From Propionispira raffinosivorans DSM 20765 (GTDB lineage Bacteria > Bacillota > Negativicutes > Selenomonadales > Selenomonadaceae): 64,000 nt of DNA. Position 1 is the first letter of the stretch. Each line of letters starts with the position of its first letter. Location: the NCBI RefSeq assembly GCF_000381065.1, contig NZ_KB905851.1, positions 1 through 64,000 on the forward strand, written 5' to 3'. A program made the translations under genes and the position numbers. Under the pieces are notes generated by a model that was not told where the DNA came from, ran no database searches, and saw only the letters and a program-made list of their open reading frames with translations. This document shows, piece after piece, positions 1-64,000 of the stretch.

Positions 1-337
1 AATGTACTGCTCGACCAAAACTACTTTTTGTAGATGCTTTCTTTGTATGAAGGTATGACAAAAACTCGTCAAGCACTGGTTTTGCCAGTTCCTGCCGTTT
101 TTTATAACGTTCTTCTGTTGTACAATCGGCAAGCTGCCGCTCAATCGCAAATAGTTGGGTGCAATACTGTTTACACCGTTGTGCACCAGACCCTTCACGG
201 TCTTTTTCAGGAAGGCATTTCAGTGCTTCATCAAATTTTCTTCGGGCATGCGCCCAACAGCCAACAACGACAATTTTGTCTGGTAGGCTGTGATATCCAG
301 CATAACCATCCGTATTATTCCGATATCGGAATAATAC
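1..337 (-). pseudogene. IS66-family transposase fragment, minus strand
   Basis: The minus strand is open from the palindrome at 312-337 down to the window edge. It reads as the central part of an IS66 transposase, with TDGYAGY followed by GCWAHARRKFDEAL and a charged coiled stretch ending near TKKASTKSSFG. TDGYAGY and GCWAHARRKF are hallmark motifs of the IS66 DDE domain. The N-terminal half and any start codon are absent. The C-terminal part may continue beyond position 1. The sequence differs from the plus-strand copy that follows (LCWSHVRRDF), so these are two distinct IS66 relatives and not one duplicated copy. A plus-strand reading frame over the same bases is an antisense shadow. Confidence 0.75.
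312..337. repeat. Perfect 26-bp palindrome joining two IS66 fragments
   Basis: Bases 312-324 are the exact reverse complement of 325-337, centred on GATATC. Reading outward in either direction gives the same start (R-N-N-T-D) of two different IS66 transposase pieces. It could be a real fold-back rearrangement or an assembly or amplification chimera. The sequence alone does not decide. Confidence 0.85.
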
Positions 338-968
338 AGACGCCTATGCGGGCTACAATAAAGTAGCCGATGTCACGAGATGTTTATGCTGGTCACATGT
401 ACGTAGAGATTTTGTTGATGCTTTGCCACAAGGCTTGAATGATGAAGAAACGACTCTAACAAAAGCAGGTATTGAACAAATCAATCAACTCTTTTATATG
501 GAAAAAGAATTCGCATCTCTCGAAGCCGAAGAACGGAAAAAACAGCGTCTTTTACAGGAAAAGCCTGCATTAGAGGCTTTTTGGTTATGGATTGAAACGA
601 ATAAAGGCAAGATCATGCCAAAATCGAAATTGTGCAAAGCCATGAACTATGCCGAAAACAATAAAAAGGGTCTAGAAGCTTTTCTAGAAGATGGGAATTG
701 CAACCTTTCAAATAATTGGGCAGAAAACAGTATCCGACCTTTTACAATTGGACGCAAAAATTGGCTGTTTAGTGGCAGTCCAAAAGGCGCCGCAGCAAGT
801 GCAGCCATCTATAGCCTTATAGAAACGTGCAAGGCTAATAAAATAAACGAGTACAAATATTTGAAGTATCTGTTTGAAATGCTTCCGAATATCCTGTTTC
901 TAAGAGAGCCACAACTTTTAGAAGATCATCTTCCATGGAGTGAAAAAATACAGCAAATTTGCAAATAA
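318..968 (+). pseudogene. IS66-family transposase, C-terminal fragment
   Basis: The frame is open from the palindrome and carries TDAYAGYNKV, LCWSHVRRDFVDAL, the late motif NNWAENSIRPFTIGRKNWLFSGSPKGA and a C-terminal helical region. Together these match the second half of an IS66 DDE transposase and its IS66_C tail. The first ATG in this frame (423) is internal to the domain, and homology clearly continues upstream to about 324, where the frame runs into the opposing fragment. The N-terminal zinc-finger and helix-turn-helix portion is missing, so the protein is probably inactive. The stop is at 966-968, shortly before a likely element end. Confidence 0.8.
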
Positions 969-1055
969 GCATAGCAGTCGTTCGATATATATTCATATTC
1001 TGAGTATACATCGACGGCTGCTATTTTTATATACACTGTTTTGTTGTACGCTTAC
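969..1055 (+). mobile_element. Probable right end of the IS66 element with hairpin
   Basis: Just after the transposase stop, an imperfect hairpin (arms about 971-986 and 1008-1024, followed by TTTTTAT) looks like a terminator. About 25 bases further on, CGCTTAC (1049-1055) is the reverse complement of GTAAGCG, a terminal motif common in IS66 elements, so the element probably ends near 1055. No matching left end is in the window, and the target duplication cannot be checked. Confidence 0.4.
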
Positions 1056-1151
1056 AAAATACTGTTACCAAATGAGATTCTGTCATAAGGCAATGGTATT
1101 TTTGCTATTTACTGTTAAGGCGCAAATAAGGCGCATTTCCTTATTTTTAGA

Positions 1152-1182
1152 CAACAAAAAAGCCTCCGAAAACCTCGGAGGC
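1152..1182 (-). terminator. Rho-independent terminator of tRNA-Thr
   Basis: The arms GCCTCCGA (1162-1169) and TCGGAGGC (1175-1182) form an 8-bp stem with a 5-nt loop. Read on the minus strand they are followed by a run of T. It lies 11 bases downstream of the tRNA 3' end. Confidence 0.85.
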
Positions 1183-1193
1183 ATTGATAACAC

Positions 1194-1269
1194 TGGAGCT
1201 GATGATAGGAATTGAACCTACGACCTGCTCATTACGAATGAGCTGCTCTACCAACTGAGCTACATCAGC
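1194..1269 (-). tRNA. tRNA-Thr (anticodon CGT)
   Basis: The minus strand folds as a full cloverleaf. The acceptor GCTGATG pairs with CATCAGC, the D arm contains AGCTCAGTTGGTAGAGC, and the anticodon arm GCTCA-TTCGTAA-TGAGC places CGT at positions 34-36. The T arm is GTAGG-TTCAATT-CCTAT, with discriminator T and an encoded CCA. CGT reads ACG (threonine). The gene is 76 nt including CCA and has its own terminator. tRNA genes are common integration sites, and the IS66 remnants lie directly downstream of its 3' end. Confidence 0.93.
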
Positions 1270-1355
1270 GCGATCACACAACATATTTTAACGTAGTATT
1301 GAAAAAATGTCAAGAAATTGTAAAAAATAATACAGAAAATCAGTTTCATTTCAGT

Positions 1356-2846
1356 TTAAGAGTTTTGGTATGTATTATTAGCAGTGGCGAAACAATCTTT
1401 GCCGCTGCTTTTTATTTGATATAAAGCATGATCGGCAGCGTCGAGCAGTTCTTTGTACGTAGCTCCGTTTTGCGGAGAAATGGCGATACCGATGCTGGCG
1501 GATACCATGCAGTCTTTATTTCCAGCATATTGATTTTGGCGGAGTGTGTGTGAAATAGCGTTGGCTTTACGAAATACCGTTTTTGTGGAGCGGATATCAT
1601 GCATAAAAGCAACAAACTCATCACCGCCGATTCGACCGATGACATCATTGGGACCGAAAAGGGATTGGAGCTGCAGGGAAAATGTTTTGAGCACTTCATC
1701 ACCAATCAAATGACCGAACGTGTCATTGATATCTTTGAAATCATCAATATCAATAATCATCAAGGCATGGATTGCTTTCGATTTTGGTGTTTTTTTTAGG
1801 AAACTATTGATCATAGTTTCTGTGACGGCTTTGTTATATAAATCAGTTAAAGGGTCTTTACAGGCTTTTTTTTCGAGCGATAATAAGGTTTTTTTCTGTG
1901 TATCGATATTGACGATTTTACCAATGACTTTAATCGGTTCATGTCGTATATTATAGATTGTTTGACTGTTGATATGAAACCATGCATAGGATCCTTCAAT
2001 GTTACGAAGTTTGAGCTCAGTGGAAAATTTAGGTTCACCTGAACGAAATGAATTGATTAATTTTTTGATGGTATCGATATCTTTACGATAGACAAAATTG
2101 TCTTTATATATGTTTTTCGAAAAATTTATACAGCGAGCCTGACGGCCGAATAATTCAGTATATTTGGCACTGTGTTCAATTATATCAGTCTCAATATCAT
2201 ATTCGAATATGACATCATTTGTCATTTCTGTAGCAATATGATAACGTTCTTTTTCTAATAATAGTTTTTGTTGATACATTTTTGATTTTGTAATATCTAG
2301 CAATAAGTAAGATACCGTATCGTATCGATTGTTGGATCGATGGTAGCGGTAACAGTTTGCTCGCAACCATACGAATGTGCCATCCGTTCTTTTTAGCGTG
2401 AAATCAAATGTCAAATTATCAATATTAGGTGTAATTGTATCGGAAACAATAATTTTGCTGAGAAGTTTTTCTGCACCGATAAAATTACGACCGCTATTGT
2501 TGAATTTTTGTTTGACTTGTGCAGGGGAATAACCGATTAATTTATAATAACCTGCATTTGCATATAAAATCGTTAAGTTATCATCCAAAGCATATGTAAC
2601 GATACCACAAGATACGGTGTCCATTAGTGAATCAAATTCAAGATTTTGTTGATCGTATGCTCGAACATTTTCTTGCAATTTTAAACAATAATAAAGTGCA
2701 GTGAAAAGTAGGATGACTATAAGTGCTTTTCCGGCAATATAATCTTGGATAAAAGGCATTTCAACACAAATCGTTAAAACAATAGAAAAAGATAATAACA
2801 CAGAAATATGTTTCAAATAATGCTTTTTCATTTTTGTTCGGTTCAT
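1356..2846 (-). CDS. Membrane PAS-PAS-GGDEF diguanylate cyclase
   Basis: This is predicted to make cyclic di-GMP at the inner membrane in response to a PAS-sensed signal. The N terminus has two hydrophobic segments (about residues 12-32 and 38-55). Two PAS/PAC modules follow (about 75-195 and 205-325, the second containing DVIFEYDIETD). The C-terminal GGDEF domain has DPLTDLYNK, IDIDDFKDINDTFGH and an intact GGDEF signature (RIGGDEFVAFM). The upstream RxxD inhibitory site is not conserved (GPND in its place), so product inhibition is probably weak. A GTG nine bases further upstream (2855) touches the AAGG Shine-Dalgarno, so the ATG at 2846 is preferred. It is a single gene facing away from hlyIII. 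Confidence 0.85.
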   Translation of the reverse strand: MNRTKMKKHYLKHISVLLSFSIVLTICVEMPFIQDYIAGKALIVILLFTALYYCLKLQENVRAYDQQNLEFDSLMDTVSCGIVTYALDDNLTILYANAGYYKLIGYSPAQVKQKFNNSGRNFIGAEKLLSKIIVSDTITPNIDNLTFDFTLKRTDGTFVWLRANCYRYHRSNNRYDTVSYLLLDITKSKMYQQKLLLEKERYHIATEMTNDVIFEYDIETDIIEHSAKYTELFGRQARCINFSKNIYKDNFVYRKDIDTIKKLINSFRSGEPKFSTELKLRNIEGSYAWFHINSQTIYNIRHEPIKVIGKIVNIDTQKKTLLSLEKKACKDPLTDLYNKAVTETMINSFLKKTPKSKAIHALMIIDIDDFKDINDTFGHLIGDEVLKTFSLQLQSLFGPNDVIGRIGGDEFVAFMHDIRSTKTVFRKANAISHTLRQNQYAGNKDCMVSASIGIAISPQNGATYKELLDAADHALYQIKSSGKDCFATANNTYQNS

Positions 2847-3470
2847 AGGAATCACGACCTTATCTTATCGAATGAAATGATCATGTAAATAAGAAAACAA
2901 TTATCCTATTGTGCATTCATAAATCCAAGTTAAATTTTCTAAAAAAACCATTAATGCTAAGTTCCAGCAATGAAAAATAATCGCCAACACATGGTTACAA
3001 TTAATAATTGTAACATAGTTTGGTGAACATTTAAACAGATTATTATACTATCATTAATGGTTATTATAGTAGTATGAATAGACAAATTATTCATACTAAA
3101 TAAGTAAGGATTTGTTAGTGATCATCTTGAAAAATGCGGATTTTATTGTGGCGATAACTGCCTTAATTTATTTATGTATGAAATAATTTTAAACTCAATC
3201 CGTTGCTTGAAATGATTGCAAAAATAAACTTTTTTCATCGTACCATCTACTCCATATAATATAGGACAATTATACTATTTAAATGGGAAATAATCAATTG
3301 CACCTATATTGCAAGATGTGGCGGGTTTATTTGAATTTAAAGGAGTTATGCGGGATGAGATATTTGATTTTTCTATGAGAAAAGGATTCATTTTCATTTG
3401 TTTTGTGGTAAAATGAGAGGGTATTCAATGCATATGCTTAACTTTTGTTAAGAGGAAAGGATGTGTTTTT
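2847..3470. other. 624-bp AT-rich intergenic region with palindromes
   Basis: This space between divergent genes holds no convincing protein gene. It contains a perfect 10+1+10 palindrome at 2994-3014 (GTTACAATTA arms) and an outer 11-bp inverted repeat whose arms (AACCATTAATG) lie at 2946-2956 and 3052-3062. There is also a 10-bp hairpin with a 7-nt loop at 3071-3097 (AGTATGAATA arms). These are operator-like or may mark a structured RNA. A 22-codon frame with a good Shine-Dalgarno at 3348-3416 is too short to call. Confidence 0.45.
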
Positions 3471-4157
3471 ATGCATGAAGTTGTTATTAAGGCTCGACTT
3501 AGTCTCGAGGAAATTTTAAATGCGGTGACGCATGGTGTTGGTACAGCTATGGCGGTTGTTGCACTTGTTGGAATGCTGGTGCTCTATTATGATGAAGGCA
3601 CGTGGCATGTTACGAGTTGTATAATTTATGGGATTTCGCTTATCTTATTGTATCTTGCGTCTACGTTATACCATAGTTTTACGAATGAGAAGCTCAAGTC
3701 AATTTTTAAATTTATTGATCATGCTGCAATTTATGTTTTGATTGCAGGCAACTATACGCCCTTTACATTAATTCCTTTACATGGTGAAGTTGGGTGGACA
3801 ATCTTTGGAATTGTTTGGTCACTAGCTGCAGCGGGGATTGTTTTCCAGATATTTTGTGTTGAAAAATTTAAGGTTTTGGGTACACTATGTTATTTGGCGA
3901 TGGGCTGGTTTGCGGTGGTGATGATTCGTCCGCTTTTGGGTCTGCTGCCAATTGAAGCGATTTATTGGATGATTGCCGGGGGTGTTTTTTATACGGTAGG
4001 TGCAGTTTTTTATCTTGTAAAAAAAATTCCTTATAATCATGCGATTTGGCATTTGTTTGTGTTAGCTGGAAGTATTGCTCATTTTGTAGCGATTTTTAAA
4101 TTCGTTTTACCTCTGCCAGAAGTAGTCATTCATATGACTTCATTAGGAATTATGTAA
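3471..4157 (+). CDS. Hemolysin III / PAQR-family membrane protein
   Basis: This is an integral membrane protein of 228 residues with about seven hydrophobic segments. It carries the PAQR/hemolysin III signature residues: the N-terminal ExxNxxTHG (EILNAVTHG), SxLYH after the second helix (ASTLYHSF), a central HAAIY, and the C-terminal HAIWH...H pattern that binds a metal in this superfamily. Bacterial members (YqfA/TrhA, YplQ) are linked to membrane-energy homeostasis and not to true haemolysis. AGAGGAAAGG precedes the ATG. It stands alone, and the next gene has its own promoter and riboswitch. Confidence 0.9.
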   Translation: MHEVVIKARLSLEEILNAVTHGVGTAMAVVALVGMLVLYYDEGTWHVTSCIIYGISLILLYLASTLYHSFTNEKLKSIFKFIDHAAIYVLIAGNYTPFTLIPLHGEVGWTIFGIVWSLAAAGIVFQIFCVEKFKVLGTLCYLAMGWFAVVMIRPLLGLLPIEAIYWMIAGGVFYTVGAVFYLVKKIPYNHAIWHLFVLAGSIAHFVAIFKFVLPLPEVVIHMTSLGIM

Positions 4158-4169
4158 AATGGAATTTTA

Positions 4170-4199
4170 TTGACACTTGTAAAGTTGTTATGTTAGAAT
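4170..4199 (+). promoter_or_regulatory. Promoter of the S-box metA transcript
   Basis: TTGACA at 4170-4175, an 18-bp spacer and TAGAAT at 4194-4199 form a good vegetative promoter placed about 35 bp before the riboswitch P1 stem. Confidence 0.7.
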
Positions 4200-4234
4200 T
4201 AATCATTGATTTATGACGTTAAAATTTCATATTA

Positions 4235-4380
4235 CTCTTATCAAGAGTGGTCGAGGGACTGGCCCGATGACACCCGGCAACCGGCGCATGCGCAAGGTGC
4301 TAAATCCAGCAGGAAAATTCCTGGAAGATGAGAGGGAACACGCTTAAAAAGGTCCCTTTCATTTGAATGGGATCTTTTTC
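4235..4380 (+). ncRNA. SAM-I (S-box) riboswitch with terminator
   Basis: P1 pairs CTCTTATC (4235-4242) with GATGAGAG (4327-4334). Between them is the S-box core: AGAGTGGTCGAGGGACTGGCCC, then GATGACACCCGGCAACC, then the AAGGTGCTAAATCC segment. A GGTCCC/GGGATC hairpin followed by TTTTTC (4346-4380) is the expression-platform terminator. High S-adenosylmethionine should favour termination and low levels should allow expression of the metA-type gene downstream. Confidence 0.95.
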
Positions 4381-4430
4381 TTGCTTAGAGTAAGAGAAAT
4401 CTTTCGTTTTTAAAGGGAGGATAAACGAAT

Positions 4431-5378
4431 ATGCCAATCAAAATACCAAATAATTTACCAGCAACCAATATTTTAGAAAGTGAAAATATTTTTGTCATGG
4501 ATACCGATCGGGCTTATAAACAGGATATTAGACCGCTTAAGATCTTGATTGTGAATCTCATGCCGGTGAAATCAATTACGGAGACGCAGCTGCTGCGGCT
4601 GTTAGGCAATTCACCAATTCAGGTTGAAGTCGATTTTATTTATACGGAATCCTATGTGCCGCAACATACATCACAAGATTATTTGACGGAATTTTATGGT
4701 ACATTTGCCGAGGTACGGCATAAAAAATATGATGGACTGATTATTACAGGTGCTCCAGTTGAACAGATGGATTTTGAAGATGTTGCGTATTGGGATGAAA
4801 TCTGTGAAATTATGGAATGGAGTAAATCACATGCATATTCAACATTCCATATTTGTTGGGGAGCACAAGCCGGTCTTTATTATCATTATGGAATCAAAAA
4901 GCATGCAGTTTCACCGAAAATTTTCGGTGTATATAAACATCATTTGAGTGTGGAACATGAAAAATTATTTCGCGGCTTTGATGATGAATTTTATGTTCCA
5001 CATTCACGTCATACGGAAGTCCGCAAAGAGGATATTGAAAAAGTGGAAGCGCTGACTATTTTATCAGAAGCTGAAGGAGCGGCAGGCGTTTATGCCATCG
5101 CGAATCTAGCGAAACGACAATTTTTTATTACGGGACATGCTGAATATGATCCACTTACATTAAAAGGTGAATATGATCGCGATGTAAAAGCGGGGATGAA
5201 AATAGAAATTCCACAAAACTATTATCCAAATGATGATCCGACGAAGCAGCCAGTTATGAAATGGCGAAGTGTTGCCAACTTACTTTTTGCTAATTGGCTC
5301 AATTATTATGTATACCAGGAAACGCCATATAATTTAGATGAACTTTATGCAGCGAATGACTATATGTATTATATTTAA
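4431..5378 (+). CDS. metAA: Homoserine O-acetyltransferase (MetA family)
   Basis: This enzyme acylates homoserine in the first committed step of methionine synthesis. It is 315 residues, the normal MetA length. The catalytic cysteine is in [11 protein letters not shown] (Cys142), and the His-Glu pair is in TGHAEYD (His236, Glu238). Residue 111 is Glu ([10 protein letters not shown]). In characterised MetA proteins Glu at this position goes with acetyl-CoA and Gly with succinyl-CoA, so an O-acetyltransferase is more likely despite the usual succinyltransferase label. The S-box leader upstream fits this role. AAAGGGAGG precedes the ATG. Confidence 0.92.
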
Positions 5379-5523
5379 GCGTATGGCAAGGTTTGTGGCT
5401 GGACTTTAGACTCATTTTAGCGAAATCGTGAAAAATCTAAGAGAAATCAAAGAATAGCTGTATAAAATTAACAATATAAAGTATAGATATCAGTAAAATA
5501 CAGCTATGAATAGGGGATTTATA

Positions 5524-6108
5524 ATGAAAAAACAGGTTATTCTTTTAATGAGTACGATTTTAGTTCTTTTGGTGATGATGCCAGCAGCTTTGGCGCAGGA
5601 GCAGTCCAATGGAATAAAAGGCTACCAGTGGGCATTTTCTTCCGATCAGACCAATTATTATTTTGGTAGTGATAAAATGTCGTATGCTGTTGATAAACAT
5701 GGCAAAATTGATAAAAGCAGGTTGTTGTTTTCGTCTATTATGACATATGAAGAACCGAAACCACAGGCGGTTATTACGCAGCGTGAAGCGCGTGGTCAAA
5801 AATTGACGGGTTATGAAAATTTCCATGGAATTATTGAAGTCAGAGAAATTGATTTAGATAAAAAAACGGTTTGGATACGAAGTCATCAAGATATTGATAC
5901 GGCATTTAAAGTATTGACTGCCGAAAGTTCGGATCAGCTTTATGATCTCAAAGTTTTACCAAAAGATCAGCCGGAATATATTTTTGCTCAGCAGGTCATT
6001 GATTATGCGGCAAAACATGCAGATGATCTCAATCATAATACAAAAACGATGCAGCGCGAGTTGAAAAAAGCTCAAAAGACAGCAGAAAAACAAAATAATA
6101 AAGAATGA
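5524..6108 (+). CDS. Exported protein of unknown function, paralogue 1
   Basis: I do not recognise a named family. The start at 5524 has AGGGGA eight bases upstream, while an in-frame ATG at 5506 lacks this. A clear signal peptide (MKKQVILLMSTILVLLVMMP, then AALAQE) predicts export and cleavage after ALA. The mature part of about 170 residues contains YQWAFSSDQTNYYFGSDK, a GYENF segment, then DLDKKTVWIRS. It ends in a lysine-rich helix (KKAQKTAEKQNNKE). It is clearly paralogous to the next gene: NYYF, GYEN and the spacing of the conserved blocks match. A terminator follows. An 8-bp inverted repeat (AGCTGTAT, 5456-5463, and ATACAGCT, 5497-5504) lies just upstream of the Shine-Dalgarno. Confidence 0.8.
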   Translation: MKKQVILLMSTILVLLVMMPAALAQEQSNGIKGYQWAFSSDQTNYYFGSDKMSYAVDKHGKIDKSRLLFSSIMTYEEPKPQAVITQREARGQKLTGYENFHGIIEVREIDLDKKTVWIRSHQDIDTAFKVLTAESSDQLYDLKVLPKDQPEYIFAQQVIDYAAKHADDLNHNTKTMQRELKKAQKTAEKQNNKE

Positions 6109-6126
6109 CAACCAAATTGGTTTGAT

Positions 6127-6170
6127 AAAAAAGTTTGAATTAAAATTTTAATTTTAATTCAAACTTTTTT
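6127..6170 (+). terminator. Rho-independent terminator
   Basis: Long A/T-rich arms (GTTTGAATTAAAAT and its complement) end in a run of six T. It lies directly after the first exported paralogue. Confidence 0.85.
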
Positions 6171-6182
6171 AGTAGCAGAGAA

Positions 6183-6211
6183 TTGACAGACGTACTAAAA
6201 TAATATTATGA
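6183..6211 (+). promoter_or_regulatory. Candidate promoter of the second exported paralogue
   Basis: TTGACA (6183-6188), a 17-bp spacer and TTATGA (6206-6211). The long leader of about 130 bases before the ATG holds no obvious riboswitch. Confidence 0.5.
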
Positions 6212-6343
6212 TTAATAGGGAGTAGTAATCATTTGAAAATGTTTGGATGGTTTAGGCTGCTGTTTTGCGATGGAAAGCGGAAAATACCAGCCTAAGTTAT
6301 TCAGATGTGAGCAGGTTTAAGTTTAATCGATAGGAGAATGCTG

Positions 6344-6895
6344 ATGCGGAAAAATTTTTTTTTGTATTTTGTAGTACTAGTGTGTATAGGGTTGATTTTA
6401 CCTCGGACAGCTTTCGCAGAATTGGCCATTTCGGACAGTTCTTATAAATGGGTACAGTCCTCAGCACGAATTAACTATTATTTTAACACCAGCGAAATAC
6501 GTTTTTTTGTAGACGATACGGGACGTGTCGATCGTAATATTTTGCTGGTGAAAACGGTTAAAAGTTTTGACTGGCTTCAAATCCAGGATATTGTAGAAAA
6601 ACGTAACTGGAAAGGGTTAGATACAGTGGGGTATGAGAACCTGGCTGGATCAGCGGAAGATCTGATTATTGATTTACAGCATCAAACTGTATTCGTGAAA
6701 ACATATACAGAGCTGGATACAAACTGGAATGCGCTGGATAGCAGCGAACCAAATCGTCTATGCGATTTGACTAAATTATCCACTAAAAGTTTCGATCATA
6801 TTTTTTATGAGGAAATCATAAAGTATGCTGCTTTGCATCAGGCAGAATTACAGGATCGTAGTATAGCGTATGCTGCCAAATTGTATACAAAGTAG
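6344..6895 (+). CDS. Exported protein of unknown function, paralogue 2
   Basis: The ATG at 6344 sits seven bases after AGGAG, whereas the ATG at 6338 is too close to it. The signal peptide (RKNFFLYFVVLVCIGLILP, then RTAFAE) predicts export. The mature protein aligns by eye with the upstream gene: SYKWVQSSARINYYFNTSE against GYQWAFSSDQTNYYFGSDK, VGYENLAG against TGYENFHG, and IIDLQHQTVFVKTYTELDT against EIDLDKKTVWIRSHQDIDT. It lacks the lysine-rich tail. The pair is best explained by tandem duplication. Separate promoters and a terminator between the two allow independent expression. Function is unknown, and the location would be the periplasm if the host is didermic. Confidence 0.8.
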   Translation: MRKNFFLYFVVLVCIGLILPRTAFAELAISDSSYKWVQSSARINYYFNTSEIRFFVDDTGRVDRNILLVKTVKSFDWLQIQDIVEKRNWKGLDTVGYENLAGSAEDLIIDLQHQTVFVKTYTELDTNWNALDSSEPNRLCDLTKLSTKSFDHIFYEEIIKYAALHQAELQDRSIAYAAKLYTK

Positions 6896-6897
6896 TC

Positions 6898-6938
6898 TAA
6901 AAAACGTGGATGAGGCCTTGGCTTTAGTCCACGTTTTT
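6898..6938 (+). terminator. Rho-independent terminator
   Basis: AAAAACGTGGA pairs with TCCACGTTTTT around a loop of about 19 nt, and a T run is built into the second arm. Confidence 0.85.
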
Positions 6939-6953
6939 GTGTAAATGTTTTGT

Positions 6954-6983
6954 TTGCGAAGTTCTCGCTAAATGATATATACT
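6954..6983 (+). promoter_or_regulatory. Candidate hydE promoter
   Basis: TTGCGA, an 18-bp spacer and TATACT lie 34 bp before the preferred hydE start. Confidence 0.45.
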
Positions 6984-7016
6984 AATATGGATTATTATAA
7001 CGAAAAGGTGTTACTT

Positions 7017-8063
7017 ATGGATTATCATAAATTGATTAACAAAGCGGAACAGACACATAAATTAACAGGCAGTGAGATTGTTGCATTATTAAAAAACGAA
7101 GAATATCAAGAAGAGCTTGCTCAGGCAGCGGATCGAGTTCGCCATATTTTTGTGGGGGATGAAGTTCACTTGCGTGGATTGATTGAATTTTCTAATATAT
7201 GTAAACAAAATTGCCTCTATTGCGGCCTGCGGCGCGATAATGAAAAGGTTGAACGGTATCGACTTTCTGAAGATGAAATTCTTGATTTTGCGGCAAAGGC
7301 GAAATCGTATGGCTATAAAACTGTCGTGATGCAATCGGGTGAAGATATGCATTTTAGCGTTGACATTCTTAGCCGTGTTTTACGGAAAATAAAAAAAATG
7401 GACCTTGCGATTACACTCAGTATTGGTGAGAAAACATATGAAGAATATAAGGCTTATAAGGAAGCTGGTGCCGATCGTTATTTGATTCGTATTGAAACAA
7501 CCGATAGGGAGTTATATGAAGCTTTAAATCCAGGCATGAGCTTTGAAAATCGTCTTCGCTGCCTGTCTGATCTTAAGCAGTTGGGCTATGAAGTTGGTAC
7601 AGGGTCTCTAGTTGGACTACCAAATCAGACCATTGAATCATTGGCCCAGGATCTTTTATTTTTTCAGGAAATCGATGCTGATATGGTTGGTATAGGTCCT
7701 TTTATTCCCAATGGTGATACGCCTTTACATAATGCAAAAGGCGGTTCGTTTCTACTGGCGAGATCTTTTGTTGCGTTATTGAGGCTTTTGCTGCCAGAGG
7801 CTAATATTCCTGCAACGACTGCGATGGAAACACTGGATCGTAATGCGAGAATCATTGCTCTGCAGTCGGGAGCCAATGTTGTGATGCCAAATGTAACCGA
7901 GGGAGATTATCGGCGCAAATATGCATTGTATCCGGGGAAAATATGTATTTCTGATACACCTGCGCATTGTCGTGGCTGTATTGGCGGGAAAATTATGGCA
8001 ATTGGACGGAAAATTTCAGAACATAAGGGATTTCGTTGTCATGCAAATAGTCATAAAGTGTAG
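7017..8063 (+). CDS. hydE: [FeFe]-hydrogenase maturase HydE
   Basis: This is a radical SAM enzyme that helps build the dithiolate-bridged diiron subcluster of [FeFe] hydrogenase. The radical SAM triad is CKQNCLYCGLR (CxxxCxxC), preceded by LRGLIEFSNI. Downstream come SGED, the SIGE block, the RIETTDRELYEALNPGMSFENRL region and GSLVGLPNQT, all typical of the HydE/BioB-like barrel. The start at 7017 (MDYHKLINKAEQ) has AAAGGTG upstream, and the earlier ATG at 6972 overlaps the likely promoter. No hydF, hydG or structural hydrogenase gene is nearby, so the maturases are probably scattered. The [NiFe] hydrogenase at 11.7-19.2 kb does not need HydE. Confidence 0.92.
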   Translation: MDYHKLINKAEQTHKLTGSEIVALLKNEEYQEELAQAADRVRHIFVGDEVHLRGLIEFSNICKQNCLYCGLRRDNEKVERYRLSEDEILDFAAKAKSYGYKTVVMQSGEDMHFSVDILSRVLRKIKKMDLAITLSIGEKTYEEYKAYKEAGADRYLIRIETTDRELYEALNPGMSFENRLRCLSDLKQLGYEVGTGSLVGLPNQTIESLAQDLLFFQEIDADMVGIGPFIPNGDTPLHNAKGGSFLLARSFVALLRLLLPEANIPATTAMETLDRNARIIALQSGANVVMPNVTEGDYRRKYALYPGKICISDTPAHCRGCIGGKIMAIGRKISEHKGFRCHANSHKV

Positions 8064-8073
8064 ATTGTTAAAC

Positions 8074-8096
8074 GGGGCTGGCAACAGCTCTTTTTT
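8074..8096 (+). terminator. Rho-independent terminator after hydE
   Basis: GGGGCTG-GCAA-CAGCTCT forms a short tetraloop hairpin with two G-U pairs and is followed by six T. Confidence 0.65.
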
Positions 8097-8193
8097 GGGA
8101 AAAGTGGGATAGAAATCCTATAAAATCATTTCCAAATGAATTGATATAATGTATAATTAAATCTAAGTAAGAATAGTTCTAGAAATTTATGGG

Positions 8194-9990
8194 GTGATTA
8201 AAATAAAAGGGACAGTTGTAGCAACGTGGATTAGTACAGCAAAAAAGCTCTGGGGCGAAGCTGTAGTCGCTGAAATCATGGGGAATCTTGGTTGGGAGTC
8301 GACAAGAATTTTTTTGCCAACCGAAGATGTAGAAGATAATAAACCAAAACAGATGGTAGAAATGCTGTCAAAAAAAACAGGGCAATCAGTCAAACAAATT
8401 TGGCATGCCATCGGGAAAGATAACGTTACCGCATTTTTTAACGTTTATCCCGCATTTTTTCAAAATAAGACATTATATTCTTTTTTAGCATCACTGTATG
8501 ATATACATGTGGAAGTGGTGAAACGTATCGCTGGTGCAAAACCGCCGGAGGTTATCATGACTCCGATCAGTGAATATGAAGCAATTTTCTCTTACCGTTC
8601 AGAACGAGCCATGTTCGATTATTTTCTTGGCTTATTGGATGGGTCCGCTGAACATTACCATGAAGCATTGGGAATAGAAGTGTTGGAACAAACTTCAAAT
8701 TCTTTAAAATTGAAGCTGAAATTTGCTCAATCGATTACCCATACGCAAACTTTTGGTCTTAATAAATGGCTGGGGTTTGTCGGCGGTCTTGCAGCTAAAA
8801 TCGGCTTACTGGTAACGGTTGCTGTGTTCGTAGCACTGCTTATTGTTCGAACCTTTACGGAAGTATCCTTGTGGACTTCATTGGTAGCGGGTTTTGTATC
8901 CTATATTTCCGCAGCGGTTCTATTGCGTCCAATGCAGTCTATAAAATTGCAGATGGATCGACTTTTAGAACATCGCTATATTGAGACCTTTACTTTACAT
9001 ACAAAAGATGAATTTGAGCGCCTCAACTGTAAGATTGAAGAATATAAGAAACGGATCAAAGCAGATTTTACTGGCTTTAAAGGAACGACAGATGAATTGA
9101 ACCGCTATGGTGGAACCTTTAATACGCTCGCGGGCAATATGGGTTCGGCTTCCGATCATATTACAAATATTATGGATGAAGTAGCCGTGTCAGTACTTCA
9201 TGAAGCAACTTCGACTACGGATGCAGTCGGAATTTTAAACGGTAATATTGTAACGCTCAAAACGGTTGTGGATCAACAAATTGAAAATAACCAGCATTTG
9301 CAAAATGCTGTTGATAAAATTGATCGCGGCTTTGGGGATGTTCACAGTTCAAGCGATAAGATCCATGATAGTATGGTTAATTTTGCTAAGGTCAAAAAAG
9401 ATGTAGGGAAATTAAGTGTGCAGACACAGAAAATTACCGAAATCACGGGTATGGTGGCAGCGATTGCTGGACAGACGAATATGCTTGCGCTTAATGCAGC
9501 GATTGAAGCAGCCAGAGCAGGTGAACAAGGTCGTGGCTTTGCAGTTGTAGCGCAGGAAGTTGGACGACTCGCCGAAGAGTCGCAGCAGCATTCCGAAATT
9601 ATTTCGGCAGATGTTTTGGTCATTACCCATACAATTCAGGATGTTGTGAAATCTGTTGATGAAGAATACGCTCTTTTGTCAACGGAAAGCAAACAGCTTA
9701 TCGGTGTCGTAAATGAGAATGCGGAACATGTTGCTAATATTAGAGCTGTTTCAGCAGGAATTGTGGATATGATATCTAAGCTGGAACATGAAATGGAAGA
9801 TATCAATTCCGTCTATGGAAATATTGAATCGATTGCGGCAATTTCTGAAGAAAATTCAGCGGCAACACAGGAAGTTAATTCAGCAGTTCGTATTTATAAT
9901 GATAAATTGCAAGATATGATTGGTAAGATTGGTGAATTTAAGAAGATGACGCAGAATTTTGCGGTGGATATCAATCAGTATAAAATTTAA
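8194..9990 (+). CDS. Methyl-accepting chemotaxis protein with H-NOX heme domain
   Basis: Residues 1-185 are a heme NO/O2-binding (H-NOX) domain. They carry Trp12 (TWIS), Asn77, proximal His105 (LYDIHVEV), the PP of GAKPP, the YxSxR heme-propionate motif (YRSER, 134-138) and Tyr143 in FDYFLGL. Tyr143 aligns with the distal tyrosine that allows O2 binding in the Thermoanaerobacter H-NOX receptor. Two membrane helices (about 198-217 and 225-247) follow, then a linker and a cytoplasmic signalling domain with the conserved hairpin ([18 protein letters not shown], near 425). The heme domain should therefore be cytoplasmic. The first usable codon is GTG at 8194, inside the GGGGTGATT Shine-Dalgarno. 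An AUA at 8203 would give the usual M-K-G-T start. A bidirectional terminator follows. Confidence 0.93.
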
Positions 9991-9999
9991 TAAGATAAT

Positions 10000-10037
10000 A
10001 AAAAAAACAGACGATTTCAAATCGTCTGTTTTTTTTA
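10000..10037. terminator. Bidirectional terminator between chemoreceptor and mgsA
   Basis: ACAGACGATTT pairs with AAATCGTCTGT. The stem is flanked by A runs on the left and T runs on the right, so it can serve both convergent genes. Confidence 0.9.
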
Positions 10038-10041
10038 TTAT

Positions 10042-10422
10042 TTATTTGTTTTGTTCTGTGACCAGCCATTTTACTAAAATATGAGCACTGCGACGGTTGG
10101 TAGCCAAAGGGATATTATGTACATCGCAAATTCGCAGCAAGGCTGTAATGTCTGGCTCGTGAGGTTGTGATGTCAGCGGATCACGCAGGAAAATAACAAG
10201 ATCAACTTTTTCTGTTGCGACGAGTGCGCCAATTTGCTGATCGCCGCCAAGCGGACCGGACATCAGAGTTTTTACATTTAAATGAAATTTTTCATTGATC
10301 AGTGTCCCGGTTGTTCTGGTAGCAATGAGGTCGTATTGCGAAAGTACGTCTTTATGATGGTCGACAAATTCTAACATTTCAGTTTTTTTCTTGTCATGGG
10401 CAATTAAAGCGATTGTTTTCAT
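10042..10422 (-). CDS. mgsA: Methylglyoxal synthase
   Basis: The enzyme converts dihydroxyacetone phosphate to methylglyoxal and phosphate, a bypass of lower glycolysis that relieves sugar-phosphate stress. At 126 residues it is slightly short of typical. It keeps the N-terminal [10 protein letters not shown] phosphate-binding strand, TGTLI, the catalytic aspartate loop [12 protein letters not shown] and the [15 protein letters not shown] segment with the second Asp and the active-site His. The end, [11 protein letters not shown], is also conserved. It is monocistronic and convergent with the H-NOX chemoreceptor gene. The sugar-acid operon at 35.7 kb may yield DHAP, the substrate of this enzyme, but no genetic link is visible. 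Confidence 0.95.
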
Positions 10423-10610
10423 GAATACACCTGCTTTGATAGATTTTATTTAGTATGAATTACTATTTCAGTATAGCGTATTTGTGAAAACAGGTAAATA
10501 GCAGAATTCTGAGAAAAAAATTTGATTTCACTAGGATTTTGTTTCGGTAATTTTTATCGTTGTTCTTATTGTGCAACAATTGTGAAAATCGATAACTTTA
10601 GGGACAGATA

Positions 10611-10640
10611 TTGCATCACGCATAGGACTTATGATAAAAT
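10611..10640 (+). promoter_or_regulatory. Candidate promoter of the Y1 transposase gene
   Basis: TTGCAT, an 18-bp spacer and TAAAAT end 23 bp before the GTG start. Confidence 0.4.
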
Positions 10641-10663
10641 ATCTCCGAATGGAGTGAATGTAA

Positions 10664-11422
10664 GTGGCAAGAAAAGCAAGAGTGAAAAGTAGTACCGGAA
10701 TTTATCATATTATTATACGCGGTCTGGATATGCAAACAGTATTTGAAGAGGACGAGGACAAAACAGCTTTTTTAAAGTTGGTGCATGATTATAAAGCAAT
10801 CTGCGGCTACGCTGTGTTTGGCTATGTGGTGATGGATCATCATGTCCATCTTGTGATTCGTGAAGGGCAGAATACCGTCAGTAATATTATGAAGCGTATC
10901 GGGGTTAAGTATGTTGCACGCTATAACGCAAAATATGCGCGTGAAGGGCAGTTGTTTCATGATCGTTTTAAAAGTGAGCCAATTGAGTCGGACGATTATT
11001 TAAAAACAGTTTTACGTTATATTCATCAAGAACCTGTTCGTACTGGTGCGGTAACTGAAATTAGCAGATATCCCTGGAGCAGTTTTAAAGAATACATAGA
11101 TGCGGATTCGCTTGTTGATACACAAAAAGTTTTAGCTATTTTTGGTAAAGAAGAAGCAGCGCAGCGCATTGCTTTTCGCAAGTATATGAATGAACCTTCC
11201 GAGGATAAATGTTTAGAAGCTTGTCGGGAAAAGATTGCTGATGCAGATTTGCTGGCCCTTTTACTTCGTTTAGCCCGAGTAAAAACGGTGGAGGAATTAA
11301 AACGTTTATCGAAACCAGACCGCAATGAAATGTTGAGAGAAGTGAAATCACTGGATACAACGTCTACATGGCAAATTGCTAAAGTGAGTGGTTTTAGCCA
11401 AAGTGTTGTCGCAAAAATATAA
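10664..11422 (+). CDS. Y1 (RAYT-like) transposase with C-terminal helix-turn-helix
   Basis: The N-terminal domain matches the IS200-like/REP-associated tyrosine transposase fold. It has GIYHIIIRG at the start, the metal-binding HUH pair in VVMDHHVHLVI, GQLFHDRFKSEPI, and YLKTVLRYIHQEPVRTG carrying the candidate nucleophilic tyrosine. After the catalytic domain comes an extra region of about 100 residues ending in DTTSTWQIAKVSGFSQSVVAKI, which looks like a helix-turn-helix. The GTG start has GGAG about nine bases upstream. No terminal repeats, IS200-type hairpins or clear REP array flank it, so it looks like a single-copy or domesticated member and not an active insertion sequence. A hairpin terminator follows. 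Confidence 0.85.
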   Translation: MARKARVKSSTGIYHIIIRGLDMQTVFEEDEDKTAFLKLVHDYKAICGYAVFGYVVMDHHVHLVIREGQNTVSNIMKRIGVKYVARYNAKYAREGQLFHDRFKSEPIESDDYLKTVLRYIHQEPVRTGAVTEISRYPWSSFKEYIDADSLVDTQKVLAIFGKEEAAQRIAFRKYMNEPSEDKCLEACREKIADADLLALLLRLARVKTVEELKRLSKPDRNEMLREVKSLDTTSTWQIAKVSGFSQSVVAKI

Positions 11423-11437
11423 AAAACAATAAAATTT

Positions 11438-11497
11438 AAAGAGCTCCTATAGTTAATCGGCTGAAAAAGCTTGTTATATACAGGGGCTCTTCTTGTT
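11438..11497 (+). terminator. Hairpin terminator after the Y1 transposase
   Basis: AAAGAGCTCCT (11438-11448) pairs imperfectly with AGGGGCTCTT (11482-11491) across a loop of about 33 nt and is followed by CTTGTTT. The long loop makes this moderate. Confidence 0.45.
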
Positions 11498-11613
11498 TGA
11501 AAAATTTTTTTAATAAAACGTGTAACTCCATTCTTGACGATTGCCGTATAGGATATTTAATGTACCTTATAATAGCATTTATATATTTTTTTTATCTTTT
11601 GTGCAGCAATCGC

Positions 11614-11642
11614 TTGTGTATTTAATTGATATGTAGTATATT
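11614..11642 (+). promoter_or_regulatory. Candidate promoter of the hydrogenase operon
   Basis: TTGTGT (11614-11619), a 17-bp spacer and TATATT (11637-11642) lie 42 bp before hyfB. The ArsR-family regulator at the operon end is a candidate repressor, but no clear operator palindrome is visible here. Confidence 0.4.
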
Positions 11643-11683
11643 CAAATAATCAGATATTCAGTAGTATAGATATTGGAGGTAGT

Positions 11684-13720
11684 ATGTTTTTGTTAACACA
11701 GGATTTATTTAACAATTTATTTGAGCTGGGTGTGCTCTTTTTTATTTTGGGCGGTATATTTCCGTTGCTTTTGCATAAATGGCAGCACTTTGCGACTGCT
11801 TTTGCCAATGGTTGTTCTTTTGCCGGCGGTGTTTTGATGACAATTGTGGCGGGGCGGTTGCTTTTGTTTCAGGAAACCTTAAACTTGATGGCGTGGACGA
11901 TTATGGACCCAATCATATTGAAAGTTCATTTTGATATGCTATCGTCCTTCTTTTTATTGATTATTGGCAGTATGGTTTTAATTTGTGCTATTTACGCACA
12001 GGGAGATGTTGGTTCTAATAAACAACTGGATGGTAGAAACTATCTCGGGGCTATTATGAATTTTTTTATCCTTTCCCTTATTGGCGTTGTTGGTGTTGAT
12101 ACTTCCGTGACCTTTTTGATCTTTTGGGAGTTCATGGCGTTGACGTCTTTTGCGCTGGTGATGTTTGAACATGAAAAAAAGAAAGTTCGTTCCGCGGGCT
12201 ATATTTATTTGACGATGACACATGTAATCGGCGTTTGTTTGAGTATCGCTTTTTTATTGTTGTATTGGTATACGGGCAGTTTAGAGTTTGCTGCTTACAA
12301 GAATGTTGGGTCACAGGTATCAGAATTAGCAGGATCCATAATCTTTTTTTTGTTTTTTATTGGTTTTGCTGCAAAAATGGGATTGTTTCCAATTAATGTA
12401 TGGCTGCCACGGGCTTATCCGGCGGCACCATCGAGCGCAACGACGCTGATGGCTTCAGCAATGATCAAAATGCCTGTGTATGCATTACTACGTGTATCTT
12501 TTGATTTTTTTGGCACAGGCCCGCTCTGGTGGGGGCTGTGCGTTATTGGAATAGGAACGGTTTCTATGTTTGCGGGCAGTTTGTTAGGTGCTTTGCAAAA
12601 TGATACGAAACGGTTTCTTGCTTATAGTAGTGTGGAGAACATGGGACTTATTTGTGTGGGAATTGGTGCAAGTTTGTATTTTAATGCAGTGGGCGCATTT
12701 ACGTTGGCGGCACTGGCTTTTTCGGGTACATTGTACCATGTTTTCAGTCACTGCATCTTTAAATCTCTACTGTTTATGGGAGCTGGAGTTATGCTGAGGG
12801 CAACGGGAACATGCAATATAAGTCGTCTCGGCGGTCTTATTCATCGGATGCCTTGGATGGCGGGCGCTTTTTTGATTGGCGGGATGACCTTGGCTTCTTT
12901 ACCGCCATTTACTGGATTTATGAGTGAGTGGCTTTTGCTGCAATCGATGCTGCATATGGCTTTTGAACCATCAACGCCATTTATTAAACTTTTTGCTGCC
13001 ATGGTTGTGGCGGCCATGGGACTGTCTGGAGCGCTGGCGGCGGCAGCTGTGGTTAAACACTTTGGCATCGCTTTTTTAGGCAAGGCACGCACTCCAGAGG
13101 CGGCTGAGATGCAAGATGTTAATGGAAGTATGCGCGTTGGAATGATGGTGCTTTGTTTTTTGTCGCTCGTATTGGGAATATATCCTGGCGGAGCATTCTT
13201 GTTTATTAATGCGGTGACGAGTGGGTATTTTTCCGTGGTGTTTAAGAGTGATTTTATTGTCCTTGTTCCGTTTGTTGGAGCTGCCGAAAAACTGACAATC
13301 TCCACGGGCATTGTGACAGGTTTGATTTTTGTCATTTTACTGTTTACGTATCTTTTGATTCGCCGTCTGTATGGACGGAGTCGTTATGAACTAGAATCTG
13401 TCTGGACTTGCGGAGGGGAACATCTTCCTATTATGGAATATACAGCAGCATCCTATTCACAGCCGTTGCTGCGTATTTTCAAGAGAATTCTTGGAGCACA
13501 TAACAAGATTGTGACACAAGCTGAATATCAATATTATCCAAAGCGAATCGAGCATCGTATCAATATCGATGCTCGTGTTGGTGATAATGTTTATAAACCT
13601 TGTATTGGACTTATGGTAAAACTATTTAAGCAAGTTAAAATCATTCAAAATGGTAATTTGCAAGCTTATGTGGCTTATATGGTTGCAGCTTTAATTATTA
13701 CTTTGTTATGGATTAGGTAG
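11684..13720 (+). CDS. hyfB: Hydrogenase-4 component B-like proton-pumping subunit
   Basis: This is an antiporter-like (NuoL/M, HyfB/HycC) membrane subunit expected to couple hydrogenase electron flow to ion translocation. It is 678 residues, close to Escherichia coli HyfB. It has about 14-16 hydrophobic helices, with the conserved Proton_antipo_M stretch FAAKMGLFPINVWLPRAYPAAPSSATTLMASAMIKMPVYALLR. This stretch contains the channel lysine and is followed by KRFLAYSSVENMG and the helix with FSHCIFKSLLFMGAG. GGAGG precedes the ATG. It is the first gene of a tightly packed operon. Confidence 0.92.
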   Translation: MFLLTQDLFNNLFELGVLFFILGGIFPLLLHKWQHFATAFANGCSFAGGVLMTIVAGRLLLFQETLNLMAWTIMDPIILKVHFDMLSSFFLLIIGSMVLICAIYAQGDVGSNKQLDGRNYLGAIMNFFILSLIGVVGVDTSVTFLIFWEFMALTSFALVMFEHEKKKVRSAGYIYLTMTHVIGVCLSIAFLLLYWYTGSLEFAAYKNVGSQVSELAGSIIFFLFFIGFAAKMGLFPINVWLPRAYPAAPSSATTLMASAMIKMPVYALLRVSFDFFGTGPLWWGLCVIGIGTVSMFAGSLLGALQNDTKRFLAYSSVENMGLICVGIGASLYFNAVGAFTLAALAFSGTLYHVFSHCIFKSLLFMGAGVMLRATGTCNISRLGGLIHRMPWMAGAFLIGGMTLASLPPFTGFMSEWLLLQSMLHMAFEPSTPFIKLFAAMVVAAMGLSGALAAAAVVKHFGIAFLGKARTPEAAEMQDVNGSMRVGMMVLCFLSLVLGIYPGGAFLFINAVTSGYFSVVFKSDFIVLVPFVGAAEKLTISTGIVTGLIFVILLFTYLLIRRLYGRSRYELESVWTCGGEHLPIMEYTAASYSQPLLRIFKRILGAHNKIVTQAEYQYYPKRIEHRINIDARVGDNVYKPCIGLMVKLFKQVKIIQNGNLQAYVAYMVAALIITLLWIR

Positions 13721-13729
13721 GTGGAATGG

Positions 13730-14671
13730 ATGATAGAAAAAATAGTATATATGGTCTGTCAGGTTTTGTTGGTTTTATTTGCAGCACCATTGGTAGAGGG
13801 GATCATAAAAAAAGTGAAGGCTCGGCTGCAAAATCGTATTGGTGCTGATCTTATACAGCCATATCGTGATTTATTTAAATATCTGCGTAAAGATGCAGTG
13901 CTTGCTAAAGAGGCTTCTTGGCTCACGCGGACAACACCTTATCTTGTTTTTGCCATTGTCCTGGGTTCAGTAAGTTTGCTGCCCATGGCGGCATTGTATT
14001 CATCGCTGACCTTTACCGGTGATATCATTTTACTGGTTTATCTTTTTGCCGTCGTGCGTTTTTTTCTAGCGATTACGGCTTTGGATTCCGGCAGTGCTTT
14101 TGGCGGGATGGGATCGAGCCGGGAGATGATCATGTCTGCTATTTGTGAAGCGGCGCTGCTGCTTGCGGTGATTGCTGTACTTATGCAGGTTGGCACAACC
14201 AATCTGAGGGTGATTGTCGAATCTTTGCTTACGGGGGGCCGGGATTTATTTAATTACGCGTATTGGCTCTCCTTTGTGGCATTTTTGCTTGTGGTCATTG
14301 TTGAAACAGGGCGGATACCTTATGATAACCCGGATACACATCTGGAACTTACCATGATTCATGAAGCTATGCTGCTTGAATATTCGGGCCGTTATTGGGG
14401 CCTTTTGCATTGGGCTCTTTTGGTGAAGCAAATTCTTGTTTTTACTTTATTTATCGATCTTTTTATCCCATGGGGGATTGCCAAAGAATTTACCGGTTTG
14501 GCAATTTTTGAGGGCAGTATTTTTTATTTGCTTAAAGTTATTCTGCTTGGTATATTGCTGGCGGTGATTGAAACGGTTTATGCAAAAATGAGGTTGTTTA
14601 AAGTACCAAAATTGTTGGCAGTTTCAATGGCGTTATCGGTTTTGGCGATTGTTTTGCAAATTGCTGTATAA
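13730..14671 (+). CDS. hyfC: Hydrogenase-4 component C-like (NuoH-type) subunit
   Basis: This is the membrane anchor homologous to complex I NuoH and HycD/HyfC, which connects the hydrophilic hydrogenase arm to the pumping subunits. It is about 313 residues with eight hydrophobic helices. Diagnostic loops are GRLQNR-like KARLQNRIGADLIQPYRDLFKYLRKD near the N terminus, ALDSGSAFGGMGSSREMIMSAICEAAL in the middle and ETGRIPYDNPDTHLELTMIHEAMLLEYSGR toward the end. The last holds the conserved acidic residues of the quinone-like cavity. GTG at 13721 directly abuts the hyfB stop, while the ATG at 13730 has GGTGG five bases upstream and is preferred. Confidence 0.92.
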   Translation: MIEKIVYMVCQVLLVLFAAPLVEGIIKKVKARLQNRIGADLIQPYRDLFKYLRKDAVLAKEASWLTRTTPYLVFAIVLGSVSLLPMAALYSSLTFTGDIILLVYLFAVVRFFLAITALDSGSAFGGMGSSREMIMSAICEAALLLAVIAVLMQVGTTNLRVIVESLLTGGRDLFNYAYWLSFVAFLLVVIVETGRIPYDNPDTHLELTMIHEAMLLEYSGRYWGLLHWALLVKQILVFTLFIDLFIPWGIAKEFTGLAIFEGSIFYLLKVILLGILLAVIETVYAKMRLFKVPKLLAVSMALSVLAIVLQIAV

Positions 14672-14690
14672 AGGGGGAAGAAAAATACAA

Positions 14691-15326
14691 ATGGATAGTT
14701 TTATTACGGTGATTTTACTCGTAAGTACGCTGCTTTTATTTAGGACGAAAAAGACGATGGATGCTGTATTTATTATAACAATCCAATCAGCTGGTCTGGC
14801 TGTAATCGGATTTATTATGTGGTATCGCACGGGACTGGTGCATCTTTTAATTGGGGCCATTTTAACCCTGGTGGTTAAAACGTTTCTGATACCCTATATA
14901 TTGTATTATACGGTGCGTAAAACGAAAGAACACCGAAACATTGTACGGAGCATGGGGCAGTTTTCTACGATGCTGATAGCCCTTTTGCTAACGGTGTTGG
15001 GGCAGTATGTAGCATCTCATTTGATGCTTCCGGGAGCGGAACATGGGATGCGTTATCTGTCAGCAGCGATAAGTTTAGTGTTTTTAGGAACATTTACGAT
15101 TATCAATAATAAGCAAGTTTTGATGGAAGGAATTGGTGTCATTGTGATTGAAAACGGTTTATTTTTGATTACACAGTCGTTAAGCTATGGAATGCCTCTA
15201 GCCGTTGAACTAGGGATTTTCTTTGATTTATTTGTAGCGGTTGTAATTATTGCGAGTTTGACATTTAAGATTCATTCTGTTTTCCATAGTTTGAATACAG
15301 AAAAAATGCAGGATTTAAGGGGATAA
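14691..15326 (+). CDS. hyfE: Hydrogenase-4 component E-like (NuoK-type) subunit
   Basis: This small membrane subunit of the Hyf complex is about 211 residues with six to seven hydrophobic helices. The C-terminal half (ISLVFLGTFTIINNKQVLMEGIGVIVIENGLFLITQ, then ELGIFFDLFVAVVIIASLTFKIH) matches HyfE, with a buried glutamate in the ENGLF helix comparable to NuoK. AAGGGGGAAG lies before the ATG at 14691, which excludes the upstream in-frame ATG at 14649 inside hyfC. It lies 19 bases after hyfC and three before hyfF. HyfD, normally between C and E, is absent. Confidence 0.88.
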   Translation: MDSFITVILLVSTLLLFRTKKTMDAVFIITIQSAGLAVIGFIMWYRTGLVHLLIGAILTLVVKTFLIPYILYYTVRKTKEHRNIVRSMGQFSTMLIALLLTVLGQYVASHLMLPGAEHGMRYLSAAISLVFLGTFTIINNKQVLMEGIGVIVIENGLFLITQSLSYGMPLAVELGIFFDLFVAVVIIASLTFKIHSVFHSLNTEKMQDLRG

Positions 15327-15329
15327 GTT

Positions 15330-16796
15330 ATGTTGGCAATAGGATTATTTGTAGTTACGCTTTTGAGTGGTGTTTTGGGCGGGCTGTTTAGCAGACATAA
15401 ATTTGCCGATTTCTTGCAGGCCACAGGGTCCTTTGTTTCATTGCTGCTGGCAGGCTGGATTGCAAAAATTGTAATTTTTGATGGGAACATACTTATCTAT
15501 TCAGATCATTTGATTTATATTGATGCCCTAGGTGCTTTTAATATTATGTTGATCGCGATGGTCGGGTTTGCGGCAGCGGTTTATTCGGTTGGTTATATGC
15601 GTTATGAAGTGGCAGAAGGATTCATAACACGAGTGCAGTTAGGTAGATATTATTTCTTTTTTCATTGTTTTATTTTATCGATGCTGTGGGTGAGTTCAGT
15701 TGATAATTTGGGCATGTTATGGGTTGGAATAGAGCTTACTACATTGATTTCAGCCTTATTAGTATCCTTTTATGGAACACAACATGCATTGGAGGCAGCT
15801 TGGAAATACCTTATTATGGGGGTGGTAGGGATTGGTTTTGCCCTTTTAGGTATTGTATTTCTCTATATGTCAGGGCTCAACACCATGAATCCGGCAGCGG
15901 CACTGCAGTGGTCTTCACTTATGGTGGTGGCGGATCAACTGAATCCACAATGGGTTGAAATCGGTTTTATTTTTATTTTGATTGGTTTTGGCACAAAGGC
16001 AGGGCTGGCACCTATGCATTTTTGGCTGCCGGATGCACACAGTCAGGCTCCAGCACCGGTTAGTGCGGTTTTATCCGGGGTACTTTTGAATACCGCCCTT
16101 TATGGTATTTTTCGCATTTTTGCGATTGCAAATCTTACGCTGCATGGACAGGCCGCTAAATATTTAATTGGGTTTGGACTGTTTTCAATTGCGGTGACAG
16201 TACCATTTATCATGGTGCAGAAGGATTTAAAGCGTATGCTGGCATTTTCGAGTGTTGAGCATATGGGGATTATTACATTAGCTGTTGGTTTTGGTGGACC
16301 GTTGGGGTTATATGGAGCGTTTTTGCATATGTTTAATCATTCCATGACCAAATCTTTACTGTTTTTTGCTGCGGGTGATGTGGCGCAAAAGTACCATACG
16401 AAATTTATGGATCGTATTTTTGGGGTACTTAAGGCGCTTCCTTTTACCGGAATTGTCATGCTTATTGCAGCTTTTGGTGTTGCCGGGGCACCACCGTTTA
16501 GCATCTTTTTGAGTGAGTTTACAATCATGTTAGCGGGTGCAGCTTCTGGTCATATTTTTGCCGCAGGTATTTTTGCTTTGTTGATTGTACTGATTTTTGC
16601 GGGAATGTCTTATTATGTGTTGAAGATGATTTTTGGGAAAATGCCGGTTCGAACCGTGCATCAAACGGATTTTTGGATGAAAACTGCCATGAGTATGCTG
16701 CTTGTGTTTGTTATAGTCGGGGGTCTATATGTACCAGAGCCCCTTGTTTATGCAATCCATGCAGCAGTCGCCATATTCCAAGGGGGGATTAAATAA
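15330..16796 (+). CDS. hyfF: Hydrogenase-4 component F-like (NuoN-type) subunit
   Basis: This is the second antiporter-like subunit (488 residues, about 14 helices). It carries FGTKAGLAPMHFWLPDAHSQAPAPVSAVLSGVLLNTALYGIFR with the conserved lysine and the Pro-rich broken helix. KRMLAFSSVEHMGIITLAVGFGG and FNHSMTKSLLFFAAGDVAQKYHTK follow. With HyfB this gives two putative ion-pumping modules, as in Hyf minus HyfD. AGGGGATAAGTT precedes the ATG. Its stop overlaps the start of hyfG (TAATG), so translation is probably coupled. Confidence 0.92.
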   Translation: MLAIGLFVVTLLSGVLGGLFSRHKFADFLQATGSFVSLLLAGWIAKIVIFDGNILIYSDHLIYIDALGAFNIMLIAMVGFAAAVYSVGYMRYEVAEGFITRVQLGRYYFFFHCFILSMLWVSSVDNLGMLWVGIELTTLISALLVSFYGTQHALEAAWKYLIMGVVGIGFALLGIVFLYMSGLNTMNPAAALQWSSLMVVADQLNPQWVEIGFIFILIGFGTKAGLAPMHFWLPDAHSQAPAPVSAVLSGVLLNTALYGIFRIFAIANLTLHGQAAKYLIGFGLFSIAVTVPFIMVQKDLKRMLAFSSVEHMGIITLAVGFGGPLGLYGAFLHMFNHSMTKSLLFFAAGDVAQKYHTKFMDRIFGVLKALPFTGIVMLIAAFGVAGAPPFSIFLSEFTIMLAGAASGHIFAAGIFALLIVLIFAGMSYYVLKMIFGKMPVRTVHQTDFWMKTAMSMLLVFVIVGGLYVPEPLVYAIHAAVAIFQGGIK

Positions 16797-18376
16797 TGGA
16801 GCGAAGAAGACGGATTTTAAAAGAAATAGAACAACATATTCAGCCGTTATTGCTTGCTAAGATAGAAAAAAAACAGGAAGTCCTGTTTGAGGTGCATAAA
16901 GAACATTTGCTGCCAGCTTGTCAATACATTCATGGTGAACGCAAAGCGCGCCTTTTCACAATGGTTGGTAATGATGAACGGCAGATTAATGGAAGCTTTA
17001 GCTTGTATTATGTATTTGCGATTGATGAAATACATTTTTTTGTTACCATTAAAATTGCCCTGTCACAGGTCGATCCGACATTTCCTTCGCTGGCCGCGTA
17101 TATACCGACACTGGATTGGTATGAACGAGAAGTCAATGACTTATTGGGGCTTCGGGCGATTGGTCATCCCAATCGTGTACCGTTAATTTTACATGGAGAC
17201 TCTCTGGGGATACATCCGCTTTGTAAAGATTATGTTGATACAGGTTTAGTCGCGCAGACACCGGATATGACGGATACGGTAGAGTATATGGGAGAAGACG
17301 TGACGCAGATTCCCGTCGGCCCGATTCATGCCGGTATTATAGAACCTGGACATTTTCGTTTTGGTGCGGTTGGTGATACGATTTTACATCTGGATGCTAA
17401 ACTTTTTTATACACATCGTGGGATTGAAAAAACACTGGAAGGCAAGACCGTGCAAGAAGCCAGATTTTTAATTGAACGTATTTGCTGTGTTTGCAATGTT
17501 TCTCATTCAGCTTCTTTTGCGCAAGCGGTGGAATCGGCAGCTGGAATTGAAATTTCGCAGCGAGCTAAATTTTTGCGGTGTCTATATTTAGAATTAGAGC
17601 GGCTTTACAATCATGTGGGAGATGTTGGGAATGTTTGTTCGGGTTATGGTTTTGCAGTTGGAAGCAGTCAAGGTGCCAGGCTTAAAGAGGCGCTTTTGCA
17701 ACTGAATGAACGGCTTACAGGGCATCGCTATTTGCGCGGAATCATCGTGCCGGGTGGGGTGAACTGTGATCTGGATGAAGCGGAACTTGTCTTACTGATG
17801 GAATCTATTAATGAAATTGATGTTGATTTTCAGGAATTTGTTGATATTTTATTGGGTCATGAAATTGCTATGGATCGTATGGAGACAACGGGGAAACTGT
17901 CGCTTCAGCAGGTTGATGATTTTGAGGCAGTTGGTATAGCCGCCAGAGCATCGGGGCGTGATGTTGACTGCCGACGTGATTTTCCCTATGCTGCCTATGA
18001 ACAACTTGATTTTGCGGTTGTTTTGCAAACAGAAGGCGATGTTTTAGCACGGATAAAGGTACGCATCGTTGAAGCTTTTAATTCGATGCTTTTGATCCGG
18101 CAAATTTTAAGCCGTTTGCCGAAGGGGGCTATCCAAACCGACATTCCTTTGATTGAACCTTATACAAGTTCTTTGGGGTGGTCGGAATCAGCGCGCGGTG
18201 AAAATGTCCATTGGATTATGTTCGATAAAAACAATACGATTTACCGTTATCGGGTACGATCCGCGGCTTATAGCAATTGGCCGGTTGTACCTCTCGCGGT
18301 AGCAGGAAATATCATTCCAGATTTTCCGCTTATAAATAAGAGTTTTGAATTATGTTATGCGTGTTGTGATCGGTAA
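16796..18376 (+). CDS. hyfG: Hydrogenase-4 large subunit (NuoC-NuoD type, [NiFe])
   Basis: This is the catalytic large subunit. Residues 1-150 are NuoC-like (YIPTLDWYEREVNDLLGL, then HPLCKDY), and the remainder is NuoD/HycE-like. Both nickel-binding pairs are present: CxxC in IERICCVCNVSHS and the C-terminal CxxC in LCYACCDR, so it should be a true hydrogenase and not a complex I subunit. The protein ends exactly at the Arg where E. coli HycE is cleaved by its maturation protease. The roughly 30-residue extension is missing, so no endopeptidase step should be needed. No hyp maturation genes are in the window. The ATG overlaps the hyfF stop. Confidence 0.93.
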   Translation: MERRRRILKEIEQHIQPLLLAKIEKKQEVLFEVHKEHLLPACQYIHGERKARLFTMVGNDERQINGSFSLYYVFAIDEIHFFVTIKIALSQVDPTFPSLAAYIPTLDWYEREVNDLLGLRAIGHPNRVPLILHGDSLGIHPLCKDYVDTGLVAQTPDMTDTVEYMGEDVTQIPVGPIHAGIIEPGHFRFGAVGDTILHLDAKLFYTHRGIEKTLEGKTVQEARFLIERICCVCNVSHSASFAQAVESAAGIEISQRAKFLRCLYLELERLYNHVGDVGNVCSGYGFAVGSSQGARLKEALLQLNERLTGHRYLRGIIVPGGVNCDLDEAELVLLMESINEIDVDFQEFVDILLGHEIAMDRMETTGKLSLQQVDDFEAVGIAARASGRDVDCRRDFPYAAYEQLDFAVVLQTEGDVLARIKVRIVEAFNSMLLIRQILSRLPKGAIQTDIPLIEPYTSSLGWSESARGENVHWIMFDKNNTIYRYRVRSAAYSNWPVVPLAVAGNIIPDFPLINKSFELCYACCDR

Positions 18377-18397
18377 TATTTGGAAGGGGAAATAGGT

Positions 18398-18712
18398 ATG
18401 TTTGATATGATTCGCAAGATATGGAAGGTTGGTACGGTGACTCGAAGGCAGCCATTTTCTGCGGCACCATTAAAATATAAAGGTAAAATTAAAATAAAAT
18501 TTGTGCCGAAGACCAATTGGGCCGAATGTGCGGCGGCTTGTCCAAGTAGAGCGCTGATCATAGATGCTGGGCAGGTACGGTTATTCTATGGCAATTGTAT
18601 TATGTGTGGAAATTGTGTACGAATATGCAATACGGATGCAATTATACAAACGAATGATTGCTATTTAGCAGCTATGGATAAAAACAAACTTTGGGCGGCT
18701 GTGACGATATAA
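18398..18712 (+). CDS. hyfH: Polyferredoxin-like hydrogenase subunit (HyfH type), reduced
   Basis: This is a small iron-sulfur protein between the large and small hydrogenase subunits, expected to pass electrons to or from soluble carriers. It is about 104 residues, much shorter than HyfH/HycF. The second motif CIMCGNCVRICN is a complete CxxCxxCxxxC. The first is reduced to WAECAAACP, which keeps only the third and fourth cysteines. One [4Fe-4S] cluster should still be liganded (three cysteines from motif 2 plus CP of motif 1), while the other lacks two ligands. The start at 18398 follows AAGGGGAAATAGGT. An in-frame codon at 18380 lies too near the hyfG stop. Confidence 0.85.
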   Translation: MFDMIRKIWKVGTVTRRQPFSAAPLKYKGKIKIKFVPKTNWAECAAACPSRALIIDAGQVRLFYGNCIMCGNCVRICNTDAIIQTNDCYLAAMDKNKLWAAVTI

Positions 18713-18734
18713 TGGCAAAAAAGGAGAAATTCTG

Positions 18735-19199
18735 ATGAATGAAGAACTAGGAAAAGACATGAAAGCACGAATTACGAAAGTCTTAGGCGGCTCTTTACAT
18801 ATTCGTCATGTAGATACGGGGTCTTGTAATGGCTGTGATTTTGAAATGGGAGCTTTGTCTAATCCCATTTATGATATTTCTCGTTTTGGTGTGAGTTTTT
18901 CAGCATCGCCTCGTCAGGCGGATATGCTGATGGTAACGGGCGGTGTGACGAGAGCCTTACAAAAAGCACTGCTTAGAACATATGCTGCGGTGCCCAATCC
19001 TAAAATTGTTTTGGCAGTGGGAGCTTGTGCGATCGGTGGGGGGGTTTTTGGCGAAACGTATGCCAATGCGGGCGGCATTGATCAATTTGTGCCGGTTTAT
19101 GTCTATATACCAGGCTGTCCGCCAAGACCGGAAGCTTTGATGCAGGGGATCTTGAGCGCAATTGATAAATATGAAGAAGTTTTAAAGCGGGGGAACTAA
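18735..19199 (+). CDS. hyfI: Hydrogenase-4 small subunit (NuoB type)
   Basis: This electron-transfer small subunit carries the proximal [4Fe-4S] cluster. At 154 residues it is NuoB-sized and shorter than HyfI, which fits the compact Coo/Ech-like arrangement. The four cysteine ligands are visible: GSCNGCDFE (two), GACAIGGG (one) and PGCPPRPE (one). AAGGAG lies eight bases before the ATG. The next gene starts two bases after this stop. Confidence 0.93.
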   Translation: MNEELGKDMKARITKVLGGSLHIRHVDTGSCNGCDFEMGALSNPIYDISRFGVSFSASPRQADMLMVTGGVTRALQKALLRTYAAVPNPKIVLAVGACAIGGGVFGETYANAGGIDQFVPVYVYIPGCPPRPEALMQGILSAIDKYEEVLKRGN

Positions 19200-19200
19200 T

Positions 19201-19545
19201 ATGGATTTAACAGTGCAACAATTTAAAGCAGATTTTTTCAAAGCTCTGGCGCATCCACTGCGTATTCGAATTTTAGAAGTATTGAGTCAGGGAGATAAAA
19301 ATGTCAATGAACTGCAAAGTATTATCGGTAGTGAAGGGTCGGCCGTATCACAGCAACTATCTGTTTTACGCAGTCGAAATATCGTTAAGGGGACAAAAGA
19401 CGGTAATAAGGTAACCTATTCACTTTGTGATCCAGCTATTCCGGAACTTTTGAATGTAGCAAAACAAATTTTTAATCATCATTTGATCGATACGATTTCC
19501 ATGCTGGACAAAGTGAATGATGATAATATGAAGGCTATGTCCTGA
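19201..19545 (+). CDS. ArsR-family transcriptional regulator
   Basis: This is a winged-helix regulator of 114 residues: FFKALAHPLRIRILEVLSQGDKNVNELQ, then the recognition helix region SAVSQQLSVLRSRNIVKGTKDGNKVTYSL. No metal-binding cysteine box (ELCVCDL type) is present, so it is not an arsenic-type metal sensor and may sense another signal. The ATG begins one base after the hyfI stop, and AAAGCGGGGG within the hyfI end serves as Shine-Dalgarno, so it is co-transcribed and probably translationally coupled with the hydrogenase. A natural inference is autoregulation of the operon. The effector is unknown. Confidence 0.9.
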   Translation: MDLTVQQFKADFFKALAHPLRIRILEVLSQGDKNVNELQSIIGSEGSAVSQQLSVLRSRNIVKGTKDGNKVTYSLCDPAIPELLNVAKQIFNHHLIDTISMLDKVNDDNMKAMS

Positions 19546-19705
19546 TAAAAATTTAGAAAGCAGCTAGTGGTGTTCTGGTTTTTAGAAATTTTCCGCCTCG
19601 CAGGCAGGACAAATTGCTCGTTTACAACTCTTATGGTTTATTTGAAAGTGACTTTGTGTTAAGCTAAGAATAGAGTAATAATGGTTTTATTATAGGAGGG
19701 ACATC

Positions 19706-20395
19706 ATGGCAGTTGGTAATATTTATACAGCAAAGAAAATTTGCCCAGTATGCGGCGAAGAAATTTCAGTAACGAAAGTGAGATCAAGACTCATCTCGGT
19801 AAAGACAGATGATGATTTTTGTGTACATTATAAAGATTTTAATCCTTATTATTATGCGATTTGGGTTTGTGAAAAATGCGGCTATGCAGCAGATGAAAAT
19901 CATTTTACGGGACATATGCATCCCAAACATCAAGAACTGATCCGAAAATTTTTAAATGAACGAAAAATAGGTTTGGAACATCATGAAGTGAGAACGCTTG
20001 CTGAAACGGTTACATCCTACAAATTAGCGATTTTTTTCGCAGAACTTATTAGTGCATCTGCAGGTCATATTGCAGGGCTGTATTTAAAGTTGGCTTGGAT
20101 CTATCGGGATGCCAAAGACAAAGAAAAAGAAGATGAAGCTTTGGCAAAAGCAGTTGAATATTATGATAAGTCTTTGGCGACAGAACGTTATCCAATGGGA
20201 ACGATGACCGATAATGCGGTTATTTATCTGATCGGGGCTATCCATAAACGTATGGGCAATTATGAATCAGCTACACAATATTTGAGTCGTGTCATTGGTG
20301 ATCAGCGGGCTCGCTCGGAAACGACGATTTTTAATAAAGCCCGTGATCTTTGGCAGGATATCCGTTCCGATAAAGAAACACCAGAACACACCTGA
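19706..20395 (+). CDS. DUF2225 protein with zinc-binding and TPR-like regions
   Basis: The N terminus has CPVCGEE and the centre has WVCEKCGYAADENHF, forming two Cys pairs that probably bind zinc. The C-terminal half is helical, with tetratricopeptide-like repeats (AEYYDKSL and YESATQYLSRVI segments). This layout is the DUF2225 family, common in Firmicutes and without an assigned function. It has GGAGGG before the ATG and is a single gene. The gap of about 160 bases before it contains no recognised leader. Confidence 0.82.
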   Translation: MAVGNIYTAKKICPVCGEEISVTKVRSRLISVKTDDDFCVHYKDFNPYYYAIWVCEKCGYAADENHFTGHMHPKHQELIRKFLNERKIGLEHHEVRTLAETVTSYKLAIFFAELISASAGHIAGLYLKLAWIYRDAKDKEKEDEALAKAVEYYDKSLATERYPMGTMTDNAVIYLIGAIHKRMGNYESATQYLSRVIGDQRARSETTIFNKARDLWQDIRSDKETPEHT

Positions 20396-20431
20396 TATTT
20401 TGTTTTATAATGACTGACAGGCGATTTTTTT

Positions 20432-20500
20432 ATGACATACCAGGTGAATTGCTGTATAATAAAAATGCTATTGCAGGCACTTTTGCCGGTGTATGCAATA
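20432..20500 (+). promoter_or_regulatory. Promoter and 5'-UTR hairpin
   Basis: ATGACA (20432-20437), a 17-bp spacer and TATAAT (20455-20460) form a good promoter. The transcript would begin with a hairpin whose outer arms are TATTGCA (20469-20475) and TGCAATA (20494-20500), with an inner GGCA/TGCC stem. This may protect the RNA or be an operator. Confidence 0.5.
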
Positions 20501-20531
20501 ACATAAATTTTATGATGAAGCAGGGATTGTT

Positions 20532-21206
20532 ATGGATATGCCTACAGTTATTTCAGCTCAGGCACTGAACTCAATTAATTTTAATGACATAAGCAGTACA
20601 ATAGAAAACTATAGTCCGGTTATTGATGTGGTAAAAAAGACTTGGACAAAAGAATCTCTGCTGGATATTTTAGCCGGGAAAATTTCGATACCGGATGATG
20701 TGATCAATGCATCCATTGCCGATCAAATTGATGAGACCTCTAAAGTGAAGTCTCTTATTGTTACTTCTCAAGCGAATGGAAAACTGAAAATTAACGCCGA
20801 TACCAAAGCAATGGGACGTTTGGAGCTTACGGGAACAATTGATGAATTTGTTCACAGGGGGGATACGTCCTATGTGAAATTTACAGTTAAAGAACGAGAA
20901 CTTCCAGATCATCAAGTCATGTCTTGGATTTTTTCCCGGATTTCGTTGTCGATGGCGCAAAAAATAGTGGGGAAGATTGACCTTGCTGATGATTTGAAAA
21001 CGGATATCAACCATAATACAATTACCGTGGATTATCAAGACATGTTATTGAAATCAGATTTTGGACAAGTTTCATTTCAAGGTTATAATCTTCTGGATGC
21101 ACTTGTGATTGAGAAGGCCGAGCCCAAAGATGGCTATATTGAATTTACAACAGGATTAAATCTTCCTGAGCCTGTCAAAACGATGTTATTGAATATACTT
21201 TTATAG
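20532..21206 (+). CDS. Conserved-looking protein of unknown function
   Basis: I do not recognise this 224-residue protein. It has no signal peptide or membrane helix. The middle is rich in short beta-strand-like stretches (KLKINADTKAMGRLELTGTIDEF, then YVKFTVKE), followed by a helical part (MSWIFSRISLSMAQKIVGKID) and more strands. The pattern suggests a lipid-binding or barrel-like fold, but this is a guess. Starts at 20532 and 20538 are both possible. It has its own promoter and lies 14 bases before the DUF4127 gene, so the two probably form one operon. Confidence 0.65.
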   Translation: MDMPTVISAQALNSINFNDISSTIENYSPVIDVVKKTWTKESLLDILAGKISIPDDVINASIADQIDETSKVKSLIVTSQANGKLKINADTKAMGRLELTGTIDEFVHRGDTSYVKFTVKERELPDHQVMSWIFSRISLSMAQKIVGKIDLADDLKTDINHNTITVDYQDMLLKSDFGQVSFQGYNLLDALVIEKAEPKDGYIEFTTGLNLPEPVKTMLLNILL

Positions 21207-21220
21207 AGGGGGTTGTATTT

Positions 21221-22801
21221 TTGAAAAAAATAGTTTGCTTGCTGCTTATGTGTTTTTGTATTGTGGTGCTAACACTGCCAGTTTTGGCATCACCGCTTAA
21301 ACCAAAAATTTTATTTGTACCTCATGATGATCGACCTGTTTCGTTTGCACAGACAGCCGATACCGTGCGTAATTTAGACTATGACCTAGTATTGCCACCG
21401 CAAAATCTCTTGGGGAATCGTACGGATCTTGGCCATCCTGATGAACTTTGGCAATGGGTATTTGCTCAGGCAAAGAATGCAGATGCACTGGTGTTATCTT
21501 CGGATTCTCTACTCTACGGAAGTCTGGTAGGGTCTAGAAAACATGCCTATACACAAGCAGATATCATCAAACGTGTTGAACAGTTTGCGCAGCTTAAAGC
21601 TCAAAATCCCCGTTTGAAAATCTATGTTTTTGGTTCGATTATGCGTACCCCTCGCGATGGTGCAGCTTCAGGGACGGAAGAACCAAGTTATTATGCTAAA
21701 TATGGTGCTTCGATATTTCGCTTAACAGAACTGCAAGATAAAGGCGAAACGGAAGGGTTATCAGGCAGTGAAAAAAAAGAACAGGCTAAATTAGAAACGG
21801 TGATTCCAACAAAGGCAATCGGCGATTGGATGAAACGCCGCCAGACTAATTTTGCTGCGAGCAGTCGTCTAATTGAATTATCTCGGGCGGGAACTTTTAA
21901 TTATCTTGCTTTAGGACGCGATGATAATGCACCATATTCGCAGACGCACAAAGAAAGCAGGCTGCTGTCAAAACAGGGTGAGGATTTAGGCGTTACGAAA
22001 TTTCAAGCTTTAGCGGGAATTGATGAAATCGGTATGGTCTTGATGACGCGGGCCGTAAATGATTTGAGTTCTTATATTCCCTTTGTGACAGTTCGCTATG
22101 CAGATGGGATAGGCGCTGCTACGGTACCGTCTTATTCCGATGAAGCAATTAGTCAATCGATTCGTTCTCATCTTCTGGCTGCCGGGGCAATTCAGATTCC
22201 GGGCCTTAAACGAGCGGATCTGGTACTTTTGGTGAATACGAATAAAGATGGGAAAACCTTAGAGGCAAATTGGCCGCAAAATACGATAGTGCCAAGAGAT
22301 AATACGCTTTCATTTGCCAAAATGGTGGACTTATATGTGTCACAAGGTTATCATGTTGGTGTCGGTGATATTGCTTTTTCCAATGGGGCTGACAATGCAT
22401 TGATGGCTGAGTTGGCAAAACGTAATCTTTTGCCGAAACTCACAGCTTATTCGGGATGGAATACGGCGACAAATAGTACAGGCTTTGTGTTAGGACAGGG
22501 GATTATGGCTCCCAAAATGACGCTGCAAGCAAAAAACAATTTATTGGCAGTTCGGTATTTGGATGATTGGGCTTATCAAGCTAATATTCGGCAGAGTGTT
22601 GCTGGAGAGCTATCAAAAATACCCGGAACTGGCAGTTATGGACAGTTGGATCAAAAAAAAGCGGCTGTTATAAAAGCTACAGTCGAAAAAATGAATATAT
22701 TTGTCAAGCATAACTTGTCAGATATGGAGATTGATAAAATTTTGATTGATTTTCCTTGGAATAGAATGTTTGAAACTGCGGTTACAATACAATCTCGATA
22801 A
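21221..22801 (+). CDS. Exported DUF4127 protein
   Basis: The TTG start at 21221 follows GAGGGGG by eight bases. The N terminus is a clear signal peptide (KKIVCLLLMCFCIVVLTLP, then VLASPL). The mature 500 residues match DUF4127: KILFVPHDDRPVSFAQTADT, ALVLSSDSLLYGSLVGSRKH, FGSIMRTPRDGAASGTEEPSYY, NYLALGRDDNAPYSQTHKESR and VGVGDIAFSNGADNALM. The family occurs in Firmicutes and some other lineages and has no biochemical assignment that I know of. The conserved DD and SD residues suggest a hydrolase or metal site. It probably acts outside the cytoplasmic membrane. A strong terminator follows. Confidence 0.85.
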   Translation: MKKIVCLLLMCFCIVVLTLPVLASPLKPKILFVPHDDRPVSFAQTADTVRNLDYDLVLPPQNLLGNRTDLGHPDELWQWVFAQAKNADALVLSSDSLLYGSLVGSRKHAYTQADIIKRVEQFAQLKAQNPRLKIYVFGSIMRTPRDGAASGTEEPSYYAKYGASIFRLTELQDKGETEGLSGSEKKEQAKLETVIPTKAIGDWMKRRQTNFAASSRLIELSRAGTFNYLALGRDDNAPYSQTHKESRLLSKQGEDLGVTKFQALAGIDEIGMVLMTRAVNDLSSYIPFVTVRYADGIGAATVPSYSDEAISQSIRSHLLAAGAIQIPGLKRADLVLLVNTNKDGKTLEANWPQNTIVPRDNTLSFAKMVDLYVSQGYHVGVGDIAFSNGADNALMAELAKRNLLPKLTAYSGWNTATNSTGFVLGQGIMAPKMTLQAKNNLLAVRYLDDWAYQANIRQSVAGELSKIPGTGSYGQLDQKKAAVIKATVEKMNIFVKHNLSDMEIDKILIDFPWNRMFETAVTIQSR

Positions 22802-22805
22802 ATAT

Positions 22806-22837
22806 AAAACCTGCTAATTTTTTAGCAGGTTTTTTTA
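22806..22837 (+). terminator. Rho-independent terminator
   Basis: AAACCTGCTAA pairs with TTAGCAGGTTT and is followed by a T run. Confidence 0.93.
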
Positions 22838-22976
22838 TTGAAAGCACGAATACTAAATGAGTAGTGTTTCCCTCGAAATAAAGCAAAATCTGAAGGAAGT
22901 TCACGTGCAGTACCGGAGTTTGGCAGTTTGCATAGCTTAAGATTGTATAAATTGAAAATGGAAGAGGGCGGAAATT

Positions 22977-25058
22977 TTGTTTGACTTTTTTAAGAAAAAA
23001 ACAGATCGGCCGTTTCAAAATGAAGATTTATCGAACAGACAGCAGAACGTAACAGAACAGATGGATTCCGTAAGTCAAAAAGATCATGCCGCGGAATTGC
23101 ACTGCAAGGTAAACTACTTTTCAGAACAGGATATAAATGCACAGAGTTTAACGGAATTTTTGGCTGTGGCGGGCGGTCCGGCACTTGTTTTGGGGTATGT
23201 TTCCCCGGATGCTTCAATGAAAGATATTTCCAGTAAACTCAGGAGTTTACTGCCGCAAACGGCAAAATTGCTCTTGATTTCAACAGCGGGGGAGCTTTGC
23301 AATGTAAATGTACAAGCTCCTTTATACCAGAACGATGATGCTGGTCGAAAAAAAGTTTTATTACAAGTTTTTTCCAATCAAATGATTCGGAATTGTCAGA
23401 TCATATCGATTCCATTGCCAAATGATGATATTTTGGCGGGGAAAGATGTATTTTCAATGAAAAAACGGATTGATACGATTAAAGCGGAGCTGGCGCAGCA
23501 ACCAATTAAATTTAAGATATCTTCGCCCGATACGATAGTGCTTACCTATATCGATGGTGTTTCAAATTGTGAGACATTTTTTATGGAGGCAGTTTATGCG
23601 AGCCATAAGTATCCTTGTACTTTTATTGGCGGTTCGGCTGGCGGGAAATTTGATTTTGTAAGCACGGATATTTTTGATGGCACGAAAGTACTGCATCATC
23701 ATGCGGTCATGTGTTTTGTTCAGGTAAATAAAGATTTCCGTTTTGGAATTTTGAAAACGCAGGGGTTCAGTAAAACGGATACGAAATATATTGTCAGCAG
23801 TTCAAATTCAGCTTTGCGTTATGTAAGTGAAGTCCTCGATGAAACTGGTAATAGTATCAGCTTGATTGATATACTGAAACGTAAATTTAGCTGCCAGAGT
23901 ATCGAGCAGCTGGAGAAGGTTTTAAATGGCTATAGTTTTGCGATTGAGATCAATGATGAGATCTTTATTCGCAGCATTGCCAAGATAGCAGCGGCTGAAA
24001 ATCGGATTTATTTTTTCTGCGATTTAGCACCAGGTGAATATCTGCATTTGGTCAAGCGGGAAGGTTTTGTGAAGAATATGCGCGACGATTGGCAGAAATT
24101 TTGCTTGAATAAACCAAAACCTTTTGGAGGCATCTTAAATGATTGCGTGATTCGACGTTTAATGAATCCGCAAGAATTGAAAGATGTTCCTAAATTTGAA
24201 GGAATTCCAGTCGCGGGCTTTTCGAGCTTTGGTGAGATTCTTGGCATTCATATGAATGAAACATTGACGGCATTGTTTTTTTACTACGTACCAAACAATG
24301 AAGATTTTTATGATGAATACTATAATAATCTTCCGATCCAATATGGTTTATTTCAAAGCTTTTTTATGCAAAGACGTTTAGCGCGACTGCAAGTATTGAG
24401 TGAACTAAATGGCAAGGCTTTGGATTTGTTTGATCATTATCGCAGTGCAATTCCTGAAATTATTGCATCGGTAAGTAATATCCATGAACGGACCGCGAAT
24501 ATTGATGAATCAGCTAAAGCACTAACAGAAGTTATGGGGACAAATAAAGATAATATTAAGCAGCTAATGGATCATAATACAAAGATTATTCCTAAAATAG
24601 AACAGCTTACAGAAAATACGAAAGAAATCCAAAATGTTATGGCAATGATTTTGGAGATTGCTTCACAAACAAATTTACTTTCACTAAATGCAGCGATCGA
24701 AGCGGCACGAGCTGGCGAAGCGGGGCGTGGTTTTGCCGTGGTTGCAGAAGAAGTACGCAAACTTTCACAAAATACGGAAACAAGCCTTGATACAAGCAAT
24801 CGAGCAATCAATAAACTGTTGGTGAGTGTAAATGAAATCAATGACATTCTCCAGAGGAATAAGGCTTTTGAAGGTAATATTGAAGGGCATATGAATATGT
24901 TCCAGCAGCGACTGGAGACAGTTACACATGATATTTTTAATTCGATTGATTCAATTTCTACTTCAATGCAGGGTGTACAACGTTTAGAATTGCTCAATGA
25001 ATCCACGCAGCGTGAACTTGAAATAATTCAGCAGATTACCCAGCATATGGAATTTTGA
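22977..25058 (+). CDS. Soluble FIST-domain chemoreceptor
   Basis: This sensor has 693 residues and no membrane helix. Residues about 60-290 form a FIST N-type domain ([12 protein letters not shown], then [12 protein letters not shown]), and about 300-460 the FIST C domain ([25 protein letters not shown]). FIST modules are thought to bind small ligands such as amino acids. A coiled-coil leads into the MCP signalling hairpin near residue 565 ([19 protein letters not shown], then [10 protein letters not shown]). The start codon is TTG at 22977 with GAGGGCGG upstream, and no ATG nearby keeps the conserved N terminus. It would act as a cytoplasmic receptor feeding CheA. It is a single gene with its own terminator. 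Confidence 0.9.
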
Positions 25059-25082
25059 AAAATAAAAATTTTCAAAAAAAAG

Positions 25083-25117
25083 AAGCGACTCCGGTTGGTA
25101 GGAGAGTCGCTTTTTTC
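25083..25117 (+). terminator. Rho-independent terminator
   Basis: AAGCGACTC pairs with GAGTCGCTT around a 12-nt loop and is followed by TTTTTTC. Confidence 0.92.
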
Positions 25118-25252
25118 ATGCTCAGGGGGAGCATGAAATTGGGGAGGGACAGGAGAATAGCCCCTCTGCCCGCATTTTTTAGAAGATTATATATAGTATT
25201 TGATAAAAACATGCTTTCTTTACCAAATATTATAATTCAGTTCAAGTAAAAG

Positions 25253-25290
25253 AATATGTTATTACATCATGTCTAATATAATAACATATT
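25253..25290. repeat. 12-bp inverted repeat downstream of pflD-like gene
   Basis: AATATGTTATTA (25253-25264) and its exact complement (25279-25290) form an A/T hairpin 65 bp beyond the pflD-like stop. It may act as a weak terminator for the minus strand. Nothing else is apparent in 25118-25354. Confidence 0.5.
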
Positions 25291-25354
25291 GTATTAGTAT
25301 AACTCAAGTAATTTGTGTAAACTTTACAAACAAAATTTTAAAATACTAAAAGCT

Positions 25355-27760
25355 TTATAAATTTTGTTCCGTTCGGTCAATAATATCATCTTGTGTTTGT
25401 TTCGAAAGAATATTGAAAAAAGCACTATATCCGGCAACTCGAACAATGAGGTCGCGGTGTTTGTCTGGATTTTTTTGTGCTTCGACCAGTGTGGCACGTG
25501 AGACAACATTGTATTGAACGTGAAACCCTTGAAGTCGATTGAAAAAAGTACGCAGCAGTGCAATCAATTTGACTTGATTTTCTTCTTTATCCAGAATTTG
25601 CGGAGTTGTCTTTTGATTTAATAAGACACCACCGGTAATTTTTGTTGTAGGTAGTTTCGCAACGCTTTTAAATACAGCGGTAGGACCGTTTTTGTCCATG
25701 CCATGTGATGGTGAACAACCTTCGGCTAATGGGCTTGAGGCATTGCGCCCATCTGGTGTTGCCATGGTACAAGCACCTTGTGGAACGTTGGCAGAAATTG
25801 AAGATGTACCGGCATAATATGTGCCGCCTATAGGACCACGTCCGTGGCGTGTATTATGATAGTGAGACAGCTCATCAATATATATATCATAAGCTTGGCG
25901 AATGAGTAAATCGACATAGTCTTCGTCGTTACCATATTTGGGTGGAATATTGATCAGCTGCTGTTGGATTTTTTGGTTTTTTGTTCCTGTAAAATCATGA
26001 ATTAAGGCATCCCACAGCTCAGCGGGGGTAAATAATTTATCTTCAAATACACATTTTCTTATGGCAGCTAAGGAGTCCCCAAGGTTGGCGATTCCAACTT
26101 GCAGATCACTGATGAAATCATAAATAGCACCACCTTCTTTGATGGTTAGACCGCGTTCAATGCAGTCATCAGTAAGAGCGGAACAAAGAATATCAGCGGT
26201 ATCTTCCTCAAGAACCATATCGCAGCAGGTGTCGATGATAACACAGTGACGGGTGAACTGCCGGATTATTTTATCCCAGGCAGCCATGACTTCATCAAAG
26301 GATACCATATGGGAAAAGTGTCCGTTCCCTTCACAAAGTTTGCAGCCGGAGTCGGTATCGACGCCATTATTTAGAGCAATCATAAGTGATTTCGGAAAGT
26401 TCAAAAAGCTCATACCAGTACAGCGATAACCCCATTTTCCCGGAACGGCCACTTCCACGCAGCCGATGGCACTGTAATTATAAGCATCTTTTTCAAGGAC
26501 ACCTTTTTCGATAAAAGACGGGATAATGACTTCATCATTGTTAAAAGCTGGCATGCCAGTGCCGAGACGAACTACTTCGATACATTCTTTCATAAAAGCA
26601 TCATCCAGTCCTTTGTGATAGCGAACGGTCAGATTGGGCTGTGGCAGCTTTGTTTGCGCAACACTGCGTAAAATAAGATAAGACAGGGGATTGACAGCAT
26701 CTTTTTTTTCAGTTGTTTGCCCGCCTATTGTGACATTTTGATATAGTGGACTACCGGCACTGAATTTTGTATGGGACCAGCTGCGAATTTTATTTATAGT
26801 GAAGGTTTTTAGCCAAAGATTGGTGAGCAGCTCGCAAGCACTTTTGTCGGTAATGCTGCCCAATTCAAGATCTTTTTTATAATATGGGTAAAGAAATTGA
26901 TCCAGCCGTCCATAAGAAAGTGAGTGTCCGTTGGATTCGATTTGGAGAACAAGATGAACCAGCCATATGGATTGAACTGCCTCATGAAATGTCTCAGCCG
27001 GAGCATAAGGGACTTTTTTCAAAATACGGCTCATTTGGGTCAGTTCTGCTTGCCGCTGCGGATTTTTTTCTGCTTTTGCCAGTGTTTGAGCTAAAATGGC
27101 ATAACGTTCGGCGAAGGCTTGGACAGCTTCAATTGTGATAAGAATTGCACGATAAAAATAAGATTTTTTAAGATTCTGATAATTTGTGAGGTCGAGCGCG
27201 GCTAATTTTTCTGCAGATCGTTGTTTGACATCACGGAGACCTTTCTGCAATAATCGTTCATAATTCACTGCGATATGAGCATCACCAGAGGTGATGTTGC
27301 CTTCGGCTTTAATAATACCAAGATCATAAAAAAGTTTACTATCTGCTGGCATGGCGGCAAGTCCGCGATCTTTTAATGTATTGTTATGCCAAAATGGAGC
27401 AATTTTTCGTAATTTATTTTTTGTTTCTTCCGTGATAAAAAATACGTCTCCATCGCGCTTTTCAAAGTCATCGAGTTCATCGATGACCCAGTCCATTGCA
27501 TATTCGGGGAAAATTGGTGCGGAGCGATTGGAACTAGCCTGGTTGCCAGCGAGTATGGATTCAGGTTCAATAAATATCGTCATATGCTTAAGGCTGTTTT
27601 GCAGCATGTAGGCACGGCGCAAGGTTAGTGGATCCTGAAAATGCTCTTGATAAGATTGTGTCGTTAACAAAGCTCTTTCGGCACAAACTTGCGGTTTAGC
27701 AGTAATGAGTTTTTCTCGAAAAACTTGCATCCTGTTTGTCAGTTGACCAAAATGATTCAT
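25355..27760 (-). CDS. Glycyl-radical enzyme, PflD/YbiW-like
   Basis: This is an oxygen-sensitive radical enzyme. The glycyl-radical loop is at the C terminus (VRVAGYSAFFNIL) and the catalytic thiyl site is in SAIGCVEVAVPGKWGYRC. A Glu two residues after the cysteine (GCVE) is the mark of the dehydratase/lyase branch and not of pyruvate formate-lyase itself. The GKWGYRCTGMSFLNFPK stretch resembles the PflD/YbiW group. A recent report, as I recall it, assigns YbiW to 1,5-anhydroglucitol-6-phosphate cleavage, which would be one candidate reaction. The start at 27760 follows GGAGG. The gene lies 27 bases after its DeoR regulator, and the activase is divergent. Confidence 0.9.
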   Translation of the reverse strand: MNHFGQLTNRMQVFREKLITAKPQVCAERALLTTQSYQEHFQDPLTLRRAYMLQNSLKHMTIFIEPESILAGNQASSNRSAPIFPEYAMDWVIDELDDFEKRDGDVFFITEETKNKLRKIAPFWHNNTLKDRGLAAMPADSKLFYDLGIIKAEGNITSGDAHIAVNYERLLQKGLRDVKQRSAEKLAALDLTNYQNLKKSYFYRAILITIEAVQAFAERYAILAQTLAKAEKNPQRQAELTQMSRILKKVPYAPAETFHEAVQSIWLVHLVLQIESNGHSLSYGRLDQFLYPYYKKDLELGSITDKSACELLTNLWLKTFTINKIRSWSHTKFSAGSPLYQNVTIGGQTTEKKDAVNPLSYLILRSVAQTKLPQPNLTVRYHKGLDDAFMKECIEVVRLGTGMPAFNNDEVIIPSFIEKGVLEKDAYNYSAIGCVEVAVPGKWGYRCTGMSFLNFPKSLMIALNNGVDTDSGCKLCEGNGHFSHMVSFDEVMAAWDKIIRQFTRHCVIIDTCCDMVLEEDTADILCSALTDDCIERGLTIKEGGAIYDFISDLQVGIANLGDSLAAIRKCVFEDKLFTPAELWDALIHDFTGTKNQKIQQQLINIPPKYGNDEDYVDLLIRQAYDIYIDELSHYHNTRHGRGPIGGTYYAGTSSISANVPQGACTMATPDGRNASSPLAEGCSPSHGMDKNGPTAVFKSVAKLPTTKITGGVLLNQKTTPQILDKEENQVKLIALLRTFFNRLQGFHVQYNVVSRATLVEAQKNPDKHRDLIVRVAGYSAFFNILSKQTQDDIIDRTEQNL

Positions 27761-27787
27761 AATCAAATACCTCCACAATAGAAAATT

Positions 27788-28543
27788 TTATTCGAAAGGA
27801 ACCGTGTAGATTATTGTATTTAGTTTTTGTAAAAATTGTTTTTTTTCTTCAGGAATATGGTCATCCGTGAAAATAGCAGCGATTTCTTCGGACTTGAATT
27901 GTGTAACGACACCTTGTTGGGAGAATTTTATAGATTCTGTTAAAATGATAATTTTATTGGCTCTTTCTGCCATCGCGCGAATCGCCTCGGTTCGTAGAAG
28001 ATTATTGCCAGTAAAACCATGCTTTTCCGTAAATCCATCGGTACCAATAAAAACTTTATCAACAAAAAAATCTTGAACACATTTTTTGAGCATCGGTCCA
28101 ACCATAACCTGTGATTCATTTTGATAATCACCACCAAGCAAGACAATTCGCGCTGCTGGTGATTTGCGGATGAAGGCAGCTATGAAGGCTGAGTTGGTAA
28201 TGATGGTGATGCCACGTCGTTTGGTGGCAAGCTCTTCCGCAAGCAGCGCACAGCAAGAACCGGATTCAATCATAACGGTTTCTCCGTTTTTGACACTGGC
28301 AGCAGCTTTTTGAGCTATGCGCCGTTTGTTGTCATAATTAAAAGACAGGTGGTGTCCGATGTCATCACTGGCAATCATTACGGCAAATCCATGTTCTCGC
28401 CGTAACAAGCCTCTCTTTTCCAAAATATCCAAATCTTTGCGAATTGTGACTTCTGAAACTTGAAGCTTTTGTGCCAGCAGCGCTACACTGATGCGATTTT
28501 CATTATTTACAAAATCCAATAATTGGGTGTGCCGAGTATGCAT
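27788..28543 (-). CDS. DeoR-family transcriptional regulator
   Basis: This 251-residue regulator has an N-terminal helix-turn-helix (ISVALLAQKLQVSEVTIRKDLDILEKRGLLRREHG) and a DeoR sensor domain (MIESGSCCALLAEEL, TIITNSAFIAAFI, LLGGDYQ, VFIGTDGFTEKHGFT). Family members usually respond to phosphorylated sugars. That fits a glycyl-radical enzyme acting on a sugar phosphate or polyol. It is the first gene of the operon with the enzyme, and the palindromic sites just upstream (28603-28692) are its likely operators. Confidence 0.93.
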   Translation of the reverse strand: MHTRHTQLLDFVNNENRISVALLAQKLQVSEVTIRKDLDILEKRGLLRREHGFAVMIASDDIGHHLSFNYDNKRRIAQKAAASVKNGETVMIESGSCCALLAEELATKRRGITIITNSAFIAAFIRKSPAARIVLLGGDYQNESQVMVGPMLKKCVQDFFVDKVFIGTDGFTEKHGFTGNNLLRTEAIRAMAERANKIIILTESIKFSQQGVVTQFKSEEIAAIFTDDHIPEEKKQFLQKLNTIIYTVPFE

Positions 28544-28602
28544 GTTTTTTTCATTCCTTTATTAAAAATTAAGTCTTTATTCTAAATTAGCTAAAATATA
28601 TA

Positions 28603-28692
28603 GTTTCAAATGAAACAATAATTGTTTCATTTGATTTTAATTATACTATAGAAAATCCATAAGTCAATTCGATATGTGCTTCATTTGAAACT
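28603..28692. promoter_or_regulatory. Three operator-like GTTTCA-WW-TGAAAC repeats
   Basis: Site 1 (28603-28616) is a perfect GTTTCA/TGAAAC palindrome. Site 2 (28624-28637, GTTTCATTTGATTT) and site 3 (28679-28692, CTTCATTTGAAAC core) are variants. Sites 1 and 2 overlap a perfect 29-bp palindrome at 28606-28634 (14+1+14, centre A at 28620). They sit between the divergent regulator and activase genes, where a DeoR protein could control both directions. Confidence 0.75.
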
Positions 28693-28771
28693 AATATTGG
28701 TTGCGTTTATTTTGTGATATGATATTATAAAAATATGGATATGCTGCATGAATGATATCAGGAGGGTTTTT

Positions 28772-29674
28772 ATGGAAAAAAATACAGCCTGCATTTTTAA
28801 TATACAAAAATTTAGTTTACAGGATGGACCCGGAATTCGAACGGTTGTGTTTTTTAAAGGTTGTCCGCTGCGGTGTGGGTGGTGTTCCAATCCTGAATCA
28901 CAATATAGTAAACAGGAAATTATGTTTGATGATACAAAATGTGTTAGCTGTTTAGCCTGTGCTGCTGAATGTCCCACTGGAGCTATTACTGTTCAGAACA
29001 ATAAGCCGGTTTTTCATCATGATGTTTGCCAGGTTTGCCTGGGCTGCATTGAGATTTGTCCAGCTGGAGCTTTGAGCATGCAGGGGCAAAACATGAGCTT
29101 GCAAAAAGTTAAACTGGAAGTTATGAAAGATTTGCCTTTTTATGAAGAATCAGGTGGTGGGGTAACGCTTTCGGGCGGCGAGGTTTTGCAACAGGCAAAA
29201 TTTGCTACAGTGCTATTAAAAGAACTCAAGCAAGCGGGGATTCATACAGCCTGTGAGACAAGTGGTTATGCTGAGAAACATGTTTTTAGCGATTTTATTG
29301 AAACAGTGGATTTACTTTTGTTTGATCTCAAACACTATGATCGTGTAAAACATTTACAGGCAACGCATGTCGATCCGGATCAGATTTGGTCTAATTTGCA
29401 GATTGCGATTGCAGCGGAAAAGGAAATTTTGCTGCGGATACCAGTCATTCCTGGTATCAATGATGCAATTGCCGATGCACAAGGTTTTTGTGATTTAATA
29501 AAAACATTTGGTTTGAAAAAAGTGCAATTGCTGCCGTTTCATCAATTTGGACAAAATAAATATTCTTTGTTGCAGCGAATGTATACGTTTGAACATAAGC
29601 ACGGGCTGTACGAAGACGATCTTTTACCATATTGTGATGTATTTTTAAAAAATGGACTTTCTTGTACGTTTTAA
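28772..29674 (+). CDS. Glycyl-radical enzyme activase (radical SAM)
   Basis: This enzyme installs the glycyl radical on its partner enzyme using S-adenosylmethionine. FSLQDGPGIRTVVFFKGCPLRCGWCSNPE contains the CxxxCxxC radical SAM site. It is followed by two inserted ferredoxin motifs (CVSCLACAAECP and CQVCLGCIEICP), typical of activases for the non-PFL glycyl-radical enzymes such as PflC/YbiY and CutD. Later blocks are GGGVTLSGGEVLQQ, CETSGY and LLRIPVIPGIND. AGGAGGG sets the start at 28772, and the in-frame ATG at 28748 lacks this. It is divergent from the regulator and enzyme genes. Confidence 0.95.
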   Translation: MEKNTACIFNIQKFSLQDGPGIRTVVFFKGCPLRCGWCSNPESQYSKQEIMFDDTKCVSCLACAAECPTGAITVQNNKPVFHHDVCQVCLGCIEICPAGALSMQGQNMSLQKVKLEVMKDLPFYEESGGGVTLSGGEVLQQAKFATVLLKELKQAGIHTACETSGYAEKHVFSDFIETVDLLLFDLKHYDRVKHLQATHVDPDQIWSNLQIAIAAEKEILLRIPVIPGINDAIADAQGFCDLIKTFGLKKVQLLPFHQFGQNKYSLLQRMYTFEHKHGLYEDDLLPYCDVFLKNGLSCTF

Positions 29675-29676
29675 AC

Positions 29677-29713
29677 AAAAAAGATCCCGATTCAATACGA
29701 ACCGGGATTTTTT
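29677..29713. terminator. Bidirectional terminator
   Basis: AAAAAAGATCCCG pairs with CGGGATTTTTT and is shared by the activase and the convergent flavin reductase gene. Confidence 0.88.
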
Positions 29714-29724
29714 GCTAGCGATAT

Positions 29725-30258
29725 TTATTTTTCAACGTAAGCACTTACGATTTCACCGTAATAGAGTACATGCCAGTCCTGATCGCCATACCATTTATCA
29801 CAAAGTTCTTGACTGAATTTATCGGCACTAAGTGTTTGTTGATAACGTACTTTGCACTCGATATGCAGACCAGCTCCTTTGATTACAGGTGGTGTTACTT
29901 TTTGTCCAGCCAAAATTTCAAGATTGGCTTCTTGGAATTTATCGAGGCTGCGACCGGATTTTGAACCGCAGACACCGAGGGCTTTTTTAAAATCATCGTG
30001 GATTGGGATGCTGACGGTAAATTCAGGGTTTTTCTCGATCAGCTCATAACTATAACGGGATTTTCGAATCATGACCGTGAGGACCGGTTTACCCCACATA
30101 AAACCAATGCTACCCCAGCCAATTGTCATTGTATTATTTTTTCCATCGGCACAGGTACTTAAAAAGACTCCACCGTGGCTTTCTTTTTCGATAAATAAAT
30201 CGGCATAATCGGCATATGGTATTTCTGTAATTGCCATAAACTTAAACAACTCCTTCAT
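29725..30258 (-). CDS. Flavin reductase-like FMN-binding protein
   Basis: This small flavin-binding split-barrel protein (177 residues) belongs to the flavin reductase-like family: GGVFLSTCADGKNNTMTIGWGSIGFMWGKPVLTVMIRKSRYSYELIEKNPEFTVSIP is the FMN-binding core. Relatives are flavoredoxins and NADH:flavin oxidoreductases. The physiological partner is unknown. Two starts are possible: ATG at 30258, or ATG at 30237 with AAGGAG 12 bases ahead. It is monocistronic and lies between two terminators. Confidence 0.88.
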   Translation of the reverse strand: MKELFKFMAITEIPYADYADLFIEKESHGGVFLSTCADGKNNTMTIGWGSIGFMWGKPVLTVMIRKSRYSYELIEKNPEFTVSIPIHDDFKKALGVCGSKSGRSLDKFQEANLEILAGQKVTPPVIKGAGLHIECKVRYQQTLSADKFSQELCDKWYGDQDWHVLYYGEIVSAYVEK

Positions 30259-30319
30259 AGAACTAAATAAGATCTTTCACTTAAGTATACCTTATTTTGT
30301 GTTGTCTGGAAAATGATAT

Positions 30320-30353
30320 GTAAAAAAGCCGAGCATAAACTCGGCTTTTTTAC
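30320..30353 (-). terminator. serC terminator
   Basis: AAAAAAGCCGAG pairs with CTCGGCTTTTTT around CATAAA. It lies six bases after the serC stop on the minus strand. Confidence 0.93.
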
Positions 30354-30358
30354 ATATA

Positions 30359-31447
30359 TTAAGCATTGTTTTTTTTGAATTTTTCCATGAAATCGGCTAG
30401 GGCTTCGCAGCCGGCCAATGGCATAGCGTTATAAAGAGAGGTGCGTAATCCGCCGACAGATCGATGCCCTTTAACGCCGCTCAAGTTATGTTCAAGGGCT
30501 TCTTTGACGAATTTCGCTTCAAGATCTTCGGTTGGCAGACGAAAGGTGACATTCATATAAGAACGACTGTCTGGCTCGGCATGACCGCGGTAGAATCCAG
30601 TGCTGGCATCTATGATGTCATAAATAAGTTTCGCTTTATGGATATTGCGCTTTTCCATGGCTGCTAAGCCGCCTTGTCTTTTGATCCAGGCTGCAACTTT
30701 ACCAACCATATAGATTCCGAAAGCAGGTGGGGTATTGTAAAGTGAATTGTTTTTTGCATACGTATCATAGCGCAGCATTGTTGGTACCGATTTTGGACTA
30801 TTTTCGATGAAAGATTTCTTAGCAACAACCAAACAGACACCAGCTGGCCCCAGGTTTTTTTGGACTCCGGCATAGATTAAATCAAATTTAGAAAAATCTA
30901 ATGGACGAGACAGCATATCAGATGACATATCGGCAACGAGCGGGATACCGTTGGTTTCAGGTATATAGTTGTATTCCGTGCCAAAGATGGTATTGTTATA
31001 ACAAACATGAAGATACGCTGCATCCTTGCTTAACTTGATTTCGTTTTGTTTCGGAATATATTTAAAGTTCGAGTCTTTGCTGGACGCGGCAATGTGAGCA
31101 TCGCCAAGCAAAGCTGCCTCTTGGTAGGCTTTTGTAGCAAAACTGCCTGAGAGTATGTAATTGCCAATTTTACCATCGCGAGCGAAATTTTGTGGAACCA
31201 TTGTAAACTGCATACTGGCACCACCTTGTATGAAGAGAACTTCATAGTCATCACCAAGCCCCATAAGTTCTTTGATGTCGAATTTTGCTTGATTGTGAAC
31301 GGCTTCGTATGGTTTCGAACGGTGGCTGATTTCCATGACTGACATACCACTACTTTTGAAATTGAGCATTTCACTTTGTGCTTCTTTCAAAACTTCCAAA
31401 GGGAGTACGGCTGGACCTGGGTTAAAGTTATAAATACGATTTTCCAA
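30359..31447 (-). CDS. serC: Phosphoserine aminotransferase
   Basis: This class V PLP aminotransferase converts 3-phosphohydroxypyruvate and glutamate to phosphoserine, the second step of serine synthesis. The N terminus is YNFNPGPAVLPLEVL, and the substrate-binding HRSKPYEAV and GGASMQF follow. The PLP lysine is in YAGVQKNLGPAG. The C terminus VGGLRTSLYNAMPL is conserved. The start is TTG (31447) with AGGAGG nine bases upstream. The length (362) is standard. It is divergent from serA, whose leader carries a T-box. Confidence 0.96.
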   Translation of the reverse strand: MENRIYNFNPGPAVLPLEVLKEAQSEMLNFKSSGMSVMEISHRSKPYEAVHNQAKFDIKELMGLGDDYEVLFIQGGASMQFTMVPQNFARDGKIGNYILSGSFATKAYQEAALLGDAHIAASSKDSNFKYIPKQNEIKLSKDAAYLHVCYNNTIFGTEYNYIPETNGIPLVADMSSDMLSRPLDFSKFDLIYAGVQKNLGPAGVCLVVAKKSFIENSPKSVPTMLRYDTYAKNNSLYNTPPAFGIYMVGKVAAWIKRQGGLAAMEKRNIHKAKLIYDIIDASTGFYRGHAEPDSRSYMNVTFRLPTEDLEAKFVKEALEHNLSGVKGHRSVGGLRTSLYNAMPLAGCEALADFMEKFKKNNA

Positions 31448-31590
31448 GATGATGACCTCCTAAATTTTGCGTGTTTATGTTTTGCAGTAGTCGATATCTG
31501 CGAGAATATTAAGTGATTGTGTTATATTCTAACGCTGATTTTCAGTAAACGTCAAGATAAAATTTTAAAATGTTTTTTTGTGAAATACAC

Positions 31591-31619
31591 TTGACGTTTG
31601 AAGGGAGATAAAATATAAT
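31591..31619 (+). promoter_or_regulatory. serA promoter
   Basis: TTGACG, a 17-bp spacer and a perfect TATAAT precede the T-box leader. Confidence 0.85.
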
Positions 31620-31625
31620 TGCATA

Positions 31626-31877
31626 TAAGCATATAGACAAATGTATAGAAAACGCGATGATGAGAAATCAAAGGTGATTGTTCTTTTAGAGAGTCGACGG
31701 ATGGTGCAAGTCGGTAGATAATCAATTTTGTTCCAGCTCGAAGCGGCTAATGATGAATTATGACGGGAACGCCCGATACAGCGAACTAGAGTTGGCGCGA
31801 TAAGCGCATAAACTTGGGTGGTACCGTGGAGATAAAAGCTTCGCCCCAAATATTGTATTGGGGTGAGGCTTTTTTTA
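31626..31877 (+). ncRNA. T-box leader, probably serine-specific
   Basis: The stem I distal elements (AGAGAGTCGACGGATGGTGCAAG, about 31690-31712) and the T-box GGGTGGTACCG (31816-31826) are clear. The terminator has 12-bp arms at 31838-31849 and 31859-31870 followed by seven T. On the 3' side of the specifier loop, TCC followed by A (in GTTCCAG) is the best specifier triplet and codes for serine, fitting the downstream serA. Uncharged tRNA-Ser would stabilise the antiterminator and raise serA expression. Confidence 0.92.
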
Positions 31878-31982
31878 TTTAAAAATGTTTTGCGTGTGAA
31901 TTTAAGTTAGGCTATATGCGTCGGGCAAAGATTATTTTAGGGTATATATTTTAAATGCAAAATAAAGGGAGCGAATGAATTG

Positions 31983-33566
31983 ATGAGAGTTTTAATTGCG
32001 GATGGAGTTTCACCTAAAGGCATTGATATTTTAGCAAAAGATTATGAAGTGGTGGTAAAAGACAAGTTGCCAGCAGAAGAATTACTGGAGATCATTCCAC
32101 AGTTTGATGGTTTGATTGTTCGCAGTGCTTCTAAAGTTACGCAAGCCGTTATTGCAGCAGCGACGAACCTTAAAGTTATTGGTCGGGCAGGGGTCGGCGT
32201 GGATAATATCGATATTCCAGCGGCTACGGCTCGTGGGATTATTGTTCTCAATGCTCCAGAGGGAAATACCATTGCGGCTACTGAACATACGATGGCTATG
32301 ATGCTTTCTATGGCGAGAAATATTCCTGTTGCCAATGAAACAATGCAAAAAGGTGAATGGAATCGTAAGAAATATGTAGGTGTAGAACTTAGAGGCAAGA
32401 CACTTGGCGTCATTGGGATGGGGCGTATCGGTAGTGGCGTTGCGAAACGCGCGTTGGCTTTTGATATGGATGTGATTGGTTATGATCCATATATCAATGA
32501 AGAGCGGGCGCAGGCTTTGGGGATTGAGATTGGCTCATTAGATGATGTTATTGCTAAATCAGATTTTATTACCGTACATATGCCATTAACGGCGCAAACC
32601 AAAGGTATGCTGAATAAAGATAATATGAAAAATATGAAAAAAGGTGTACGTTTAGTTAATTGTGCCCGTGGCGGGATTATTAATGAAGCCGATCTTGCTG
32701 CAGCGGTGAAAACGGGAATTGTAGCTGGTGCGGCCATTGATGTGTTTGAAAGCGAACCTGTTCCGGTTGATCATCCGTTGGTTGGTTTGCCTGGGGTTGT
32801 ACTTACGCCGCATCTTGGTGCATCAACCGTAGAAGCTCAAGTGGGTGTTTCGATTGATGTTGCTCGTGGTGTCGGGGCGGCACTGCGCGGTGAACCTGTT
32901 TCAACGGCTGTGAATATGGCACCAGTATCGGCGCAGGTTATGAAGGTGATCAAACCGTATTTCGATTTAGCAGAGCGTTTAGGCTGCACGGCTTGTTCAT
33001 TGGCAGAGGGGCCAATTGAAAAAATTGAAGTGGAATATAATGGTGAAATTACCGAAGTTGACACAAAAATGATTACAACGGCTGTTATTAAAGGTGTACT
33101 TAATCCAATCCTTGAATTTGCTGTGAATTATGTGAATGCACCGAGTATGGCTAAGCAGCGCAATATTAAAGTGAAAGAAATGAAAAATAAAGAGGCTGAG
33201 AATTTTGCAAATCTTATTACAGTCCGTGTAACAACAGCAGCTTCTAAAATAAGAGTACAAGGTACATTGTTTGGTGATGAAGGTCGTATTGTTATGATCA
33301 ATGACTATCGAGTTGATGTCGATCCACATGCAAGAATACTTATTTGTCCGCATATTAATCGCCCGGGAATTATTGGTAAAGTAGGGTCTGTTATGGGGGG
33401 CGCCGATATCAATATTTCAGGAATGCAGGTTGGTAAAACAGATGTTTCTGGTACGAATATTATGGTTGTTACGGTTGATAACGATATACCGCCGCATATC
33501 CTTAAGTCGGTCATTGGAATTGATGGAATTTTCGGAGCGAAACTTGTAAATTTCTATGTTGTATAA
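31983..33566 (+). CDS. serA: D-3-phosphoglycerate dehydrogenase
   Basis: The first enzyme of serine synthesis oxidises 3-phosphoglycerate with NAD. It is the long form (about 527 residues). The catalytic and nucleotide domain has GRAGVGVDNIDIPAAT, GVIGMGRIGSGVAKR, NCARGGIINE and TPHLGASTVEAQ with the active-site His. Then come an allosteric substrate-binding domain and a C-terminal ACT domain (NRPGIIGKVGSVMGGADINISGMQVGK), which suggests serine feedback. The ATG at 31983 is preferred, and a TTG one codon earlier is also possible. AAAGGGAG lies upstream. Confidence 0.96.
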   Translation: MRVLIADGVSPKGIDILAKDYEVVVKDKLPAEELLEIIPQFDGLIVRSASKVTQAVIAAATNLKVIGRAGVGVDNIDIPAATARGIIVLNAPEGNTIAATEHTMAMMLSMARNIPVANETMQKGEWNRKKYVGVELRGKTLGVIGMGRIGSGVAKRALAFDMDVIGYDPYINEERAQALGIEIGSLDDVIAKSDFITVHMPLTAQTKGMLNKDNMKNMKKGVRLVNCARGGIINEADLAAAVKTGIVAGAAIDVFESEPVPVDHPLVGLPGVVLTPHLGASTVEAQVGVSIDVARGVGAALRGEPVSTAVNMAPVSAQVMKVIKPYFDLAERLGCTACSLAEGPIEKIEVEYNGEITEVDTKMITTAVIKGVLNPILEFAVNYVNAPSMAKQRNIKVKEMKNKEAENFANLITVRVTTAASKIRVQGTLFGDEGRIVMINDYRVDVDPHARILICPHINRPGIIGKVGSVMGGADINISGMQVGKTDVSGTNIMVVTVDNDIPPHILKSVIGIDGIFGAKLVNFYVV

Positions 33567-33617
33567 ATAAAATGAAGTAAGTTTCTTCTATAATATAATA
33601 AATAAGAAATATATAAG

Positions 33618-33649
33618 CAAAAAAGGCATCCTTGATAGGAGCCTTTTTT
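33618..33649 (+). terminator. serA terminator
   Basis: AAAAAAGGC-AT-CC and GG-AG-CCTTTTTT arms surround a short loop. Confidence 0.85.
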
Positions 33650-33705
33650 GTGTTTTACGTGATAAAATAAATTTATAGAAATTTTTCTTAAGGAGTGACT
33701 GCTGC

Positions 33706-35601
33706 GTGGATGCACGAATTTTATTGGTAGCCCCGTTTCAGGATTTGTATGAAGTCGCAGGAAAAGTTGTGATGGAGCAGTTTGCTGACGCACATGCTTG
33801 TGTTAAAGTTATCCAAGGCAACCTGCAAGAATGCATGGAGGCAGTTAAACAGGAAATTGAATCTGGTACTGAAGTTATTATTAGTCGTGGCGGTACGGCG
33901 ACGCTTATTGAACAAAATGTAGATATACCAGTATTGCCGATTGAGGTTGGCGTACTTGATATTTTACGTGCCATGATGACAAACGGAAAATATCCTGACA
34001 AGGTTGGAATTGCTGGTTTTGAGAATGTTATTTATGGTTGCGAAGAGATGGAGTCATTACTGGGAATTCATTTTTATGAGATTTATTTGCATGAAGAAGC
34101 TGAGGCAGAAACTAAGATTAAGGAAGCGCTGGCGCATGGTGTTGAGCTTATTGTTGGTGATGCAATATCAGTCAAGCTGGCAGCTAAACTTGGTGTGCCG
34201 GCAATTATGATCCACTCAGGACGCGAAGCTGTTTATAAGGTTATTCGAGAAGCACAAATTATAGGTAATATTCGACGGCAGGAAAAAGAAAAATCTGTAC
34301 TGGTGAGAACGATGATCGATCAGTCAGCAGAGGCTATTATTGCTACTGATACAGACAATCGGATTACGTTATTTAATTCTATGGCCGAAAAACTATTTTG
34401 TATTTCTCATTTTGAGGCTTTAGGAAAATCCTTGTTTGAAGTGATACCGGCTTTACAACTGTGCGAAACCGATACGATTCATGATGTAATTGAAGATATA
34501 CAGCAGTTTGGTGATAAAACAATTGCCGTGAAAAAAGCTATTTTACAACTTGCCGATGAAACAATCGGTCGAATTTATACATTGCAAAATGTTTCACAAA
34601 TTCAAAAACTAGAGCAAAATGTACGGAAAAAATTACATAAAAAAGGGCTGGTTGCTAAAATGCAGATGCAAGATATTATAGGTACATCTTCCATCTGCAT
34701 AGCGATGAAAAAGAAGGCTGTCAAATATGCTTTAACGCAATCGACAATATTGGTTACAGGTGACTCGGGAACGGGTAAAGAAGTGTTGGTTCAGAGCATA
34801 CATAATCTTAGCACTCGCGCGAATGGTCCTTTTGTGGCGATTAATTGTGCCGCGCTGCCGGAACATTTATTGGAATCGGAGTTGTTTGGTTATGAGGAAG
34901 GTTCTTTTACTGGTGCAAAACGTGGTGGACGGCAAGGGCTTTTTGAGTTAGCACATGGTGGAACGCTTTTTCTTGATGAGATAGGGGAAATGCCAATATC
35001 CCTACAATCACGGCTATTGCGAGTTTTACAGGAGAAAGAAATTATGCATATTGGCGGTGATAGTGTTATTCCAGTTGATGTTAGAATCATAGCAGCAACG
35101 AATCAAAATTTGGCTCAAATGATAGAAGAAAAGGTGTTTCGTGCAGATCTTTATTATCGGCTGAATATATTGCGTATTCATATACCGACATTGCAAGAGC
35201 GTAGGGAGGATATACCTTTGCTTGCTAAAGAATTGGTAAAAAAGCTGGGCAAGGTAAATTTGAATGTTCAAAGACTTGATTCAGGGGCAATGGAATATCT
35301 TAAACAATGCAGCTGGCAGGGAAATATTCGTCAGCTTGCTAATATAATAGAACGGGTTATGCTGCTGAGTGATGGACCTGTGATTACGAAACAAGATATT
35401 ATGGAAGCGCGAGATGAAGTCAATACTGATATAGAGCAGGGGATAGATGAGGAAAGAGATTTTTCAACCGATAATCTTGGGCGGATGGAAAAAGACACTT
35501 TGCTGCGAGTTTTAAGCGAAGAAAAATTTAATTATAGTCGGGCTGCGATTCGTCTGGGTATACATCGAACGACTTTGTGGCGCAAACTTAATAAAAAATA
35601 A
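33706..35601 (+). CDS. PrpR-like sigma-54-dependent transcriptional activator
   Basis: This enhancer-binding protein has four parts. Residues about 1-190 are a PrpR N-terminal ligand domain (VIISRGGTATLIEQ, then LPIEVGVLDILRAM). About 205-310 are a PAS domain (IIATDTDNRITLFNSMAEKLF). About 330-565 are the AAA+ sigma-54 interaction domain, with Walker A GDSGTGKE near 350, GSFTGA (a variant of GAFTGA) near 399 and Walker B GGTLFLDEIGEMP. The C terminus has a Fis-type helix-turn-helix (YSRAAIRLGIHRTTLWRKL). The start is GTG with AAGGAG upstream. A strong sigma-54 promoter lies immediately downstream before the sugar-acid operon, which it almost certainly activates. Confidence 0.94.
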   Translation: MDARILLVAPFQDLYEVAGKVVMEQFADAHACVKVIQGNLQECMEAVKQEIESGTEVIISRGGTATLIEQNVDIPVLPIEVGVLDILRAMMTNGKYPDKVGIAGFENVIYGCEEMESLLGIHFYEIYLHEEAEAETKIKEALAHGVELIVGDAISVKLAAKLGVPAIMIHSGREAVYKVIREAQIIGNIRRQEKEKSVLVRTMIDQSAEAIIATDTDNRITLFNSMAEKLFCISHFEALGKSLFEVIPALQLCETDTIHDVIEDIQQFGDKTIAVKKAILQLADETIGRIYTLQNVSQIQKLEQNVRKKLHKKGLVAKMQMQDIIGTSSICIAMKKKAVKYALTQSTILVTGDSGTGKEVLVQSIHNLSTRANGPFVAINCAALPEHLLESELFGYEEGSFTGAKRGGRQGLFELAHGGTLFLDEIGEMPISLQSRLLRVLQEKEIMHIGGDSVIPVDVRIIAATNQNLAQMIEEKVFRADLYYRLNILRIHIPTLQERREDIPLLAKELVKKLGKVNLNVQRLDSGAMEYLKQCSWQGNIRQLANIIERVMLLSDGPVITKQDIMEARDEVNTDIEQGIDEERDFSTDNLGRMEKDTLLRVLSEEKFNYSRAAIRLGIHRTTLWRKLNKK

Positions 35602-35623
35602 TGATATAGTTGCTATATTCATC

Positions 35624-35654
35624 AAATACGTTGCATTTTGCAACGTATTTTTTT
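35624..35654 (+). promoter_or_regulatory. Hairpin: terminator and possible activator site
   Basis: AAATACGTTGCA and its exact complement surround a TTT loop and are followed by TTTT, so it can terminate the regulator transcript. The inner TTGCA-TTT-TGCAA is also a typical dyad for an enhancer-binding protein and lies about 70-100 bp before the expected sigma-54 start site. Confidence 0.6.
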
Positions 35655-35695
35655 ATGGAGATAAAAAAAGTCGTTATTTATATTGCTTTGAATGT

Positions 35696-35710
35696 TGGCA
35701 TGCCATTTGC
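35696..35710 (+). promoter_or_regulatory. Sigma-54 (-24/-12) promoter
   Basis: TGGCAT-GCCAT-TTGC matches the consensus TGGCAC-N5-TTGC with one change. GG (35697-35698) and GC (35709-35710) are exactly ten bases apart. Transcription should start near 35722, about 30 bases before the kinase gene. Confidence 0.9.
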
Positions 35711-35753
35711 ATTATAGTATAGATGAGAAACAACACGAAGAGGGTGATGGAAC

Positions 35754-37067
35754 ATGACTCAACTGGCTGTGATTGCCGATGATTTGACCGGCGCAAATGA
35801 TACGGCTGTACAATTTGCCAAACGTAATATTAGCAGCTGTGTAAGAATCAATTTTGATCAGCCACAATTAGCTCATGAAATGGCGGATGTTGTTGTTATT
35901 GATACAAATAGTCGTGATATAAACGCGATCGAAGCCTATCAGAAAGTGAAACAAACCTGTAAAAAACTGCAAGATAGTGGAATTGTGCATATTTATAAAA
36001 AAATAGATTCAACACTTCGCGGCAATCTTGGCGCGGAGATTGAAGCAGCAGCAAGCGTGTTTTTGCCAACGGTCGTGATTATTGCACCGGCTTTTCCGGG
36101 GAATCAGCGGATTACGATCGGTGGCTGTCATTTTTTAGATGGCGTACCGATTGCTTTAACGGAGATGGCACATGCCCCGAAGTCACCAATCAATGAATCG
36201 CAAATTATAGACGTACTTAGAGAGCAGACGGATGTTTTAATAGGGTTAATATCGCTGGAAACAGTAAAACAAGGTGCTGCTCAAATTTCGGCAGCGATTC
36301 GTCAATGTCTCAAGCGTGACGAAAAATGGATTGTGTTTGATGCTGCAGAAGATAAACATCTTGGGTATATTGTTGAGGCTGCTAAAGCATATAAGCAGTT
36401 GCTTTGGGTTGGATCGGCTGGACTTGCTGAATATTTGCCGAGTATTTATCAGTGGAAACCGAGCAAAAGAGTTGTGGGCATTAAAACAAGTGGTCCGATA
36501 TTGATTGTAGCGGGAAGTGTGAGTAAGACAACACAAACACAAATTCAAGAGGTATTAACGCATACAAAAATCAATTTGATAAAATTGAATGCAGCTGGTT
36601 TATTAGAAAATCAATCTGAGGAAATTAAGCGTTGTGTAAAATCTGTCAATAGTCTGCTGGAAAAAGGCAGTGATGTTTTACTGGCAAGTGCAACATTGGA
36701 TGCAGATGTTAAACAAGCCATTGAAGCAGGCATAAAATATAAGCTGGTAGGCAGTGAAGTAAGTGAATATACGGCTCGTGCACTGGGGGAAGTTGCTAAA
36801 ACTGTAGTAGGCAGCCATTTAGCGGGAGTTATTCTTACGGGTGGTGATACGGCAATTCACGTTTGCAAGGCTTTAGGTGCAGAAGGTATCGAAATTTTAG
36901 AGGAAGTTGCCATGGGAATTCCCTTGGGAAGATTGGTTGGAGGACCATGCAGTGGTCTGCAAGTTATTACTAAGGCCGGGGCTTTTGGCGGGAGCAATTC
37001 TTTTATTCAAGCAATGGACGCGATTCGAAAAGTAAAAGAACACGAAGACATAAAGGAGTCGATGTAA
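35754..37067 (+). CDS. dtnK: DUF1537 four-carbon acid-sugar kinase (D-threonate kinase-like)
   Basis: This ATP-dependent kinase belongs to the DUF1537 family, whose studied members phosphorylate D-threonate, D-erythronate or oxo-tetronates. The N domain has LAVIADDLTGANDTAVQFAKR and KKIDSTLRGNLGAEIEAA (substrate side). The C domain has ILTGGDTAIHVCKALG and GIPLGRLVGG (nucleotide side). It is 437 residues. It precedes a PdxA2-like gene with a one-base gap. That pairing points to tetronate phosphorylation at O4 followed by oxidative decarboxylation. Whether the sugar is D-threonate or D-erythronate cannot be told from sequence. Confidence 0.88.
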   Translation: MTQLAVIADDLTGANDTAVQFAKRNISSCVRINFDQPQLAHEMADVVVIDTNSRDINAIEAYQKVKQTCKKLQDSGIVHIYKKIDSTLRGNLGAEIEAAASVFLPTVVIIAPAFPGNQRITIGGCHFLDGVPIALTEMAHAPKSPINESQIIDVLREQTDVLIGLISLETVKQGAAQISAAIRQCLKRDEKWIVFDAAEDKHLGYIVEAAKAYKQLLWVGSAGLAEYLPSIYQWKPSKRVVGIKTSGPILIVAGSVSKTTQTQIQEVLTHTKINLIKLNAAGLLENQSEEIKRCVKSVNSLLEKGSDVLLASATLDADVKQAIEAGIKYKLVGSEVSEYTARALGEVAKTVVGSHLAGVILTGGDTAIHVCKALGAEGIEILEEVAMGIPLGRLVGGPCSGLQVITKAGAFGGSNSFIQAMDAIRKVKEHEDIKESM

Positions 37068-37068
37068 G

Positions 37069-38082
37069 ATGAAACCAATTTTGGGAATTACAATGGGAGA
37101 TGCTGCAGGTGTCGGACCGGAAATCATTATAAAGGCACTTACAGATACACATATTTATGATATTGCCAGACCAATTGTTTTTGGCGATAAAAAAATTATG
37201 GAACGTGCTATTGGTCTTTTGCACAGTAAATTAACCTGCAATTCGGTGCAGAATCCGCAACAGGGCTATTTTCGGTATGGCACAATTGATATTGTAGATC
37301 TTGATAATCTGCCAGCTGATCTGCCATTTGCTAAAGTGGATGCCAGAGCCGGTAAAGCAGCTTATGAATATATAGAAAAAGCGATGCAGTTTGCCCTGAA
37401 GCAAGATATTCATGCCATTGTAACGGCACCACTTAATAAAGAAGCATTGAATTTAAGTGGCTGCAATTATCCAGGTCATACAGAAATATTAGGAGCCCTT
37501 TCGGGAGAAAAGGACTATTCAATGATGCTTGTGAGTGGTTCGCTTAAAGTAATTCATGTGACGACGCATGTAGCACTTAGAGAGGCCTGTGATCTTGTCA
37601 AAAAAGAACGGGTTCTTAAGGTTATTAAACTTGCTGATGAAACATTAAAACTTATGGGAATTGAGAAACCACGTATTGCAGTAGCAGGACTCAACCCTCA
37701 TTGTGGTGAACATGGTCTTTTTGGTACAGAGGATGAGCTGGAAATTGTACCAGCGATTAAGCTGGCACAGCAAGCTGGAATCAATGCAATAGGACCGATG
37801 CCGCCAGACAGCGTATTTCATCGCGCCGCCAATTTAGGGGAATTTGATATTGTCGTTGTTATGTATCATGATCAAGGGCATATACCAATAAAGGTTCTTG
37901 GTTTTGAATCAGGTGTTAATGTTACGGTTGGTCTGCCAATTATTCGTACATCCGTTGACCACGGAACAGCATTTCCGGTTGCCGGAGAAGGTATTGCAGA
38001 TAGTAAAAGTATGACAGAATCTTTGATTTTGGGTGCCAAGATGGCAAATGTAAAGTTTGCTGATTTTTTAAATAAAGAATGA
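37069..38082 (+). CDS. pdxA2: 4-phospho-D-threonate 3-dehydrogenase (PdxA2-like)
   Basis: This member of the PdxA family has MGDAAGVGPEIIIKAL at the N terminus, APLNKEALNLSG with the conserved lysine, PGHTEILG, AGLNPHCGEHGLFG and MYHDQGHIPIK with the metal-binding histidines. In this context, next to a DUF1537 kinase, the protein is more likely PdxA2 than the pyridoxal-phosphate biosynthetic PdxA. It would oxidise 4-phospho-D-threonate or erythronate to a product that decarboxylates to dihydroxyacetone phosphate. The overlap-like junction with the kinase gene implies coupled translation. Confidence 0.88.
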   Translation: MKPILGITMGDAAGVGPEIIIKALTDTHIYDIARPIVFGDKKIMERAIGLLHSKLTCNSVQNPQQGYFRYGTIDIVDLDNLPADLPFAKVDARAGKAAYEYIEKAMQFALKQDIHAIVTAPLNKEALNLSGCNYPGHTEILGALSGEKDYSMMLVSGSLKVIHVTTHVALREACDLVKKERVLKVIKLADETLKLMGIEKPRIAVAGLNPHCGEHGLFGTEDELEIVPAIKLAQQAGINAIGPMPPDSVFHRAANLGEFDIVVVMYHDQGHIPIKVLGFESGVNVTVGLPIIRTSVDHGTAFPVAGEGIADSKSMTESLILGAKMANVKFADFLNKE

Positions 38083-38110
38083 AATGCTATAAATTGAAGG
38101 GATGATTTTT

Positions 38111-38986
38111 ATGTTACAGCCAAAAGGTATTATTACACCAATTCTCACACCATTAACGGATGATGAAAAATTTAATGAAAAAGAATATCGCAGCCAAATT
38201 AATCGTTTGATAAAAGCTGGTGTCAGCGGTATTTTTCCGTTAGGAACAAATGGTGAATTCTATGCTTTTTCTAAAGAAGAAAAAATAGAAATCATGAAAG
38301 TTGCAGTCGATGAAGTCAAAGCTAGAGTTCCTGTATATGCAGGTACTGGCTGCACGACTACGAAGGAGACCATTGAGTTATCTAAAATTGCCAAAGACTT
38401 AGGTGTAGATGTAGTATCTATTATTTCACCGTATTTTGTTGGTATTTCACAAGATGATCTTTATCGTCACTATAGTGCTATTGCGGAAAGTCTTGATTTA
38501 CCAATTTTGCTTTATAACATTCCTGCGAGAACTGGGAATAATATAGACTATAAAACAGTGGAAAAATTAGCAAAATATGAAAATATTATTGGTATTAAAG
38601 ACAGCAGCGGAAATTTTGATAACACATTGAAATATATAGAAAATACCAATGAAAGATTAGCGGTGCTGGCTGGCAGTGATTCTTTAATTTTATGGACGTT
38701 GATGGCAGGTGGAGCGGGAGCAATCAGTGGTTGTTCTAATGTATTTCCTGAACTTATGGTTAGTATTTATAAATTATGGTCAGAAGGTAAAATTGCTGAA
38801 GCAAATGAAGCGCAGAAGAAGATCCGACCTTTCCGCAATGTCATGCAGATGGGCAATCCTAACTCTGTTGTTAAACGTGCCGTGAATTTACTTGGTTATC
38901 CCGTTGGTCCGGCTCGCGAACCATCTAACTGCATAGATCCAAAAATTGATCAGGCACTAAAAGCCGTGTTTGAACTATACAAATAA
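38111..38986 (+). CDS. Dihydrodipicolinate synthase-family aldolase/dehydratase
   Basis: This TIM-barrel Schiff-base lyase has 291 residues from the ATG at 38111, set by AAGGG upstream. The Schiff-base lysine is in IIGIKDSSGN and the catalytic tyrosine in LLYNIPARTG. The substrate loop is LGTNGEFYAF in place of the usual GTTGE of lysine-pathway DapA. The position inside a sugar-acid operon suggests a 2-keto-3-deoxy acid aldolase or dehydratase, or a related retro-aldol reaction. A duplicate dapA cannot be excluded. Confidence 0.8.
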   Translation: MLQPKGIITPILTPLTDDEKFNEKEYRSQINRLIKAGVSGIFPLGTNGEFYAFSKEEKIEIMKVAVDEVKARVPVYAGTGCTTTKETIELSKIAKDLGVDVVSIISPYFVGISQDDLYRHYSAIAESLDLPILLYNIPARTGNNIDYKTVEKLAKYENIIGIKDSSGNFDNTLKYIENTNERLAVLAGSDSLILWTLMAGGAGAISGCSNVFPELMVSIYKLWSEGKIAEANEAQKKIRPFRNVMQMGNPNSVVKRAVNLLGYPVGPAREPSNCIDPKIDQALKAVFELYK

Positions 38987-39075
38987 AAGAATCATAAATG
39001 ATGAGTTAAGATAGTTTTATAAAATAACAAAGAAACGTTTTAGATATTTTTAGAAGTTAGAAAGAGGGTCACAGC

Positions 39076-40053
39076 ATGAGAAAGGTAGTTATTTCACATA
39101 GGCTGCATGAAGCTGGCATGGCTGTTTTGGCGAAGGGGAATGTAAAAATTTCAATTACTGATAGTGGAAATCCCAAGACTATGCTGCCAGAACTTATTGA
39201 TGCCGAAGGCTTGATTATTCGCATTGGGTCAATTGACCGGGAAACAATGCTTCAAGCAAAAAATTTAAAAGTAATTGGGCGTCCCGGTGTCGGTGTAGAT
39301 GATGTCGATGTAGAAACAGCAACGGAACTTGGCATTCCCGTCGTAATTGCCCCAGGAGCAAATACTCGTTCTGTGGCGGAGCATGCTTTTGCTTTGATGC
39401 TTAGCTGTGCAAAAGATATTGTTCATAGTGACAAAGAACTTCGTAAGGGGAATTTTGCAGTAAGAAGCAATTATAAAGCATATGAAATTTTTGGCAAAAC
39501 ACTAGGTCTGGTTGGGTATGGTCATATTGGCAGTATTTTAGCGGAAATGGCTGCAGGAATTGGCATGAAAGTAAATGTATATGATCCTTTTGTAAAACCG
39601 GAGGTTATTGCTGCTAAAGGATATACGTATGAGGCTGACTTAAATCACATTATGCAAGTTGCAGATGTAATTTCCTTGCATGTTCCTTTAACGCTTAAAA
39701 CAAAAAATCTTATTGGTACAGCAGAGCTTAAATTAATGAAAGCTACGGGGATTATTATTAATTGTTCACGTGGTGGCATTATTGATGAAAAAGCACTAGC
39801 GGCTGCTTTGAAACAAAATGAAATCCACAGCGCAGCAACGGATGTATTTACGAATGAACCGGTAACAATGGACGAAGCTTTATTTCAGTATGACAATATA
39901 ATCGTGACACCCCACATGGCTGGGCAAACACAAGAAGCAGCAGCAGGTGTGGCAACAATGGCCGCTGAGGGCGTTTTAGCTGTTATGGATGGAGAGCGCT
40001 GGCCATATGTCTGCAATCCTAAAGCCTATGAACACCCACGGTGGAATAAATAA
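39076..40053 (+). CDS. D-2-hydroxyacid dehydrogenase
   Basis: This NAD-dependent dehydrogenase has 325 residues and is related to SerA without the ACT region. It has GRPGVGVDDVDVETAT, a dinucleotide fold LVGYGHIGSILAEMA, NCSRGGIIDEKAL, and VTPHMAGQTQEAA with the catalytic His. It probably interconverts a hydroxyacid and a ketoacid within the sugar-acid pathway. The exact substrate is unknown. GAGGG precedes the ATG. The 89-base gap after the previous gene has no terminator. Confidence 0.85.
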   Translation: MRKVVISHRLHEAGMAVLAKGNVKISITDSGNPKTMLPELIDAEGLIIRIGSIDRETMLQAKNLKVIGRPGVGVDDVDVETATELGIPVVIAPGANTRSVAEHAFALMLSCAKDIVHSDKELRKGNFAVRSNYKAYEIFGKTLGLVGYGHIGSILAEMAAGIGMKVNVYDPFVKPEVIAAKGYTYEADLNHIMQVADVISLHVPLTLKTKNLIGTAELKLMKATGIIINCSRGGIIDEKALAAALKQNEIHSAATDVFTNEPVTMDEALFQYDNIIVTPHMAGQTQEAAAGVATMAAEGVLAVMDGERWPYVCNPKAYEHPRWNK

Positions 40054-40094
40054 AACATTTAAGCCAATATAAAAACAGATTGGAGCAATCAAAA

Positions 40095-41255
40095 ATGAGT
40101 GAAATATATTCATTATTAAATATAGGAAAAATTATTGCGGGACCAGGTAGTATAAAACAAATTAAAGATGTTGTAAGTGATTTTGGAGCGGAAAATATTG
40201 TTATTATTACGGACCAAGGCGTATGGAAAACAGGTTTGGTAGATAAACCAAAACAAATTCTGGAGTCAGCAGGAATTCATGTACATGTAATCAATGACAC
40301 GCCGCCGGAGCCCTCGGTGGAACAAGTCAATGCAATTTTTACACAGGCGAATAAACTTGCTTGCCAAATGATTATCGGGATTGGCGGCGGAAGTTCGATG
40401 GACACAGCGAAATTAGTTTCTTTGCTATTGACAAATAAAATTAACTTAGATGATTTAGTAAAAGGAAAAGCAAAAATAACATATCGCGGTGTACCGACTT
40501 TAATGATTCCTACGACAGCTGGAACCGGCTCTGAAGCGACGCCAAATGCAATTGTTTTGGTACCGGAAGACGACTTAAAAGTTGGTATTGTAAGTGATAA
40601 AATGGTTTCTGATTGTGTTATTTTAGATCCTGAAATGACGACTGGTCTGCCGAAACATATTACTGCCAATACAGGAATGGATGCACTTTGTCATGCAATT
40701 GAATGTTATATTTCAAAAAAAGCAAATCCGTTCAGTGATACTTTTGCACTAAAAGCCGTAAGTTTGATTTCACGCAGCATTCGTACGGCATATAATGATG
40801 GGGGGGATTTAGCAGCACGTGAAGATATGCTCTTGGGGGCAACTTTTGGTGGAATTTCGATTGCAACATCCAGCACTACAGCGGTACATGCACTTTCTTA
40901 TCCACTTGGCGGTAAGTATCATATTCCTCATGGTTTATCGAATGCTATTTTGCTGCCAAGTGTCATGGAGTTTAATTTGGATGTCTGTGAGGATAAATTT
41001 AAAGATATTGCTGTTGCTATGGGGATTGATGTGACGAATTGTACAACTCGTCAGGCGGCAGAGAAGATGATTGCTAATTTATATTCTATGATAAAAGATA
41101 TGAATGTGACATGTGATTTAAGAGAAAAGGGCATTAATGAAAAAGTACTTGATGAACTTATTGATGCTGCATCTAAAGTAACGCGTCTTTTAGATAACAA
41201 TCCTAAAATTGTAACGAAAGATGATATGCGGAAGATTTATAAGAAGTTATTGTAA
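40095..41255 (+). CDS. Iron-containing alcohol dehydrogenase
   Basis: This is a type III alcohol dehydrogenase (about 386 residues). It has GIGGGSSMDTAKL for NAD binding, TTAGTGSEATPNAI, the metal site GMDALCHAIECY and HALSYPLGGKYHIPHG. The start at 40095 follows GGAG by nine bases, and the upstream TTG at 40080 is part of that leader. It may reduce an aldehyde formed by the retro-aldol step or oxidise an alcohol substrate. The last catabolic enzyme before the transporter. Confidence 0.88.
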   Translation: MSEIYSLLNIGKIIAGPGSIKQIKDVVSDFGAENIVIITDQGVWKTGLVDKPKQILESAGIHVHVINDTPPEPSVEQVNAIFTQANKLACQMIIGIGGGSSMDTAKLVSLLLTNKINLDDLVKGKAKITYRGVPTLMIPTTAGTGSEATPNAIVLVPEDDLKVGIVSDKMVSDCVILDPEMTTGLPKHITANTGMDALCHAIECYISKKANPFSDTFALKAVSLISRSIRTAYNDGGDLAAREDMLLGATFGGISIATSSTTAVHALSYPLGGKYHIPHGLSNAILLPSVMEFNLDVCEDKFKDIAVAMGIDVTNCTTRQAAEKMIANLYSMIKDMNVTCDLREKGINEKVLDELIDAASKVTRLLDNNPKIVTKDDMRKIYKKLL

Positions 41256-41289
41256 AGAGGACAATAACGATGTTGTGTATATAAGTTAA

Positions 41290-41331
41290 ATACAATCTGC
41301 AAGTTTTCTTCTTTTGACCTGCAGATTGTAT
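41290..41331. repeat. 12-bp hairpin between alcohol dehydrogenase and MFS genes
   Basis: ATACAATCTGCA (41290-41301) and its exact complement (41320-41331) surround an 18-nt loop. No T run follows, so it is more likely an mRNA-processing or attenuating structure, or a protein site, than a terminator. Confidence 0.6.
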
Positions 41332-41433
41332 ATCATATCGGAAAAATGGATGAATGGTATATATGATTATTCAAAGTTGTGTAAATATTGAGTAAACTCT
41401 ATTGATTTACGTAAACATAGAGAGGAGAATAGT

Positions 41434-42747
41434 ATGATGAGTGAATTAAATGTTGAAACGAAAGTAAATGCTACTATGCTTACGATGCAAGAAAAGACTG
41501 GATTTCGTTGGAAAGTTGCAATTATGATGTGGGGAGCCATTGCGATTAATTATTTTGATCGCACAAATTTATCAGCAGCAGCGCCGATGATTATGAAAGA
41601 ATTTGATTTTACAGCTACGGAAATGGGTTTTATTATGTCGGCTTTCTTTTTTAGCTATACCTTATGCCAAATCCCATCAGGGTGGCTTGCAGATAAATTT
41701 GGACAAAAAACGTTGCTTGGAGGATCAGTTGCATCGTGGTCTTGTGCAACGATGTTAATGGCAGCTGGACAAGGATTGATATCATTTATTGCAATCCGTA
41801 TTCTGCTTGGAATCGGTGAAGCTGGTGCATACCCTTGTAATGCAGGAATTGTTTCAAAGTGGTTTCCAGATCGTGAACGGGCAAGGGCAACAGTCATTTT
41901 TGATAGCGGGAATAAATGTGGGACAGCTTTTGCTATGCCGATTATTGTTTGGATGATGATTACATTTGGCTGGAAAGTACCATTTATTATTTCGGGCGCA
42001 CTAGGAATAGTTTGGGTGTTAATTTGGCTAAAATATTATACAGATCCAGAAAAAAGTCAGTATGCAAATCAAGCGGAAATCGAGTATATTCGTGACGGGC
42101 AAGCAGTTAAAGATGGGTTAGATAATAAAATGCCTTTAAAATGGTATCAATTATTACGGTATAGAAATATTCGGGCCATGTGTATAGGCTTTTTTATGTC
42201 AAATTATGCTATTTATTTCTATATTACTTGGTTCCCAACTTATTTAGTGCAATCACGCGGCATGAGTCTGATGAAAATGGGATTTGTAGCCATGATACCA
42301 CCACTTGTCGGTTTGTTAGTGGGGTTTATTACAGCTTTTTTAGCAGATTATTTATACAGTAAAGGATATTCTAAAACGAAAGTAAGAAAAAACAATTTAG
42401 TGTGTGGGATGCTTTTGGCATCATCAATTGTTTTTGTGAACTTTATTCAAAGTGATGTGGCGGCTGTGGCATTATTGACGTTATCGTATTGCGGAATTGC
42501 CTGTGCAGGCCCTGCGTTGTGGACCTTACCAGGAGATGTTGCTCCTAAAAATATGACGTCAACGGTAGGTGCATTGCAAAATTGTGTTTCAAATGTTGGT
42601 GGAATATTAGGACCGATTATCACAGGCTGGATTGTTACAACAACAGGATCCTTTGAGATGGCGATGGTGGTAACAGCTGGAGCTACGCTAATTGGTGCTA
42701 TAAATTATGCTTTTTACTTAGGTGAGGTAAAACGTATCGAAGTTTAG
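41434..42747 (+). CDS. MFS transporter, anion:cation symporter type
   Basis: This 437-residue permease has 12 hydrophobic helices. NYFDRTNLSAAAPMIMKEF in helix 1, the loop GWLADKFGQKTLLGG between helices 2 and 3, and RILLGIGEAGAYPCNAGIVSKWFPDRERARA are typical of the ACS family that imports D-galactonate, glucarate and other sugar acids. It lies at the end of the sigma-54 operon and most likely takes up the operon substrate. AGGAG precedes the ATG, and a strong terminator follows. Confidence 0.9.
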   Translation: MMSELNVETKVNATMLTMQEKTGFRWKVAIMMWGAIAINYFDRTNLSAAAPMIMKEFDFTATEMGFIMSAFFFSYTLCQIPSGWLADKFGQKTLLGGSVASWSCATMLMAAGQGLISFIAIRILLGIGEAGAYPCNAGIVSKWFPDRERARATVIFDSGNKCGTAFAMPIIVWMMITFGWKVPFIISGALGIVWVLIWLKYYTDPEKSQYANQAEIEYIRDGQAVKDGLDNKMPLKWYQLLRYRNIRAMCIGFFMSNYAIYFYITWFPTYLVQSRGMSLMKMGFVAMIPPLVGLLVGFITAFLADYLYSKGYSKTKVRKNNLVCGMLLASSIVFVNFIQSDVAAVALLTLSYCGIACAGPALWTLPGDVAPKNMTSTVGALQNCVSNVGGILGPIITGWIVTTTGSFEMAMVVTAGATLIGAINYAFYLGEVKRIEV

Positions 42748-42797
42748 TCAGGATATGAATTGTATTCATTTGAATAGTAAATTTTAAATCAATTTTG

Positions 42798-42832
42798 TAA
42801 AAACGCGCTTTCCTATAGGAAGGGCGTTTTTA
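42798..42832 (+). terminator. Terminator of the sugar-acid operon
   Basis: AAAACGC-GCTTTCCT and AGGAAGG-GCGTTTT arms, then a T run. Confidence 0.9.
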
Positions 42833-42865
42833 TGAAGTTGAATATAGTTTAGGAGAAGTTGTAAA

Positions 42866-44827
42866 ATGAGTGTAAAAAAGAAATTATTAATCATTATGAC
42901 GTTGATGAGTTTTATACCATTAATTGTGCTATCTGTTGTTTCGGTACGGTATTTGAGTACGAAGCTGGAGGAGGAAACGATTAATCAGTGTGAAGATTTA
43001 GCCGAGAACATTAATTTACAAATTAATGGATACCTTGATAAATCTTTTATTGCTATTAAATCAATTGCGGCAAATCCAACGGTGCAAGCTTTTGATTTAC
43101 CAAACGTAAAAACTTATCTCCTGCAAGTGCAAAAAGTTTATACAGAAAATTCATTTTCTTTGGATGATACAAAGGGCAATCAGGTTGTAAGAGGTGATGC
43201 TATTCCTCTTGCGAATATTTGGGAACGTCCTTTTTACCAAACAGCACTTAATGGGCAGGATGAGGTGATATCTGGTGTTGTTTTTAGTAAAAATTCCAAT
43301 CGTTTTGTTGTAAACATTGTCACACCGGTTCGTAATCCCGATAATAACAGCGTGATTGGTATTATGCAAGGTTCAATTACGCTTACGAAAATTAGTGAGT
43401 TTGTAACAAATTTATCTAAAAATGGAACAGTGGCTTATGTTATTGATAGTGAAGGTAAAATATTAGCTCACCCTGACCAGACGATGGTGAAAGATCGAAC
43501 GGATATGAATGATGTAGATTTTGTAAAACAAGCATTAGCGGATAAAAAAAGTGGATTTGTTAAATTAGAAGACAACAATTCAGGTGCAAAACTAGTTACG
43601 TATGTTTATGATGATAGGACTGGCTGGCTGATCTGCTTAGAAACGCCTTATAGTATTATTACGGCAAAAACACAATCTTTATTGCTTATAATAGGTTTAG
43701 TCACTATAGGCGCTTTGCTCTGCACGGGAGTATTGGCATTTTTCATTGCCAACAGCTTTTCAAAGCCAATTTTGAAAATGCAGCAGATCGCAAGTAAAAT
43801 AGCAGAAGGTGACCTTAAGCAAACAATAGATATCCAATCAAACGATGAAATTGGTTTATTAGCAAGTGCTTTTACGGCTATGGTAACGAATTTGAAAAAA
43901 CTAATTGGGCAAGTGCAGGAAAATTCGCAACAGTTAGCAGCTTCATCTGAGGAATTGACAGCAACTACTGAACAATCAGCAACGGCAGTTAATCAAGTTG
44001 CAACATCTATTGCCAAAGTGGTGCAAGATACAGAGAAGCAGTCTACCATAGTAAATGCGACAACGAATACTGTAAAAAAAATGTCGCAGGACATTCATCA
44101 TGCTGCGGACAATGCTGAGCAGGTTAATGCAAATTCTATGAATGCCGTTAATGCAGCTCAGGATGGCGGGGCATTTGTTGAATCCGCGATAAAAAAAATG
44201 GTGGATATTGAACAAACCGTAGGGAGTTCTGCTGCGGCTATTGAAAAGCTTGGTGATCGGTCAAAAGAAATCGGACAGATTATAGATACTATTTCTGGGA
44301 TTGCGGGACAAACCAATCTGTTGGCATTAAATGCAGCAATTGAAGCTGCACGAGCCGGAGAACAAGGTCGTGGCTTTGCTGTTGTGGCTGAAGAAGTGCG
44401 CAAATTGGCGGAGCAGTCTCAAGATGCTGCAAAGCAAATTGCTGTTTTGATTGAAAAAATTCAATCTGAAACAAATCTGGCAGTAGCGTCAATGCAAAAT
44501 GGTACAGAGGCAGTACAGTCTGGCACAGGGGTTATTAATATGGTCGGACAAAGTTTTACAACCATTATTCAAGCGATAAGAGACTTGGCAGAGCAAGTTG
44601 GCGATACGTCTAAGGTTATTGGAGAGTTAGATAAGGATAGTCAAAATGTTGTTATCTCAATGAAGCAGATCAATGAATTGACTCAGCATACAACGAATGA
44701 AATGCAAACGGTTTCAGCCGCAACCGAAGAACAGTCTGCATCTATGGAGGAAATTGCTTCCGCCAGTGAGAGCTTGTCACAAATGGCTCAAAAATTACAA
44801 GAGGCAGTTAGTAAATTTCATATTTAA
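42866..44827 (+). CDS. Methyl-accepting chemotaxis protein with Cache domain
   Basis: This transmembrane chemoreceptor has 653 residues. It has an N-terminal membrane helix (about 8-29) and an extracytoplasmic dCache-like sensor (about 35-270, with [23 protein letters not shown] and [16 protein letters not shown]). A second helix lies at about 275-300, then HAMP ([18 protein letters not shown], then SNDEIGLL) and a signalling domain with the hairpin near 482 ([18 protein letters not shown], then [14 protein letters not shown]). It begins 34 bases after the sugar-acid operon terminator, so it may sense the same type of compound, although the spacing alone does not prove this. Confidence 0.93.
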
Positions 44828-44858
44828 ATCCATATAGGAAATAAAAGGTGATAGCTGT

Positions 44859-44905
44859 AATGCATCCTTATAGTTAGATGAAAATCCATCTGTAGGGGTG
44901 CATTT
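44859..44905 (+). terminator. Weak hairpin terminator
   Basis: AATGCATCC pairs with GGGTGCATT across a 29-nt region, and the tail TTTATTA is only partly T-rich. Confidence 0.45.
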
Positions 44906-44925
44906 TATTATGAAAATAGAATAAG

Positions 44926-44954
44926 TTTACGTTATAGGGACATTTTGTTATAAT
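44926..44954 (+). promoter_or_regulatory. Promoter of the second Cache chemoreceptor
   Basis: TTTACG, a 17-bp spacer and a perfect TATAAT (44949-44954) lie about 100 bp before the ATG. Confidence 0.7.
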
Positions 44955-45052
44955 TGTATTACGATGAATAAACTATAGCCTTTTTCCATGTTGTGAAATT
45001 GTATGGAGTGATTCTTAGTTTAAGCAAATAATACAAATAGGACAGGTGAATA

Positions 45053-47017
45053 ATGGGAATTAAACAGAAATTTTTTCTTTTGACAGGTATCGTTGGTGTA
45101 GTATTAGCCATTGTGTCAGGAATTGGGTATTATACGGCCCAGCGACATTTGACAGCAAGTATTGAACAAGGAATGGCAGCAACGGTCGACTTTAAAGCAG
45201 CGGAAATCGATGGATGGCTCAATTCAAAAGCTCAGGTAGCCGTTGCATCGGCTAAAATTTTACATAATCTTGATGATACCATCGGCTCGATGCGTGAAAT
45301 AATGAGTTCAATGGATGGTGATAGTGAAATCGATGAACTTACGAACGGGAACGAGAACGGGCTTTTTATGACGTGGAAGAGTGGGAATGTTACGACAGTC
45401 GATCCACGTGCCAGAGGGTGGTATAAAGATGCAAAGACAGCGGGAAAACTCATCTTTACAGACGCATATCAAGGGGCAAGCAATAATAAAGTTGTTGTTT
45501 CCGCCGCCGTTCCTTATAATGATAAAACAGGTGTTTTTCGTGGGGCGATTTGCGAAGATATATCTTTGGAAGTTTTGACGCAGCAAGTTGCGACGATTCA
45601 ATATAAAGGTGAAGGCAGTGGAATCATCCTTGAAAAGACAGGTAAAATCCTTGCTTCGTCGGATGCGAATGAAACATTTAAAGATATTCAAAGCAATGCA
45701 ACGTTGAAAGATCATTTTCAAGAAATGTTAAAAAATAATACAGGCAGTTTTAAAGTTGAACAAAATGGTGTTCCGGCAGTTTTTGCTTATTCTAAAGTAA
45801 AAAGTACTGGCTGGATCGTGGGAATGACAATTCCGGAGAGTGTTATTTATAGCGAATTAAATTCCTTGAAAATCACGTATACTGTTTTAACGATTATTGG
45901 TATTATTTTAATGGTATTCTTAAGTTTGAAGTTTTCAGGGACTATTACAAAATCGATTATTAATTTAACGAAACATGCCGATGAACTGGCAAAAGGAAAT
46001 CTGCGTGTTAAAGATTTGACAATTGATTCGAATGATGAAATTGGTCATTTGATGAATGCTTTCAACGTAATGAGTAAAAATGTGCGGAATCTTATTGCGA
46101 AAATGGCGACGACGTCCGAGCAGGTTGCAGCTGCTTCTGAGGAACTTACAGCGGGCGCAGGTCAATCGGCAGAAGCGGCAAATCACGTGGCAGCTACGAT
46201 TGAACATGTTTCTGATGGCATGAATAGTCAAATGCAAACAATCGAGCAGGCAACGGTTCATATTGAATCGATGGTGATGGAGATTGCCGAAGCGGCTGAT
46301 AAGACTGAGTCGGTAAATCAAATTTCTGTTCAGACAGCGGATGCGGCGCAGAATGGGGAAAATCTTTTGAATGAAGCGATTACCCAAATGGATCAGATTG
46401 AAACATCGGTGACGCAGTCAGCTGTGGTTGTTGAGAATTTAGGCGAAAATTCACAGCAGATTGGAAAAATTGTTGAGGTTATTTCAAGCATTGCCGCCCA
46501 GACTAATTTGCTGGCATTAAATGCAGCAATTGAAGCAGCTCGAGCTGGAGAAGCCGGACGTGGCTTTTCTGTGGTAGCTGAAGAGGTTCGAAAACTCGCG
46601 GAACAATCACAAAAAGCAACAGAAGAAATTAAAAATTTAATCCTCAAAATTCAAGGTGATACAAGACAAGCGGTCTCAACGATGGGGATTGGAACGAGCA
46701 ACGTGAAAACGGGGGCCGCAGCAATTCGTAATGTTGGTACACAGTTTGCCAATATTTTTTCAATGGTTAATGATATTCGTGATCGCATGACAGAAATTGC
46801 CGGTTCGGTGCAAGGGGTGTCTATCGGCAGCCAGAAAATTGTTGAAGCTATTATGAATGTAGATAGTGTGAGTCGTGATACGGCAGGGCAGACGCAGTCT
46901 ATTTCTGCGGCGACACAAGAGCAATCCGCTTCAATGGAAGAAATTGCATCGTCATCGCAGGCATTGGCACAAATGGCAGAAGCAATGCAGGAAACAATTC
47001 ATAAATTTAAAATATAA
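45053..47017 (+). CDS. Methyl-accepting chemotaxis protein with dCache domain
   Basis: This transmembrane receptor has 654 residues. It has the first helix at about 5-27 and a dCache_1 sensor at about 35-275 ([26 protein letters not shown], then [22 protein letters not shown]). The second helix is at about 282-302, followed by HAMP ([16 protein letters not shown]) and signalling hairpin near 484 ([18 protein letters not shown], then [14 protein letters not shown]). The DxxxRxWY block with a downstream Asp resembles the amino-acid-binding type of dCache, which would fit the amino-acid permease gene that follows. This is inference. AGGTGA precedes the ATG. Confidence 0.93.
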
Positions 47018-47021
47018 AAAT

Positions 47022-47049
47022 AAAAAAGCAGCATTTATGCTGCTTTTTT
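47022..47049 (+). terminator. Rho-independent terminator
   Basis: AAAAAAGCAGCAT pairs with ATGCTGCTTTTTT. Confidence 0.93.
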
Positions 47050-47163
47050 GTTTTCATAACCTGGTTTTGCTGGACTTCGTGAAAGAAAAGTTACAGTTAT
47101 ACAATGGATTGTGGTAATATAATAAAGTGTAATTGAAATAGAGAAATGAGGGAGATCTTATAG

Positions 47164-48516
47164 ATGGAACAAGAGATTAGGCAAATGAAACGAGGTTTGA
47201 AAAATCGCCATATGCAAATGATCGCCTTGGGTGGAGCAATTGGTACGGGTCTTTTTTATGGATCGGCACCAACGATTGCCATGGCAGGGCCGGCTATTAC
47301 ATTATCCTATCTTATCGGTGGGGTAATTATATTTTTTATTATGCGGATGCTTGGTGAAATGGCAGTGGAAGAACCTGTATCTGGTTCTTTTAGTTATTAT
47401 GCAACGAAATATTGGGGTGAGTTTCCTGGATTTTTATCGGGTTGGAATTATTGGTTTAATTATGTGATTGTAAGCATGGCGGAACTTACGGCTGTTGGTA
47501 TTTATATGAATTATTGGTTTCCTGATTTGCCGCAATGGACTTCGGCATTGACATGTCTTATTGTGATTACAATTGTCAATTTGATCAATGTTCGTATGTA
47601 TGGTGAATTTGAATTCTGGGCAGCCATTGTTAAAGTGGTGGCCATTGTTTGTATGATTATTTTTGGACTTTATATTATTTTTACACAAATGGGGCCTTTC
47701 CCTAATAATTTGAGTAATTTATGGCAATATGGCGGATACATGCCACATGGTATCGGGGGTATTGCCATGTCATTGGTTATTGTCATGTTTTCTTTTGGTG
47801 GGATTGAACTGATTGGTATCACGGCTGGTGAAGCAGCGGAACCGACAAAGACGATTCCAAAGGCCATCAATCAGGTAATTTGGCGTATTCTGATTTTTTA
47901 TATTGGTACACTTGCAGTACTTATGACACTGTATCCATGGAATAAAATCGGCATGGAAGCCAGTCCCTTTGTTCAGATTTTTTCTAATATTGGCATTCCG
48001 GCAGCGGCTAATCTTTTAAATATTGTTGTCCTCACCGCCGCTGTGTCAGTATACAATAGTGCAATTTACAGCAACTCACGCATGTTGTTTGGTTTGGCAT
48101 CACAGTCCAATGCCCCAGAATCATTCAAATCCTTATCGAAAAATGGTGTTCCGGTGCGGGGAATTTTTGTTTCTTCAGGGGTTACCTTGGTTGTAGTCGT
48201 GATGAATTATTTCTTTCCTGGTAAAGTTTTTATGTATTTGATTTCCATTGCGGTTGCTGCGGTTGTGGTCAGTTGGTTTGTCATTGTTGTAACGCATATG
48301 AAATATCGTAGGCTTCGGGAAAAACAAAATACGGTCAAGCAGATTCGTTTTAAATCATTAGGCTATCCTTTCATCAATTATCTTTGCCTGGCTTTTTTAG
48401 CAATGATCGTTGTACTTATGACCCAGGTTGAGGATATGCAGCTTGCAGTTGGCTTACTTCCTGTATGGATCTTATTATTATGGGGCGGTTTTAAACTGAA
48501 ACATCGCAATAAATAA
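47164..48516 (+). CDS. Amino-acid permease (APC superfamily, AAT type)
   Basis: This 450-residue transporter has 12 hydrophobic helices. The first reads RHMQMIALGGAIGTGLFYGSA, the substrate-binding unwound helix of the AAT group. Also present are MLGEMAVEEPVSGSFSYYATKYWG and the IELIGITAGEAAEPTKTIPKAINQVIWRI loop. Relatives import aromatic amino acids, proline, GABA or asparagine. The exact substrate is not predictable. It has its own promoter-like region before 47164 (TTACAG, 18 bp, TAATAT) and a shared terminator after. Confidence 0.9.
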   Translation: MEQEIRQMKRGLKNRHMQMIALGGAIGTGLFYGSAPTIAMAGPAITLSYLIGGVIIFFIMRMLGEMAVEEPVSGSFSYYATKYWGEFPGFLSGWNYWFNYVIVSMAELTAVGIYMNYWFPDLPQWTSALTCLIVITIVNLINVRMYGEFEFWAAIVKVVAIVCMIIFGLYIIFTQMGPFPNNLSNLWQYGGYMPHGIGGIAMSLVIVMFSFGGIELIGITAGEAAEPTKTIPKAINQVIWRILIFYIGTLAVLMTLYPWNKIGMEASPFVQIFSNIGIPAAANLLNIVVLTAAVSVYNSAIYSNSRMLFGLASQSNAPESFKSLSKNGVPVRGIFVSSGVTLVVVVMNYFFPGKVFMYLISIAVAAVVVSWFVIVVTHMKYRRLREKQNTVKQIRFKSLGYPFINYLCLAFLAMIVVLMTQVEDMQLAVGLLPVWILLLWGGFKLKHRNK

Positions 48517-48520
48517 AAAC

Positions 48521-48568
48521 AAAAATAAAACGAGATATACTCATTTGAGTTTTTCTCGTTTTATTTTT
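48521..48568. terminator. Bidirectional terminator
   Basis: AAAAATAAAACGAGA and its complement enclose a small loop hairpin. It serves the permease and the convergent DMT exporter gene. Confidence 0.88.
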
Positions 48569-48569
48569 G

Positions 48570-49454
48570 TTATTTTTTTTTCGCTAAGATGAAAACAGTG
48601 CTTAAAATACATAAACCGCCAATATAATCCATAAACCCAAACGGAATATTCAGCAATATAATCGATAAAAAGACAGCGGAGAATGGTTCTAAGGAGGCAA
48701 TGGTGCTAGTTTCTGTTGGCAGGATATATTTAATACTCTCTAAGTAAGCCCAGAAAGCAATGACTGTGCCAAAGATAATGACAAAAGCAAGTCCCAGGCC
48801 AGCACCCAGGTCAAATTGACCGACAAATTTCCAAGGCGGCGCGATTGGGCTCATGGCAACCCCCCCGATGAGCATGCCCCAGCCAATAACCAAGGGGGAC
48901 CGCCAGCGACTGAGCAGGCCTTTTGGCTGAATGGTATAAAAAGCAGCACTGAAAGCGGAGGTGATACCCCAAAATAGCGCCAGTGGTGAGATCGCCAGTG
49001 AACGGAAATCTCCTTTTGTTACCAAAAGAAGTGTACCTAGCATTGCTAGAAAAATAGAAATAATTTCAAGAAATTGTGGACATCTTTTGTAGCGTATGGC
49101 GATATAACCTACGATGATTACCGGCATGAGGTATTGTAGAATCGTTGCTGTAGCAGCATTGCCGTGCTGAATTGCAGCATAATAGGTGTATTGTACGCTG
49201 AGCATGCCAGCGACACCAAATAAAAGCAGCTGATGTCGATCCAAACGATTTTGCCATATGGTAAAAATATCCCCAAAGTGCGTGACAGAATCGATGCTCA
49301 GCAAGATAAGCCCCGAGCAAAGCAGGCGCACTACGACTAACCATTCGGCACTGAACTGCTTATCATGGAGCAAATATTGACCGGCGACACCAGAAGCTCC
49401 CCAAAAAATAGCACCTAATGCTACTAAACAATATCCTTTTGTACGATCCGTCAT
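48570..49454 (-). CDS. EamA/DMT-family transporter
   Basis: This membrane protein has 294 residues and ten predicted helices made of two EamA repeats: GAIFWGASGVAGQYLLHD in the first, and SPLALFWGITSAFSAAFYTIQPKGL in the second. The C-terminal helix pair is PTETSTIASLEPFSAVFLSIILL. The family exports metabolites or amino acids (RhaT/YdcZ relatives). The start at 49454 is set by AAAGGG eight bases upstream. It belongs to a minus-strand block with the next two genes, but a 75-base gap leaves co-transcription open. Confidence 0.88.
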   Translation of the reverse strand: MTDRTKGYCLVALGAIFWGASGVAGQYLLHDKQFSAEWLVVVRLLCSGLILLSIDSVTHFGDIFTIWQNRLDRHQLLLFGVAGMLSVQYTYYAAIQHGNAATATILQYLMPVIIVGYIAIRYKRCPQFLEIISIFLAMLGTLLLVTKGDFRSLAISPLALFWGITSAFSAAFYTIQPKGLLSRWRSPLVIGWGMLIGGVAMSPIAPPWKFVGQFDLGAGLGLAFVIIFGTVIAFWAYLESIKYILPTETSTIASLEPFSAVFLSIILLNIPFGFMDYIGGLCILSTVFILAKKK

Positions 49455-49529
49455 AAAAAAAAGCCCTTTCATTCTAAAACATAAAAATAATTCGTTGATC
49501 TGTTGAGTGGAAGCAATACTAAAAGCATT

Positions 49530-50408
49530 TTATTCGTTAATCATCACAGCAAAACTGCAAGTGAATTTGTTGTTTGGTGGAAGCACCAAGATGCCTTCTT
49601 TCGTTTTTAAATCACCAGTGAAGTCATCATAATCAGCATGTCCATGCCAAGGTTCTAAGCAAAGAAATGGTGCACCGTTTTTGGGAGCCCAAATGCCGAA
49701 AAACGGAAATTCATGAAAGTCCATTGTTAAAGATTTTTTAGAGTGTTTGGATTTTAATGAAACAGTTGCTGATTTTAAGGTATCAAAAATCAAAGCATCT
49801 TTTTCAAACAAGTCTTTGTGCAGCGGGAGTTTTTTTGCATCTATTAAATAAGGTGTATGTTGATGTGTCAAAAAGCCTTTATCGCTTAAAGGAATGATAG
49901 AAGCAGTTTCTTTTTCACTAAATTCTAGAAAGCAATCATCCAGATCATCTGCCGGATCAATGGGGCACATAAAAGCGGGATGTGCTCCTACAGAAAAGAG
50001 CAGTTTCTCAGAAGCTGGATTTTGGACATTTAATGTCGTTTTGAGACCATGCTCTAGCAGCGTATATGTAATTTGAAAGATGAATTCAAAGGGATATACC
50101 GTGAGTGACTGGGGGGATGATTTTAACTCAAAGGTTAGCATTTGTGGTCCTTGTTTAATTAAGTTGAATTCAGATGTTCTTGCCAGTCCGTGTTGCGGCA
50201 GTTCATATATTTTTTCATTGACACGGTATTTGTTATTGATGCAGCGTCCCACAATTGGAAAAAGAAGCGGCGCATGATATTTCCAATAGTTTGGATTGCC
50301 TTGCCAAAGATATTCGGTACCCGTTTTTTTGCTGTATAAAGAATGGAGCTCACCACCATGTTCAGAGGCGGTTAATTGGAAGGTATCATTTTCCAAAGTA
50401 TAAAGCAT
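49530..50408 (-). CDS. Aldose 1-epimerase-family protein (LacX-like)
   Basis: This galactose-mutarotase-fold protein has 292 residues: LTASEHGGELHSLYSKKTGTEYLWQGNPNYWKYHAPLLFPIVGR at the N terminus, then FSVGAHPAFMCPI with the catalytic-type His, and LCLEPWHGHADYDDFTG with the glutamate near the C terminus. This subgroup resembles LacX and YeaD-like hexose-6-phosphate epimerases. The substrate is a sugar or sugar phosphate. It lies 15 bases downstream of the HAD phosphatase gene, so they form an operon in carbohydrate metabolism. Confidence 0.88.
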   Translation of the reverse strand: MLYTLENDTFQLTASEHGGELHSLYSKKTGTEYLWQGNPNYWKYHAPLLFPIVGRCINNKYRVNEKIYELPQHGLARTSEFNLIKQGPQMLTFELKSSPQSLTVYPFEFIFQITYTLLEHGLKTTLNVQNPASEKLLFSVGAHPAFMCPIDPADDLDDCFLEFSEKETASIIPLSDKGFLTHQHTPYLIDAKKLPLHKDLFEKDALIFDTLKSATVSLKSKHSKKSLTMDFHEFPFFGIWAPKNGAPFLCLEPWHGHADYDDFTGDLKTKEGILVLPPNNKFTCSFAVMINE

Positions 50409-50423
50409 GAATCATCATCTCCA

Positions 50424-51062
50424 TTAAAATTTAGTGAAATCAATTTGAGTGAGTGTAGGGACAACAATATCGGCAGCACTTAAATCCTGATCTCCGCTGT
50501 TTAGGTTTTTGAAGCCAATACAAGTCATTCCGGCGGCTTTTGCTGATAATGTGCCATTTTTGGAATCTTCGATAACGACACAGTCTTTTGGCTGTACTTG
50601 CAGTGTTTTTGCAGCTGCCAAATAAATTTCTGGATCAGGTTTACCATGCTGAACTTCTTCGCCGCTTAGTAAAAACTCGAAAGAATCCGTGATGTTCAGT
50701 CGGTCGACTACGGTTTTTACTAAATTTTTTGGTGAGGAGGATGCGACTGCCGCTGGAATTTTATGTTGTTCTAAATAGGCTAATATTTCACGAATTCCAG
50801 CGATGGGGGTTTGTGGATCTTCAAGCGTGTGTTTTAACATCCCTGATTCTTGGCGGGCTAAAATATTTTCAATGAGATCTGGAATATTATTTTCAATTTT
50901 TAATGTTGAAAATATCGAATGCATTGTCATACCGGCAAACCGGTCCATATCCTTTTCATCTATGGTTACTCCATAATAGGCCATTGTTTCAATACTAACT
51001 GCTGTGTGCATTGGTTCACTGTCGACGAGGACACCATCCATATCAAAAATAACTGCTTTCAT
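50424..51062 (-). CDS. HAD-superfamily phosphatase/phosphoglucomutase-like protein
   Basis: This 212-residue HAD subfamily I protein has motif I FDMDGVLVDSEPMH (nucleophile Asp8, acid Asp10), motif II ASSSPKN and the motif III lysine in HGKPDPEIYL. Motif IV is VIEDSKNGTLSAKAAGM. It resembles beta-phosphoglucomutase and sugar-phosphate phosphatases (YcjU, YniC types). The adjacent mutarotase-like gene supports a sugar-phosphate substrate. It probably starts the operon. Confidence 0.9.
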   Translation of the reverse strand: MKAVIFDMDGVLVDSEPMHTAVSIETMAYYGVTIDEKDMDRFAGMTMHSIFSTLKIENNIPDLIENILARQESGMLKHTLEDPQTPIAGIREILAYLEQHKIPAAVASSSPKNLVKTVVDRLNITDSFEFLLSGEEVQHGKPDPEIYLAAAKTLQVQPKDCVVIEDSKNGTLSAKAAGMTCIGFKNLNSGDQDLSAADIVVPTLTQIDFTKF

Positions 51063-51149
51063 ATCAATACCTCATTTTTCATAAAATCAAATTTAATCAT
51101 AGCGTAGATAGGCGAGTTTTGCAATATCGACAAATGTGATGATGGAATT

Positions 51150-52076
51150 TTAGTGCCGGGAAAACTTCAATAGTTTATCGAGATTTGCAATTAATATAGC
51201 GGATAAAATCATGGTACCGCCCAGCAGTTGAATGGGTAATATTCGTTCGTCAAGGACAAGATATCCAGTAATGATACCTGTTATAGGTACTAGATTGAGA
51301 TAAATCGTGGTCAAAGTTACATCTAAAATCTTCAGTGCATAGATATAAAGAAAATAGCAGGCAGCTGAACAGACAACGGCAAGATAAATAATTTGCAGCA
51401 AAGCGGAAAATGAAAATAGGTGCCACTGTTGATATTCGGTTACGGCAAAAGGAAACAAAAATAAAGTACCGAAGAGTGTCTGATAGGTGACGATTGCCAA
51501 ATCAGAATTATTAGATTGTTGTTTTTTACTGAAAATTGTATAAAAAGACCAAGAAATCATGGATCCGATAACAAATATATTTCCCAGGAAATGGTCTGAA
51601 GCTGTATCGAGAGCGCCGTTGGCTGTGATAGTCAAATAAGATCCGCCGATACCTAATAAAACCCCTAGTAGTTCACACAGCGAAAGCCTTGCTTTAAAAA
51701 ATAGCATATTCAGCGTAATGGAAAGTATTGGTGTAACTGAGGTTATGAGTGATGCATTAGAGGCTGTGGTAAGTTTAATGCCAATGTTTTCGAAGCAAAA
51801 ATAAATAGTTATACCCAGCAGGCCCGTTATGGCGAAACGACGTGTTCCTGCTTTATCAAGATGGGTTGTTGGTTCATATTTTCGGAAAATCGGCCATAAA
51901 ATACAGGATGTAATTGCCAAACGAATGAAGGCAATTGTAAAAGGTGGAACTTCGGCGATGACAATTTTTGTACTAATAAAGGATGTGCCCCAGGCAATCA
52001 TTGTAAAAAAAATTAGGATATTCGCAATGAGTGTAGGAGAGTACTTGGCTTGCATGTTTTGTAAAATTTTTGTCAT
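51150..52076 (-). CDS. EamA/DMT-family transporter
   Basis: This is a ten-helix exporter of about 308 residues with two EamA repeats (IAWGTSFISTKIVIAEVPPFTIAFIRL and GSMISWSFYTIFSKKQ). The start at 52076 has AAGGAG seven bases ahead, which rules out the earlier ATG at 52109. It is not closely similar to the other DMT protein at 48.6 kb. Its efflux substrate is unknown. It faces the same way as the YgbA-like gene but is separated from it by a strong terminator. Confidence 0.88.
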   Translation of the reverse strand: MTKILQNMQAKYSPTLIANILIFFTMIAWGTSFISTKIVIAEVPPFTIAFIRLAITSCILWPIFRKYEPTTHLDKAGTRRFAITGLLGITIYFCFENIGIKLTTASNASLITSVTPILSITLNMLFFKARLSLCELLGVLLGIGGSYLTITANGALDTASDHFLGNIFVIGSMISWSFYTIFSKKQQSNNSDLAIVTYQTLFGTLFLFPFAVTEYQQWHLFSFSALLQIIYLAVVCSAACYFLYIYALKILDVTLTTIYLNLVPITGIITGYLVLDERILPIQLLGGTMILSAILIANLDKLLKFSRH

Positions 52077-52155
52077 GGGAAATCTCCTTATTTTAAAAAG
52101 AAAAGGCATAAAGTTCTTTATTTATAAATGTATTATCTTATGCAGGCTAAATAAG

Positions 52156-52189
52156 AATACCCCGTACAACAGATGCTGTACGGGGTATT
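52156..52189 (-). terminator. Terminator after the YgbA-like gene
   Basis: AATACCCCGTA pairs with TACGGGGTATT. An A run before it and TTGTTT after it make it usable on either strand. It is next to the ygbA-like stop on the minus strand. Confidence 0.85.
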
Positions 52190-52191
52190 GT

Positions 52192-52629
52192 TTATTTACT
52201 TTCTTTTACAGACTTTTCTTTTGCTTTCGCTTTGTCTTTAATTTTTTTCTCTTGTTGATGTTTGGCATAATCAATCCCCATACTCTTGAGTTTATGCTTT
52301 ATGGTCATGATCGGATGCTTAAAGAACATTTTTCGCTGGGTGCTTTTCATGATTTCGCGAAATTCTTTGGTTTGCTTGTCGCCAAAACAAGGACGTTCGC
52401 AGCGTTCACAAATTGGTTTTGTAATTCCATAAGGACAGCGATTGATTTTTAGCATAGCTGTTGCGAGCAGGGCAGTACATTTTGGACATAACGTTTTATC
52501 ACCATTTGTTTTATGATGGCTATGACAATAAACACCAAATGTTTTTTTGATATTTTCTTTTTCTTTAGGAACCGTGTTTTTTATTTCTATTGGTTTTTTC
52601 TTTGGTAAAAATCTTGATAAAATCCCCAT
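52192..52629 (-). CDS. YgbA-like (nitrous oxide-stimulated promoter family) protein
   Basis: This small basic cytoplasmic protein of 145 residues has a YCHSHHKTNGDKTLCPKC block, then INRCPYGITKPICERCERPCFGDKQTKEFREIMKSTQRKMFFKHPIMTIKH. These cysteine pairs and the FFKHPIMTIKH end are the YgbA_NO family signature. Relatives are induced by nitrosative stress, and E. coli YgbA aids recovery from nitric oxide. The cysteines probably bind zinc or an iron-sulfur cluster. The C terminus is lysine-rich. An H-NOX chemoreceptor is also present in this window, but 42 kb away. Confidence 0.85.
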   Translation of the reverse strand: MGILSRFLPKKKPIEIKNTVPKEKENIKKTFGVYCHSHHKTNGDKTLCPKCTALLATAMLKINRCPYGITKPICERCERPCFGDKQTKEFREIMKSTQRKMFFKHPIMTIKHKLKSMGIDYAKHQQEKKIKDKAKAKEKSVKESK

Positions 52630-52849
52630 AATAAAATCACCCTTAATTATTAAATTTATATCAGTCCAACTTAAATTGTAAATTGAAATGCGGATAAAAG
52701 CAAGTTTTTCGCATAAATTAATCTAAATAACGTTTTTGCTCGATCATGAGTAGCAGTTTGCAGCTTAACAATGTTATAATTGAAAACGTTATAAGTAGTT
52801 GAGGCTTGAATTTTGCAGGTATTGGTTTTTGCCATAGTTTAAAGACATA

Positions 52850-52889
52850 TTGACAGGATATGTTTTCTATGTTAACATTCTAAACATAG
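52850..52889 (+). promoter_or_regulatory. Promoter and operator-like repeat of the met transporter operon
   Basis: TTGACA (52850-52855), a 17-bp spacer and TAACAT (52873-52878). An inverted repeat CTATGTT (52867-52873) and AACATAG (52883-52889) overlaps the -10 box and could be a repressor site. No S-box is present here. The rest of 52630-52849 shows nothing clear. Confidence 0.6.
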
Positions 52890-52933
52890 TTGAAAACGAG
52901 GACTTATTTTAGCGAAGAATGAGGTGTTTTATA

Positions 52934-53758
52934 GTGTCAAAAATATCAAATAAAGGACTTTTTGTCGTTTTAATGGTGTTTAGTATGCTTGTGTTCAGTG
53001 GTTGTGGTATTGATGCCAGCAAGAACAGTGACTCGGAAAAATCAGCGATCACGATAGGAGTTACACCAGGACCGCATGCCGAAATCATGGAAGAGGTGAA
53101 GAAAGTTGCGGCAAAAGAAGGATTAGATATAAAAATTGTTGAATTTAGCGATTATATCCAGCCTAATGTAGCGTTGAGCAATGGTGAAATTGATGCCAAT
53201 AGTTATCAACATCAGCCGTTTCTTGATTCCCAGATAGCCGATCGTGGCTATAAGATCGAATCCATTGCAAAAACGGTTATTTTTCCCATGGCCGTGTATT
53301 CCAAAAAACTTAAATCGTTGAGTGAGATCCCCGATGGTGCTATTGTATCCATTCCAAATGATCCGACAAATGGTGGGCGGGCTCTATTGATTTTAGAAAA
53401 AGCGGGTCTGCTAAAACTGAAGGAGAATGTTGGACTTAGTGCAACCGTTGCTGATATTATGGAAAATCCGCAGCATTTACAGATTAAAGAATTGGAAGCG
53501 GCACAGGTAGCTCTTTCTTTAATGGATGTTGATTTTGCTGTAATTAATACGAACTATGCTGCGCAAGCAGGGCTTGTACCCAATCGGGATGCTTTATTTA
53601 TTGAAGATGGAAAATCACCTTATGCAAATGTTCTTGTAGTGCGCAGTGAAGACAAGGATAAAGCTGTCTTTAAAAAATTAATTAAAGCATATCAATCGGA
53701 TGAAGTGAAACAATTCATTACGGATCATTTTCAAGGTTCGGGAACGGCTGCATGGTAA
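52934..53758 (+). CDS. metQ: Methionine-binding lipoprotein MetQ, copy 1
   Basis: This substrate-binding lipoprotein of the NlpA/MetQ family has a lipobox at the end of the signal peptide (LVFSGCG, Cys predicted lipidated). The mature part has IGVTPGPHAEIMEEVKK, FSDYIQPNVALSNGEIDANSYQHQPFL, AIVSIPNDPTNGGRAL and FAVINTNYAAQAG, all conserved methionine-pocket blocks. The GTG start at 52934 follows GAGGTG. The ATG at 52919 is further from any Shine-Dalgarno. It is the first gene of the metQ-metN-metI-metQ operon. Confidence 0.92.
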   Translation: MSKISNKGLFVVLMVFSMLVFSGCGIDASKNSDSEKSAITIGVTPGPHAEIMEEVKKVAAKEGLDIKIVEFSDYIQPNVALSNGEIDANSYQHQPFLDSQIADRGYKIESIAKTVIFPMAVYSKKLKSLSEIPDGAIVSIPNDPTNGGRALLILEKAGLLKLKENVGLSATVADIMENPQHLQIKELEAAQVALSLMDVDFAVINTNYAAQAGLVPNRDALFIEDGKSPYANVLVVRSEDKDKAVFKKLIKAYQSDEVKQFITDHFQGSGTAAW

Positions 53759-53782
53759 AAATATGAAGGAGAGGCAAAGCCC

Positions 53783-54841
53783 GTGATTAAACTTTCACAT
53801 ATCGAAAAAACGTACGAAGGGTCATCCGGTCCGGTTATGGCACTAAAAGGAATTGACCTTGAAATTAAACGTGGTGAGATCTATGGTATTATTGGACTCA
53901 GTGGTGCTGGGAAAAGTACATTGATTCGTTGCATTAATATGCTTGAAAAACCTACGGCAGGTAAGGTTATTGTCGATGGTCAAGATCTGACAGCTATGAA
54001 TGATAGTCAGCTTCGTGCGGCAAGAAAAAATATTGGAATGATTTTTCAGCATTTTAACTTGCTGTCATCAGCAACTGTATATGAAAATATTGCTTTCCCT
54101 CTTAAGCTTGGCGGCTGTAGTAAGGAAGCAATTGAAAAGAAGGTTCAGCCACTCTTGCAGCTGGTTGGTCTTAATGATAAACAACATCAATATCCAGCGC
54201 AGCTTTCCGGCGGACAAAAACAACGTGTTGGTATTGCCAGAGCATTGGCAAGCGATCCCAAAGTATTGCTTTGCGATGAGGCGACTTCAGCACTTGACCC
54301 GCAGACAACGAAAGCAATTCTGGAGCTTATTAAGGATATTAACCAAAAATTGCAGCTTACGGTTGTGGTCATTACGCATGAAATGCAGGTGATTAAAGAA
54401 ATTTGTGATAAGGTAGCGGTTATTGAGCATGGTGTAATTGCGGAAAAGGGTACGGTACTTGAGGTATTTACGAATCCGCAGCAACCGATTACCAAGGAAT
54501 TTATCAGTGTGCTGATTAGCAATGAGCTGCCTAGTGCTTTTCGTGGGGCTGAAATTTATCCGACCGCAGTGCCGGGGAGTCATCTTTTGGTACGGCTTAC
54601 CTTTATTGGTGATTCAGCAGATGATCCCGTGATTGCTGGTCTTATTCGTGGCTTTGACATAGAAGTCAGTATTTTGTTTGGCAATCTCGACCATATCAAA
54701 TTGACGCCGTATGGGCGTATGATTATTGGTATTAGCGGTGAACAGCCGGAAATTGATAAAGCTCTCGAGTATTTAAAATCAAAGGATCTAAGAATTGAGG
54801 TGATCGGTTATGTCACAAGACATGGTCACATTGCTGATTAA
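53783..54841 (+). CDS. metN: Methionine ABC transporter ATPase MetN
   Basis: This is the ATPase of the methionine importer. It has Walker A GLSGAGKST, the signature LSGGQKQRVGIARAL, Walker B VLLCDEATSALDP and the switch His in VVVITHEM. The extra C-terminal NIL domain (ASP-like, about 270-350) mediates methionine inhibition of transport. The start is GTG with GAGAGG upstream. Its end overlaps the metI start by 32 bases. Confidence 0.95.
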   Translation: MIKLSHIEKTYEGSSGPVMALKGIDLEIKRGEIYGIIGLSGAGKSTLIRCINMLEKPTAGKVIVDGQDLTAMNDSQLRAARKNIGMIFQHFNLLSSATVYENIAFPLKLGGCSKEAIEKKVQPLLQLVGLNDKQHQYPAQLSGGQKQRVGIARALASDPKVLLCDEATSALDPQTTKAILELIKDINQKLQLTVVVITHEMQVIKEICDKVAVIEHGVIAEKGTVLEVFTNPQQPITKEFISVLISNELPSAFRGAEIYPTAVPGSHLLVRLTFIGDSADDPVIAGLIRGFDIEVSILFGNLDHIKLTPYGRMIIGISGEQPEIDKALEYLKSKDLRIEVIGYVTRHGHIAD

Positions 54842-55463
54842 GTCATTAGGTGAAACCATCTATATGGTAACGGTTTCAATGGTCATTGCCAGTGTAATAG
54901 GCATTCCACTGGGGGTGCTGCTTGTGACAACGGCCAAAAATCAAATACTGGAATGTATAGGCTTTAATCGTGTATTAGCATCTGTTGTAAATGCAGTTCG
55001 TTCAGTGCCGTTTATTATTTTAATGGTGGCAATTATTCCTGTTACGCGTCTTATCGTAGGTACTTCGATTGGAACAATGGCAGCGATGGTTCCACTTACG
55101 ATAGCAGCTATTCCATTTATTGGACGCCAGGTTGAAACGTCATTAAAAGAGGTGGATGCTGGGGTTGTAGAGGCTGCAATGGCGATGGGGGCTACACCAA
55201 TGCAGATTATCTGGAATGTTTTACTGCCAGAAGCAATCTCAGGGATTATTGCCCAGCTGACAACGGTCGTTATCGGTTTAGTTGGCTCTTCCGCTATGGC
55301 TGGCGCAATTGGCGGCGGCGGTCTGGGCGATCTCGCGATTCGTTATGGTTATCAGCGCTTTCGTGCGGATGTGATGCTGGCAACGGTCATCGTTTTGATT
55401 ATTCTCGTGCAGGTGGTTCAATTTGCCGGGAATTATGTTGCGAAGCGGTTGAATAAAAAATAA
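54810..55463 (+). CDS. metI: Methionine ABC transporter permease MetI
   Basis: This permease has 217 residues, five hydrophobic helices and the coupling-helix region EVDAGVVEAAMAMGATPMQIIWNVLLPEA (EAA loop). The last helices contain GLVGSSAMAGAIGGGGLGDLAIRYGYQRF, typical of MetI. It overlaps metN, so translation is coupled. Confidence 0.95.
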   Translation: MSQDMVTLLIKSLGETIYMVTVSMVIASVIGIPLGVLLVTTAKNQILECIGFNRVLASVVNAVRSVPFIILMVAIIPVTRLIVGTSIGTMAAMVPLTIAAIPFIGRQVETSLKEVDAGVVEAAMAMGATPMQIIWNVLLPEAISGIIAQLTTVVIGLVGSSAMAGAIGGGGLGDLAIRYGYQRFRADVMLATVIVLIILVQVVQFAGNYVAKRLNKK

Positions 55464-55481
55464 ATTTTAGGAGGGTAATTC

Positions 55482-56297
55482 ATGAAAAAAATTGCATTAA
55501 TTTTAACATCTTTACTTATTGCTGTGTTTGCCTTAACTGGTTGTGGCAGCGATGCTAAGCCGGAAGCTAATCAGGCTAAGACTGTTTTGAAGGTCGGAGC
55601 AACGGCAGTGCCGCATGCTGAAATCTTACAAGTTGTAAAACCTATTTTAGAAAAAGAGGGTATTGATTTACAAATCGTTGAATTCAGTGATTATGTTCAA
55701 CCAAATCTTGCTTTAAATGATAAAGAATTGGACGCAAATTATTTTCAACATACGCCTTATATGGAAAATTTTGCTGCAGAACATAATTTGAAATTAACCA
55801 ATGCCGGTGGAATTCATATCGAACCTATGGGCGTTTATTCCAAAAAAGTTAAGAAGTTGGATGAATTAAAAGATGGTGCAGCGATTGCAATTCCAAATGA
55901 TCCAACAAATGGTGGACGTTCTTTGCTTTTATTAGAAAAAGCTGGTTTGCTTAAATTAAAAGATGGTATTGGTGTTAAAGCTACTGTACAAGATATTGTA
56001 AGCAATCCTAAAAATCTTCAATTTAAAGAAGTTGAGGCAGCTCAAGTGCCGCGTGCTCTTGATGATGTTGATGCAGCAGTAATCAATACAAACTATGCAA
56101 TGGAAGCAAGTCTTGTTCCTTCGAAAGATGCATTGATTATGGAAGATAACACATCACCATATGTAAATATTATTACAGTACGTACTGGGGATGAAAATCG
56201 TCCGGAAATTCAAAAACTCGTTCAAGCTTTGCAATCGCCAGAAGTAAAGAAATTTATTGAAGAAAAATATAAAGGTGCTGTAGTACCTGCATTTTAA
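55482..56297 (+). CDS. metQ: Methionine-binding lipoprotein MetQ, copy 2
   Basis: This is the second binding protein of the operon (271 residues), with lipobox FALTGCG. Blocks VGATAVPHAEILQVVKP, FSDYVQPNLALNDKELDANYFQHTPYMENF, AIAIPNDPTNGGRSL and AAVINTNYAMEA match MetQ. It is similar to copy 1 throughout. AGGAGGG precedes the ATG. Two copies flanking metNI may widen specificity (for example D-methionine or methionine derivatives) or respond to concentration. Confidence 0.94.
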   Translation: MKKIALILTSLLIAVFALTGCGSDAKPEANQAKTVLKVGATAVPHAEILQVVKPILEKEGIDLQIVEFSDYVQPNLALNDKELDANYFQHTPYMENFAAEHNLKLTNAGGIHIEPMGVYSKKVKKLDELKDGAAIAIPNDPTNGGRSLLLLEKAGLLKLKDGIGVKATVQDIVSNPKNLQFKEVEAAQVPRALDDVDAAVINTNYAMEASLVPSKDALIMEDNTSPYVNIITVRTGDENRPEIQKLVQALQSPEVKKFIEEKYKGAVVPAF

Positions 56298-56315
56298 GGT
56301 ATTATGATGAATACT

Positions 56316-56349
56316 GAGCCCTGCCGCTTGCGGCAGGGCTGTTTTTTTA
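56316..56349 (+). terminator. Terminator of the met transporter operon
   Basis: AGCCCTGCCG-CTTG-CGGCAGGGCT followed by seven T. Confidence 0.95.
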
Positions 56350-56482
56350 TGAGCAAGAATAAAAAAATAATAAAAAAATTTTTATTATTGCAGGAATTTG
56401 ACTATAAAAAAACAAATATAATCTATCGTTGCATAAAAAGAAGGTGTAGCAACGTATTTTCCACACAGGACGGGAGAGTGTT

Positions 56483-57637
56483 ATGAAAACTTTTAAATTG
56501 ACAAAAGAGGAAACACAGGATTTAGCAGAGAGGTTTCAGACGCCGCTAGTGGCGATCTCTTTGGAACAAGTAGAGTATAATTACCAATTTTTACGAACGC
56601 ACATGCCAAGGCTTAGGGTGTTCTATGCAATGAAATCAAATCCGGCAGCGCCGATTGTTGGCAAGGTGGCGGAACTGGGAGCAAGCTTTGATGTTGCCTC
56701 GGATGGTGAAATGCGCCAACTGACAGCAATGGGGGTCGCCGCGGATCGTATGATTTATGCAAATCCTTTTAAAACGCCACAGGGAATGACGCTAGCGGCA
56801 AAAATTGGTGTGAATAAATTTACGTTTGACAGTGAGAGTGAAATATACAAAATGGCGAAGTATGTACCGGGTGGTACGGTTTTACTTCGTTTAAGGGTAG
56901 ACAATCCGAAAGCGCTTATTGATTTGAATAAAAAATTCGGGGCAGCACAAGAGGATGCACTGCATCTTTTGCGTATTGCCAGACAGCAAGGGCTTGATGT
57001 TGCTGGATTATGTTTTCATGTTGGAAGCCAGTCGCTTTCAATGGATGCACATAAAGAAGCATTTCGAATTTGTCGTGAGGTTTTTGATCAGGCCAAGGCA
57101 GAAGGTTTTGCGCTTCATATTCTTGATATTGGGGGCGGACTGCCAGTTCCAGCACCGGATATGAATTTTGATTTGCTGGAAATGGCACAGGAAATCAATG
57201 AACAGATTGAAACATTGTTTCCGGATACAGAGATTTGGGCAGAGCCGGGACGTTATATTTGTGGAACGGCGATGAACCTAATAACGAGCGTTATGGGATT
57301 GCAAGATCGTAATCACCAGCCGTGGTATTTTCTTGATGAAGGTCTTTATGGTACCTTTTCCGGGGTTATCTTTGATCACTGGGAGTATGAGTTGGAAACA
57401 TTCAAACAAGGTGAACTAACACCTGCGACTTTTGCCGGGCCAAGTTGTGATTCAATTGATATTTTATATCGAGACCGTATGAGTGTGCCTCTGGCCATTG
57501 GTGATCTTATTTTAGTGCCAAACTGTGGTGCATATACGTCGGCTTCAGCAACGGAATTCAATGGGTTTGCTTTAGCAAAGATGGTTGTTTGGGAAGAAGT
57601 AAAACACATAGAGAAAGCCGTTGAAGCTGTAGGCTAG
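56483..57637 (+). CDS. Type III PLP decarboxylase (lysine/ornithine decarboxylase)
   Basis: This alanine-racemase-fold decarboxylase has 384 residues. The PLP lysine is in VFYAMKSNP, with FDVASDGEM, the HVGSQS loop, LDIGGGLPVP and AEPGRY for phosphate binding. The catalytic cysteine is in CDSIDILYRD. Its sequence is close to the Selenomonas ruminantium lysine/ornithine decarboxylase (IYANPF, LDEGLYG, FDHWEYEL), so cadaverine or putrescine production is expected. In Negativicutes these diamines are attached to peptidoglycan. The ATG has GGGAG upstream. The leader of about 130 bases shows no known riboswitch. Confidence 0.9.
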   Translation: MKTFKLTKEETQDLAERFQTPLVAISLEQVEYNYQFLRTHMPRLRVFYAMKSNPAAPIVGKVAELGASFDVASDGEMRQLTAMGVAADRMIYANPFKTPQGMTLAAKIGVNKFTFDSESEIYKMAKYVPGGTVLLRLRVDNPKALIDLNKKFGAAQEDALHLLRIARQQGLDVAGLCFHVGSQSLSMDAHKEAFRICREVFDQAKAEGFALHILDIGGGLPVPAPDMNFDLLEMAQEINEQIETLFPDTEIWAEPGRYICGTAMNLITSVMGLQDRNHQPWYFLDEGLYGTFSGVIFDHWEYELETFKQGELTPATFAGPSCDSIDILYRDRMSVPLAIGDLILVPNCGAYTSASATEFNGFALAKMVVWEEVKHIEKAVEAVG

Positions 57638-57659
57638 ACTTTGAGAAAAAGGTGATCTT

Positions 57660-57845
57660 ATTAAAAATTTAGGCAGTATATCAAATGCGATTGTTGTTTT
57701 AATTGTTTTGGCGGCAATTTATGTAAAAATGAACGATGCTGGTGCGGATGCAATTTTTCGAGGTTCGGATATCTACATTGTGGTAGGAGCCGTACTGGCA
57801 CTTGTAGTACTTAAGATTTTTTACAGTCATAGAAATAAAAAATAG
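57660..57845 (+). CDS. Small two-helix membrane protein with a probable ATT start
   Basis: This open frame of 61 codons (57660-57845) has no ATG, GTG or TTG near its beginning. The first candidate is ATT at 57660, with AAAAAGGTGATC ending three bases before it (AGG about seven bases away). The product is a membrane protein with two hydrophobic helices, AIVVLIVLAAIYVKM (about 11-25) and IYIVVGAVLALVVLKIFY (about 38-55), joined by an acidic loop (NDAGADAIFRGSD), with a basic end SHRNKK. The reading frame has sensible codon use and ends at a hairpin that doubles as terminator. I do not recognise a family. It lies just after the decarboxylase gene. Confidence 0.55.
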   Translation: MKNLGSISNAIVVLIVLAAIYVKMNDAGADAIFRGSDIYIVVGAVLALVVLKIFYSHRNKK

Positions 57846-57882
57846 GCTAAAACAAAATAATAGAGAAAATTAAAAAAAAGTC

Positions 57883-58041
57883 AAGTGGATAACTTTGCAT
57901 TATTACAAAGTTATCCACTTTTTTATCCACAAATAACCTCTGATTGTGGATAACTATGTGAGAATAGTAAAAAAACTGCAATAAAACAGATATATAAGCT
58001 GTGGATAAGGAGTTATCCACAGCTTATATATCTGTTGATAA
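57883..58041. promoter_or_regulatory. DnaA-box cluster in two long inverted repeats
   Basis: Four perfect DnaA boxes (TTATCCACA or its complement) lie at 57923-57931, 57945-57953, 58000-58008 and 58013-58021. Three one-mismatch boxes lie at 57884-57892, 57911-57919 and 58033-58041. Two inverted repeats hold most of them. Repeat A has 15-bp arms at 57883-57897 and 57906-57920, followed by T's, so it may also end the upstream transcript. Repeat B has perfect 23-bp arms at 57986-58008 and 58013-58035 with a GGAG loop. A/T-rich DNA follows up to 58173. No dnaA or dnaN is nearby. Confidence 0.88.
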
Positions 58042-58173
58042 CTTTAGAGATATATTTTATATTTGCGTTGTTCATAAATCAAGGCTAAAATTACAAATAC
58101 ATAAGTGCAGTAAATTACAAGAATTTGTTGTAAAATAAGACATATAAAATAAAATTTTAGGCATGGTGAATAT

Positions 58174-59352
58174 ATGGATGAAAAAATTGAAGAATTTAGC
58201 GAAAAAACACTGAATTGTATTTTACGTGAAACTGTAGATGCAATGGAAAACAGTAAAACACAAATTTTTGACATTTATGAAGGGGCTCGCAGTGAAGTAG
58301 AACATATTCAAATGGATATCAAAGAAGTGAAAGAAAAAGTATATGAAGTAATTGAAAAAGTAGATCGATTGGAAATTGAGGAACAAGCCGCTAAACAAAA
58401 ACTGGTTCGTGTGAGCAGAAATTTTAAATCTTATACGGAGTCTGATATTCAAAATTGTTATGAAGCTGTCAAAGATGTCCAGATTCGGCTGGCTATTGCC
58501 CGCGAACAAGAAGAGCATTTACGTCATCGCCGCGATACACTGGAAATTCGGCTGCGGAAACTTGCAGCAACCGTGGAAAAGTCAAAACATCTGGTTGTTA
58601 AAATTGGGGTCGTTTTAGGTTATTTGAGTTCACAAATCAATGCGGTTGTGACACAGATTGAAATGCTGAATCAGGATAAAATGCTTGGGGTGCAAGTAAT
58701 CAAAGCCCAAGAAACTGAACGGCTGCGTGTTTCCCGTGAGATTCACGATGGACCAGCTCAAACGATTGCAAATTTGATTTATCAATCCAGTATTTGTGAA
58801 CGGATGATTGATATTGATTCCGATGAAGCAAAAGCCGGGCTTCAGGAAATTCGTCGTCAAATTCGTCATTGTTTAGGTGAAGTTCGCCGTATCATCTTTG
58901 ATTTAAGGCCTATGTCCTTGGATGATTTGGGGCTTGTAGCGACGGTGGATCAATTTTTAGGGAAACTAAAAACACGTGGCAATTTGTCAGTGGCTTTTAA
59001 TGTTGAAGGTATAGAAGTTAAAATTAATCAATATGTTGAAGTAAGCATTTTTCGGATTATTCAAGAAGCGTTAAATAATATTTATCGGCATGCGGAGTCT
59101 CCTTCAGCAGAACTTCGCTTGATTTACGGAAAAGAGTATATGTCAGTTGTCATTAAAGATATTGGCAAAGGATTTTTAGTTGATCAGCCTCATGATAACG
59201 AGGAACAAAATGGTTGTTTTGGTCTTATGGGAATGAAAGAGCGGGCTGCGATAATTCACGGGCAGCTTTTAATCGATTCAAAGCCAGGCTGTGGTACAGA
59301 AATCCGTTTGCTAGTACCGTTAAGTGAAGTTTGTGAATCGGATATTAAATAG
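58174..59352 (+). CDS. DegS-like sensor histidine kinase
   Basis: This is a soluble two-component kinase of 392 residues. A long N-terminal coiled-coil sensor (about 25-185) is followed by HisKA_3 dimerisation/phosphoacceptor (ETERLRVSREIHDGPAQTIANL with the phospho-His) and an HATPase_c domain (FRIIQEALNNIYRHA, then IKDIGKGF and GCFGLMGMKERAAIIHG). The layout matches Bacillus DegS (cytoplasmic, no membrane helix). No response-regulator gene is next to it, unlike degSU. The start follows a DnaA-box cluster. It lies 16 bases before the next decarboxylase gene. Confidence 0.9.
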   Translation: MDEKIEEFSEKTLNCILRETVDAMENSKTQIFDIYEGARSEVEHIQMDIKEVKEKVYEVIEKVDRLEIEEQAAKQKLVRVSRNFKSYTESDIQNCYEAVKDVQIRLAIAREQEEHLRHRRDTLEIRLRKLAATVEKSKHLVVKIGVVLGYLSSQINAVVTQIEMLNQDKMLGVQVIKAQETERLRVSREIHDGPAQTIANLIYQSSICERMIDIDSDEAKAGLQEIRRQIRHCLGEVRRIIFDLRPMSLDDLGLVATVDQFLGKLKTRGNLSVAFNVEGIEVKINQYVEVSIFRIIQEALNNIYRHAESPSAELRLIYGKEYMSVVIKDIGKGFLVDQPHDNEEQNGCFGLMGMKERAAIIHGQLLIDSKPGCGTEIRLLVPLSEVCESDIK

Positions 59353-59368
59353 AAAATGAGGAATCGGC

Positions 59369-60829
59369 GTGAATAGGCAAAGACAGAAGAATATGCCGCT
59401 TTTACAGGCAATGCGGCAGTATGCAGATTCTGGTGTAGTGGGGTTTCATACACCAGGACACAAACAGGGGAAAGGTGTCCATAGCTCATTGCGTGATCTA
59501 GTGACGCCGCTTGGCTGGAAAATGGAAGTATCACTCATGGATGAATTGGATGACCTGCATGAACCAACGATGTGCATCAAAGAAGCACAGGATCTTGCCG
59601 CCGATTTGTATGGTGCGGATGCTACGTATTTTATTATCAATGGGACAACGGGAGCTATTCAGGCTATGGTGTTGGCTGCCTTGCATCCTGGCGAAAAAAT
59701 TATTGTGCCGCGTAACGCACATCGGTCGATTATTGGTGGAATAATGTTAAGCGGTGCGATACCAATTTTTATTCAGCCTGAAATCGATGCAGAACTGGGG
59801 ATTGCCATGGGAATAGCGACAGAAACCGTTGACGAGGCGATTACAGCACATCCTGATGCGAAGGCAGTACTTATCATTAATCCTACCTATTATGGTGTGG
59901 CATCGGATCTCCAGGCCATAGCGACGCTGGTACATGACAATAACATGCTGCTGCTTGTAGATGAAGCACATGGACCTCATTTGAAATTTAATGTATCTTT
60001 GCCCTTGCAGGCACTTGATGCTGGGGCGGATATTGTGGCACAAAGTACGCATAAAATCATTGGATCCATGACGCAATCTTCAATGCTTCATGCTAAATAT
60101 GGACGAATTCATCCGGAACGATTACGGACGATGGTGAGTTTGGTCCAGTCGACGAGTCCCAACTACCTGTTGCTGGGGTCTTTAGATGCGGCGCGTATGC
60201 AGATGGCAGAAAGCGGACCACAGCTTATTGGCCGGGCCGTAGATCTGGCGAATTGGATTCGCCGTGAGATCACACAAATTAAAGGCCTTTACTGTTTTGG
60301 ACCGGAACGGCTGCACCAGTCTGGTGCTTATGCGTTAGATGTTACGAAAATTACGGTTACAGTTCGCGATCTTGGTATAAGTGGTGCCTGTGCCGAACAT
60401 ATTTTACGACATAAATATAAGATTCAATGTGAATTATCCGATGTATATAATGTTTTATTTATTATTTCACTCGGTGATAGTGAGGTCGAAGCGAGACTTT
60501 TAGTGAATGCCTTGCAGAATCTGGCGGCAAGTCAGCAGCACAATAGGCAGCGTTTTACACAACCAATGGCTTTGCCAAAAATCCCCAGACAAAGATTGGC
60601 ACCTCGTGAGGCCTTGTTTTCTGATACGGCTGTTCAGCCTTTTGATACGAGTGAAGGGTGTGTGGCAGGTGAAGTCATTACTTTTTATCCGCCGGGAATT
60701 CCGGTTATCTGTCCAGGTGAAGAGATTACGAAAGAAATTATTAATTATATAAGGGCCATGCAAAAAATCGGGTTAAAAATAGTCGGACCGCAGGATGCAA
60801 CGCTCAAAATGATAACAATAATCAAATGA
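59369..60829 (+). CDS. Orn/Lys/Arg decarboxylase (fold type I)
   Basis: This PLP decarboxylase has 486 residues, the Bacillus SpeA/YaaO type. The N domain has GFHTPGHKQGKG. The major domain has FIINGTTGAIQAMVLAALHPGEKIIVPRNAHRSI, VDEAHGPHL and the PLP lysine in QSTHKIIGSMTQSSML. The C domain has YPPGIPVICPGEEI. Arginine, lysine or ornithine could be the substrate, and sequence does not settle it. The start is GTG with GAGGA upstream. It is followed closely by tmk, as in many Firmicutes. Confidence 0.88.
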   Translation: MNRQRQKNMPLLQAMRQYADSGVVGFHTPGHKQGKGVHSSLRDLVTPLGWKMEVSLMDELDDLHEPTMCIKEAQDLAADLYGADATYFIINGTTGAIQAMVLAALHPGEKIIVPRNAHRSIIGGIMLSGAIPIFIQPEIDAELGIAMGIATETVDEAITAHPDAKAVLIINPTYYGVASDLQAIATLVHDNNMLLLVDEAHGPHLKFNVSLPLQALDAGADIVAQSTHKIIGSMTQSSMLHAKYGRIHPERLRTMVSLVQSTSPNYLLLGSLDAARMQMAESGPQLIGRAVDLANWIRREITQIKGLYCFGPERLHQSGAYALDVTKITVTVRDLGISGACAEHILRHKYKIQCELSDVYNVLFIISLGDSEVEARLLVNALQNLAASQQHNRQRFTQPMALPKIPRQRLAPREALFSDTAVQPFDTSEGCVAGEVITFYPPGIPVICPGEEITKEIINYIRAMQKIGLKIVGPQDATLKMITIIK

Positions 60830-60860
60830 AAAATTTAAGAAATAATGTGGTGAGATAGAT

Positions 60861-61535
60861 ATGAAGGGGAAATTAATTATTATTGAAGCTGGGGACGGCT
60901 GTGGTAAGGCAACTCAGACAAAAGCTTTATTTGAACATTTGCAAAAAGATGGCCAGCGGGTTCATAAAATTGAGTATCCAGATTATGCCAGCGAATCATC
61001 TGCGTTGGTTAAGATGTATTTGAATGGTGATTTTGGTAAAAAAGCGGAAGACGTTAATGCTTATGCGGCATCTACATTTTATGCGGTAGACCGTTACGCA
61101 TCTTTTCGGATGAAATGGAAACAATGGTATGATGCTGGGGATATTATTATTGCAGATCGTTATACGACCTCGAATATGGTCCATCAAGCTGTTAAATTTT
61201 CCGATCTGCAGGAACGAGAAGATTTTTTGACGTGGCTTTGGGATCTGGAATTTATTAAGCTGGGCTTGCCAGTTCCATCCATGGTGATTTTTTTAGAGAT
61301 GGCACCCGAGTTTAGTGAAAGGTTGATTACAATCCGTTCTGATAAAATGCATCAAGTGAAAGACATCCATGAACAAGATCAAGCCTATTTGCAGCGATGT
61401 CATGCTGCTTATTGCCAATTGGCAGAAAAATATGGCTGGTTTACGGTTTCTTGTGTCAACAATGAAAAATTAAAAAGTATTGAAGAAATTCATGGCGAAA
61501 TTTATGCGTTGCTACCAACGCTATTACTAAAATAA
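60861..61535 (+). CDS. tmk: Thymidylate kinase
   Basis: The enzyme phosphorylates dTMP to dTDP for DNA synthesis. It has 224 residues. The P loop is EAGDGCGKATQ, with Ala where the usual Ser/Thr follows GK and a Thr one position later. I believe this A-T variant is known in some clostridial Tmk proteins. The DRYTTSN motif and the LID region (RLITIRSDKMHQVKDIHEQD) are present. It lies 31 bases after the decarboxylase, and a weak hairpin (61551-61584) and a new promoter follow before yaaR. Confidence 0.9.
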   Translation: MKGKLIIIEAGDGCGKATQTKALFEHLQKDGQRVHKIEYPDYASESSALVKMYLNGDFGKKAEDVNAYAASTFYAVDRYASFRMKWKQWYDAGDIIIADRYTTSNMVHQAVKFSDLQEREDFLTWLWDLEFIKLGLPVPSMVIFLEMAPEFSERLITIRSDKMHQVKDIHEQDQAYLQRCHAAYCQLAEKYGWFTVSCVNNEKLKSIEEIHGEIYALLPTLLLK

Positions 61536-61583
61536 CAACGCGGTCAAGCTAAGAGGAATTCCTGTAATTTAGAACCTCTTTTA

Positions 61584-61612
61584 TTGCTTATTTTGTTGAA
61601 AACAATTATAAT
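61584..61612 (+). promoter_or_regulatory. Promoter of the yaaR-holB-yaaT operon
   Basis: TTGCTT (61584-61589), a 17-bp spacer and a perfect TATAAT (61607-61612) about 100 bp before yaaR. Confidence 0.65.
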
Positions 61613-61708
61613 TTAACTAGAGTGGGGTTTTCTGATATTTCGTAAATGGTAAAATCAGAAGAAGTGTCCACATCCCTATAGTCATTATCATGATAAAGGA
61701 TGTATATT

Positions 61709-62155
61709 ATGAAAATAGATGGTTTAGGCGCGCAACGGACAATCCCGATGGGAGACCGTGATACAGGAACAAAGGTAGCAAAAAAGAACAGTGATTTTTC
61801 ATCGGAGCTTACACGTAATCAGGATGGACTTTCCTTAGAAAAAATGAATGAGCTGCTGGCGAAAATTGATGAACAGGGTGCAAAACTAACTCAAACACCA
61901 ACGTATGATGAACTCAAGTCCTATCGTGATTTAGTTAAGACATTCGTAGGTGAAGCTGTTTCACGCATGTATAGCATGCAGACACAAACCGGCTGGGATC
62001 GACAAGGACGGCAAAAGGTCTACACAACGGTACGTAAGGTTGATGGTAAAATGGAAGAAATGGCAGAAGAAATACGTTTGGGGCAGTCTACCCAGCTTAG
62101 CATTGCTGCGAAACAAGATGTGATCCGTGGCATGCTTGTGGATTTATACATGTAA
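61709..62155 (+). CDS. yaaR: YaaR-family (DUF327) protein
   Basis: This 148-residue protein of the YaaR family is mostly helical, with SLEKMNELLAKIDEQGAKLTQTPTYDELKSYRDLVKTFVGEAVSRMY and YTTVRKVDGKMEEMAEEI. AAAGGATG sets the ATG at 61709, and an earlier ATG at 61700 is less likely. Function is unknown. It is conserved between tmk and holB in Firmicutes. Its stop overlaps the holB start (TAATG). Confidence 0.9.
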   Translation: MKIDGLGAQRTIPMGDRDTGTKVAKKNSDFSSELTRNQDGLSLEKMNELLAKIDEQGAKLTQTPTYDELKSYRDLVKTFVGEAVSRMYSMQTQTGWDRQGRQKVYTTVRKVDGKMEEMAEEIRLGQSTQLSIAAKQDVIRGMLVDLYM

Positions 62156-63135
62156 TGGAAATTATGTGGGAGAAAATCATTGGGCATATAGAAATTATTC
62201 AGCGTTTAAAAAATTTGATTCAAGAAAATCGCATGCCGCATGCGCTGTTATTTGTGGGGCCAAAAGGGATCGGCAAATTTTTAACCGCACAGATAACAGC
62301 TGCGGCACTTTTTTGTAATGGAAAAGAAAAACCTTGCGGTTTATGTCCTTCGTGTCAGGCTCTTTTGACGGATACACATCCTGATTTTTATACAGTAGAA
62401 CCGGATGGACAAATGATTAAGATTGAACAGATCCGCCACTTGCAGACGGAAGTGGCTCTAGCGCCGTATCTGGCTGACAAACGTATTGTGATCATTGATC
62501 AAGCGGAAACAATGAACGTTCAGGCGGCGAACAGCTTGCTTAAGATACTAGAAGAACCAACCGGTAATCTTGTTTTTATTTTAATTGCCAATAATCGGCA
62601 ATCACTTTTAGATACGATTATTTCCCGGTGTATGATGGTGCCATTTCATGCATTGGAATTGTCTTGTTTGGCGGGGGCTTTAGAACAAAGGGGTATCGCG
62701 GCAGATGATGCAACAGCTCTGGCGGCATTGGCTGAAGGCAGCTTGGGAAAAGCAATTGATTTACAGGATAATGGTGGATTGGAGCTGCGACGTCAAGCTT
62801 TGGATCTTTTGGTGCAGCTTCAGCAAATGGATATGGATGCTGTCTGGGCCTGTGGACAGAAATTGGGAGAACTTGATCGTCAAACGCTGCAGGAATTTGT
62901 GTTGTACTTAAATATGCTGCTGCGTGATTTTCTTGTTTTACAGGTGGATGAGCAAAGCAATAAATTATACAATCAAGATGTAGCTTCAGTGCTTTTGGAG
63001 CAGAAATTATATTGGTCAGAAAATAAATTATTACGGGCGATGAAAGAAATTACTGTTGCGCAAAAGATGTTGAGCTCAAATGCGAATGCACGGCTCGTCA
63101 TGGAACAGTTTTTGATTAAGTTGCGCGATTTATGA
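62155..63135 (+). CDS. holB: DNA polymerase III delta' subunit
   Basis: This is a clamp-loader subunit. The N-terminal AAA+ fold has RMPHALLFVGPKGIGKFLTAQ (P-loop-like), a zinc module (FCNGKEKPCGLCPSCQALL), IVIIDQAETMNVQAANSLLKILEEP and SRCMMVPFHAL with the SRC motif. It is 326 residues, normal for HolB. It is translationally coupled to yaaR and is followed 16 bases later by yaaT. Confidence 0.94.
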   Translation: MEIMWEKIIGHIEIIQRLKNLIQENRMPHALLFVGPKGIGKFLTAQITAAALFCNGKEKPCGLCPSCQALLTDTHPDFYTVEPDGQMIKIEQIRHLQTEVALAPYLADKRIVIIDQAETMNVQAANSLLKILEEPTGNLVFILIANNRQSLLDTIISRCMMVPFHALELSCLAGALEQRGIAADDATALAALAEGSLGKAIDLQDNGGLELRRQALDLLVQLQQMDMDAVWACGQKLGELDRQTLQEFVLYLNMLLRDFLVLQVDEQSNKLYNQDVASVLLEQKLYWSENKLLRAMKEITVAQKMLSSNANARLVMEQFLIKLRDL

Positions 63136-63151
63136 TAGAGGAGGCTGCGTT

Positions 63152-63970
63152 GTGCAGATAGTAGTGGGAGTACGCTTCAAAGAAGCGGGAAAAATATATT
63201 ATTTTGATCCAGGACAACTTGTGCTTGTACAAGATGATGATGTTATCGTTGAAACAGCACGTGGCATAGAATATGGAATGGTGGTTATTGGTCCTCGTGA
63301 AGTAAAGGATGAAGACATTGTTTTACCTTTAAAAACTGTGCAGCGTAAAGCTACACCGAGTGACCGTACGAAAGTTAAAGAAAATGAAGTTAAAGAAAAA
63401 GAAGCTTTTACGATTTGTGAAAAGAAAATTGTAACGCATGCTTTACCAATGAAACTGATTGATGTTGAGTATACGTTTGATGTGAATAAAATTATTTTTT
63501 ATTTTACAGCGGATGGCCGTATTGATTTTAGAGAATTAGTAAAAGATTTAGCAGCTGTTTTTCGTACACGTATTGAACTTCGGCAGATTGGTGTACGTGA
63601 TGAAGCCAAACTTATGGGCGGGATTGGTTGCTGCGGCAGATCATTATGCTGTTCAACCTTTCTTGGCGATTTTGAACCAGTTTCCATTCGTATGGCAAAA
63701 GAGCAGAATCTGTCACTGAATCCAACGAAAATTTCGGGGATTTGCGGCAGATTAATGTGCTGCTTGAAATATGAAAATGACTGTTATTGCAATAAATGTC
63801 CAAGTAAGAAAATTACGGCACCAAAGCCGGGGACTCGTGTTATTACGGTTGAGGGTGAAGGGAAAGTAATTTCGATTCACAATCAGCGTAAAACGGCAAC
63901 CATTTTACTCGATGACAGTAAAACAGTAGTAGCTTCCTGGGAGGATGTAATTTCAAAAGATGAAGCTTGA
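63152..63970 (+). CDS. yaaT: PSP1-domain protein YaaT (RicT)
   Basis: This 272-residue protein has the PSP1 domain (VGVRFKEAGKIYYFDPGQL and a long conserved region) and two cysteine clusters: GGIGCCGRSLCCSTFLGDF, and ICGRLMCCLKYENDCYCNKCPSK. In Bacillus RicT these bind iron-sulfur clusters and the protein works with RicA and RicF in RNA processing and in the Spo0A phosphorelay. The start is GTG with GAGGAGG upstream. Its end overlaps the next gene by 11 bases. Confidence 0.93.
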   Translation: MQIVVGVRFKEAGKIYYFDPGQLVLVQDDDVIVETARGIEYGMVVIGPREVKDEDIVLPLKTVQRKATPSDRTKVKENEVKEKEAFTICEKKIVTHALPMKLIDVEYTFDVNKIIFYFTADGRIDFRELVKDLAAVFRTRIELRQIGVRDEAKLMGGIGCCGRSLCCSTFLGDFEPVSIRMAKEQNLSLNPTKISGICGRLMCCLKYENDCYCNKCPSKKITAPKPGTRVITVEGEGKVISIHNQRKTATILLDDSKTVVASWEDVISKDEA

Positions 63971-64000
63971 TCTCAAAGATAATGAACGACTAGATGACTT
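63960..64000 (+). CDS. Start of a probable TrmN6/YabB-type methyltransferase gene (partial)
   Basis: From the ATG at 63960, overlapping the end of yaaT, the frame reads MKLDLKDNERLDDL to the window edge. This matches the N-terminal pattern of the tRNA-modifying TrmN6/YabB methyltransferases (basic start, then DERLD). The gene order yaaT then yabB-like also occurs in Bacillus. Only 13 codons are visible. Confidence 0.5.
   Translation, partial: MKLDLKDNERLDD

Follow-up and report, generated by a model that had tools for sequence, protein, structure and literature searches.

Gene context and composition of the array

The window, that is, the whole 64,000-nucleotide stretch that was analyzed (G000:C13:1-64000), belongs to contig 13 of the genome of Propionispira raffinosivorans DSM 20765, a 4.13-Mb draft in 60 contigs. 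It contains a gene for a PLP-dependent decarboxylase of the Orn/DAP/Arg decarboxylase family (56483..57637, plus strand), which is the conserved left neighbor, and a gene for a DegS-type sensor histidine kinase (degS; 58174..59352, plus strand), and between the two lies an array of DnaA boxes (57884-58041, 159 bp). The genes on both flanks run rightward, as the preliminary description had stated. degS is followed by genes for an Orn/Lys/Arg decarboxylase, tmk, a DUF327 protein, holB, and a PSP1 protein (ricT-like), and the open reading frames farther right were read as a methyltransferase, rsmI, metG, tatD, a yabE-like gene, rnmV, and ksgA. We take this order to be that of the origin-proximal yaaO-tmk-holB-yaaT-metS-ksgA block of Bacillus subtilis, which suggests a similar position for the array. 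Between the decarboxylase gene and the cluster, positions 57660-57845 hold an ORF-like stretch for a membrane-type peptide of ~60 amino acids that is absent from the aligned relatives outside the genus.

The array is composed of seven boxes, four of which are perfect copies of TTATCCACA and three of which carry one mismatch. Box 1 (57884..57892, minus strand; TTATCCACT, one mismatch) lies within the left arm of a palindrome, repeat A, and box 2 (57911..57919, plus strand; also TTATCCACT, one mismatch) opens a conserved triad that is completed by two perfect TTATCCACA boxes: box 3 (57923..57931, plus strand), 12 bp past box 2, and box 4 (57945..57953, minus strand), which faces box 3 at 22 bp and box 2 at 34 bp. 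Boxes 5 (58000..58008, minus strand; 55 bp past box 4) and 6 (58013..58021, plus strand; 13 bp past box 5) are likewise perfect copies of TTATCCACA, and box 7 (58033..58041, minus strand; TTATCAACA, one mismatch), 20 bp past box 6, overlaps the −35 element of one predicted promoter. Box order and spacing read − 27 + 12 + 22 − 55 − 13 + 20 −. When the 64-kb window was simulated 300 times with a first-order Markov model, the number of boxes with at most one mismatch per 159 bp reached a maximum of 4 (once) and that of perfect boxes never exceeded 1, compared with the observed 7 and 4. The box count and these simulations confirm the earlier claim that seven boxes in about 160 bp, four of them perfect, are beyond chance. 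The window array is an extra-oriC DnaA-box cluster, with consensus boxes packed in noncoding DNA outside oriC.

Genome-wide, 79 perfect boxes were counted versus 31 for the reversed control, and in the DnaA protein encoded in the genome, the box-reading helix-turn-helix retains its GGRDHTTVIHA signature. A weak second match to the Bac_DnaA domain (contig 2, 269780-270082, L002; E value of 3.8e-7, in a 252-amino-acid frame) is probably another AAA+ protein and no initiator.

Two perfect palindromes overlap the boxes. Repeat A (57883-57897/57906-57920; 15+8+15) holds boxes 1 and 2 and is followed by T6, and repeat B (57985-58008/58013-58036) is a 24+4+24 palindrome, one pair longer than the 23+4+23 previously given; the earlier reading of repeat A as a 15+8+15 terminator stands. 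Repeat A with its T6 scores as a plus-strand terminator and probably ends the decarboxylase transcript, and terminator-like hairpins are called on the minus strand too. Both palindromes show strong RNA folding (z values of −8.0 and −12.7). A structured RNA was ruled out, as an Rfam search retrieved no match. Two candidate promoters on the plus strand could drive degS: a predicted TTGATA-17-TATATT (58035..58063), which overlaps box 7, and a weaker TTGCGT-17-TAAAAT read from the sequence ~25 bp beyond the first, which is found in Megamonas too.

Conservation of the boxes and their spacing

The arrangement of decarboxylase gene, boxes, and degS with the array in place is found in P. arboris (G001), Massilibacillus (G025), Megamonas (G024), and the records G028, G036, G040, G054, and L078, and these array-bearing relatives span several other families. 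In an eight-sequence alignment, box 4 is invariant at all nine positions and box 2 nearly so, and the remaining boxes are present in most sequences. The sequence between the boxes has diverged. A comparison of this spacer among Negativicutes had been proposed in the preliminary description as a check, and its outcome is that the spacers have diverged around 9-mers with little or no variation; judged from this alignment, the boxes are under selection. Of repeat B, relatives keep the inner box pair alone, the outer arms being Propionispira specific, and in G028 and G025 a separate terminator hairpin lies immediately upstream of the boxes. The long palindrome as a functional unit was ruled out because conservation in the eight-sequence alignment is limited to the boxes. 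With conserved boxes and diverged arms, the palindromes are largely by-products of facing boxes and of lineage-specific extension.

The link between the array and degS is looser. The array is absent from 23 of 30 degS loci, and the many cluster-free degS loci within the family of Propionispira itself (f1) show that the degS-side site is evolutionarily dispensable. Conversely, at L091 the array precedes okr and tmk, degS being absent from the stretch of the locus that was examined, and at L214 a gene resembling a response regulator lies between the array and degS. The gene and the cluster thus separate both ways, so control of degS is not the conserved role.

The spacing of the triad recurs at other loci: the two tandem boxes are 12 bp apart, the third box faces the nearer one at 22 bp, and the outer two boxes are 34 bp apart. 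The same 12/22 triad occurs in G028 and G029, within their left-arm clusters, and it is also found beside dnaA in some other bacteria. An unbiased scan of 250 genomes of the class sought pairs of facing perfect boxes separated by 3 to 33 bp; among the matches listed outside family f15, a count that leaves f1 aside, 17 of 32 facing pairs lie at exactly 34 bp (12+22), and these come from 9 of 12 families. The preferred facing spacings in f15 are 12 and 14 bp.

The Propionispira genome contains further clusters of related grammar on contigs 5, 9, and 26. The contig 5 cluster (117492-117807; L034:7492-7807) is larger than the window array, with seven perfect boxes and several one-mismatch boxes in ~315 bp, and includes two copies of the 12/22 triad, both in reverse order. 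It adjoins an amino acid permease gene, and nearby lies a gene for a ~100-amino-acid protein without a Pfam family; elsewhere in Negativicutes, the gene of this protein directly precedes clusters of this kind at no fewer than 15 loci. The contig 9 cluster (103713-103870; L035), between an arsR-type regulator gene and a threonine-deaminase-like gene, reads − 27 + 12 + 22 − 55 + 22 + 11 −, repeating the 27-12-22-55 of the window despite different flanking genes. The contig 26 cluster (18631-18764; L037) lies upstream of an mgtC-like gene. A mobile or plasmid origin of the array is judged unlikely, given that it sits in conserved synteny across several families and that DNA-level repeats in the Propionispira genome are confined to the box arrays themselves.

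Similar neighborhoods were seen in other genomes. In the Anaerovibrio-type records L061, L065, L121, L134, and L135, a cluster lies close to a related threonine-deaminase-like gene, and a cluster upstream of an mgtC-like gene is also present in Pectinatus brassicae (L070), L211, and L218. On contig 18 of the Propionispira genome (40533-40557; L036:7533-7557), two perfect boxes face each other at 16 bp immediately upstream of rplM-rpsI, and facing pairs with this 16-bp spacing also occur in G025, G028, and G040.

Position of the clusters relative to oriC

The window lacks dnaA and dnaN, as the preliminary description had noted, and both genes are located on contig 33 in the setting yidC-rnpA-dnaA-dnaN-recF (assignments other than dnaA are from translations). 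Boxes lie on both sides of dnaA there, and the dnaA-dnaN spacer contains an AT-rich stretch as well as the DnaA-trio run TAGTCGTCGTAGTCGTAG (L033:8222), which adjoins a box on the lower strand. A search of the window spacer for a DnaA-trio found none. GC skew, proposed earlier as a check and here measured on selected stretches of the genomes, turns from negative to positive at dnaA on contig 33 and is uniformly positive across the window, with no switch. In G028, the skew changes sign at dnaA (~2.07 Mb), and the cluster, at 1.732 Mb, lies within a uniformly negative stretch. The window cluster is not the replication origin, since it has neither the skew switch nor the trio and AT-rich unwinding region of an oriC. 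In a separate observation, two full dnaA-type genes were found ~3 kb apart in a pair of genomes from the same genus (f15/g57; G091:C1:172-3608 and G114:C4:585920-589409).

As the Propionispira genome is a draft, distances to oriC were measured in relatives. The cluster at degS lies +340 kb from oriC in G028 (+0.17 replichore) and +211 kb in G040 (+0.16 replichore), and a second cluster is located on the opposite arm, at −409 kb and −304 kb, respectively. A sequence-only covariance model of the module retrieved matches in 209 of 250 Negativicutes genomes, and in 28 closed or nearly closed genomes the matches were placed with respect to dnaA (most genome sizes being rounded to 0.1 Mb). In every one of these 28 genomes, the best extra-oriC match falls no farther than 0.3 replichore from dnaA (median, 0.12), the genomes being related and so not independent. 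Single perfect boxes, in turn, are distributed uniformly with respect to dnaA in G028 and G029 (Kolmogorov-Smirnov P values of 0.52 and 0.92, indicative only). The origin-proximal rule holds across many genera. Across the class, the neighbors of the module include the ~100-amino-acid protein of no known family, the threonine-deaminase-like gene, the mgtC-like gene, and others. Because the presence of the module near oriC persists while its gene partner changes, a genome-level role in replication control is favored over regulation of degS.

Function of the array and comparison with known systems

Several readings of the array were weighed. That it is a displaced or secondary chromosomal origin, one branch of the earlier interpretation, is scarcely credible. 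The boxes are dense and the perfect ones outnumber those of the dnaA-linked oriC, but the uniform skew and the trio-free spacer of the window, together with the skew switch and the box-trio-AT-rich unwinding site at dnaA-dnaN on contig 33, argue against it, as does the skew of G028, whose sign change is at dnaA, with the cluster 340 kb away. The canonical, dnaA-linked oriC lies elsewhere, and the window as an origin was ruled out by GC skew, dnaA location, and the missing trio. It is also very improbable that the palindromes are mere terminators or RNA hairpins in which the box sequences are incidental: repeat A with T6 would serve well as a terminator and strong folding is predicted for both palindromes, yet it is the 9-mers that are conserved and not the stems, the boxes are kept in relatives that own a separate terminator hairpin, and Rfam gave no match.

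A third reading would make the boxes mainly an operator, with DnaA bound upstream of degS repressing or activating the DegS-like kinase and so coupling signaling to replication status. DnaA regulates sda and ywlC in B. subtilis. Several B. subtilis clusters sit in DnaA-regulated promoters (PMC4447404), and the window cluster, 133 to 290 nucleotides upstream of the degS start, with a predicted −35 element overlapping box 7, would fit such a role. Set against this are the 23 of 30 degS loci without the array, the array without degS at the examined L091 locus, the intervening gene in L214, and the same module beside unrelated genes within the Propionispira genome and throughout the class, which make the operator reading unlikely. 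A side effect on transcription of the downstream gene, here degS, is possible; the replication-linked control of the kinase that had been suggested may thus exist in this organism, but the 23 array-free loci, L091, and L214 speak against it as a conserved function.

A role beyond that of a passive sink is suggested by the fixed spacing. The module could be an active DnaA-remodeling site like DARS (ADP release) or datA (ATP hydrolysis) of Escherichia coli, and both the rigid spacing common to nonhomologous loci and the triad, which has the DARS core topology, are in line with this. The facing distance is, however, 22 and not 14 bp, and B. subtilis has neither datA nor DARS loci (PMC13220808), so that this reading is rather improbable. 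More speculatively and more broadly, the origin-proximal rigid modules of the class might build a specific DnaA complex that actively switches the nucleotide state or assembly of DnaA, as an independent counterpart of datA and DARS in a Firmicutes-type system; this is a tentative idea with a modest chance of being correct.

The array is probably a DnaA-sequestering initiation-control site of the B. subtilis cluster type and has several counterparts in the Propionispira genome; clusters of this kind lie near oriC across Negativicutes. Of the readings in the preliminary description, the titration or regulatory locus, for which datA and the Bacillus clusters had been named, is the best supported, in the form of a B. 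subtilis-type extra-oriC cluster with putative DnaA binding. In B. subtilis, DnaA binding is strongest at oriC and at six extra-oriC clusters with 4 to 11 sites each (PMC4447404), and deletion of all six leads to early initiation (PMC5295017; PMC13220808). Sequestration is the likeliest function because these clusters are strongly bound by DnaA and their joint deletion advances initiation, and by this analogy we infer DnaA occupancy, sequestration, and an effect on initiation timing for the array. It would bind DnaA with high affinity, about seven molecules assembling in a defined arrangement on the noncoding DNA. Owing to its presumably origin-proximal position, it would be duplicated soon after initiation, and the duplicated array would leave less free DnaA for renewed binding at oriC, so that premature reinitiation would be held back.

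According to a 2026 review, Hda, SeqA, datA, and DARS are all missing from B. subtilis, and the existence there of factors that regulate DnaA nucleotide exchange is an open question (PMC13220808). Initiation timing in Firmicutes-type bacteria is an open question, and a spaced module that is conserved over many families and lies consistently near oriC bears on it, as it provides a defined substrate DNA together with a rule of spacing, number, and distance to oriC for comparative work. The open-access literature offered no description of the 12/22-bp triad or the 34-bp facing pair for the B. subtilis clusters and nothing relevant on DnaA boxes in Negativicutes, most subscription journals lying outside the scope of the search.

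Among known systems, the bipartite oriC of Firmicutes (regions upstream of dnaA and between dnaA and dnaN) has clusters of the same 9-mer, as does the window, whereas the window cluster is without dnaA or dnaN, trio, unwinding region, or skew switch. The datA locus of E. coli is likewise a noncoding DnaA-box cluster that lies close to oriC and limits reinitiation, with fewer consensus boxes than the window array; it depends on IHF and acts through hydrolysis of DnaA-bound ATP. DARS acts through ADP release. DARS sites are defined by three boxes at fixed spacing with box I opposite to boxes II and III (PMC5742627). The order is box+ 14 box− 12 box− in both DARS1 and DARS2 of E. coli and box+ 22 box− 12 box− in the window triad. 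The topology, a single box opposed to a tandem pair spaced by 12 bp, is shared, but with a facing distance of 22 versus 14 bp the window triad departs from the 14/12 spacing and is not filed as a DARS, and its predicted effect on initiation would be the opposite. The DnaA-box clusters of B. subtilis (ywcI/vpr, gcp/ydiF, trmE, ywlC, yqeG/sda, and yydA) differ from the Negativicutes sites in locus and neighboring genes, their spacing having been compared through published descriptions. Like the array, they are intergenic, contain 4 to 11 boxes, occur several to a genome, and in some cases lie upstream of genes; they are described as oriC proximal, a position measured for the Negativicutes clusters in the closed or nearly closed genomes.
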